From: Verrucomicrobiia bacterium
Lineage (GTDB): Bacteria; Verrucomicrobiota; Verrucomicrobiia; Verrucomicrobiales; DEV007
NCBI GenBank assembly: GCA_030425385.1
Contig: JAUIAH010000051.1
Span: forward strand, 1-37,062
Direction of reading: 5' to 3'
Length of the DNA stretch: 37,062 bases
Within the stretch, counting starts at the first letter, position 1; each line of letters opens with the position of its first letter. The position numbers and the translations under genes were made by a program. This document shows, in pieces, positions 1-37,062 of the stretch. A model generated the notes under the pieces. That model did no database searches, was not told where the DNA came from, and saw only the letters and a list, made by a program, of their open reading frames with translations.

Positions 1-806
1 GTCAGTGGTTTTGGCACGAGAAGTAGCCGGGGTTCAGTGCGTCCTCTTGTTCGGAAGTCACCCACCCTCGCCATCTGTCTCTGTAGTCTACTCGCCGCCC
101 CCTCTTGCACAAGTTCTTTGAGGGCGAGCTTCCTCGGCACGAGCGGTATTCGATCTACCAGATTCTTGGATGTCTGATTGGTCTTCTCGTGACGTGGATC
201 CGTTCGTCGTCTCGTGATATTGGCGGCGGATCCCTTCCCCATGAGATGTGTGTTAGATTCACGAAGAGCTTTCCTGTGGCTTGGGTCTATCACTTTATTC
301 GCCATCGGAGATCTCTAACGCAATCCGAACGTTGTATATGCGACACGTGCGATATATCACCTGATATATGTGCAGGCCGTTTGGATTTCTTGATTATCTG
401 GTTCTATTGATTAATCACTTGATAGCATCACTTCCCGTATGAGGGATCCTCTGTTCACCAGTTCCTGCCAATTGTCTGCTTGATGGTGACGATTGGCAAG
501 CAGATCAGAGGCGTCGGAGGGGCTTCTTCTTTTGCCAGGGTGATTGAGCTGGCTGAGGGTGAAGGCTTCGATTTGCTTGGGTTAAGCTCTGACTTCTCCG
601 GGGATTGGCTTTTGAGGCGAGAATGAGGAGGCTACTTTTGGAAGGGGCAGGAAGAAGGCCACCCGTCTCGCGGTTCGTCCTTGAGACGCCACTTCACTTC
701 GCGGTGTGGTGTTCGCGCACCTCCGCGCTGCCACTCCTGCATCGCTTCCTTCTGGGAAGGGCTGCCGGGGAGTTCGGTGTCAGCCTCCGGGGCCTCTGTG
801 CTTATC
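1..806. other. gene-poor left flank, no convincing gene
   Basis: Neither strand carries a reading frame I would defend. A 101-codon TTG-initiated frame at 105-410 has no recognisable motif or ribosome binding site. The frames nearer 600-870 are shadows of the SNF2 gene end. Base composition between about 240 and 480 is more AT-rich than the rest of the window, with several GATATAT-type stretches around 350-372. A nested pair of inverted repeats lies at 467-504. It could be an intergenic or decayed region; nothing shows a mobile element boundary. Confidence 0.5.
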
Positions 807-3800
807 TTAATCCGGGGCTTGGGCTTCGCCGAAGAGGAAGGCGAGGTCTTGACGCTGTAGGTTCCGCGTGAAGCTTTCTTCGCCAAGGATGCCGGTGACC
901 ATGGCGGCTTTCTGTTTCTGTAAGATGCGGATCTTTTCTTCGACGCTGTCCTGCATGAGCAGGCGGTAGGCGATGACTTTGTTCGTCTGCCCGATCCGGT
1001 GCGTCCGGTCAATGGCTTGGTTTTCCACGGCGGGATTCCACCAGGGATCGTAGAGGACGACGTAGGACGATGCGGTGAGGTTGAGACCCGCTCCCCCGGC
1101 CTTGAGTGAGAGGAGGAAACAGGTGGGGTCTTTGCTGCGCTGGAAGCCTTCAACGACTTCCTGGCGATTCTTCGTTTGCCCGGTGAGCAAGCAGTGCGGG
1201 CGGTTCTCATCCTCCAAGCGCTGACGGATGATGTCGAGCATGCTGGTGAATTGACTGAAGACGAGCACTTTGTGGCCTTCTTCTTGCAGCTGGTCTAACA
1301 GATAGAACAAGGCAATGAGCTTGGCGCTGGGCGATTCCATGTAGTCGGCATCGAGGAGGCCTGGGTGACAGCAGATCTGGCGCAGACGCATGAGCCCTTG
1401 CAGAATGACGAAACTGTTCTTGCGCAATTGATCGTCCGTCTCGCTGCCGGCGAGGATGGCCTGGATGCGGTTGAGCTCGTCCTCGTAGAGGTCGGCTTGT
1501 TCCTCTTCCATCTTACAGAGGACGTCTTCCTCGATCCTGGCTGGGAGATCGACCGCTACCTGGTCTTTGGTCCGGCGCAGCATGAAGGGACGGAGACGGG
1601 AAGCCAGGCGGGTTTGCGCTTTGACGTCTTTGCGGCGGTCAAAGTGTTCGCGGAAATATTTGCGATCTCCCAGGACGCCGGGCATGGCGAAGGCCATCAA
1701 GCTCCAGATGTCTAGCAACCGGTTCTCTAACGGAGTCCCCGTGAGCACGAGGCGATTGCTGGCCTCGAGCATGCGAGAGGCCTTGGCGGCTTTGGAGTCG
1801 GGGTTCTTGATTTGCTGCCCCTCATCGAGCACGACGGCGAGCCATTTGATCGTCTTGAGATGCTCGATGCAGACGCGCAATTGCGCGTAGTTGAGGACCA
1901 GGATATCGAGGCCATTCTCCAGCACCTCCATGTCGAGTTCTTCCTTGTTGCGGAGCACTTGGATCTTGAGGCCAGGCGCAAATTTCTTCACCTCGGCGGC
2001 CCACACATCGAGGACGGACTTGGGACAGACGACCAGGCTTGGCGGCATGAGATCGGCGTCCTGACGGGAACGCAACCAGAGGAGCCAGGTGAGGCCTTGC
2101 AGGGTCTTACCCAAGCCCATGTCATCCGCGAGAATGCCGCCGAAGCGGTTTGTGGAGAGGTAGGCGAGGAAATGGAAGCCGTCGATCTGATAGGGTCGAA
2201 GCGAGACGTTCTTGAGTTCGGCGGGGAGTTTGGGGTTCACCTGGAGCTTGAGCGATGAGGAACGCTCGGTGATGCGCTCCCAGGTGGCGGCATCGAAGAC
2301 TTCTTTAGCCGATGGATCTGCCAATTGCAGGACGTGCATGCGATGCGTCTCTCCGGAGAGATCGAAGGGATCGAGGCCGAGGCGATCAATGGCCTTGCGT
2401 TGCTCTTCGTCGAGATTGAAATCGAGCCGGAGCCATTTGCCATCTTTCATCCTGACAAATTCCCCACGTGCTTCGACCAATTGCCGGATCTCTTTATCCG
2501 TCAGTTCGATGCCTTCGGCATTCACCTTGATGCGCAGATCGAACCAATCCATGTCGCGCTCGGTGACCTCGAATTGGACAGAGGCTTCGACGGGACGATC
2601 CATGATTGATCCTAACGAATCGTCTAAATCCAATCGAATCTCACTTGGCAAGGCCTTGGCCCACGCTTGGAAACGCTCGGGGAAATTCCGTGTCAGCCGC
2701 ACACGGAACGCTTCTTCCGTGGCATCCCAGGACGAGATCAATGGCTCGATGAGGAAAGGAAAGCGATGCAGGATGAGGCGGTTGAAGCGCATGAGCTTGC
2801 CTCCTTGCGGTTGCGGCTGGTGGATGATGAACCAGTCATCCTTGCGAAACTCCTCGCGCCGCAAGGCTTCGGCATCCTCGGCGACGACGCGCAGATACAC
2901 CATTTCACTTTCCGCCTGAGCCTTGCCGCGGATCTCGACGGAAATGGTGACTTCGAGGGAGCGATCCTCCACCTGATTGACCAAGGACTCGGGCAAGGGG
3001 GCGCCGATCTTGGCGAGGAACTCGACACCAGATGGCGTGGCGATGGCGTCCTTGGGCAAATGATATTCGGGCTGGATCTCGGCCTCATCCCAGCCGTCTG
3101 GCCCGCGGAACACCGCTTCATCAGACAGGTAAAGCATCTCTGCGCCTGGCAGAACCCGCAAGGCATAGGGGATGGGTTCATTCTCCGCACTCATCAAGCG
3201 GAGCGCGTAACAATGCTCTTCAATACTATCATCCCCACAAGACCAATGCATTGCCTTTTCGAAGAAGAGGAAGGGATTCTCATCCAGCGTGATGAGGCTG
3301 TCCCGCAAGGCTGGTTGATGAAACAATTGGTTGAGCAACTCGGCCCCGCGGCGGTTGTCCAAACGGATTTCTGGGGAATTGGTGGTTTCCCAGTGCTGCA
3401 AATAATGAGCCCAGAGAATATTCGCCACAGGCGAGAAACGCAACGCGCCCTGGTAATATTTGGTCACCAATGCTTCCACATCCTCTTTAGACGTGAGTGT
3501 TTCAAACGAGGGCTGCTTCTCGCCTGCTTCCTCTTCGCTATCTTCCGCCGCTTTCTCTCCCAGCTCATCTTCTAACACACACACCTGCAGCTTGGCTTCT
3601 GTCGTGGTGATGAGAAAGCGCAAGTCTACCGACTCGGCCGTCAGGGGCGGTGGCTGACGCACCACGTCGGAAATGCGATCCCGCCATCCCTGAATCTCCT
3701 TTTCCCATTCCCACGTCCGCATGCGTTCGTGGGTGGCATTGAGATCCGTCACGGCATCCATGAAGACGGGATACCGCTGATTCTTCTTCTCGAAGACATA

Positions 3801-4379
3801 GGCGATGTAATTCCAGAACTCGAGAATGTTCGCGGGCTTCACTGGCCAGAGATCCAGCGGATCAAAGCTCTCCACCTCCCACTTGGGACTCAACCGGACG
3901 AGATCGTGATCAAAGATCTCACCCTCCATTTCGTAGCGTCGATAGCGTTTCTCCAGCTTCGCGAGGTAGGCTTCCTCACGATCTTCCAAATGCCGATCCA
4001 AGGATTCCTCCACCAACTCTTGAATGGACTTTTCCCCTACCTCGTTGGGCGCTTCCGGCAGATTCTCCCCACGCTCGATCCTTTCTAACATGGTGGCGTA
4101 AAGCGCCGCGCTCAACTCACTCCCGGAGGAACACTCCCCTACCCAACGATCCCCCTTCAATTGGAGACGCGTGCGATACAGAGTGCCGTCTACTTGTACC
4201 CGACCTTCGATCTGAAGATGATTGCCAAAGATTTGCGATACGGCTCCCTCGCGATGCCAATCAGTGCCTTCGTTGCGAGCGTCTTCATCAAATCCATTGA
4301 GGAAATCTAGCGTCGCTCGGTCCGTGCTCATTGGCACATTCGCGTGGGCGGTGGGGCGTCGTCGGGTGTCCTGGCTCAT
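807..4379 (-). CDS. SNF2/Rad54-family DNA-dependent ATPase (helicase-like)
   Basis: A 1190-residue Swi2/Snf2 ATPase, expected to translocate on duplex DNA and remodel protein-DNA complexes in the cytoplasm. The C-terminal half holds the two RecA-like lobes: Walker A (DDMGLGKT) near residue 750, the DEGQ box near 852, the TGTPLEN motif near 881, LRRTK near 940, the second lobe from about 1035 (VLVFSQFTSM), GGAGLN near 1095, DPWWNP near 1113 and HRIGQ near 1127. All ATPase motifs are intact. The first 700 residues are a long accessory region without zinc-binding cysteine clusters that I could see, as in large bacterial YwqA-like members. The first Met is used; Met17 (MSTDRATL) is a possible alternative. 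It is separated from the cbiX-like gene upstream by about 130 bp and may be transcribed with it. The specific cellular role is unknown. Confidence 0.93.
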   Translation of the reverse strand: MSQDTRRRPTAHANVPMSTDRATLDFLNGFDEDARNEGTDWHREGAVSQIFGNHLQIEGRVQVDGTLYRTRLQLKGDRWVGECSSGSELSAALYATMLERIERGENLPEAPNEVGEKSIQELVEESLDRHLEDREEAYLAKLEKRYRRYEMEGEIFDHDLVRLSPKWEVESFDPLDLWPVKPANILEFWNYIAYVFEKKNQRYPVFMDAVTDLNATHERMRTWEWEKEIQGWRDRISDVVRQPPPLTAESVDLRFLITTTEAKLQVCVLEDELGEKAAEDSEEEAGEKQPSFETLTSKEDVEALVTKYYQGALRFSPVANILWAHYLQHWETTNSPEIRLDNRRGAELLNQLFHQPALRDSLITLDENPFLFFEKAMHWSCGDDSIEEHCYALRLMSAENEPIPYALRVLPGAEMLYLSDEAVFRGPDGWDEAEIQPEYHLPKDAIATPSGVEFLAKIGAPLPESLVNQVEDRSLEVTISVEIRGKAQAESEMVYLRVVAEDAEALRREEFRKDDWFIIHQPQPQGGKLMRFNRLILHRFPFLIEPLISSWDATEEAFRVRLTRNFPERFQAWAKALPSEIRLDLDDSLGSIMDRPVEASVQFEVTERDMDWFDLRIKVNAEGIELTDKEIRQLVEARGEFVRMKDGKWLRLDFNLDEEQRKAIDRLGLDPFDLSGETHRMHVLQLADPSAKEVFDAATWERITERSSSLKLQVNPKLPAELKNVSLRPYQIDGFHFLAYLSTNRFGGILADDMGLGKTLQGLTWLLWLRSRQDADLMPPSLVVCPKSVLDVWAAEVKKFAPGLKIQVLRNKEELDMEVLENGLDILVLNYAQLRVCIEHLKTIKWLAVVLDEGQQIKNPDSKAAKASRMLEASNRLVLTGTPLENRLLDIWSLMAFAMPGVLGDRKYFREHFDRRKDVKAQTRLASRLRPFMLRRTKDQVAVDLPARIEEDVLCKMEEEQADLYEDELNRIQAILAGSETDDQLRKNSFVILQGLMRLRQICCHPGLLDADYMESPSAKLIALFYLLDQLQEEGHKVLVFSQFTSMLDIIRQRLEDENRPHCLLTGQTKNRQEVVEGFQRSKDPTCFLLSLKAGGAGLNLTASSYVVLYDPWWNPAVENQAIDRTHRIGQTNKVIAYRLLMQDSVEEKIRILQKQKAAMVTGILGEESFTRNLQRQDLAFLFGEAQAPD

Positions 4380-4507
4380 TCGAAAGATGGGGAAGGCACT
4401 TTGGCGGGCTGGGGATGACCGTCAACTGACGATTGCCCTCACGATTTCAAGAATCTCTTGTAGAAAGAACTTGCGTCTCAAACGAGTCGATGCTGGCACG
4501 CGAAACG

Positions 4508-5383
4508 CTACGGAGCCATCGCCGCCCACGAGACGCCTGGCGTGCGCCTTCCTTCCTCCAAACGCTCTGCTAACAATGCAATCAAATCGGGATGCGTCCC
4601 CACCAGGCCAGTCATGTGTGTGCGCAAGGTTGGGGCATGTGCTGTCTCCGCATCTGCGCAGATTTCCGCCACATCCCCACCCGCGCCAGCATGCCGACCC
4701 GGTTGCAGGAAGAGCATGCTCACAATGACATCATGCTGGAAGCCTTCCTGCCCTAACAAACGCTCTAACAATGGTTCGTTATAGTCGTATTCCGGGCGAT
4801 CGCGCCTCTCCATCGAACACGGGCGCACGGTCTGAACCTTGTCGCCGAGGAGGTCTGCCAATTGCTGTGCCAAGAAATTGCGCACATCGGTCACGGTCCG
4901 GCGAGGAGTCCCATGATCGACCAATGCCACACTAGCAGAACTCGAGAGCTGTTTCTCGGCGAGCGTCTTCTCAACGCCGTCGGCGAGCATTTGCGCGACG
5001 CGCGTGTCGGCGGCATCGAGTGTTGGCACGAGACACGGCGCCACTTGGACGGAGAGTTCCGGCCACGCCTGCTCCTCCCGCATGGCATCCACGCGCTGCG
5101 GCAGGTATTCGGCAATGGCGGCGCTGGGACCGAAGAAGAGTGGCACCACCAGAAAGGAGTCGGTTCCCTCGGATTCTCGGCGGGCGATGGCGAATTTCTC
5201 AAACGTGTCCGCCGGTCGATCCTCTAGCTTTGCCGCATCGATGCGATTGGAATGAAGGAGCGACACCGGGTGGACGGTTTCGCCAGCCGCTACCCCGAGA
5301 GCCGTTGCGAGGCGCCGCAGGCTAAGGGTCGCCTCTGGGCGCAGAGATCCATTATCCGTCAGGGTGATGCAGGGGGAGGCCAT
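4508..5383 (-). CDS. CbiX-like sirohydrochlorin chelatase, two-domain, N-half degenerate
   Basis: A 291-residue protein with the tandem two-lobe layout of long CbiX/SirB class II chelatases, which insert Co2+ or Fe2+ into sirohydrochlorin in the cytoplasm. The C-terminal lobe keeps both expected metal-ligand histidines: VDHGTP (His157) and the LQPGRH motif (His231). In the N-terminal lobe the equivalent positions read TDNGSL (Asn11 for His) and FFGPSA (no His), so only one lobe looks catalytic. No other tetrapyrrole gene is in the window, so chelatase activity is inferred from family alone. The gene is divergent from the cytochrome c lipoprotein gene. The shared 114-bp gap carries a 9-bp inverted repeat (5435-5467) whose arm recurs upstream of the PocR-AraC regulator gene. 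Confidence 0.78.
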   Translation of the reverse strand: MASPCITLTDNGSLRPEATLSLRRLATALGVAAGETVHPVSLLHSNRIDAAKLEDRPADTFEKFAIARRESEGTDSFLVVPLFFGPSAAIAEYLPQRVDAMREEQAWPELSVQVAPCLVPTLDAADTRVAQMLADGVEKTLAEKQLSSSASVALVDHGTPRRTVTDVRNFLAQQLADLLGDKVQTVRPCSMERRDRPEYDYNEPLLERLLGQEGFQHDVIVSMLFLQPGRHAGAGGDVAEICADAETAHAPTLRTHMTGLVGTHPDLIALLAERLEEGRRTPGVSWAAMAP

Positions 5384-5434
5384 GGGAGACCGATCACCCA
5401 GAAGGTGCCGCCGGGCAACTGGTCACAGGCCAAG

Positions 5435-5467
5435 GTCTGCGCAATCTGAGCGAATCCGTGCGCAGAC
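5435..5467. promoter_or_regulatory. inverted repeat GTCTGCGCA...TGCGCAGAC, candidate operator
   Basis: Perfect 9-bp arms at 5435-5443 and 5459-5467 (15-bp spacer) sit in the divergent gap between the cbiX-like and cytochrome genes. The same 9-mer TGCGCAGAC reappears at 6028-6036, in front of the PocR-AraC gene. The 24-bp centre-to-centre spacing (a little over two helical turns) suits a dimeric activator. The link to that regulator is inference. Confidence 0.45.
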
Positions 5468-5497
5468 GAGCGGCAGGATCGGGCTGAGGCTCACGCA

Positions 5498-5980
5498 ATG
5501 TTCAGCAATGCCTCCTCGTTTACCCATGGTTTGGTAGGATCAGCCATTGTCATTGGTGCGGTAGCGCTCTTGATCTCCTGCTCGACAAACCAGGCGCTGC
5601 GAGAGGTGACACCGGCGGCTGAGCACATGGAGCCGATCGATTTTGAGGAGGCGATCAAGCCGATCTTCGAAGGACGCTGCGTGCAGTGCCACAACGGCCA
5701 CACGGCCGCGGGAGATCTCGATTTGCGCACGCGAGAACTGGCGTTCCGACGCAGTCCCAACGGCCCATTCTTCGTGCCTGGCTATCCAGAGCGCAGCAAG
5801 CTCTTCACCGTGGTACGCTTGCCGGACACCATTGAAGGGGCCATGCCGCCCACCGGTCATGCGTTGACAGAGAAGGAGTTAGTCACGATCCGAGCGTGGA
5901 TCAAACAAGGGGCGGAATGGCCTGAAGGCGCGCGGGGCCAATTGAAAGCGGCGCCCGGCATGGGGTGGCGATCTCAGTAG
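5498..5980 (+). CDS. mono-haem c-type cytochrome lipoprotein
   Basis: A 160-residue exported electron-transfer protein. Residues 10-28 form a hydrophobic signal ending in a lipobox (LISC, Cys28), so it should be lipid-anchored and face the periplasm. One haem-attachment site, CVQCH (Cys61, Cys64, His65), follows the IKPIFEGRC run typical of planctomycete/verrucomicrobial cytochrome c domains. Met116 in the AMPPTG motif is the likely distal ligand. The stretch GDLDLRT after the haem site also fits that family. The gene lies between the divergent cbiX-like gene and the PocR-AraC gene, with inverted repeats on both sides. The electron partner is not visible. The ATG at 5498 is preceded by a weak purine-rich stretch (GGGCTGAGG). 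Confidence 0.88.
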   Translation: MFSNASSFTHGLVGSAIVIGAVALLISCSTNQALREVTPAAEHMEPIDFEEAIKPIFEGRCVQCHNGHTAAGDLDLRTRELAFRRSPNGPFFVPGYPERSKLFTVVRLPDTIEGAMPPTGHALTEKELVTIRAWIKQGAEWPEGARGQLKAAPGMGWRSQ

Positions 5981-5994
5981 TTGCGGTGACCCGG

Positions 5995-6038
5995 CGTACG
6001 CAATTTGCGTACGTGTCTACGCGGACTTGCGCAGACAC
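5995..6038. promoter_or_regulatory. two adjoining inverted repeats, candidate operator or hairpins
   Basis: First repeat: CGTACGCAA at 5995-6003 and TTGCGTACG at 6005-6013, separated by one base. Second repeat: 6013-6022 and 6029-6038 (10-bp arms, one mismatch, 6-nt loop). They lie 14 bp after the cytochrome stop and 82 bp before the regulator start. A further TACGCA stands at 6051-6056. No T-tract follows, so a regulator-binding array is favoured over a terminator, though the second hairpin could contribute to termination. Confidence 0.5.
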
Positions 6039-6119
6039 GGAGCGGTGGGGTACGCATTTACGGATCTGAGGGATCTCGTAATCTGGTGGGGTCAATCAAC
6101 GAACCTCACCCACCACCTC

Positions 6120-7034
6120 ATGAACCTCACCATTTCCGAACGTAACCGCCAAGTCGTCGAGAAGATCAAAGCAACGTCCCTCTTTCGGAGCTACGCCAAG
6201 GCTTTTGAAACGGTGACGGGCTTGCCCCTCTCCCTCCAGCCGATGCATGGAGAAGGGGCATCCAAGCCCTGTGGCTACAGCCAGTTCTGCCAGGAACTGA
6301 ATGCTGGCTCGGTCTGCCGCGATTGCCAATGCATGCACAACGAGATCATGCGGGATGCGACGGACCACGCGGTGACGAAGCAGTGCCCCATGGGCTTGAC
6401 GGAAACGGCGGTCCCCGTGCGCTTCGGAGAGGAAACCATCGCCGTCTTGCGGACCGGACAAGTACGCTATCAAGCGAGCGATCGGGGGGCTTTAAAGGCG
6501 CTGAGCTGTCACTTGCACCGTGCAGGATTGGAGGAAGACCAGATCGAGCACCTAGCAGAAACCTATCAGAAAGTTGCTGTGATGGAGGAGAGTAAGTATG
6601 AACAGACAGTGACCATGCTAGCCATCTTCAGCCTGCACGTATCCACCCTCATCAACCAGCTCATCCTTGCCCAAGGGGAGTCCGAGCAACCTGTGGTCGC
6701 TGCCGCCAAGCGCTACATCCGCGAGCACTTGGATGAGAAACTGACCTTAGAAGCTGTCGCCGGATCGATCAAAGTGAGTCCTTTCTACTTTTGCAAGGTC
6801 TTCAAGCAAGACACTGGCATGACCTTCACCGAGTATGTGAATCGCAAGCGGGTAGAACTTGCCAAGAAAGAACTGCTCAAACCCCACGTCACTGTGACAG
6901 AAGTGGCCTTCGAAGTGGGCTACCAATCACTCTCACAGTTTAACCGCAGTTTCCTCCGCTACGCAGGCGAGGCCCCCACCAAGTATCGCAAGCGCATGAG
7001 CGCCGGGGCAAGCCGCACCGCACAGGTGGCCTAA
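6120..7034 (+). CDS. PocR-domain AraC-family transcriptional regulator
   Basis: A regulator with an N-terminal PocR sensory domain and a C-terminal AraC DNA-binding domain. Starting at ATG 6120 (304 residues), the sensory domain spans roughly 10-185 and carries the Cys-rich PocR signature: Cys51, Cys57, Cys66, Cys69, Cys71 and Cys89 (PCGYSQFC, CRDCQC, KQCP). The double helix-turn-helix is at about 200-295 (LTLEAVAGSIKVSPFYFCKVFK, then VTEVAFEVGYQSLSQFNRSF). The frame is open upstream to a TTG at 6027, but that extension overlaps the inverted repeats and has no family match, so the ATG is preferred. PocR of enterics controls cobalamin and propanediol genes. Here a CbiX-like gene lies two genes away behind a repeat sharing the same 9-mer. 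A 27-bp gap to the phosphoesterase gene suggests co-transcription. The ligand is unknown. Confidence 0.87.
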   Translation: MNLTISERNRQVVEKIKATSLFRSYAKAFETVTGLPLSLQPMHGEGASKPCGYSQFCQELNAGSVCRDCQCMHNEIMRDATDHAVTKQCPMGLTETAVPVRFGEETIAVLRTGQVRYQASDRGALKALSCHLHRAGLEEDQIEHLAETYQKVAVMEESKYEQTVTMLAIFSLHVSTLINQLILAQGESEQPVVAAAKRYIREHLDEKLTLEAVAGSIKVSPFYFCKVFKQDTGMTFTEYVNRKRVELAKKELLKPHVTVTEVAFEVGYQSLSQFNRSFLRYAGEAPTKYRKRMSAGASRTAQVA

Positions 7035-7061
7035 CGCCAACTCCGGGACGACGGTCTTGGC

Positions 7062-8717
7062 ATGATCCGCCAAGCCAAACGCTGCCTGCGCCGTTGGTTC
7101 AGCCGAAGCGAGTGGTGCGTGCGCCTGTTAGGGTTGCCACGTGCCACCGGCATGGCCGGGGAACGAGGACTGCTCCTGATCCAAATTGATGGCTTGGCCC
7201 GTCGTCACTTCGAGCGAGCGCTCGACGAGGGACGCATGCCCTTTCTGCGGCAATTGCTTGAGGAGAAGGACTATCATTTGCACTCGTTCTACTCCGGACT
7301 GCCCTCGTCCACACCCGCCGTGCAGGGGGAGCTCTTCTACGGCCTCCGGTCAGCTGTCCCCGCCTTTCATTTCGTGGATCATGAGTCCGGGAAATACAGC
7401 GCCATGTTTGATCCTGCGTTTGCTGCCAAGCGGGAGAAAGCGCTAGCAAACCGTAGCGATGGTGGACTGCTGACCGGCGGCAGCAGCTACTCGAACGTCT
7501 ACACTGGGGGCGCCGCGGAGAGCCACTTCTGCACTGCCTCCATCGGTTGGTCGAATTTCGTTCGGCAGACGAACGCCCTCAAACTCACGTTTGTCTTTCT
7601 ATCCAATCTAGGCAGCTTTGTCAGAGTCGGCGTGCTCATGGTCGTCGAATTGGTCGTCGCTCTTATCGATGCTCTTCGCGGCATCATTGCGGGAAGAGAC
7701 CTCATACGAGAAATCAATCTGGTGCCAGCGCGCGTCGCCTTCTGTGTGCTCCTGCGCGAATTGATCACGATCTTTGTGAGGATGGATCTCGCACGCGGTG
7801 TTCCTATCATTCACGCTAATCTGCTCGGTTATGACGAGCAGGCCCATCGCCGCGGGCCAGACTCACGCTACGCGCGCTGGGCGCTGAAAGGCATTGATCG
7901 CGCGGTGGCGCGCATGGCACGGGCCTCCCGAGGGTCGGAAAGGCGAACCTACGCGTTATGGGTCTATTCTGACCACGGTCAGGAGCGTTCCCTCCCCTAT
8001 CAACGCCACATGGGGAAGAGCATTTCTCAGGCAGTGGGACAGGCACTGGTCGCGTCGGGCTTGCAAGAGATCACGGCCGACAGTGCGCCCCCTCTCCCTG
8101 ATGCCAATCGCATTGTGAGTGCCCGCCGTCGTTGGCCCTTTCATTGGCCTCAAACGGCAACTCCTGCTCCCCAACCCTCTCAGGACCGCTTTCGCGTCGT
8201 GGCGCGCGGGCCCATTGGCAATCTCTACTTTGAACGGGCACTGACCCTGACAGAGAAAGAACAACTGGCTCATGCCTTGGTGACCACCCACAAGGTTCCT
8301 TTCATTCTTTACCTCGATGACGCGGACGAGGTCATGGCCATCGATGCTAAAGGGAAACGTCCGTTTGCCGACGCCTCTGCTTCTCTGCTAGGCCACGATC
8401 ATCCTTTTCTGAAGGCCGTCACTGAAGACTACGCGCGGCTATGTTCCCACCCAGATGCTGGCCAGCTCATGATCTGCGGTTATCACGCTGGCCAAGCATC
8501 GCTCTCCTTCACCATGGAGAACGGTTCGCACGCAGGGCCGGGAACAGACGAGACCCACGCCTTTGCCCTGCTACCCGATGCCATTCCCATAGGGTCTGAA
8601 GATGCTCCCTTCCGGCCTTCTGGCCTCCGAAACATGGTGCTCCGTTTCCTGGGACGCCGTTCAGAAGACAGGAGCGCAAAGTTTGCAAAGCCCAGGTCTG
8701 AGAATGCGCTGCAATGA
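7062..8717 (+). CDS. alkaline-phosphatase-superfamily phosphodiesterase/phosphatase, membrane-associated
   Basis: A 551-residue metal-dependent hydrolase of the nucleotide pyrophosphatase/phosphodiesterase branch. Visible active-site elements: IQIDGLA (Asp43), nucleophile Thr84 in PSSTPAVQ, Asp258 and His262 in LLGYDEQAHRRGP, Asp304-His305 in YSDHGQE, and His490 in NGSHAGPGTDE. All expected ligands for two metals are present. Residues about 175-210 form a hydrophobic stretch long enough to span or associate with the membrane, inserted between the nucleophile and the second metal motif; no classical signal peptide is seen. It follows the PocR-AraC gene by 27 bp and precedes the cyclic-nucleotide-binding gene by 24 bp, an operon-like arrangement. 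The substrate (phosphodiester, nucleotide or lipid head group) cannot be told. Confidence 0.82.
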   Translation: MIRQAKRCLRRWFSRSEWCVRLLGLPRATGMAGERGLLLIQIDGLARRHFERALDEGRMPFLRQLLEEKDYHLHSFYSGLPSSTPAVQGELFYGLRSAVPAFHFVDHESGKYSAMFDPAFAAKREKALANRSDGGLLTGGSSYSNVYTGGAAESHFCTASIGWSNFVRQTNALKLTFVFLSNLGSFVRVGVLMVVELVVALIDALRGIIAGRDLIREINLVPARVAFCVLLRELITIFVRMDLARGVPIIHANLLGYDEQAHRRGPDSRYARWALKGIDRAVARMARASRGSERRTYALWVYSDHGQERSLPYQRHMGKSISQAVGQALVASGLQEITADSAPPLPDANRIVSARRRWPFHWPQTATPAPQPSQDRFRVVARGPIGNLYFERALTLTEKEQLAHALVTTHKVPFILYLDDADEVMAIDAKGKRPFADASASLLGHDHPFLKAVTEDYARLCSHPDAGQLMICGYHAGQASLSFTMENGSHAGPGTDETHAFALLPDAIPIGSEDAPFRPSGLRNMVLRFLGRRSEDRSAKFAKPRSENALQ

Positions 8718-8741
8718 CAGCTGCCCTTGGTAAGCTAAGCC

Positions 8742-9248
8742 ATGACCGAGACTGATCATTCTGCCTACTTGAGCCAGGGAGACCTCCCAGCAGTCGGTAT
8801 CTTGGAGGAGCTTCCTCCTAAACTTCGTGCCCGACTCGCAGCGTGTGGTCGTTTGGAAACGCTCGAACCGGGCACCCACATCACGCGCCAGGGTGAGGAT
8901 CACCATGGGCTCTCCGTCATTATCAAAGGGAATCTCAAAGTGACCTGCCACTCGAAAGGTGATCTGCTAGACCTCGCGGAGCTTGGCCCGGGCCACACCG
9001 TCGGTGAAATGAGCTTGTTAGATCCTCAGAAGAGCAGTGCCGATGTCACGGTCATGGATCAACCCGCCTTTCTCTGGACCATTGAAGGTGATGCCTTTCA
9101 GCAGCTGGTGGAATCGGATCCAGAACTGGGATGCGCCGTCTTTCGCATGTTAGCGCGCGAACTCAGCCGACGTCTGCGCCAGAATAGTGATCACATGCTT
9201 CACCGTGCCGACGAACTCCGGACGCACTTCCTGGACATGGATTACTAA
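8742..9248 (+). CDS. stand-alone cyclic-nucleotide-binding-domain protein
   Basis: A 168-residue Crp/CAP-type beta-roll (about 20-140) with ITRQGEDHHGLSVIIKGN and the GEMSLLD phosphate-binding-cassette start. The cassette reads LLDPQKSSADV, lacking the Arg that normally contacts the cyclic phosphate, so canonical cAMP binding is doubtful. It ends after a charged helix (ELSRRLRQN) with no helix-turn-helix, so it is not a Crp-type transcription factor. It is transcribed 24 bp after the phosphoesterase gene and may sense or modulate something in that operon. It is convergent with the ArsR gene, with only 4 bp between stops. Confidence 0.85.
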   Translation: MTETDHSAYLSQGDLPAVGILEELPPKLRARLAACGRLETLEPGTHITRQGEDHHGLSVIIKGNLKVTCHSKGDLLDLAELGPGHTVGEMSLLDPQKSSADVTVMDQPAFLWTIEGDAFQQLVESDPELGCAVFRMLARELSRRLRQNSDHMLHRADELRTHFLDMDY

Positions 9249-9252
9249 CCAA

Positions 9253-9588
9253 TCAAATCTCGTAATACACGGCGCCTTTCGCGCGCGCCTGGCGGTTTAA
9301 TTTGTCGCAAGCGAGCGCACAGAGTTCGAAGACCAAGGGCTCTTGAATCGCGTAGATGACCTGGTTCCCCTTCTGTTCTCGCGACAGCAACTCGGCGTCA
9401 TGAAGGATCTTCAGCTGCTTGGAAATATTGGCCTGAGAGGTGGGTAAGGCGTCGACGAGTGCCGACACGCTGGCGGGTCCATTTCGAAGCACCTGGAGAA
9501 TCGAAAGGCGCGTGGGTTCGGCAAACACTTTGAAGAACGAGGCGATCTTCTCAAGCGCGTGCTGATCGAGGAGCGGTTTTGGAGCCAT
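9253..9588 (-). CDS. ArsR-family transcriptional repressor (BigR/sulfur-responsive type likely)
   Basis: A 111-residue winged-helix repressor. The recognition region TSQANISKQLKILHDAELLS (about 50-69) and FAEPTRLSILQVL (about 22-34) are typical of ArsR/SmtB. No ELCVCDL-type arsenic site is present. The only cysteines are Cys90 and Cys94 in the last helix (FELCALACDKL), so a dithiol switch within one helix is possible, unlike SqrR/BigR, which pair an N- with a C-terminal Cys. It is divergent from two YeeE/YedE sulfur-transport genes, with a palindrome in the gap, which argues for control of sulfur-compound uptake and autorepression. The effector is inferred, not shown. Confidence 0.85.
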   Translation of the reverse strand: MAPKPLLDQHALEKIASFFKVFAEPTRLSILQVLRNGPASVSALVDALPTSQANISKQLKILHDAELLSREQKGNQVIYAIQEPLVFELCALACDKLNRQARAKGAVYYEI

Positions 9589-9640
9589 GGGGAACTGGCA
9601 GGATCCTAAACGAAGGCGAACAGAAAGAAAGTATTTGCGT

Positions 9641-9660
9641 ATATAACTATATGGTTATAT
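9641..9660. promoter_or_regulatory. ArsR-type operator palindrome
   Basis: ATATAAC (9641-9647) and GTTATAT (9654-9660) form a perfect 7-bp inverted repeat with a 6-bp spacer in the 78-bp gap between the ArsR gene and the YeeE pair. The AT-rich arm and short spacing are classical for ArsR-family operators. It ends 6 bp before the transporter start codon, so bound repressor should block both promoters or early transcription. Confidence 0.72.
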
Positions 9661-9666
9661 CGATGC

Positions 9667-10263
9667 ATGATGCAAGATAGCGATGTGACAACCTCGAAAC
9701 TTCCATGCTTGGGGAGCCTACGGTGGAGTCCGTATGTCGTCGGCGTTGGGATCGGCATGTTGAGCTGGCTCGTCTTTCTCCTCGTGAATAAGCCTCTGGG
9801 CATGTCGACGGAGGTGTCTAAATGGTCTGGCTGGTTGGCGAGTTTCTTTGTCGGCATGGACGCGGTCTCGGAGAATGCCTACTGGGCGAGCAAGACGCCA
9901 AAGTTCGGCTACAGCACGGTGTTTCTCCTCGCGACGATGGTGGGCGCCTTTCTGAGCGCCACCTTGGGAGGCACCTTCCGCCTTGAGAAAGTGCCACATG
10001 TCTGGCGAGATCACCAGGGAGGCGGCGTGGCCAAACGCATGGTGGCCGCATTCATAGGCGGCTTCATCCTCATCTATGGCGCGCGGATGGCAGGCGGCTG
10101 CACGAGCGGCCACGGGATCAGTGGGACCCTTCAATTAGCAGCTTCGGGTTGGCTCTTCTTCATCGCTATGTTCGTCGCTGGCATTGGCACCGCTAGAGTG
10201 CTCTTCCGAGGCACGGACACGCCTGATCCTGACAATGCCACTACCTCATCATCGACGCACTGA
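9667..10263 (+). CDS. YeeE/YedE sulfur-transport protein, first half
   Basis: A 198-residue inner-membrane protein with about four to five hydrophobic spans and the conserved YeeE/YedE cysteine motif MAGGCTSGHGISG (Cys145), which in TsuA-type thiosulfate channels lines the substrate path. Full-length TsuA proteins contain two such halves in one chain; here the second half is a separate gene 3 bp downstream. The start used is the first of two adjacent ATGs, only 6 bp past the operator, and there is no Shine-Dalgarno sequence, so translation may be leaderless or start slightly downstream. Controlled, by position, by the divergent ArsR protein. Confidence 0.85.
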   Translation: MMQDSDVTTSKLPCLGSLRWSPYVVGVGIGMLSWLVFLLVNKPLGMSTEVSKWSGWLASFFVGMDAVSENAYWASKTPKFGYSTVFLLATMVGAFLSATLGGTFRLEKVPHVWRDHQGGGVAKRMVAAFIGGFILIYGARMAGGCTSGHGISGTLQLAASGWLFFIAMFVAGIGTARVLFRGTDTPDPDNATTSSSTH

Positions 10264-10266
10264 GCT

Positions 10267-10830
10267 ATGAATCTCCCAATCTCCACCTCCTCTCCCACGG
10301 GTCTTGTCCTGGCCGGTATCTTCGGGCTCCTCTTTGGCATCCTGCTCAACAAGGGACGCGTCACTGATTACAATGTGATTGTGAATCTCTTCCGCTTCCG
10401 TGATTGGACGGTCCTTAAGATCATGCTCACGGCCATCGTTGTCGGAGGCATCGGTGTCTTCGCGATGATGGCATTCGGTTGGCTGGAGGGCTACCATATC
10501 AAAGATCTGAATGTCCTCGGCATCTTGTTAGGTGGCACCCTCTTCGGCATCGGCATGGCGGTCTACGGCTACTGCCCCGGGACGGGAGCTGCCGCCATCG
10601 CCACTGGCAGCATTCACGCCCTCGTCGGATTCCTCGGGATGATCGTCGGCGGCGTGCTCTACGCGATCACCTACCCAGCCGTGAAGAACTCCATCCTTTC
10701 CGTCGGTGCCCTAGGTAAGGTTCGCCTTCCCGATGCCATACCGATTCCCGAAATCCTCTTCTGGGTGGTATTGGTGGCTGGCGCCCTCTTTCTCTTCCGC
10801 CTCATTGATCGGAAAACGCCCACCACCTAG
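10267..10830 (+). CDS. YeeE/YedE sulfur-transport protein, second half
   Basis: A 187-residue membrane protein with about five hydrophobic spans and the motif YGYCPGTGAAA (Cys103), the second conserved cysteine site of the YeeE/YedE fold. It begins 3 bp after the stop of the preceding half and presumably pairs with it as a heteromeric transporter for thiosulfate or a related sulfur species. Two-gene versions, often beside a BigR/ArsR-like regulator, are a known arrangement in bacteria; no persulfide dioxygenase or sulfurtransferase gene is adjacent here. A hairpin follows 45 bp after the stop. Confidence 0.85.
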   Translation: MNLPISTSSPTGLVLAGIFGLLFGILLNKGRVTDYNVIVNLFRFRDWTVLKIMLTAIVVGGIGVFAMMAFGWLEGYHIKDLNVLGILLGGTLFGIGMAVYGYCPGTGAAAIATGSIHALVGFLGMIVGGVLYAITYPAVKNSILSVGALGKVRLPDAIPIPEILFWVVLVAGALFLFRLIDRKTPTT

Positions 10831-10875
10831 CCCTAGCAACAACGCAAACGAATCCATCCATCCTCCCCGGACGCG

Positions 10876-10910
10876 ACGCCCGGTCGGCTCTTAGTGAAGC
10901 CGCCGGGCGT
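10876..10910. terminator. GC-rich hairpin between convergent genes
   Basis: Arms 10876-10889 and 10898-10910 pair over 13 bp with a single bulged base and an 8-nt loop. It lies between the end of the YeeE pair and the end of the LamG gene. The following run is only GTTTGG, so it is a weak-tract, possibly bidirectional terminator. Confidence 0.6.
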
Positions 10911-10940
10911 TAGCGTTTGGGTCTACCAATGGAGATGACG

Positions 10941-13487
10941 CTAGTCAACTAGCACATCATCAAGAAAGAATCCCGCGCCATTGGGTTCGCCAGTATCCGT
11001 GAGCAAACGCCACTCGATGATCACTTTCCGATCTCGGGCTTCCGCTGGTATGGAATACTGAAATTCGGTCCATTCACTCGTGGATCCCCAGAAGATTTCT
11101 TCGTAAGTGGCCAGGGCAGGTTCGCCGCCCGTCTCATCCAAGATGCGCAATTGAACCCCCTCAGCATCTTCTGTTGCGTCCACATAATACCAGAAAGAGA
11201 GTCGAGGGCGTTCGGCATCGGTGAGATCAATGATAGGGGTTCGCAGCGTCGCACTAACGCCATTCCCGTATGGCCCATCCAGGTCCGTGCCGTAGACGTT
11301 GGTGCCACTGCGGGCAGCCGTGAGATTAGGGGCCGCTGGCGTTCCTAACTCCCACTGAGTCGATCCCTGTTCCGTCATCGCCGTCCATCCCTCTGCCCCC
11401 GATTCGAAGTCTTCGGAAAAGAGCGGTGGCGGCGGCAAGATGCCCACGCGGTAATACGCGGCCGTTTCCTGAGGCTTGGTTGTGGAGAAACGGAAGAGGT
11501 CATCGGCCATGGTCAGACTCGCTCCCTCAATGACTTGCCAGGAATCCGGCATGAGACTCACACTCGACTCAAGGACATGCGGTGAATCTGGTTCCGGAGT
11601 CGTGAAATCTATGATCACCTCTTGGTCCGCCGACACGCGAACAATCGATGGCTTGGGGGAACCATCGCTGGCGATACCGAGAAGCCAGTCAATGGCTTGG
11701 CCCACGATGGCGAACCCGTCCTCACTAAGGGTATTGAATCCATTGTCCGTCAGTCCTAACATCACCCGACGACCGGCCGCGGGATTTCCGGTGAGCAATT
11801 CGCCCCCTTGCTCGACGATGGTTAGGAAGAGGCTGTTCTCATCATCGTCATCGCAGGCGAGAGATAGTGAACCCGGTGCTTGTGCGTCGGTAGACCACCA
11901 GAAGTCAGCATCTTCCAGAGTAAACTCCACGGTGGAGCCCACGGGGTATCCGGCCGTGATCGGATGCTCTTCTTTGATGACAATGGAGTGCAACGAAGTG
12001 TCTCGAAGACGTCCATCGGTGACCGCGAATTCCCCCGTGCGATTGGGAGCCAAGGCTTCCTCCCAGTTGAGGATCGGGATAGGGGAATCTTGGAATTTGC
12101 CCCGCATGTCGCCTGAACCGGGCGATGACGAGAGAATGAGCACTCCATATTCCAGTTCATCTCCAGGCTGGAGGGCACTCGCCTGAACGTAATCAACCGC
12201 CAACTCGCCATAACGTTCTTGAAAGAAGGCCATGGCCGCAGGGTCGCCGGAATGGGAGGGATCGGCATTCGCCCCTGCGAAGAGCAAGCGGTGGCTCACC
12301 GCAGGCGCACTGGCGGCATCGGTGGGATCCGTTCCAGCATCGACTTCAGCACCATCAGGCCAGCCGTCGCCGTCTGTATCCGCCATATTGGGATCACTGC
12401 CAGGTTGCGTCGTGGCATTTGCCGCATCATACGCGAGCTCGGGATTCTCCACGCCGTCAGCAAGCCGGTCTCCATCGGAATCTGAGTTGCGCGGATTGGT
12501 CCCAGTCATGCTCGCACTGACCCACACACCGCCGCCATCCTCCGCCCCATCCGCGAGCCCATCGTTATCCGTATCGGGATTGGTGGGAACCGTTCCACGG
12601 GCAAACTCTTCTGCCTCCGTTGACCCATCGGCGTCAACGTCTCCCTCCGGCAACACCTGCGCGAATGCCGTGATGGCATCATTCGGGTCTGCATCAACAA
12701 TCTGCTGCTCCCATAGGTCGGGAAGACCGTCACCATCTGTGTCGACATTCCGCTGCTCCAGAAAGGCGCCCACGCCATTCTCGACGATCACCATGAGGTC
12801 CGTCGCCGAGAGCGCTTCATCCCACACCGAGAGGTCGTCCATGTAGCCGTCATAGGCGTTGTTTCCCGCATTCGATCCGAAATTGAAACGACCATCACCT
12901 TGCACCGTGTGTTCCCCTGTCCGCTCTAGGGAATCTTCCTCGACGCCATTCACGAAGACACGGACAACAGCTCCATCATACGTAAAGGCCACGTGGTGCC
13001 AGGCGTCATTGCTCCACGCATTCGACGACGTCTTGATCTCCGTATCACCACCCATGGTGAAATACATGCCCATTTGGCCATCGCCACCATTGTCTCGACT
13101 GAAACTGAAATGCGGCCGGGCGTTGCAATAGATATGGTCATCGCGTTCGTGCCCTTCGCCGTAGTTCTCCTCGTCGGGCTTAAAGAAATACGCATAAGTG
13201 AAGGCCTCGCCACCCGGCTGGAAGCCCGTCGCATTGTTCACATAGTCATCAATGCCGTCGAAATGAACCGCGCCTCCAAACTTGCCGCCGTCGGGCACCA
13301 AAGAGGAGTCCGCATTGGAATCGAAATTGATGAGCGTCCCATCGTGGCCATTGCCAGTCTGGTCGATGACGGTATCGGCATCGGCCGCCTCGTCAAAACT
13401 CCACCACATCAGCACATCGGCAGATGCAGGCGTGAGAAGGAGAGCGACGGCAGAGAGGCTCGTGAGAAGCGACGGAAGCGGTTTCAT
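10941..13487 (-). CDS. secreted multidomain protein: LamG, Ca-binding repeats, GATase-like, jelly-roll
   Basis: With the ATG at 13487 (848 residues) the protein starts with a clean signal peptide (MKPLPSLL...TPASA). Domains in order: a LamG/concanavalin-like lectin domain (about 25-245, with WHHVAFTYDG and MDDLSVWDEAL); Asp-rich thrombospondin-3-like calcium loops (about 250-400, repeated DxDGDGLxD); a Rossmann-like region resembling ThuA/GATase1-like domains of PVC bacteria (about 405-610, with LILSS, PILNWE and EEHPITAGY); a short W...AAYYRV module (about 615-685); and a C-terminal beta-jelly-roll of MAM/carbohydrate-binding type (about 695-848, with GWTAM and FFLDDVLVD). Likely extracellular binding or processing of polymer; no catalytic site assigned. 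An upstream in-frame ATG (13502) lies in the loop of a hairpin, so the start is not certain. Confidence 0.82.
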   Translation of the reverse strand: MKPLPSLLTSLSAVALLLTPASADVLMWWSFDEAADADTVIDQTGNGHDGTLINFDSNADSSLVPDGGKFGGAVHFDGIDDYVNNATGFQPGGEAFTYAYFFKPDEENYGEGHERDDHIYCNARPHFSFSRDNGGDGQMGMYFTMGGDTEIKTSSNAWSNDAWHHVAFTYDGAVVRVFVNGVEEDSLERTGEHTVQGDGRFNFGSNAGNNAYDGYMDDLSVWDEALSATDLMVIVENGVGAFLEQRNVDTDGDGLPDLWEQQIVDADPNDAITAFAQVLPEGDVDADGSTEAEEFARGTVPTNPDTDNDGLADGAEDGGGVWVSASMTGTNPRNSDSDGDRLADGVENPELAYDAANATTQPGSDPNMADTDGDGWPDGAEVDAGTDPTDAASAPAVSHRLLFAGANADPSHSGDPAAMAFFQERYGELAVDYVQASALQPGDELEYGVLILSSSPGSGDMRGKFQDSPIPILNWEEALAPNRTGEFAVTDGRLRDTSLHSIVIKEEHPITAGYPVGSTVEFTLEDADFWWSTDAQAPGSLSLACDDDDENSLFLTIVEQGGELLTGNPAAGRRVMLGLTDNGFNTLSEDGFAIVGQAIDWLLGIASDGSPKPSIVRVSADQEVIIDFTTPEPDSPHVLESSVSLMPDSWQVIEGASLTMADDLFRFSTTKPQETAAYYRVGILPPPPLFSEDFESGAEGWTAMTEQGSTQWELGTPAAPNLTAARSGTNVYGTDLDGPYGNGVSATLRTPIIDLTDAERPRLSFWYYVDATEDAEGVQLRILDETGGEPALATYEEIFWGSTSEWTEFQYSIPAEARDRKVIIEWRLLTDTGEPNGAGFFLDDVLVD

Positions 13488-13520
13488 AGAGAGTGCGCAC
13501 ATGACAGGCGCACACTCTCT
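13488..13520 (-). other. hairpin abutting the start codon of the LamG gene
   Basis: Arms 13488-13498 and 13508-13520 pair (11 bp with a 2-nt bulge, 9-nt loop) and end directly at the ATG at 13487. No Shine-Dalgarno sequence fits between. It is either a translation-controlling 5' hairpin for the LamG gene or the terminator of the repeat-protein gene whose stop is 59 bp upstream; no T-tract follows. Confidence 0.5.
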
Positions 13521-13578
13521 GCAAGGCAATCACACCCTGCAACTCGCTTTACCAACTCACTCTCGTCAATTTCCGCCC

Positions 13579-15405
13579 CTAGAGGCTGGGAGGCGTGATG
13601 TTAGGCGCCGGATTGTCGGGGGAATCGTTGACCTCAAGAGCCAAGGTATAGTCCGCGAACTGCCAGCGGTTCAAATCAGCCAACCACCAGAGACGCAGAT
13701 GAATCGTGCGGTCCTCATTCGGGAGATCAACGTCAATGAAGGTCGTCTCCGTGTTGATGAATCCTGAGTTGAACAGATCGCGTCCTCCCACCTCCGAGCC
13801 AAGATAGACCCAATAAGCAAAGAGCTTGGTGTCATTCGGAGCGAAGTGGAAGCGCTCAGTCACACCGCCCTGGATCGTGCTCCCAGGAGCCGGCTCGGTA
13901 AGGGCTGGCAGGACAGGACCCTGAATCTGATAGAGGAAATCCGCATAGCTCCACGTGAGGCTATTAGGCAAGTGCCAGAGTCGCACCCAGACCTCACCGT
14001 CTAGATTGACAGGAAGTTGCACCTCCTTGGCGCGCACGTCGGAAAGCAACGTACCTGATTCATAAATGTCCGTGCCCCCCTTGGCACGCCCAACACTCAG
14101 CGCCCAAGCGTTGCCAATCACCCCGTTGTCGTCCCATTGGAAATTGATCCGCGGTCCCGCAATGAGGGTGCCAGGCCCCGGGAAGCTCATCTTGGGCAAC
14201 CGACGCGTGGTGAAGAGATGATCCCGCTGGTTCCAGCTTTCACCCACCCGATAGAAAAGCCGCACATGAAGCGTCTCTCCATTGGTAGGCAAGTTGTTCA
14301 CGGTCACCTTCGTGGCCGTGCCCATGTCCATGTTAAAGATGCTATCGTCCCCCTTCGAGGTGCCCACATAGATCCACCAGCGATCCACATTGAGCAGCTT
14401 CGCCGTCCATTGAAACTCTACCTGGGCTCCAAAGATCTCCGAGCTCGGAACGGGACTAAAGATCTGAGGCGCCGCATCTCCATTGGGATCATAAGCATAC
14501 TGATAGTCCTTCTCTTCCCACGCACCACCAGCCTGGTAACGCAGGCGAATCCAGAAGGTATCCGTCCCATCTGGTAACGCGTTGACCTGAGCGGAACGAA
14601 CACTCGTAGCCACCTCTCCCGTATCGAGAATCTCGGAACCTCCCTGAGCCGCACCGACCAAGACCTGCCAGGCACTGACGTTGGTCTGACTCGGTGTCCA
14701 TTGAACGACAAAAGGAACGGTAGTCACCGTGCCACCAATGCCGGGAGCAATGATCACGGGAGTGGTAGACGTGACTTGTGCGGTGTACTGATAATTCAGG
14801 TCACGCCACACATTGATATAGAAATAAGAGAGTCGAACCCAAACGGTTCCGCCATTAGTTGGCAACCCTGACACATCCACACTTCTGACATTAGCCCCAA
14901 CGGTCACGTCCGCATATTCCGTGCCTCCCGAACTCGAACCCACACGAAGGCGCCATTGCGTGGCGTTTGTCCCACGATCTTGCCAGCCGAAGGTCACCGA
15001 ATCTGAAGGCAAGACCGAACCTGGAGCCGGGGTGGTGAGGGCAGGAGGCGCTGGTAGTGGCGTATTGAAGGTGTAATCGTTCGCTTTGAAGACGAAACGC
15101 TGTCCCTCGCGCTCTAACGAATACAGCGTCACAAACAACGTGGTGCCATTGGTAGGGAGTCCAGTGACCGTGACCGAAGTGACGTCAGAAGTGAAGCCCT
15201 TGCTGTAGAACTGTTCCCCGCGTTCGGAGCTACCAATGGACAGATGCCATTGAAACACTTGTGCCCCATCCCCTGTCCAGCGGAACTCGGTGGAGCTACC
15301 GCCCAACGTACTACCGGCGTTGGGACTCGTAAGGCGCGCGGCGGAAGCGGTAGAGACCACCGCGAGGAGACTAAGGAGGATAAGAGATGGCTTGATCATG
15401 ACCAT
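13579..15405 (-). CDS. secreted protein of six tandem LPTNG/WVRL repeats
   Basis: A 608-residue exported protein: signal peptide (about 1-22, ending TASAA) followed by six back-to-back units of about 90-97 residues starting near 23, 117, 212, 306, 403 and 497. Each unit has SPxPGSxL at its start, FxW a few strands later, WxLxVGSSxGG in the middle, then LPTNGxxxWVRLxY, then W...DYxY at the end, a beta-sandwich-like pattern. The units differ a lot in sequence, so they are old duplications rather than recent DNA repeats. No cysteines form pairs, and no sorting or anchor signal (no LPXTG plus TM, no PEP-CTERM) is seen. The next gene upstream encodes a seven-copy relative. I do not recognise the domain; surface structure or carbohydrate/protein binding is a guess. 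Confidence 0.83.
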   Translation of the reverse strand: MVMIKPSLILLSLLAVVSTASAARLTSPNAGSTLGGSSTEFRWTGDGAQVFQWHLSIGSSERGEQFYSKGFTSDVTSVTVTGLPTNGTTLFVTLYSLEREGQRFVFKANDYTFNTPLPAPPALTTPAPGSVLPSDSVTFGWQDRGTNATQWRLRVGSSSGGTEYADVTVGANVRSVDVSGLPTNGGTVWVRLSYFYINVWRDLNYQYTAQVTSTTPVIIAPGIGGTVTTVPFVVQWTPSQTNVSAWQVLVGAAQGGSEILDTGEVATSVRSAQVNALPDGTDTFWIRLRYQAGGAWEEKDYQYAYDPNGDAAPQIFSPVPSSEIFGAQVEFQWTAKLLNVDRWWIYVGTSKGDDSIFNMDMGTATKVTVNNLPTNGETLHVRLFYRVGESWNQRDHLFTTRRLPKMSFPGPGTLIAGPRINFQWDDNGVIGNAWALSVGRAKGGTDIYESGTLLSDVRAKEVQLPVNLDGEVWVRLWHLPNSLTWSYADFLYQIQGPVLPALTEPAPGSTIQGGVTERFHFAPNDTKLFAYWVYLGSEVGGRDLFNSGFINTETTFIDVDLPNEDRTIHLRLWWLADLNRWQFADYTLALEVNDSPDNPAPNITPPSL

Positions 15406-15472
15406 GAGGGGTTCGTCACCGGTAAGATCCTCGATTCTTTCAGGGATTCAACCAACATCTCTGAAAAGCAAA

Positions 15473-15500
15473 GCGGCCAACGGGGAAACCCGTTGGCCGC
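15473..15500 (-). terminator. Rho-independent terminator
   Basis: A perfect 12-bp stem (15473-15484 with 15489-15500) with a 4-nt loop lies 35 bp after the stop of the seven-repeat gene. On the minus strand the stem is followed by TTTGCTTTT. It separates the two repeat-protein genes into different transcripts, or attenuates the second. Confidence 0.85.
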
Positions 15501-15535
15501 AAATTTAGAGTGAGTTTGGTAACAACTCGCTCGGA

Positions 15536-18049
15536 TTACCCGAGGCCATTGTTGTCGCCATTCCCATCGGTCTCGTTCTCAGGACCGGTGACGCCACCGC
15601 CACCACCACCACCGCCGAGATCGACGGTGATTGCGAAGTCGAGGAACTTCCACTGGGTGAACTCGTCGAGATACCAGAGGCGGACGTAGTTCGTGCCAGC
15701 TTTCAGACCACTCACCTCAGCGCTCAACACGCCGGGCTGGAGGAAGCCAGAGTTGTAGATGTTGGTTCCACCGACTTGGCCGCCTTTGTCAGCAGCTTGG
15801 TTGTCAGCCACATAGAGCCACCAACCGAAGACCACCGTGTTATTACGCTCCCAAACGAAGTTGTAAGTCGTGGAGCCGAGCTTCAACCCGTCATTGGTCG
15901 CATCGAGCGGCGCAAAGTAGCGAGCGTCGCCATTGTCCGCATTCGGTGCACGGAGGCGAGGCACAGGAACCGTCTCGGAAGAGGTGTAGGCCCATGTGCG
16001 ATACTCCCATGCGGAAACCTGATTGCGGGTCACCAGCCACCATAAGGTCACATAGACTTTAGATCCATCGATCGGAAGATTCCGGATACGGAACGTATCG
16101 GTGTCAGCGGCCAAGAGGTTGCTGTTATCGATATCGGCAGTGCCAGGATTGGGATTCTTAGCGTCGCCACCTGTGGGAGCAGCCGAAGAAACCGTGACCC
16201 AAAGGCCATCCACATTCACACCGCGCTTGTCGATCGTGATGTCACGCTGAGTGCCCACGATGGTCGCACCAATGCCAGGACTCGTGATCTCTGGGCACTG
16301 AGGATTCGTGAAGAGGAAGTCCCGAGGCAACCACTTACGCGTGGTCGTCTCGATCGTTTCGCTGTTCTGCGAAGGATCAGGATTGGATCCCGTGGTCTTG
16401 ATTTCCACCAGCCACCAGAGACGCACCCAAAGAGGATTGCCATCGGTAGGCAGATTGGTCAGCGTCCGCATCATCGTGGTCGCGGAGAGCGCACCACTGT
16501 TGTGATACTGGCGACCGCCTTGCTCGCTACCAACATAGAGCCAGTAACCGAGAACATTGGGGTAGTTACCATCCGTCCACTCGAAAGTGGCCTCGTTACC
16601 GAGGAATGAGCTGTGGCACTTCACAATGGAACCAGGAGCCGTGAGGTAGGGAACCTTCTGCGTTTCGAACGGGCAGATCACGGCGTCCGTGAAGAGGTTC
16701 TCGGCGAGACCGCCGCCAACCCAGTAGCGAAGGATGATGTAGACGGTGCGACCGTCAGTCGTGAATTTGGAGTTTGGAACACTGACTGAGCGAACATCAG
16801 CGCCTAGGAGTCCGCTTTTCCACACGCCATTGTCACTGGCATCTCCCGTTTCGTTCACAACCACTTGCCACTGCTGAGCTTGGGTTCCTTTATCGTCCCA
16901 AGTCACCGTTTGCGTGTTCGTTGGATTCGTGAGGTCAGTCGGCAGCTTATCGGGATTGTCGCCGCCTTTGATGGGAGCGACGATGACAGGACCAGAAGAC
17001 GCTTTGAAGGTGAACTCACGGCACTTCCACTTGTCAGGGCCTTCACCGGTCAAGCGCCAGAAGAGCGTGACGAAGACGTTAGAGCCATCATCCGGGAAAT
17101 TCTGAAAGGGCTCAAGGGTAGCCACCGTGCCGCGATCATCGGCAGGCACTTGCTGACCATTGGAGTGGTAGTCGAAGGTCTGACGAGCAGGACCTGCATA
17201 GACCCACCAGTATTGGACCGGCAGACCGTTCGGGTCGAGAACGAGATTGCCCGTGGTGCCTGGAAGCGATCCACCAGGAGCAGGACTCGTGATGGCTGGG
17301 AGGGTTGGCGTACCATACTGGAAGATATTGCTCTGCCAGTTATTCGTAGGGTTGCCATCGCTATCACCTGGATCCCACCATAGCGTCGCGATCACAGGAT
17401 CACCGGCCGTCGGGATGTTGGTGATCGTCACGGAACGCTGGTCGCGCGTGAGTTGTCCACTATTGTAGTAGCGGTCTGTGTCAGCAAGCGTGCCGAGGTA
17501 GAACCACCAACGCACGGGCTCACCGAGCACCTGAACCACTTCCCAATCGAAGGTCACCATGGGTGGTGCCTTACAACCATCCACATCCTGAAGGGCGAGC
17601 CCTGTGCCAGGGACGGGAGAATAGATGTAATGCTGATTGGCAGCAAAGTAGACGTAGTCACGCCATTTGAGCACCTCAATGCCCGACTCTTTCACAGTCC
17701 AGTGCAACCGGACGAAGACCTTCCGACCGTCGGTCGGGATTTCCAAATCTGCTTCATAACTGCCTTTGTCTTTGACGGCAGGGATGAATCCGGAGTCAGC
17801 GATCTCGCCGAAACCTTGGAGAGAACCCACGAAAACGCGGAAATTCACCTGATTGTCATTGTTCAGGCCACCGCGGTTCCACTTAAACTTCACGATTCGG
17901 GTATTCAGCCGCGTGATCTCTGCGTCAGGCGTGCCGACTTCTTTCACGTCCGTAGGAGCGGTCAGAGCGGGATCCTGCGCGAGCGCAGAAACCGTGAAGA
18001 GGCCTGAGAGCGCCACTAAGAAAAGTCCTCTCAACGAACTTCCCTTCAT
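15536..18049 (-). CDS. secreted protein of seven tandem LPTNG/WVRL-type repeats with Gly tail
   Basis: The start is the ATG at 18049, preceded by GGGGAGG at suitable spacing; the longer open frame upstream is not used. The 837-residue product has a signal peptide (MKGSSLRGLF...VSALA) and then seven units of about 105-120 residues of the same kind as in the downstream gene: WxxYVGSxxGGxxYxNSG, then LPTDGxxLWVRLWW, then W...DFxFT. Unit lengths vary more here because of loop insertions (for example in units 2, 5 and 7). The chain ends in eight glycines and an Asn/Asp/Gly-rich acidic tail (about 810-837). No transmembrane anchor or known sorting motif is visible. The good ribosome site and dedicated terminator suggest substantial expression. 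Function unknown; probably an extracellular or cell-surface structural protein. Confidence 0.84.
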   Translation of the reverse strand: MKGSSLRGLFLVALSGLFTVSALAQDPALTAPTDVKEVGTPDAEITRLNTRIVKFKWNRGGLNNDNQVNFRVFVGSLQGFGEIADSGFIPAVKDKGSYEADLEIPTDGRKVFVRLHWTVKESGIEVLKWRDYVYFAANQHYIYSPVPGTGLALQDVDGCKAPPMVTFDWEVVQVLGEPVRWWFYLGTLADTDRYYNSGQLTRDQRSVTITNIPTAGDPVIATLWWDPGDSDGNPTNNWQSNIFQYGTPTLPAITSPAPGGSLPGTTGNLVLDPNGLPVQYWWVYAGPARQTFDYHSNGQQVPADDRGTVATLEPFQNFPDDGSNVFVTLFWRLTGEGPDKWKCREFTFKASSGPVIVAPIKGGDNPDKLPTDLTNPTNTQTVTWDDKGTQAQQWQVVVNETGDASDNGVWKSGLLGADVRSVSVPNSKFTTDGRTVYIILRYWVGGGLAENLFTDAVICPFETQKVPYLTAPGSIVKCHSSFLGNEATFEWTDGNYPNVLGYWLYVGSEQGGRQYHNSGALSATTMMRTLTNLPTDGNPLWVRLWWLVEIKTTGSNPDPSQNSETIETTTRKWLPRDFLFTNPQCPEITSPGIGATIVGTQRDITIDKRGVNVDGLWVTVSSAAPTGGDAKNPNPGTADIDNSNLLAADTDTFRIRNLPIDGSKVYVTLWWLVTRNQVSAWEYRTWAYTSSETVPVPRLRAPNADNGDARYFAPLDATNDGLKLGSTTYNFVWERNNTVVFGWWLYVADNQAADKGGQVGGTNIYNSGFLQPGVLSAEVSGLKAGTNYVRLWYLDEFTQWKFLDFAITVDLGGGGGGGGVTGPENETDGNGDNNGLG

Positions 18050-18446
18050 GGGACTCAAACCTCCCCGTCTTTCCCGTTTCCCTGGGACACTTACTTTACA
18101 TGTCATACTCATAGATAGGTGTATCTTATAGGGTTGGTGTGTTGATGAGGATGTTTCTTTGGTTTTGTTTCGATTGCTTGCAAGGGCTCGACTGTTGCGA
18201 TGCATCAGCCGTCGCCAGAAATACCTGTCTCACAGATGAAGAAAGGTATCCTGTCCAAGTAAGTCCTCGGATCCACACAGTCAAGCGCTTAAATGGACCG
18301 GAATTTGAAATATCCAGGGGGTTCGCAACACTCTTCCTAACACTACAAAAGCCGCTTCCACTCTTGATTCATAGGGTTCTCCGACCCCTCCCCCGTCACC
18401 GAAGCGCCGAATGCTTTCATTCGACTTATAAGAAATTCAAGAAATC
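18050..18446 (-). other. intergenic region and long leader upstream of the seven-repeat gene
   Basis: About 400 bp without a gene. On the minus strand a TTGACT (18284-18279) and a weak TACTTG (18261-18256) stand 17 bp apart and could be a sigma-70-type promoter giving a roughly 200-nt leader. A good Shine-Dalgarno sequence (GGGGAGG) ends near 18061. The frame of the downstream gene stays open to 18205 but the translated extension is low-complexity and unlikely. No terminator hairpin for the DUF2314 gene was found. Confidence 0.35.
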
Positions 18447-19787
18447 TTAAGAAGTTTCGTCGCGAGATTTGTCGACAGGCTTCCGCGGCTCGCCTTCGTC
18501 CGCTGACTGGACTTTCTGAATGAATTTCGTGGTCTCATTTCCCTCTTCGGAGCCATCCGCCTTGATATGGAGGTAGTCAAAGACCTGGTCGATCTTGATT
18601 TCTTGAGGCTCTGCCCTGCTCTCCTCGGCGACCACCGTCCCATCGGCGCTTACTCGCGGGACCTCCACGGCCTTCAGGGTGTCCTCTTCCCACGCAGCGA
18701 CTTGGAGCCATTTGTACTCCGAATCGACGAAGGCCTTGATGAGGAGTTTCTCGCCCTCGGGCAAGCCTGCTTGCACCAATAGACGCTTCTCTTGCAACTT
18801 CTTCTGCGCGGCTTCGCTCAAGGCCATGAGCTGTTCCCGCTGATTCCACACATCAAGGAGTCCATCCTCGGGACGCATGAGGCGGTCTACCGCGTAGGCC
18901 TGCTTTTCATGATAGGTTCCGCCCGGATAGGCCATGAAATCTACGGTGAGGAGGTCGTTGCGTGGGTCTCCTTTCTCTGGCTTGATCGGCACCAAGGCAA
19001 GGTCAGGAATGTCCCCTTTCTCACTGAGCTGCAGGAGCTTCTGCAACGTGGCTCCCTCCCATTTGGTGGTGGGCTGGAGGGGCCCCTGCACGGCCACCTG
19101 ATAGACCAGAAAGCGCATCATCTCAGACATGGGTTCCCAGAAGACTTTGGGAAACTCCGTGATCACGAGGTCGGGCAGGCCCAATTTCCGCATGCCAAAG
19201 GTGACCGAACGGAAGTTGCCGGAGGCCAATTGATACCCGTGCATGCTGGTGTTGGCGAATACGGGCTGTTCCGTTGGCGGACGTTTCTCTTTCCACACCC
19301 GGGTCGAGAACAATTCGCGCGTTTCCTCGTCCCAAAGGAAGCCTTTGGTCGCTTCCGCGATCTCAAGAGCTAGGCGATTCGCCGCGGCGAGATATTCGTA
19401 ATTCTCAGGATCGACGATGAAGAAGTCGATCACCAAGACGGTGCTAGTCTTTTGCAGGTGTTCACGATCCGCTGCTGTCGTGCCAAAGCCTTTGTGCTCG
19501 AGGTAATCGACTTTCGGGGGCGGGTAATCCTCCGGCTCGACCGAACGGAACTCCACGTAGTTCCCTTTCGCAAATCGCACCACGCCTGACCGATAGGTGA
19601 AGTCCTTACGGAATCCGGCTTCAAAGACACGATTGGCGACTTTCAGCGGATCGCCCGTCGGTTTCGGCGCGAAATAGAGCGCATATTGGAAGTAGACCCC
19701 ATTGGGACGCGCGGGAGCGTCCTCCTGCCCCGTAGCTCCGAGAACAGTAGACGCCAAGCATAGCAAGAGGAGTTTCGGTAATGACAT
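18447..19787 (-). CDS. secreted DUF2314-like domain protein
   Basis: A 446-residue protein with a signal peptide (about 1-20, LLLLCLASTVLG). The C-terminal part (about 335-430) resembles DUF2314: LLIKAFVDSEYKWLQVAAWE, then IKIDQVFDYLHIKADGSEEGNET. The N-terminal 300 residues form a region with YFAPKPTGDP and a DPENYEYLAAANRLALEIAEATKGFLWDEETRELFS helix-strand run, also seen with DUF2314 in other predicted proteins. The extreme C-terminus is charged and disordered. DUF2314 proteins are usually cytoplasmic, so export is unusual. First of four consecutive minus-strand genes for exported proteins. Function not known. Confidence 0.72.
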   Translation of the reverse strand: MSLPKLLLLCLASTVLGATGQEDAPARPNGVYFQYALYFAPKPTGDPLKVANRVFEAGFRKDFTYRSGVVRFAKGNYVEFRSVEPEDYPPPKVDYLEHKGFGTTAADREHLQKTSTVLVIDFFIVDPENYEYLAAANRLALEIAEATKGFLWDEETRELFSTRVWKEKRPPTEQPVFANTSMHGYQLASGNFRSVTFGMRKLGLPDLVITEFPKVFWEPMSEMMRFLVYQVAVQGPLQPTTKWEGATLQKLLQLSEKGDIPDLALVPIKPEKGDPRNDLLTVDFMAYPGGTYHEKQAYAVDRLMRPEDGLLDVWNQREQLMALSEAAQKKLQEKRLLVQAGLPEGEKLLIKAFVDSEYKWLQVAAWEEDTLKAVEVPRVSADGTVVAEESRAEPQEIKIDQVFDYLHIKADGSEEGNETTKFIQKVQSADEGEPRKPVDKSRDETS

Positions 19788-19901
19788 CGTATGGACGTTA
19801 TCCTGAGCACCAGGAAAGTCATGGAGAAGTTGGCGCGAGCGGTGGGTCCAGTTGCGTCTCTGCCCCTTTCATGATCAGGTGGACAACCCCCAGTTGCCCT
19901 C

Positions 19902-21110
19902 ATGATGCGCCCCCTGCTCTCTTTCACATTCCTCGTCTCTTGCCTGGTTTCTTCTCAGGCTCAGACGGAGGGAATCTTTGCCACCTTTCAAACATCGGCC
20001 GGGGCCATCCGGGCCCAATTGTTTCCCGACGAAGCCCCTGTTGCGGTATCCAATTTCATTGGCCTGGTCGAAGGGAGCCAAGTCGCCATCGAGGCCGCCA
20101 CCGGACAATTGATCGAGGGCGACTATTACAATGGGGTGACCTTTCACCGCGTCATTGAGAATTTCATGATCCAGGCGGGGTCGCCAGATGGTTCGCCCGC
20201 AGGTGGCCCTGGCTATTCGTTTCAAGATGAGTTCGATCCGACAAGGACCTTTGCCGAACCATTCATGCTCGCCATGGCCAATGCTGGCCCAAACACCAAC
20301 GGCAGCCAATTCTTCATCACCGTCGCCGAGACGTCGTTTCTCGACAACATCCACACGATCTTTGGCAAGGTTGTGGAGGGATCCAACGTGGCCACCGCCA
20401 TCAGCATGGTGGCGACCGATGCCGATGATCGCCCCCTGGAGGCGGTCGTCATCGAGTCGATCAGCATTGAACGGGTGGGCGCGGCTGCGGAAGCCTTCGT
20501 CCTGGATCTCGAAGGATTGCCCAAGGTCCGACAACTGCGCCCAAGCTGGGAGGTGCGCGAGGGACGCCATTTGCTCGACGTCTCCTATGAAACGAATGCC
20601 GCCTATTTGCTCTATCTTTCTAGCAATCTCACCACGTGGCGCGAAGAACGCATCGGCTTCTTTGGGAGCACTCTACCTAACACTGGCATTGATGTCACTG
20701 CCTTTGTCACCAATCAGCCTCAGGGATTCTTCCGCGTCGTGGAGGTAGATTACCCTGTGGTCGTCTTTCCGCCGCCCTCGCTCATAGGGAATACGCTGGA
20801 TACTCTCATCCTCCGATTCGCCGGCGGCAATACGGAGTCTCGCCTCGTCTACACCTTCACGAGCGAAGCTTCGGGAACGGCCACGTTCCTCAACCGGGAC
20901 CCCGTTGCCTTCGGAAACTACTCCTACCGCGTCGATGGGCCCACACGTGCCACCTTGGTTGTCCCTTCCAATCTTCCTGTGCCCTTCAATTTGCCTCAGT
21001 TTGTTCTCAACTTCCGCTCGGCCACCACCGGCGCCTTCTCCGCCGTTCTCCCTAACGCATTCCCGCAGCCTGCCGTGATTTCTGGCACGTTCACTTTGAA
21101 TGAATCGTAG
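19902..21110 (+). CDS. secreted cyclophilin-type peptidyl-prolyl isomerase with C-terminal extension
   Basis: A 402-residue protein: signal peptide (about 1-20), then a cyclophilin domain (about 22-195) with GVTFHRVIENFMIQAGSP, GxxFxDE, MANAGPNTNGSQFFI and LDNIHTIFGKVVEG. The catalytic Arg in FHRV and the Phe/Gln substrate-pocket residues are present, so it should accelerate proline isomerisation in exported proteins. Residues about 200-285 form a W...GFFRV module, also found in the LamG protein of this window. Residues about 285-402 are a beta-rich region (GNYSYRVDGPTRATLVV, LNFRSATTGAF, GTFTL) of a type seen in verrucomicrobial exported proteins. The stop overlaps the start of apbE by 11 bp, so the two are translationally coupled. 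Confidence 0.9.
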   Translation: MMRPLLSFTFLVSCLVSSQAQTEGIFATFQTSAGAIRAQLFPDEAPVAVSNFIGLVEGSQVAIEAATGQLIEGDYYNGVTFHRVIENFMIQAGSPDGSPAGGPGYSFQDEFDPTRTFAEPFMLAMANAGPNTNGSQFFITVAETSFLDNIHTIFGKVVEGSNVATAISMVATDADDRPLEAVVIESISIERVGAAAEAFVLDLEGLPKVRQLRPSWEVREGRHLLDVSYETNAAYLLYLSSNLTTWREERIGFFGSTLPNTGIDVTAFVTNQPQGFFRVVEVDYPVVVFPPPSLIGNTLDTLILRFAGGNTESRLVYTFTSEASGTATFLNRDPVAFGNYSYRVDGPTRATLVVPSNLPVPFNLPQFVLNFRSATTGAFSAVLPNAFPQPAVISGTFTLNES

Positions 21111-22122
21111 GCGATTCACCGCTCTTCTCGGCAGCGCCACAGCCGCTCGCCTAACTGTCGCTGCGCCCCCCGATGGCGATTGGGAGCGCTACGAACGCGT
21201 CCATCCCACGATGGGAACGCAGTTTCGTTTCCTTGCCTACGCACCTTCCCCAGAAACGGCCAAGACCGCCTTTGATGCTGCCGCGCGTCGCCTCGATGGC
21301 CTTAATGCTGCTTTGAGTGATTATGTGAGCACCAGTGAAATTTCGCGTCTCTCAGCGGCGTCTGGTCGCGGGGATTGGCGCTTGCTTTCGAGCGACGCCT
21401 GGCGCGTCCTCACATGCGCCCAAAAGCTTGCCAAGGAAACCAAAGGCGGCTTCGACGTCACTGTGGGTCCTCTCACCCTTCTCTGGCGGCACTCTCGACG
21501 CCAGGGACGGCTCCCCACTGCCAACCGATTGGAGGAAGCACTCGCGGCCACCGGGCATGCCCATTTGCAACTGGATCCTGAACGCCAACGCGCGCGCGGC
21601 CAGCGCCCTAACATGCGGATCGATCTCGGTGGGATTGCCAAAGGCTACGCCCTCGATACCGTAGCCGAAACGCTCCGCCACCACGGAATCACCACCGCCC
21701 TCATCGATGGCGGCGGCGATTTGCGAATGCTAGGCACGCCGCCTCATGCCGCTGGTTGGCGCGTGCAGATCGCCGATCTCGACCCCTCGGACACCCGAAC
21801 CCATGTCTTCACCGATGGTGCCATGGCTACCTCCGGTGACCTCTATCAATCGGTGGAAATTGACGGGCGCCGATACAGCCACCTCATCGATCCCCAAACA
21901 GGTCTGGGTCTCACCTTCCGACGCACCGTCACGGTCATCGCCGCGGATGGCATGACTGCCGATGCGCTCGCCTCAGCTCTAAGCGTGCTCTCGCCCGCAC
22001 GATCGTCTGCACTCTTACAGACGCACTATCCAGACGCGGTGGCTCAGATTCTCACCCAAACTCCTACCGGATTGGAGAAAGTCGTTCTGGGCCGCGGCAA
22101 ACACCGCGCCGCCTTTCATTGA
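21100..22122 (+). CDS. apbE: FAD:protein FMN transferase ApbE
   Basis: A 340-residue flavin transferase that attaches FMN from FAD to Thr/Ser of exported or membrane proteins (such as NqrB/C, RnfG). Family motifs are intact: DLGGIAKGYALD near 180, ATSGDLYQSVEIDG near 243, HLIDPQTG near 263 and DGMTADALASAL near 287 with the Mg2+-binding Asp/Thr. The N-terminus NRRRFTALLGSATAA is a twin-arginine-type signal, consistent with periplasmic action. Its start overlaps the cyclophilin gene. No Nqr/Rnf gene is in view, so its target lies elsewhere. Convergent with the esterase gene, 11 bp apart. Confidence 0.93.
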   Translation: MNRRRFTALLGSATAARLTVAAPPDGDWERYERVHPTMGTQFRFLAYAPSPETAKTAFDAAARRLDGLNAALSDYVSTSEISRLSAASGRGDWRLLSSDAWRVLTCAQKLAKETKGGFDVTVGPLTLLWRHSRRQGRLPTANRLEEALAATGHAHLQLDPERQRARGQRPNMRIDLGGIAKGYALDTVAETLRHHGITTALIDGGGDLRMLGTPPHAAGWRVQIADLDPSDTRTHVFTDGAMATSGDLYQSVEIDGRRYSHLIDPQTGLGLTFRRTVTVIAADGMTADALASALSVLSPARSSALLQTHYPDAVAQILTQTPTGLEKVVLGRGKHRAAFH

Positions 22123-22133
22123 CACGAAAGCAT

Positions 22134-24044
22134 TCATTCTTGCCACCCTTGGCGATCGGCGAAGTCCATGAAGACGCGCCAATCCGCAAGACCCACGCCA
22201 TGCCTTCCTGGACGCACGTGATAGGCGACCGATTCTCCTAACAAGACATTCTCTGGAGGGTACTCGGCACTTTCCAAACCCTCACCTCCCAGCCAGGCAA
22301 CCACTTGGGAAGCTTCCTTCGCAGCTAGAAACTCTCCCATCGGATCTGCCCAATCATCTCCCGTCGCGCTACACACCAACAGCGGCCGTGGCGCCACCGC
22401 CGCCAGCAACGAATGCTGATCCACCGGCAAGAAATCCTCGCGTTCATCGAACGCTTTGAAGGCGCCATTGAACCAGTGCGGGAAATGACGATTGATCACC
22501 TGGACAGTCTCGCCATGCCGTCGGCGGGACAACGCCGCACCTCCACAGCCCGATTGGTTGCTAATCACCATCGCGAAGCGTTCATCAAAGGCACCCGCCA
22601 CCAGGGCCGCCTTGCCATTGCGCGAATGGCCCATCACGGCGATGCGCTCCGCATGGATATCGGGATCACTCACCAAATAATCCGCAGCGCGTGAGAGGCC
22701 GTAAGCCCAAATGCGCAAATGCCCCCATTGATGCGCCATGTGCTCAGGCGATAGCGAAGGCGTTAGAGCCACAGGAATGCCTCCACGCTCTTGCGCGTGA
22801 TCCGGTGCGATGTCCCCATGATAAACCGTGGCCACCGCATAGCCGCGATCAATGATCGCTTCCAAAGGCCAGCGATCCGCCGCCGACCCCCTTCCCAGTG
22901 CGGTGGCCCGATGATTCTCCACCCCTTTCCCCTTGGGCACCCAGCTTGCCGTGATGGACACTTCGGGATCCGCGGTAGTGGTATGATTGCCCCGGAAATT
23001 CAATCCAAGAAAGACTGGCACAGGTTTCGCAGCCTTGTTAGGCACGTGAAGCAAGAGATCAAAGGACGCAGATCCCACACGCACGCGCACCTCACGCTTG
23101 GTCGCCTTTCCATCCAACGCCAACCGGTCCTCTCGCATCAGGCGGAAATGAGCTGTCGGAGGCACGGGAGCCGCAAAGCCGTAGATGTAATAGGCCAACT
23201 GCTGACAGAGTTCTCCTCGCAAGGCGGGCCATGCCGTCACCTCAGGCAGATTCTCTGGGAGCAGGCGCGGCAACTCTGGCAGAACTGTCAATTGCTCCAG
23301 CGGCACCTGGCGAGCCACTGCCCGCTTGATTTGCGCAGCCATTGGCAACTGAGGCAAGAGATGGCGGACGACGGACTCGGCGAGCATGCGCGAACCCTCC
23401 CGACTGAAATGGACATTGGCTGGCTGTTGGATATCAGCCAGTCTCGCATCCGCAAAAGCATGCAAGTCATGAATCGGCACGCCCAAGCGACCCATGACCG
23501 TTGCAGCCGCTCGATTATAGGTTGCCGCGTGTCCAGGCACACGACCCTTGGCTCCCACTGGCACGGGCGTCGTCGCACACCAGACCAAGGCAGCGCCCGT
23601 CTCTTGCAAGCGCTCTGTCAGGCGCTCAAGATTCCTAGCATAAACCTTTAGCGGAACCATCTGCTCGCCCTCATCCACCGCCACCAACTTTCCCGCATGG
23701 CGCGGATCCGAATCCCTAGCGATATACTTGAGGTCATGCAGGCCGAAGTTGAAATGGATCACATCCCAGAGCTTCTCACCTAACCAATCATCTAACTGCG
23801 CCAATCCACGAAGCGTCGGCCCACAGTTGGTTGGCGGCCGATGCACATTCGCCACGCCGTCTAACAATTCCCGCACAGCCAGCGTGTAGCCAATCGAGAT
23901 CGAATCCCCAATCAGCAAGACTCGAGGCAATCCCGGCACATCTTCTATCAGGGCCATGGGATCCGGCCGGGCCGCAGCCCCTTCTTGCGCTGAAATAGAA
24001 ATGAGCGGGGTCATCAGACAAACGAGAAACAAGACGAAACGCAT
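22134..24044 (-). CDS. SGNH hydrolase – CE15 glucuronoyl esterase fusion, secreted
   Basis: A 636-residue two-enzyme protein with a signal peptide (about 1-19). The N-terminal SGNH/GDSL esterase domain spans about 38-225 (LLIGDSISIG, Ser48; NFGLHD; VHFSREG with the catalytic His near 213). The C-terminal alpha/beta-hydrolase domain (about 270-634) has CE15 signatures: GHSRNGKAALVAGAFDERF (nucleophile Ser near 475), NQSGCGGAALSRR, and RPGRHGVGLADWRVF (catalytic His near 621). CE15 enzymes cleave the ester between glucuronoxylan and lignin; SGNH esterases often remove acetyl groups. Together they suggest debranching of plant- or algal-type hemicellulose. Divergent from cvfB; no glycoside hydrolase is adjacent. 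Confidence 0.88.
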   Translation of the reverse strand: MRFVLFLVCLMTPLISISAQEGAAARPDPMALIEDVPGLPRVLLIGDSISIGYTLAVRELLDGVANVHRPPTNCGPTLRGLAQLDDWLGEKLWDVIHFNFGLHDLKYIARDSDPRHAGKLVAVDEGEQMVPLKVYARNLERLTERLQETGAALVWCATTPVPVGAKGRVPGHAATYNRAAATVMGRLGVPIHDLHAFADARLADIQQPANVHFSREGSRMLAESVVRHLLPQLPMAAQIKRAVARQVPLEQLTVLPELPRLLPENLPEVTAWPALRGELCQQLAYYIYGFAAPVPPTAHFRLMREDRLALDGKATKREVRVRVGSASFDLLLHVPNKAAKPVPVFLGLNFRGNHTTTADPEVSITASWVPKGKGVENHRATALGRGSAADRWPLEAIIDRGYAVATVYHGDIAPDHAQERGGIPVALTPSLSPEHMAHQWGHLRIWAYGLSRAADYLVSDPDIHAERIAVMGHSRNGKAALVAGAFDERFAMVISNQSGCGGAALSRRRHGETVQVINRHFPHWFNGAFKAFDEREDFLPVDQHSLLAAVAPRPLLVCSATGDDWADPMGEFLAAKEASQVVAWLGGEGLESAEYPPENVLLGESVAYHVRPGRHGVGLADWRVFMDFADRQGWQE

Positions 24045-24201
24045 TTCCTAGCCAAGGCAAGCCCCTTGCATTGGTCAATCTCAAACCGTTCATCCATGGC
24101 CATGGATGCGGACGATGGAAGTTCTGCTTCTACTAGCATTCACACCCATCTCAGTGCGGACAGTATTGGACAGCCTTCACGTACCGTTCCAAGGTCGATT
24201 C

Positions 24202-25074
24202 ATGGTTGAACCCGCGATCGGCAATGTGAACACACTCAAAGCTTTGGAAGCGTCCCCTTCCGGCATGCTCTTTGATGGCGGTCCTTTCGGGCCGATCCTA
24301 TTGCCGGCATCTCAGGTCCCCAAGGGATTGGCGGTGGGCGATGCCCTCGACGTCTTTCTCTTTACCGACTCCGAAGACACTCTCATTGCCACCACCGCTC
24401 GTCCACTGGCCATGGTGAATCAGTTTGCTCGGCTCCGGGTGGTCGCGACCACTCGCATCGGGGCGTTTCTCGACTGGGGATTGCCGAAAGACCTGCTCCT
24501 CCCCTTCCGCGAACAGACGACGCATCTCCGTGAGGGTGATCACCCCTTGGTCCACATTCGCCTCGACACGATCACTCATCGCTTAGTGGCCTCAATGAAA
24601 GTCGACAAACACCTCACCACCACAGCGCCCACTTCCCTGCGCGAAGGGACTGAGGTCTCTCTTCTCATCGCCAAACGGACTGACCTAGGCACGAATGCCA
24701 TTGTGAATGATCGCTATTGGGGCCTGCTCCACGCCAGCACTCCGAATGTGCCAAAGTTAGGAGCCCGCTGCGTGGGCTACATCGGCCGCATCCGCGAGGA
24801 CGGACTGATCGATCTCACTCTGCAGCCACCCGGCTACAAGCGCATCACTGGTGCTGCGGAAATGTTAGCCTCAGCGCTAGGGAAGGAAGCCGATGGCTTT
24901 CTACCCCTGCACGACAAGAGCCCACCTGAGGAGATTCAAGCCCGACTCGGCATGAGTAAGAAAGTCTTCAAGCAGGCCTTGGGAGCCCTCTACCGCGAAC
25001 GGCTCATTGACATCCGCCCCGACGGGATCGCCTGGATTCACAACACCAGTGAGCAGTCGTCAGCGAGCGAATGA
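24202..25074 (+). CDS. cvfB: CvfB-like S1 RNA-binding protein
   Basis: A 290-residue cytoplasmic RNA-binding protein from the ATG at 24202, preceded by AAGGT at good spacing; an ATG at 24106 would add 32 residues not found in the family. It matches the CvfB/YitL architecture: three S1-type OB folds (about 1-65, 68-135 and 140-215, with ATTARP, GAFLDWGLPKDLLLPF and VGYIGRIREDGLIDLTL) and a winged-helix end (about 220-285, SKKVFKQALGALYRERLI). CvfB affects virulence and translation/mRNA control in firmicutes; here a housekeeping role is assumed. It lies 37 bp before the symporter gene. Confidence 0.9.
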   Translation: MVEPAIGNVNTLKALEASPSGMLFDGGPFGPILLPASQVPKGLAVGDALDVFLFTDSEDTLIATTARPLAMVNQFARLRVVATTRIGAFLDWGLPKDLLLPFREQTTHLREGDHPLVHIRLDTITHRLVASMKVDKHLTTTAPTSLREGTEVSLLIAKRTDLGTNAIVNDRYWGLLHASTPNVPKLGARCVGYIGRIREDGLIDLTLQPPGYKRITGAAEMLASALGKEADGFLPLHDKSPPEEIQARLGMSKKVFKQALGALYRERLIDIRPDGIAWIHNTSEQSSASE

Positions 25075-25111
25075 CTTGCCATGAGAGGGAAAGCCGCTCA
25101 TAAACCTCGCG

Positions 25112-26638
25112 GTGACCTCTAATTTCTCTATCCTCGACTGGTTCATCGTCGGTGCGTATCTGCTCGGGACGGTGGCGGTGGGGGTGTATGTGAATCGCTT
25201 CATCAAGGGGATGGGCGATTTCCTCGTCGCGGGGCGCTCGTTGAAGACGCGCCTCGGTGTCGCCACCATGATTGGATCGGAACTGGGCTTGGTCACCGCC
25301 ATGTATGCCGCGCAGAAAGGGTTCACCGGTGGCTTTGCTGCCTTTCACATCGGCTTGCTGGCTGGTATCACCGCACTGTTGGTGGGATTGACAGGGTTCC
25401 TGGTTGTTCCACTACGGCGCACGGGCGTGATGACCATTCCGCAATTCTACGAACACCGTTATGGCAGCCGTGCTTTACGCGTCTTTGGCGGACTCTTGTT
25501 AGCCCTATCCGGCATTCTCAACATGGGCCTCTTCCTCAAGGCCGGGGCGACTTTCGTCACCGGGCTCACTGGTGTGGCCGATGACACGATGATCAAGGTC
25601 GTCATGACGACTTTGTTAGCCTTAGTGCTGATCTACACAGCCCTTGGCGGGATGGTGTCGGTCATCATCACGGATTATGTGCAGTTCGTCGTGTTGTCAC
25701 TCGGGCTTTTGTTAGCCTGTTTCTTTGCGGTCACGCAGTTAGGCTGGGGCACCATCGTGGAGACCGTGGACCAGGTGCATGGGGCGGCGGGCTTCAACCC
25801 TTTTGATGGGGAAGGCTTTGGGACCTCTTACGTGGTGTGGATGATCTTTCTGGGCATCGTCTCTTGTGCCGTGTGGCAGACGGCCGCCATCCGCGCCTGC
25901 GCCGCGGCCGATGAGCATGTGGTCAAGAAGCTCTACACCTGGTCTTCGCTAGGCTTCATGATTCGATTCATGATTCCCCAGTTTCTTGGAATCTGCGCCC
26001 TGACGTATCTCTGGCAGGATGAAACGGCTCGCGGCCTCTTCTTCAATGCCGATGGCACGGTGGTGGAAGAGGAGTCCCTCCGCGCGATGCCCGTGTTCCT
26101 GAGCCAACTGCTACCCATCGGATTGATCGGTCTGGTCGGGGCTGGGATGATCGCGGCGTTCATGTCGACCCACGACACCTACTTATTGTGCTGGGCATCC
26201 GTCTTGGCCGAGGATGTGGTGAATCCTCTGACGAACGAATCGCTTTCCATGAAGATGCGTTTGCGGCTCACGCGGATCTTTCTCGTTATCATCGCGATCT
26301 TCCTTCTGATCTGGAGCATGTGGTATGAGTTAGGACAAGATTTATGGGACTACATGGCGGTGTCAGGAGCGATCTACTCGACAGGCGCCTTTGTCGTCAT
26401 GCTCGCAGGGCTCTACTGGAAACGCGCGAGTCCCGCGGGTGCCTTTCTCGCCCTCGCCGTGGGCTTGTGTGCCCTGTTAGGATTGGGTCCTGTGCAAGAA
26501 CTTCTGGGAGTGGACGCGTGGTTTACCGCCCATGGGCTGAGCGGCGCCCACGTGGGCTTGGCCACCATTGCTCTCGCCGCAGTCGCGATGGTGGCGGGCT
26601 CCCTGCTTGCACCATCTCAGAAAGGAGGGGCCGCATGA
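25112..26638 (+). CDS. sodium:solute symporter (SSS family)
   Basis: A 508-residue inner-membrane Na+-coupled transporter with about 12-13 hydrophobic spans, beginning FSILDWFIVGAYLLGTVAVGVYV and containing the SSS-type stretches FLVAGRSLKTR, YTALGGMVSVIITDYVQFVV and GLIGLVGAGMIAAFMSTHDTYLL (the Na2-site region). GTG start. Substrate not determinable from sequence; SSS members beside DUF/FG-GAP proteins in PVC bacteria commonly move sugars, sialic acids or amino acids. The stop overlaps the ATG of a 53-residue membrane protein (ATGA), a strong coupling sign. Confidence 0.93.
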   Translation: MTSNFSILDWFIVGAYLLGTVAVGVYVNRFIKGMGDFLVAGRSLKTRLGVATMIGSELGLVTAMYAAQKGFTGGFAAFHIGLLAGITALLVGLTGFLVVPLRRTGVMTIPQFYEHRYGSRALRVFGGLLLALSGILNMGLFLKAGATFVTGLTGVADDTMIKVVMTTLLALVLIYTALGGMVSVIITDYVQFVVLSLGLLLACFFAVTQLGWGTIVETVDQVHGAAGFNPFDGEGFGTSYVVWMIFLGIVSCAVWQTAAIRACAAADEHVVKKLYTWSSLGFMIRFMIPQFLGICALTYLWQDETARGLFFNADGTVVEEESLRAMPVFLSQLLPIGLIGLVGAGMIAAFMSTHDTYLLCWASVLAEDVVNPLTNESLSMKMRLRLTRIFLVIIAIFLLIWSMWYELGQDLWDYMAVSGAIYSTGAFVVMLAGLYWKRASPAGAFLALAVGLCALLGLGPVQELLGVDAWFTAHGLSGAHVGLATIALAAVAMVAGSLLAPSQKGGAA

Positions 26639-26796
26639 GTGGCAACCACGTTTGGATCGTCTTCTGGGCAGCACTGTTAGGCATCACGCTGCTCGCCTAC
26701 ACCATTCTCGTCGTGCGAGTCACCCTCGGAGGCTATCGAGACATCCAGGAGATGTTTCGAAAGCTACGTGATCAGGACGAGGACGGTGAGGATTGA
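26635..26796 (+). CDS. 53-residue single-span membrane protein, probable symporter accessory subunit
   Basis: The ATG overlaps the TGA stop of the symporter (ATGA), and its own stop lies 32 bp before the FG-GAP gene. One hydrophobic span (about 7-28, WIVFWAALLGITLLAYTIL) is followed by a basic/acidic amphipathic tail ending in DQDEDGED. Length and layout resemble the small accessory subunits known from some SSS and NSS transporters (for example MetS with MetP). The direct evidence is the coupled start and the membrane span; the partner role is inferred. Confidence 0.75.
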   Translation: MSGNHVWIVFWAALLGITLLAYTILVVRVTLGGYRDIQEMFRKLRDQDEDGED

Positions 26797-26828
26797 CGCG
26801 ATCGCGTTCCTTACCCTATCCTTCCCAC

Positions 26829-29800
26829 ATGCATATGCTGCGCTTTTGCCTAATTGTGGGCGCTCTCGCGCCGGTGGGCCCCACAGAAGCGCAAGTGACC
26901 TTGCGATCACTCGCCCAAGGGCGAGTTGCCGGAAACTTCACCTCACTAGCACCGCAAGACACGGGCGTGGATCTCGTCTATCAATTTCCCCAAGACGCTC
27001 CCTTCGCGCTCATGACGGATCAGTATTCCGGCAATGGCGTTTGCGTGGGGGATGTGGATGGTGATGACCTCCCAGACATCTTCCTCACGCACTACGATCA
27101 TGGAAATCGCCTGTATCGAAATCTTGGCAACTGGAAGTTTGAAGACATCACGGTGGCCGCCGGGCTGCACGAACCAGGCGTTTGGTGTGCCGGCCCCAGC
27201 TTCGTGGACATTGATGGCGATGGCGATTTGGATGTGCACGTGTGCGTCTTCGATGGCCCCAACCGACTCTATCAGAACGATGGCAAGGGACGTTTCCAAG
27301 ACATTGCGAAGCGTTGCGGCCTCGCTTACCAGGGACCCAGCGTGATGATGGCATTTGCCGACTACGATTTGGATGGCGATCTGGACGGCTACTTGGTGAC
27401 ACACCGCATGCCCCTGGGACCAGAGGCTTTGCCTCCGCGAAACTCCAAAGAAGCCTTCGACCGCGAGATCATCCGCGCCGAGACCCGCAATGGCAAGCAG
27501 CAAGCGGTGATTCAAGACCCTTACAAAGACCTCTTCGCCATCATGGAGAAGGGCGGTGGTCGAATCGAATTGATCACCGCTGGGCGCGAGGACATTCTCT
27601 ATCAGAATGACGGTGACGGACGCTTTCGCGATGTGAGCCAAGCGGCAGGCATTGCCGGCCGCGATATCGGCCTGGCCGCCACTTGGTGGGATGCCAATGG
27701 CGATGGCTATCCCGATCTCTACGTGAGCAATGACTACAAGGGTCCGGATCATTTCTACCTCAATCAACGGGATGGCACCTTTCAGGACGTCACTCGGACC
27801 GCGCTGCCACACATTCCCTGGCTTTCCATGGGTAGCGATTTCTCTGACATTAATCGCGATGGTCGCATGGATTTCCTGGCGACGGACATGGCTGCGACCA
27901 CGCACTATCAGCAGAAGGTATCGATGGGTGACATGGATAAGGATACCTGGTTTCTCGACGGCTCGGATCCTCGGCAAATGATGCGCAACGCGGTCTATGT
28001 GAATACCGGTACGGCGCGCTTCGTGGAGGCCGCCTTTCTCACGGGACTGGCCGCTTCCGACTGGACCTGGTCACCCAAGTTCGCCGATTTCGATAACGAT
28101 GGCTGGGAAGATCTCTACATCACGAACGGCATGTCGCGTGACTTCATGAACAGCGATCTCGCCGCCAAGATCCCATCACGCTGGCGCAGTGACGCGTGGC
28201 GAGACACGCCCGTGCTGCGCCAAACGAATCTCGCCTTGCGCCATACGGGCAAGCTCGCATTCGAGAATATGTCAGAGACATGGGGACTGGATAAACCCAC
28301 TGCGAGCTATGGGGCCGCGACGGCCGACTTCGATCGCGACGGCGATCTCGATCTCGTGGTGGTGAACTACGACGAGCCTGTCTCCCTCTTTCGCAATGAT
28401 CTCAACGACCAGCATCGCCTCCTCATTTCCCTCCGACAACCCTCTGGGAATCGCTTCGGTATCGGGGCAGAGGTGCGCTTGGAAACGGAAGGAGGCGTCC
28501 AAGTCAAACAGCTCGCGCTCGCACGCGGATTCCTTTCCGCCAACGAACCAGTCCTGCATTTCGGGCTTGGTTCAGACACGCAAATCAAGCGCCTCGTCGT
28601 TCGTTGGCCGGGCAATGAAGAAGAAGCCTTTGACGGCGTGCAGGCGAATACGCACGCGGTGCTCACACGGCATCAATCGACGCCTCGACGCTCTGACCCC
28701 GCCTCATCACCCTTCTACCGTCGCGGCCAATGGCCACGCCTGCCCGAGCCGCACCGCGAGACCCCATTTAACGACTATGCTAGGCAACCCCTCTTGCCAA
28801 TGAAACACTCGCACATGGGGCCCGGACTCGCCGTGGGAGACGTCAACGGAGATGGAAATGACGATTTCTTCATGGGCGGCGCGGCGGGGCAATCTGGCCA
28901 ATTAGTGATCCTGTCAGGGGCCATTCAGATCATCACCCAACCATTCGAAGCGCACGCCGCCTCCGAAGACATGGGCGCCCTCTTCTTCGATGCGGATGAC
29001 GACACGGATCTCGATTTGCTCGTCATCTCGGGCGGAGTCGAGCCGACCCCTCTCGCGGATCGCCTGTATCTCAATGATGGCGCGGGAGGCTTCCAGCACT
29101 CTCACTCACACTTACCCAATCAAGCTGTTTCTGGGAGTAGTGTCGCCGCTGCAGACGTGGACCGTGATGGCGATCTCGATCTCTTCATCGGGACACGACT
29201 CGTGCCAGGGCGCTATCCGGAGTCTGCTCCAAGCCAACTGCTGACACAAGAGAACGACCACTTCACGGACCGTGGCCATACGTTAGGCACCGGCATGGTC
29301 ACGAGCGCGCTCTGGACTGATCTCAACGGGGATGGGTGGCAGGATCTCTTAGTCGCGGAAGACTGGGGCCCGGTGCGTTGTTGGCTGAACCAGAAAGGAA
29401 CCCTAACAGACCACACCGATGCCAGTGGTCTTTCCCAATGGACAGGATGGTGGCGTGGGTTGGCCAGTCGAGATCTTGATGGCGATGGCGACCTCGACTT
29501 TGTCGCCACCAATCTTGGGTGGAACACCAAATACAAAGCCTCAACCAATCACCCCTTGCACCTCTACTATGGCGACGTCGATGGCACGGGAAAGCCGCAC
29601 CTCATCGAAGCTGGCTATGAAGCAGACACCCTCTATCCAAAGCGCGGGAAGAGCTGCTCCACACGTGCCATGCCAGGTCTAGCGGAACGCTTCGCCACCT
29701 ATCACGATTTCGCCAGCGCAACTCTGACAGAAATCTATGGCACTCAGTTGGAGAACGCCACCATGAAATCGGTCAACACCCTCGCTTCGGGTGCCTTTCT

Positions 29801-30407
29801 CAATGATGGGCGCGGGCACTTCCGCTTCGTCCCATTTCCACGCCTGGCCCAGGCTTCACAAGGCTTCGGCATCGTCCTCACCGAGGTCAATGGCGACACC
29901 TTTCCCGACGTCTACTTCGTGCAGAACAACTTCCATCCGCAGCCTGAGACGGGGCGCTTTGACAGCGGGCTCAGTCAGCTCTTGTTAGGCCAGGGCGATG
30001 GCACCTTTGTCAGTGTCGATGCCGTTGACAGCGGTCTCCTGGTTCCAGGCGATGCCACCGCCTTGGCTATCCTAGACTGGAATCGCGATGGCGGGCCCGA
30101 TTTCTTGATCGCTCAGAATGCGGGCATCCCATTGACCTTCCAGCATCAGCGCGGGACCACGCGCTTGGTTCGGCTTCAAGGAAGCCAAGTAGTCGGCGCT
30201 CGGCTCACTCTCACCTTGGTTGACGGCCGCTCTCAGACCGCCCAGCTCGCCTGTGGCACGGGCTACCTTTCCCAATCCACACAAGGCGTCTTCTTTGGCC
30301 TTCCGTCAGGCGCAGAGATCCGCTCACTCCTCGTCCAGTGGCCAGAGGGTGGACAAACAGAGATCCGTCCCGACGCTAAGGAACGTGTATGGACCGTCTC
30401 CCGCTAA
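26829..30407 (+). CDS. giant secreted FG-GAP/VCBS repeat protein with two ASPIC/UnbV domains
   Basis: The start taken is ATG 26829, leaving 1192 residues and an exported N-terminus (MHMLRFCLIV...PTEAQ). The protein is two consecutive halves. The first has FG-GAP/VCBS beta-propeller repeats (about 50-520, Ca-binding DxDGDxxxD loops, recurring NRLYxNxGxxxFxD) and an ASPIC/UnbV domain (about 537-610, FGIGAEVRLET to FGLGSD and VVRWPG). The second repeats this with more propeller blades (about 650-1110) and another ASPIC/UnbV-like segment (about 1117-1180, VGARLTLTLVDG to FFGLP and VQWPEGG). Such proteins are abundant in PVC and Bacteroidota and are thought to bind extracellular ligands, with integrin-like propellers. 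It overlaps the following lipoprotein gene by 19 bp. Confidence 0.9.
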   Translation: MHMLRFCLIVGALAPVGPTEAQVTLRSLAQGRVAGNFTSLAPQDTGVDLVYQFPQDAPFALMTDQYSGNGVCVGDVDGDDLPDIFLTHYDHGNRLYRNLGNWKFEDITVAAGLHEPGVWCAGPSFVDIDGDGDLDVHVCVFDGPNRLYQNDGKGRFQDIAKRCGLAYQGPSVMMAFADYDLDGDLDGYLVTHRMPLGPEALPPRNSKEAFDREIIRAETRNGKQQAVIQDPYKDLFAIMEKGGGRIELITAGREDILYQNDGDGRFRDVSQAAGIAGRDIGLAATWWDANGDGYPDLYVSNDYKGPDHFYLNQRDGTFQDVTRTALPHIPWLSMGSDFSDINRDGRMDFLATDMAATTHYQQKVSMGDMDKDTWFLDGSDPRQMMRNAVYVNTGTARFVEAAFLTGLAASDWTWSPKFADFDNDGWEDLYITNGMSRDFMNSDLAAKIPSRWRSDAWRDTPVLRQTNLALRHTGKLAFENMSETWGLDKPTASYGAATADFDRDGDLDLVVVNYDEPVSLFRNDLNDQHRLLISLRQPSGNRFGIGAEVRLETEGGVQVKQLALARGFLSANEPVLHFGLGSDTQIKRLVVRWPGNEEEAFDGVQANTHAVLTRHQSTPRRSDPASSPFYRRGQWPRLPEPHRETPFNDYARQPLLPMKHSHMGPGLAVGDVNGDGNDDFFMGGAAGQSGQLVILSGAIQIITQPFEAHAASEDMGALFFDADDDTDLDLLVISGGVEPTPLADRLYLNDGAGGFQHSHSHLPNQAVSGSSVAAADVDRDGDLDLFIGTRLVPGRYPESAPSQLLTQENDHFTDRGHTLGTGMVTSALWTDLNGDGWQDLLVAEDWGPVRCWLNQKGTLTDHTDASGLSQWTGWWRGLASRDLDGDGDLDFVATNLGWNTKYKASTNHPLHLYYGDVDGTGKPHLIEAGYEADTLYPKRGKSCSTRAMPGLAERFATYHDFASATLTEIYGTQLENATMKSVNTLASGAFLNDGRGHFRFVPFPRLAQASQGFGIVLTEVNGDTFPDVYFVQNNFHPQPETGRFDSGLSQLLLGQGDGTFVSVDAVDSGLLVPGDATALAILDWNRDGGPDFLIAQNAGIPLTFQHQRGTTRLVRLQGSQVVGARLTLTLVDGRSQTAQLACGTGYLSQSTQGVFFGLPSGAEIRSLLVQWPEGGQTEIRPDAKERVWTVSR

Positions 30408-31096
30408 TCTTGCTCGCCCTCACCACCGCGACCGGACTCGTCGCCTGCCAGACCACGCCCGAGCCCACCGTCCCCCGGCATCGGATCGATTACGTGGGTC
30501 AGAATACCTTCCGTTGGGGACACTTTCACAATCTCTCACTCATTTCTCGCTGCCCCACTTCACGACCGCAGATCCGCACCAATGGCTCCTTTGCGCAAGA
30601 GGGTCCCGTGCACCTCTTCCTGGCGGAGGACAATGAGGCTCAGACCGCCGGCGAGATCTTGCCCAGCACGTATCGCCCGCACCTCGGTGATGCCATTGAC
30701 GTCGATTTCTCTGCCTTCCCTCAAGACGGCGGCTTACGCATCACGCGCTATCATTGTGGTTACGCCTATGTGGTCGATGTGCTTGCCACGCGCCGTGATG
30801 GGCTTGAGGTCATCGATCACGAGCCCGTGACTCTCGTAGGAGACCCCGACCCAGGCGATATCCTGACATTCGGACGACTCTATTTCTATCAACAAGCCAA
30901 CGCCAATCTCGATGTGGCGAAGCGCCGTTTCTTTCACGCCGGCATCCATTATCCGAGCCTCGCCATTCCCTTCCTCAATCAACTGGAGAATCAGGCGGAA
31001 GACGAAAGGAACGCCACCATCGGCGCGGAGTTGCTCAACTACCGTGATCGCTTCGAGTTGGTCCAGCAAGTAGGCAGCCTCGCAGCCTCGGATTGA
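30389..31096 (+). CDS. hypothetical lipoprotein
   Basis: A 235-residue protein with a lipoprotein signal ending GLVAC (Cys20); AAGGA precedes the ATG at good spacing. It overlaps the FG-GAP gene by 19 bp, so it is part of the same transcript as the symporter set. The body has no motif I recognise: a region with YVGQNTFRWGHFHNLS, then an acidic stretch (HLGDAIDVDFSAFPQDGG), then DPGDILTFGRLYFYQQANANLDVAKRRF and a helical C-terminus. The presence of only three cysteines after Cys20 argues against a haem or metal cluster. A binding or assembly role with the FG-GAP protein is only a guess. Confidence 0.75.
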   Translation: MDRLPLILLALTTATGLVACQTTPEPTVPRHRIDYVGQNTFRWGHFHNLSLISRCPTSRPQIRTNGSFAQEGPVHLFLAEDNEAQTAGEILPSTYRPHLGDAIDVDFSAFPQDGGLRITRYHCGYAYVVDVLATRRDGLEVIDHEPVTLVGDPDPGDILTFGRLYFYQQANANLDVAKRRFFHAGIHYPSLAIPFLNQLENQAEDERNATIGAELLNYRDRFELVQQVGSLAASD

Positions 31097-31113
31097 TGCT
31101 TGGCCGGCGGCAG

Positions 31114-31809
31114 CTAGGGCAATCGGTGAAAGGGTAAGAGTCGCCGAAGATTCGCGGCGGTCTTGCGCACGGAGTCTTTTAACGTGAGGTAACGGCGCAC
31201 TATCTCGCAATTGCTGGGGATACTTCTAAGGACTTCAGATAGCGTGAGGGACTCCACCTCAAGTATCGAATAGGCCGTGCCCACAGCACTGGAATGATGC
31301 GCATCACTGGAAGCGAGCATGCCCAAACGATGCGCTTGGGCATAGTGCCAGGCTTGGCGATTGTGCCGATCCAAGGTGGTTGCCGCGTTGAAGACCTCCA
31401 AGGCATCGATCGGTAAGGACTGAAGGACTTCACCGCGGATCCCAGACCGAAAGCGATCAAACGGATGGGGTGGGACGGCCAAGGCACCTAACTGATGCGC
31501 CAAATCACAGACCTCGCGCGCAGGCGCTCCTTTCAGATCGTTCGGGAAGCGAGCCCCCAGACAGAGCAGATGTCCTTCCGCAGTCGTCACCTCGATTCCC
31601 GGCACGAGCAGGAAATCATTGACGGGGCATCCATCCTCACGCATCAACCCTTGCTCCAGCAAATAGTCCACGCTTCGACTATTGTTATGGTCGGTGATGG
31701 CCAGCGCCTGCAAGCCCTTCCGTTTGGCCACGGCAATCATCGACTCCGGCGTCGAGATCCCGTCCGCAGAATAGTGCGAATGGCTGTGGAGATCGGCGTG
31801 AATGCGCAT
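31114..31809 (-). CDS. PHP-domain metal-dependent phosphoesterase
   Basis: A 231-residue PHP-fold hydrolase with the four histidinol-phosphatase-type metal motifs: DLHSHSHYSADG (about 6-17), ITDHN near 39, PGIEVTTAEGHLLCLG near 70-85, PPHPFDRFRSG near 112 and SSDAHHSSAVG near 167. This fits the stand-alone YciV/TrpH-like class, some members of which hydrolyse 3',5'-nucleoside bisphosphates or small RNA ends. Convergent with the lipoprotein gene (17 bp) and divergent from the peroxiredoxin gene. Confidence 0.9.
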   Translation of the reverse strand: MRIHADLHSHSHYSADGISTPESMIAVAKRKGLQALAITDHNNSRSVDYLLEQGLMREDGCPVNDFLLVPGIEVTTAEGHLLCLGARFPNDLKGAPAREVCDLAHQLGALAVPPHPFDRFRSGIRGEVLQSLPIDALEVFNAATTLDRHNRQAWHYAQAHRLGMLASSDAHHSSAVGTAYSILEVESLTLSEVLRSIPSNCEIVRRYLTLKDSVRKTAANLRRLLPFHRLP

Positions 31810-31955
31810 ATCGCTCGGCCTCTTTATCAGCCATGATCGTCAAGCTGCCAAGGAAATCCCCCTCTGGGAAATCCATTGACCCCACTCCCGCTCCTCCTAT
31901 ACTGCGCCCGATTCGATTCTATCTCCATTTACCGAACCTCAACTAACTCTGATTC

Positions 31956-32447
31956 ATGGCCCTCGCTGTTGGCTCTCAAGCTCCTGATTTCGCACTCTCC
32001 ACCATCACCGCCGACGGGCCCAAGCTCGTGAAGCTCTCCGAGCATCGAGGCAAGAACGTGGTGCTCCTGTTCTTCCCCATGGCTTTTACCGGCGTGTGCA
32101 CGGAAGAGTTCTGCTCACTCAGCCAGGGGCTGGATGATTACACCAATTTGAACGCTGAAGTCATCGGCATCAGCGGTGACAACCCATTCGCCCAAGCCAA
32201 TTGGGCCGAGAAGGAAGGCATCAAGGTCACGCTCGCAGCCGACTACGAGCACGAGGTCACGAAAGCCTACGACATTGCCTACGATTCCTTCCTCCCGGAC
32301 ATGAATCTCCCCATGGGCGGCGTCGCGAAGCGCTCTGCCTTCATCGTCGACAAGGACGGCGTGATCCAATACGCCGAAAGCTCTGACAATCCCAAGCAGT
32401 TGCCCGACTTTGACGCGATCAAAGCGAAGCTCGGCGAGCTCGGCTAA
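31956..32447 (+). CDS. PrxQ/AhpE-type peroxiredoxin
   Basis: A 163-residue thiol peroxidase that reduces H2O2 and organic peroxides in the cytoplasm. The active site is FFPMAFTGVCTEEFC: Thr45, peroxidatic Cys48, and a second Cys53 five residues on, the spacing of an intramolecular resolving cysteine in PrxQ/BCP proteins. GVAKRSAFIVDKDG carries the active-site Arg region. A strong hairpin follows 32 bp after the stop. The 146-bp divergent gap with the PHP gene probably holds both promoters. Confidence 0.93.
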   Translation: MALAVGSQAPDFALSTITADGPKLVKLSEHRGKNVVLLFFPMAFTGVCTEEFCSLSQGLDDYTNLNAEVIGISGDNPFAQANWAEKEGIKVTLAADYEHEVTKAYDIAYDSFLPDMNLPMGGVAKRSAFIVDKDGVIQYAESSDNPKQLPDFDAIKAKLGELG

Positions 32448-32479
32448 CAAAGCGCCTCCCCTCACATCCTTTCATTCGC

Positions 32480-32506
32480 AAAGGGAGCCCTTCACGGGCT
32501 CCCTTT
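32480..32506. terminator. bidirectional hairpin terminator
   Basis: A perfect 11-bp stem (32480-32490 with 32496-32506) with a 5-nt loop lies between the convergent peroxiredoxin and GNAT genes. AAA/TTT ends flank it, with a short T-rich stretch on the plus side. Confidence 0.82.
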
Positions 32507-32533
32507 GTCGTTCTGTCGTGTCATTCGCTTAGT

Positions 32534-33019
32534 TTAGGATTCTTCCCAAACGGTCTTGTAGAGCCGGAATCCACGGCGTTCATAGTTTCGAAGGGCGTTC
32601 GGATGATCCCCCTCGCAGGTATGCAACCACACACGTCTCGTCTTGGGAAAAGCCCACGCACGTCCGAGCACGGCGACCAGGGCGGGGCTTCCCAACCCTC
32701 GTCCCACCTGCGGCGGCAGCAGTCCAAAGTAGACAAGCTCCACGTCACCACCACGATCATGCATCTCCGCATAACCGATCTCCTCGCCCGCGTGCTCGAT
32801 GAGGTAGGTGTGAAGCCCCTCCGTCTCGACGTAGACCTGCCATTGACCTACAGTCCACGCCGCGCGATCCGTCCAGTTCCATGGCTGCCCGACTTCGCGG
32901 TAATAGCGCTGATTCACCGCGCCTTCCGCCGGAACCACCTTGCGCAAATGCATTTCCCGGCAAATCGCAGGTGGAACCACCTCCTTCGCAGCGTGCATTT
33001 CCAGATAATAAACAGTCAT
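32534..33019 (-). CDS. GNAT-family N-acetyltransferase
   Basis: A 161-residue acetyl-CoA-dependent transferase. Motif A is VELVYFGLLPPQVGRGLGSPAL (about 92-113, with the acetyl-CoA loop QVGRGLG), followed by motif B VWLHTCEGDHPNALRNYERRGFRLYK (about 130-155), whose NALRNYERRGF is typical. The substrate is unknown. It lies 64 bp after the PQQ-like gene and may be cotranscribed. Confidence 0.88.
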   Translation of the reverse strand: MTVYYLEMHAAKEVVPPAICREMHLRKVVPAEGAVNQRYYREVGQPWNWTDRAAWTVGQWQVYVETEGLHTYLIEHAGEEIGYAEMHDRGGDVELVYFGLLPPQVGRGLGSPALVAVLGRAWAFPKTRRVWLHTCEGDHPNALRNYERRGFRLYKTVWEES

Positions 33020-33068
33020 TGCTCCTCCAGCCTAGCATTTGGCAATGCTAACGAACAGACTCAGCTAA

Positions 33069-33096
33069 GCTAACGCTTTGATGCTAACGCTTTGAT
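33069..33096. repeat. 14-bp perfect tandem duplication over a stop codon
   Basis: GCTAACGCTTTGAT occurs twice without a gap (33069-33082 and 33083-33096). The second copy contains the last codons (Ser-Lys-Arg-stop) of the PQQ-like gene, so the duplicated copy repeats the gene end in the intergenic space. Another GCTAA pair stands just upstream at about 33046-33069. It looks like replication slippage; no function is evident. Confidence 0.9.
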
Positions 33097-34319
33097 AAAT
33101 CCACCGCGTGGAGCCTGCGCTTGTCACGCGCATAGAACCGGCCATCAGCGAAGGCAGACAAGGCGCGCGCCTCATTTCCAGTGAGTTGAGCCCGATAGTG
33201 CACCTGCCAGGATTCGGGACTCGCCTCACCTACAAGCAGTTCTCCCCGCTCCGTGAGGACCAGAAGCTTCGCATCCGCAAGAATGACCGATCCCGCCGGG
33301 AGAGGCGTGCTCCACTGCTGATGAGCATCCGCGAAGCGAACGCAGCGCCACTCCGTGCCGCGCTCTTGACGTCCATGAAAGCCATAGAGATAGCCCTTCC
33401 AAAGCACAGGCGTCGCAAAGTGACAGTCCATCACGCCATTCTCATGATAGCGGGCCTTCACCTGACGCTGCTCCCATTCCCAAAGACCACAGCCGACCTC
33501 ATAGCATGAGGAAAGGAAGAACTGGCTCCCCGAAACCACGGGGCTGGCAGCATTGACAGAGGCATGGTTAGGCGAGCGAAAGCTCTCCGAAAAGCGCGTC
33601 ACCCCTGTTTGCGGATCGATTCCTAACACTCCCTCACGCACGAAGAACAAGGCGACCGGTGAGATCCCTTCGGGCGCGAAACGGACGGGTGACGCATAGT
33701 CAGCCTCGCCATCACCGGCGGTCCAACGCATTTCTCCAGAACGCACATCCAGCCCGATCACCGTGACCGATTTCCCATCGACCTGCCCGCCGGACGCTAA
33801 CATCACTACCTCTCCCATCACTAACGGCGATGAACACCGACCGAAGAAACCGGAAGGAGAACCCAAGTCCTTCGTCAAATCACGCTTCCATAGCACTTTC
33901 CCACTCTGCAGATGCACCGCATGCACCATGCCCTCGGCCCCATAGAGATAGACACGTTCTCCAACCACCGTCGGAACGGAGCGTGGCCCAGGATCAAATC
34001 CAAAGCCATCGACATAGGTAGTCGGATACGCGAAGCGCCAGAGAGGTTCTCCCGTGACCGCATCCAACGCGTCTAGCACCGCTTCATCTCCCACCCGATG
34101 AAAGATGAGGCAGCGCTTCCCCACGACAACGGGCCCGGCGAATCCATCCCCCACAGGATACGTCCAGAGGCGGGTCAGCCCTCCTTCAGGAAGGGCCGTC
34201 GCCAGGGCGACAGAATCACGGCTCACGCCATTGCGATCTGGCCCCAGGAACTGGGGCCAGTCCGCAAAGAGAGTGGTCAGACCAAGGCCTAACCAAAGCC
34301 CTACGACAAGCCGAGCCAT
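33084..34319 (-). CDS. exported PQQ-like beta-propeller protein
   Basis: The start is ATG 34319 (411 residues), giving a signal sequence (ARLVVGLWLGLGLTTLFA) before DWPQFLGPDRNGVS, the classic opening of planctomycete/verrucomicrobial PQQ-binding-like propellers. Recurring blades carry GKVLWKRDL, GEMRWTAGDGE, YLYGAEGMVHAVH and HAVDL. No dehydrogenase Asp/Glu pair or PQQ-cysteine ring is evident, so it is probably a propeller scaffold (BamB-like) rather than a quinoprotein enzyme. It starts 13 bp after the DUF1080 gene, an operon arrangement common in these phyla. Confidence 0.9.
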   Translation of the reverse strand: MARLVVGLWLGLGLTTLFADWPQFLGPDRNGVSRDSVALATALPEGGLTRLWTYPVGDGFAGPVVVGKRCLIFHRVGDEAVLDALDAVTGEPLWRFAYPTTYVDGFGFDPGPRSVPTVVGERVYLYGAEGMVHAVHLQSGKVLWKRDLTKDLGSPSGFFGRCSSPLVMGEVVMLASGGQVDGKSVTVIGLDVRSGEMRWTAGDGEADYASPVRFAPEGISPVALFFVREGVLGIDPQTGVTRFSESFRSPNHASVNAASPVVSGSQFFLSSCYEVGCGLWEWEQRQVKARYHENGVMDCHFATPVLWKGYLYGFHGRQERGTEWRCVRFADAHQQWSTPLPAGSVILADAKLLVLTERGELLVGEASPESWQVHYRAQLTGNEARALSAFADGRFYARDKRRLHAVDLSKR

Positions 34320-34332
34320 TGGCAGAAGCAGC

Positions 34333-35517
34333 CTAACGCTTGTTATTCCAGCCTTGGGCTTCGATAATCGCTTCGATCTCCCGCTTGCCGGTAAAATCCG
34401 CCGGCACAAACTCGTGCTTGGTCAAGTAATCGAACGCCTGGCGGGCATACATCACCTCGCCCTTACGCTTTTCCAAAGCATCCTTCTCAGCCGCCTTCAG
34501 CTCACCGACATAGGCAACACTCATGGCCGTGGCCGCCGCGAGAGTTTCTGCATGCGGAGCATAACAGAGCGATTCAAACAGACGGAACATCTTGTCCTTC
34601 CCTTCTTTGGTCGCTGCGTCTTCACGAATGCTCGCGGCAGTTTCCTGACGCTTTGCCAAGGCCGCCTCTTGAGAGAGGCGCCCATCCGTACCACCCTCAG
34701 CAGGGCGCAGTCGAAGCGGGCGATACCAGATATTGCGGAAACGGATAGGATTCCCGTGGTCTTGCAGTTGCAACGGTCCTTTCTCTTTGAAAGGACGCGC
34801 CTTGGAGCGCCCACGATGCCCGCCTCCCCCTTCGAGTGGCGTCGAATCCTGCACCACGACACCATTCATGAAGACAGTGACACGTCCAGGTTCAACTTGC
34901 TTGCCATTCTGATAGATCGGCCGACGAAAGATGATGTCATACACCTGCCACTCACCAGGCGCACGCAGAGCATTCGCCATCGGCGGCATGACTCCATAGA
35001 CGGAACCCGCCATTCCATCGGCGTAGGATGGATTGTTATAATTGTCCAATACCTGGACCTCCGTCGCCCCATCAACAAAGAAGACGCCACTATTTCCGCG
35101 CCCCTGACTCTTACCCACGATCGCGGTAGGCGCCGCCCATTCGATGTGCAACTGACAATCGCCGAACTCCGCTTTGGACTTCACCGTGCCCGCTCCTGGC
35201 GTGCACTGGAGAGCACCATCCACCAGCACCCACTTCTTATTCGGATCCTTACGCTTGGGGTCCATCACCAGGTTTTGATCAATAGAAGTCTGCGTGCCAT
35301 CGAAGATCACGATCGCATCGCTGGGAGGTTTCCCAGGCTCCGCCTGCGTACTGAACGTGCCCGGCACGACAATCGGAGGCTGTGGGCGATTCATGTCATG
35401 CACGGCCCATGGGTGATGAGCATCCGGTGGATCACCGTAGAAGGGGCCATCCGCCGACGCCGACGAGAGGGAGAGGGCCACCGTGCACAGACTGAGAGGA
35501 AGATTCGTAGCTTTCAT
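34333..35517 (-). CDS. DUF1080 (3-keto-disaccharide hydrolase-like) secreted protein
   Basis: A 394-residue protein with a signal peptide (about 1-22). The DUF1080 lectin-like fold spans about 65-270: AIVIFDGT, WVLVDGALQC, GDCQLHIEWAAP, GRGNSGVFF, EVQVLDNYNNPSYADG, APGEWQVYDIIFRRP, VTVFMNGVVVQD, GPLQLQDHGNPIRFRNIWYRPL. Members act on 3-keto-glucosides or bind sugars outside the cytoplasm. A 120-residue helical C-terminal extension (about 275-394, Lys/Glu-rich, ending WNNKR) is beyond the domain. First gene of a minus-strand run with the PQQ-like and possibly GNAT genes. Confidence 0.9.
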   Translation of the reverse strand: MKATNLPLSLCTVALSLSSASADGPFYGDPPDAHHPWAVHDMNRPQPPIVVPGTFSTQAEPGKPPSDAIVIFDGTQTSIDQNLVMDPKRKDPNKKWVLVDGALQCTPGAGTVKSKAEFGDCQLHIEWAAPTAIVGKSQGRGNSGVFFVDGATEVQVLDNYNNPSYADGMAGSVYGVMPPMANALRAPGEWQVYDIIFRRPIYQNGKQVEPGRVTVFMNGVVVQDSTPLEGGGGHRGRSKARPFKEKGPLQLQDHGNPIRFRNIWYRPLRLRPAEGGTDGRLSQEAALAKRQETAASIREDAATKEGKDKMFRLFESLCYAPHAETLAAATAMSVAYVGELKAAEKDALEKRKGEVMYARQAFDYLTKHEFVPADFTGKREIEAIIEAQGWNNKR

Positions 35518-35673
35518 CGCCCGTTACTTATCGGGGGAACGAGTGATCAGCAAGACTCGATCTCCCGAGGCAAGGCTAACTGGCGATGCCCTGAATGCGT
35601 CTCGTCACACCAGAACACGATCCCAGCCTTCCTCACTCCGCCCCCATTGGTCTCATTCGCACCTTTCTAGCAC

Positions 35674-36711
35674 TCACTCCAACCGTTCCCGCAAGTCGCG
35701 CAGCGACCGCAACTCTCCCCAATCCCCGCCACGCATCTTCCGTCCTCCATCCTTCCGTTTCGGCCCAAAGTATTCCCGCTTCGCCTCAAAGAACCCATCC
35801 ACAAACCCCTTCGACCCAATCACCACCCCATCCGTGAAATAACGCACCCGACACCGCAACAGCGCCGCCAACGGCAGCTCCCCTCCAGATTCACGCACCG
35901 CCGCCACCGCTTCCGCAGACGCCCCCTTCCGCACCACCTCTCCACTAGCCGTCACCTGCGCCTCCCCCATCCCAAACAACACCCGCCGATACTCCCGACC
36001 CACCACACGCCAATTCGGAATCGCCCGCCCCTCGCGCAACGCCTCCTCCTGCATCAGAAAGCCCAATCCACGACGCGCCGCCGGTTTCCCCGCCACCGCC
36101 TCCGCATACCCACACCACCGATAATCCTTTGGATCCTCCACCATCCCCGCACGCACCGCATTCAGATCCACATACCCCGCCACCGTCATCAACGCGTCCC
36201 AACCGCCCTCAATCACCACACTCTTAAAACGCTGCTCCCAAAGCCGCCCCACCCGTTCATGACGCTTGTTGAACCACACCGTGAAGCGCTGCAACAGGGT
36301 CTTCATGAACTCCGAAAGATCATGCATCCGGTTCACGAAATCCTGCCGATATGCCTTCTCCTGCACCACCGCCGTCGCGCCCCCATTCAGTTCATAAAAC
36401 GAGGCAATCCGGGCCCGAATCGCATCCATCTCCTCCCGAGAATAAAGCGCACTCAACCGCGCCCAGAACTCCTCCTCCGGCAAATCATCCACCCCAATCG
36501 TCTCCGGCACCTGCAGCACCAAATGCAGATGATTATCCAGCATCGTCCACGTCACCACGGTCACGTTCGCAAAGCGCTCCACCTTCCGCAGCAGCGTCGC
36601 AAACCGCTCCTTCGCTTCCTCACCCAACAGGAAATGCCGCCCATTGACACGTAATACGACGTGAAAACACTGCGACCCTTCGACTAACAACATGCGACGC
36701 GGCTTCCTCAT
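35674..36711 (-). CDS. REP-associated tyrosine transposase (RAYT, Y1/HUH)
   Basis: A 345-residue single-stranded-DNA HUH nuclease of the TnpA_REP class. The N-terminus MRKPRRMLLVEG fits other RAYTs, so ATG 36711 is chosen over the GTG nine bases upstream. The HUH motif is DNHLHLVLQ (near 62). The helix FMKTLLQRFTVWFNKRHERVGRLWEQRFKSV and the catalytic-Tyr region VAGYVDLNAVRAG follow. The C-terminal 140 residues form an extra domain seen in longer PVC RAYTs. The domain is complete, so it may be active. Its 5' side faces short repeats (36790-36955), but no hairpin typical of REP/BIME is clear there. Confidence 0.9.
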   Translation of the reverse strand: MRKPRRMLLVEGSQCFHVVLRVNGRHFLLGEEAKERFATLLRKVERFANVTVVTWTMLDNHLHLVLQVPETIGVDDLPEEEFWARLSALYSREEMDAIRARIASFYELNGGATAVVQEKAYRQDFVNRMHDLSEFMKTLLQRFTVWFNKRHERVGRLWEQRFKSVVIEGGWDALMTVAGYVDLNAVRAGMVEDPKDYRWCGYAEAVAGKPAARRGLGFLMQEEALREGRAIPNWRVVGREYRRVLFGMGEAQVTASGEVVRKGASAEAVAAVRESGGELPLAALLRCRVRYFTDGVVIGSKGFVDGFFEAKREYFGPKRKDGGRKMRGGDWGELRSLRDLRERLE

Positions 36712-36789
36712 AATCAGCACCTACACCCACCTCTCGATCTTGACAACTGCTTTCTCATTATTTCTCCTGTCCCCTTACTTCCCTAAATG

Positions 36790-36819
36790 AATGGTTTCTG
36801 TCCCTCTAAATGGTTTCTG
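36790..36819. repeat. 19-bp-period tandem repeat, copy 1 block
   Basis: AATGGTTTCTG occurs at 36790-36800 and 36809-36819, a 19-bp period containing GTCCCTCT. The octamer GTCCCTCT recurs at 36800, 36827, 36878, 36899 and 36911. It lies on the 5' side of the RAYT gene. Confidence 0.8.
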
Positions 36820-36865
36820 AGGGCCTGTCCCTCTCTTCTCGTCCCGGCCTAGCAACCTCTTTCTT

Positions 36866-36907
36866 GTTAAAAGGCCTGTCCCTCTAGTTAAAAGGCCTGT
36901 CCCTCTA
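36866..36907. repeat. 21-bp perfect tandem duplication
   Basis: Two identical 21-bp units abut at 36866-36886 and 36887-36907, each containing AAAAGGCCTGTCCCTCT. A truncated third GTCCCTCT follows at 36911. No spacer or palindromic core, so not CRISPR. Confidence 0.92.
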
Positions 36908-36917
36908 AATGTCCCTC

Positions 36918-36955
36918 TAAGGCAGTGCGAAATAATTAAGGCAGTGCGAAATAAT
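36918..36955. repeat. 19-bp perfect tandem duplication, possible IS end
   Basis: Two identical 19-bp units (36918-36936, 36937-36955), core GGCAGTGCGAAATAAT, stand 12 bp beyond the stop codon of the transposase fragment. The AT-rich tail and position suggest the right terminal repeat of that IS element, duplicated in tandem; this is inference. Confidence 0.8.
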
Positions 36956-36966
36956 AAGTTACCGAA

Positions 36967-37062
36967 TTATTCTACCTGCGGATGAATTTCGTAATTCCAT
37001 TCTCCATGAAACTTGTTTCGCTTAATGTGAATTTCCTGAAAATCTTCGTCGGACACCTTTCG
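36967..37062 (-). CDS. C-terminal fragment of ISAzo13-like transposase, cut by window edge
   Basis: The last 31 codons of a gene running off the right edge, ending in TAA (36967-36969). The translation contains IKRNKFHGEWNYEIHP near its end. FHGEWNY is the characteristic C-terminal motif of ISAzo13-family DDE transposases. Codon use is AT-richer than the rest of the window. Whether the gene is intact beyond the edge cannot be seen. Confidence 0.65.
   Translation of the reverse strand, partial: RKVSDEDFQEIHIKRNKFHGEWNYEIHPQVE

Follow-up and report, generated by a model that had tools for sequence, protein, structure and literature searches.

Two neighbouring genes of a Verrucomicrobiia bacterium (assembly GCA_030425385.1, contig JAUIAH010000051.1) encode proteins in which copies of one repeat follow each other, raising the question of whether this repeat is a domain of its own kind and what such proteins might do. 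The window, by which we mean the whole stretch of DNA analysed, comprises 37,062 nucleotides. The initial annotation had described two adjacent secreted proteins with six and seven copies of an unnamed domain, and considered them a possible new class of surface or matrix proteins. That observation is confirmed, and its interpretation is partly supported.

Two genes built from one repeat unit

Both genes lie on the minus strand. The first, P608 (13579..15405), was delimited by its open reading frame and a profile of the repeat, and encodes 608 residues. A hydrophobic stretch judged by eye to be a signal peptide (residues 1-22, 15340..15405) is followed by six FnIII-like units delimited by the profile: unit 1 (residues 23-119, 15049..15339), unit 2 (residues 120-214, 14764..15048), unit 3 (residues 215-311, 14473..14763), unit 4 (residues 312-402, 14200..14472), unit 5 (residues 403-498, 13912..14199) and unit 6 (residues 499-592, 13630..13911). 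The protein ends 16 residues past unit 6. The second gene, P889, has a longest open reading frame of 15536-18205, or 889 residues from the first ATG. The upper limit of 18049 given at first is an internal ATG. Sequence comparison is suggestive, and only suggestive, of a start at ATG 18112 (15536..18112, 858 residues) rather than at 18205 or 18049. From ATG 18112 on, the protein sequence is similar across the four genus genomes compared, and genus genome G003 has an in-frame stop just upstream of this codon. The start is uncertain because the leader upstream (in the region 17975-18200) is likewise conserved in the four genomes. A long N-terminal region (17975-18200, minus strand) precedes the hydrophobic stretch of P889; from ATG 18112 it forms a signal-like region (17975..18112), with the signal again judged by eye, that resembles its counterparts in the other genus genomes.

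The seven FnIII-like units of P889, also delimited by the profile, occupy 17636..17974 (unit 1), 17303..17635 (unit 2), 16994..17302 (unit 3), 16655..16993 (unit 4), 16298..16654 (unit 5), 15965..16297 (unit 6) and 15620..15964 (unit 7). The eight-glycine acidic tail noticed earlier is present at the end of P889 (15539..15616). Comparison with orthologues revealed that the eight-glycine run is kept in none of three, the G003 orthologue having four glycines, and that the acidic end occurs in three of the four proteins, P889 among them. A Pfam scan and the profile recognised no part of either protein other than the units, the signal-like region and the short tail. Both proteins are probably exported; because export rests on signal peptides judged by eye, they may instead be periplasmic.

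Between the genes lies a terminator-like hairpin (15473..15500, minus strand) with a 12-bp stem that contains 10 G-C pairs, the most of the 12 in the region (read as 15500-15473; shuffles, mean 7.3, s.d. 3.0). In G003 a terminator-like hairpin of 14 pairs separates the same two genes, and in genus genome G002, which has no P608 downstream, only a 7-bp hairpin site lies behind the P889 gene. The strong terminator described initially thus survives as a terminator-like hairpin with a similar one in G003; such matches are no proof of termination.

The units of P608 and P889 are 91-119 residues long, and the mean identity among the 13 window units is 27%. The fixed order of motifs noted from the letters holds over an alignment of 116 units (13 from the window), in which the conserved positions are kept in 72-99% of units: P7 (99%), G10 (74%), F20 (93%), W22 (95%), G37 (95%), G41 (86%), P62 (96%), G65 (92%), R71 (88%), L72 (98%), W73 (84%), W80 (84%), D84 (87%), Y85 (72%) and Y87 (72%).

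The profiles first used to delimit the units included window units and their scores are circular; the fair test is therefore comparison across proteins, with foreign units and with shuffled sequences. A profile built solely from the six units of P608 recovered each of the seven in P889 (27-56 bits), and one built solely from those of P889 recovered all six of P608 (40-53 bits), bearing out the proposed relatedness of the two proteins. Similarly, a profile of 103 foreign units detected all 13 window units, at 48-89 bits in P608 and 19-61 bits in P889, and so upheld the two arrays of six and seven copies; the lower scores mark the P889 units as less typical than those of P608. The 103 units were drawn from 210 foreign units collected, from 59 of 65 loci with at most two per locus and at most 80% alike; units that scored below 45 bits or were short were left out. 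By comparison, 400 shuffled proteins (200 each of P608 and P889) gave zero matches at E <= 10. No tandem array at the DNA level was reported within either gene, indicating that the arrays are old; this result and a mean unit identity of 28-30% within the proteins rule out recent tandem duplication inside the genes.

Predicted fold and spread of the unit family

The failure to match a named domain held up in searches of two collections. There was no Pfam match below E 0.001 for the two proteins, six single units or 116 units, and NCBIfam gave none for either protein or for 11 units. Accordingly, we reject membership in an ordinary Pfam or NCBIfam family. Pfam fn3 (PF00041) scored 12.3 bits against whole P608, below its curated cut-off of 25, and did not match whole P889; no fn3 match at E <= 1e-6 was found in the window's own genome. 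Only 3 of the 116 units matched fn3 at E <= 0.1 (best E 0.054), and 16 of 116 had a weak likeness to Big_7 (PF17957) at the same threshold (best E 0.0014). In hhalign comparisons, the unit profile aligned to fn3 at 87.6% (P 3.5e-6, 67 columns; a single comparison with 26 same-order fn3 domains), whereas Big_7 reached 13.0% (P 2.2e-3, 17 Big_7 domains), and a control of fn3 against Big_7 gave 3.3% (P 0.013). The fn3 alignment comprised 26 of 27 matches and the Big_7 alignment 17 of 29.

An AlphaFold model of P608 unit 4, computed with the 116 units aligned, has seven strands and a pLDDT of 97.7. In a Foldseek search of the PDB with this model, FnIII domains and engineered FnIII binders ranked top; the best E was 1.3e-3, with no match at E <= 0.001. 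Among the 50 matches listed, TM to the query was 0.51-0.72 and most were FnIII or engineered FnIII; numbers 36, 47 and 49 were LPMOs and number 44 an Ig domain. When these matches were re-checked with VIA-align, the top ones, mostly FnIII, had Z of 10-11 over 76-87 residues, and 329 of 998 chains reached Z 8. They included fibronectin (Z 10.1) and the FnIII modules of Clostridium thermocellum CbhA (3pdd; Z 10.6, rmsd 2.2, 83 residues), which differ in being modules of the CbhA protein and are 13% identical. A viral structure library returned only low-identity look-alikes, two of them at E <= 0.001. PDB sequence searches yielded nothing at E <= 1 with P608 and three matches (E 0.17-0.68) with the 116-unit profile. 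A six-unit stretch was modelled with a mean pLDDT of 87.5 and six or seven strands per unit; its pTM was 0.40, so no bead-to-bead geometry is established.

A new fold is rejected on the AlphaFold, Foldseek and VIA-align results, and we conclude that the repeat unit has, by prediction, an FnIII fold and constitutes a sequence family of its own. It resembles fn3 in predicted fold, strand pattern, the conserved tryptophan of the second strand and the L...G...Y turn before the sixth strand. It differs in its own signature (SPxPGSTL, VGxxxG, LPTDGxTxYVRLW and WxxxDYxY) and in a turn two residues longer, LPTDGxTxY in the unit against LxxGTxY in fn3. The family is without a name in the Pfam and NCBIfam searches made here, and neither the fold nor the kind of protein is new. 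Demotion to ordinary FnIII of known function, envisaged at the outset, therefore applies to the predicted fold and not to the function.

Restriction of the family to PVC bacteria, which had been held to favour novelty, is rejected. A degenerate-motif scan of the genome collection returned 65 stretches on 63 contigs from 55 assemblies (counted by accession prefix), all 65 of which were confirmed by the profile. Their record titles, used here in place of checked taxonomy, name about nine bacterial phyla, and the scan used one canonical motif, which favours typical units. The titles cover Verrucomicrobia, Acidobacteria, Nitrospirae, Chloroflexi classes, Rokubacteria, Omnitrophota, Planctomycetes, Gamma- and Deltaproteobacteria, Mariprofundaceae and one uncultured bacterium. 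Two others are doubtful: an Acidimicrobiia-titled genome (L087, G439) is grouped in the same phylum as a Paludibaculum-titled one (L105, G441), and the sole archaeon-titled match (L102) sits on a 5-kb contig. In the window's own phylum, at least 8 of 387 genomes matched a broad profile at E <= 1e-6 and at least 5 matched a window-only profile, the own genome being counted in both; in the phylum of the Paludibaculum-titled genome, at least 11 of 297 matched, four at E < 1e-20, with the centre genome counted. These tallies are lower bounds because scoring covered no more than 13 or 17 candidates in each genome. Among 57 relatives, the unit was present at E <= 1e-5 in five, namely the four genus genomes (the window's own included) and G010, a member of the same family outside the genus that carries it in a different protein (a 1151-aa frame). 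With titles from about nine phyla and few matching genomes in the two phyla counted, the family is widespread and patchy. A single tblastn query with one foreign unit, a weak probe for spread by phages or plasmids, found no match in either collection, and no description of the repeat motif was apparent among the literature matches listed.

The window's own genome has two more unit-bearing gene regions, on contigs C30 and C43. The first (L010:5085-8696) begins with units and continues with an acidic DxDGD repeat and a region in which an HExxH motif was read by eye; in two other genomes of the phylum (L053 and L054), one unit precedes a HELAH motif, also read by eye, suggesting that all three proteins are secreted metallopeptidases. 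The second (L011:2207-4748) is a paralogous unit array split between two overlapping frames, which would fit a frameshift or an assembly error. Elsewhere, a locus titled Desulfuromonadaceae (L113:1337-2656) contains five consecutive 264-base units with a mean identity of 94%, a recent tandem expansion within the unit family.

Individually maintained units and a fixed neighbour

Mean unit identity is 30% within P608 and 28% within P889. For all 13 units, the best match outside the unit's own protein is the same-numbered unit of an orthologue, at 47-77% identity. Units this dissimilar within a protein, each paired with its own counterpart between species, are individually maintained rather than homogenised, and the diversified beads follow one another in a fixed order.

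Upstream of P889 lies a gene for a 446-aa protein (18447..19787, minus strand) that begins with a signal-like stretch and matches no Pfam or NCBIfam family. It adjoins the P889 orthologue in all four genus genomes examined, with order and strand kept, and a divergent cyclophilin-type isomerase and an ApbE gene are also kept beside the pair. The 446-aa protein had no match in the other 53 of the 57 relatives. P608 was found in two of the four genus genomes, the window genome and G003, the two proteins being 63% identical. In G002 the 3.7 kb that follow P889 do not contain it; in the fourth genome, G001, the contig stops about 1 kb past P889, and in both of these the only matches to P608 at E <= 1e-5 lie in the P889 orthologues.

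Other features of the window include, on the far side of P608, a gene for an 862-aa protein (10941-13529, minus strand) in which a LamG-like domain and bacterial TSP3 repeats were recognised; it had no match in the G003 locus (L047), which extends about 3.3 kb past P608. Two adjacent plus-strand genes match the two halves of Sulf_transp (PF04143) in reversed order, the first (9667-10263) the C-terminal half and the second (10267-10830) the N-terminal half. The stretch 35674-36955 contains an IS200-like transposase gene and, beside it, two short arrays of direct repeats (21 and 19 bases).

Possible roles of the two proteins

A shared FnIII fold by itself shows no function. A model for the role of P608 and P889 is RbmA of Vibrio cholerae, a matrix protein of tandem FnIII domains that binds exopolysaccharide and governs biofilm architecture (PMC5605196). 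In P608 and P889, tandem FnIII-like units are the only recognised part of each protein, with export judged by eye; PMC5605196 names two FnIII domains for RbmA, against six in P608 and seven in P889. The proposed likeness is one of working mode, and the three sequences matched by the 116-unit profile at E <= 1 in the PDB copy searched included no RbmA chain. We put at about 0.5 the probability that P608 and P889 are extracellular all-FnIII scaffold or adhesion proteins that would work like RbmA. They would be exported by a signal peptide and reach an extracellular or surface location, where different beads may bind different partners, such as a polysaccharide, the cell surface or the 446-aa protein, and the proteins would bridge these partners in the way that RbmA does with its tandem FnIII domains in a biofilm. 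Neither protein yielded a ligand, an anchor or a binding site, which counts against this reading, as does the finding of P608 in only two of the four genus genomes. That the two stand-alone arrays represent a new class, as first suggested, is possible, although a biofilm matrix protein of tandem FnIII domains is already known in RbmA (PMC5605196).

A somewhat unlikely alternative is that the two proteins and the 446-aa protein form a single complex, outside the cell or in the periplasm, in which P889 would be the scaffold and P608 a later copy. The constant adjacency of the 446-aa gene and P889 favours such a complex, as does the lack of a match to the 446-aa gene in the other 53 relatives, of which only G010 has the unit by the unit search; however, adjacency within one genus may reflect simple shared descent. 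The register of the two arrays also bears on this alternative. Of the 5040 possible assignments, the one that pairs P608 units 1-6 with P889 units 2-7 in order comes out ahead of most, ranking 34, 41, 63, 115 and 179 in five of eight comparisons and 140 on a rounded mean matrix; in the other three the register is weak (ranks 706, 971 and 2317). On the strength of this fit, P608 may be an old copy of P889 that lost the first unit.

The use of the unit in other proteins raises the prospect of a passive stalk or spacer, whose beads would give length only, without specific binding. Among foreign frames with a complete C-terminus, the last unit lies no more than 10 residues from the end in 40 of 53, and in 36 of the 42 with at least two units, placing the unit often at the C-terminus of unrelated proteins. 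Their remaining parts, 74 segments, matched 70 Pfam families, and each of the 25 families listed occurs in at most 5 segments. Among the matches listed are fn3, RCC1, FG-GAP repeats, subtilase, PKD and cadherin-like domains, as well as leucine-rich, InlB-type, CAP and alkaline phosphatase families, a mix that we read as one of secreted or surface proteins. In a separate set of 42 foreign arrays of at least three units, mean unit identity is 41-94%, as might suit a spacer (an alignment of arrays with at least four units comprised 26). P608 and P889, however, have no further recognised domain that a stalk could display, and their units are less alike (28-30%) than those of any of the 42 arrays although each one is conserved from species to species. 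The foreign set was chosen by the canonical motif and omits units below 45 bits, which favours alike units; the direction of this difference is probably real and its size may not be. We consider a stalk unlikely for this pair.

Equally unlikely is the idea that the units are carbohydrate- or substrate-binding modules assisting an extracellular enzyme of the same cell. The joining of units to an acidic repeat and an HExxH region in the paralogue on contig C30, the single unit before a HELAH motif in L053 and L054 (both motifs read by eye) and the presence of the FnIII modules of the CbhA enzyme among the closest folds are consistent with such help. The neighbours conserved in the loci compared, however, are the 446-aa gene, the cyclophilin-type isomerase and ApbE, with no such enzyme among them. 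The complex, stalk and enzyme-helper explanations overlap. Still less probable is that the unit is an unnamed FnIII superfamily of about nine phyla working as a C-terminal surface-retention or sorting module, with P608 and P889 as stand-alone derivatives whose beads would have been specialised into an ordered matrix scaffold with the 446-aa partner.

The pair P608 and P889 is a good test object because its beads are individually conserved and its fixed neighbour is found only in the genus. The repeat recurs in about nine phyla and lacks a Pfam or NCBIfam match here; with a model of the repeat, the ends of many uncharacterised proteins could be annotated.
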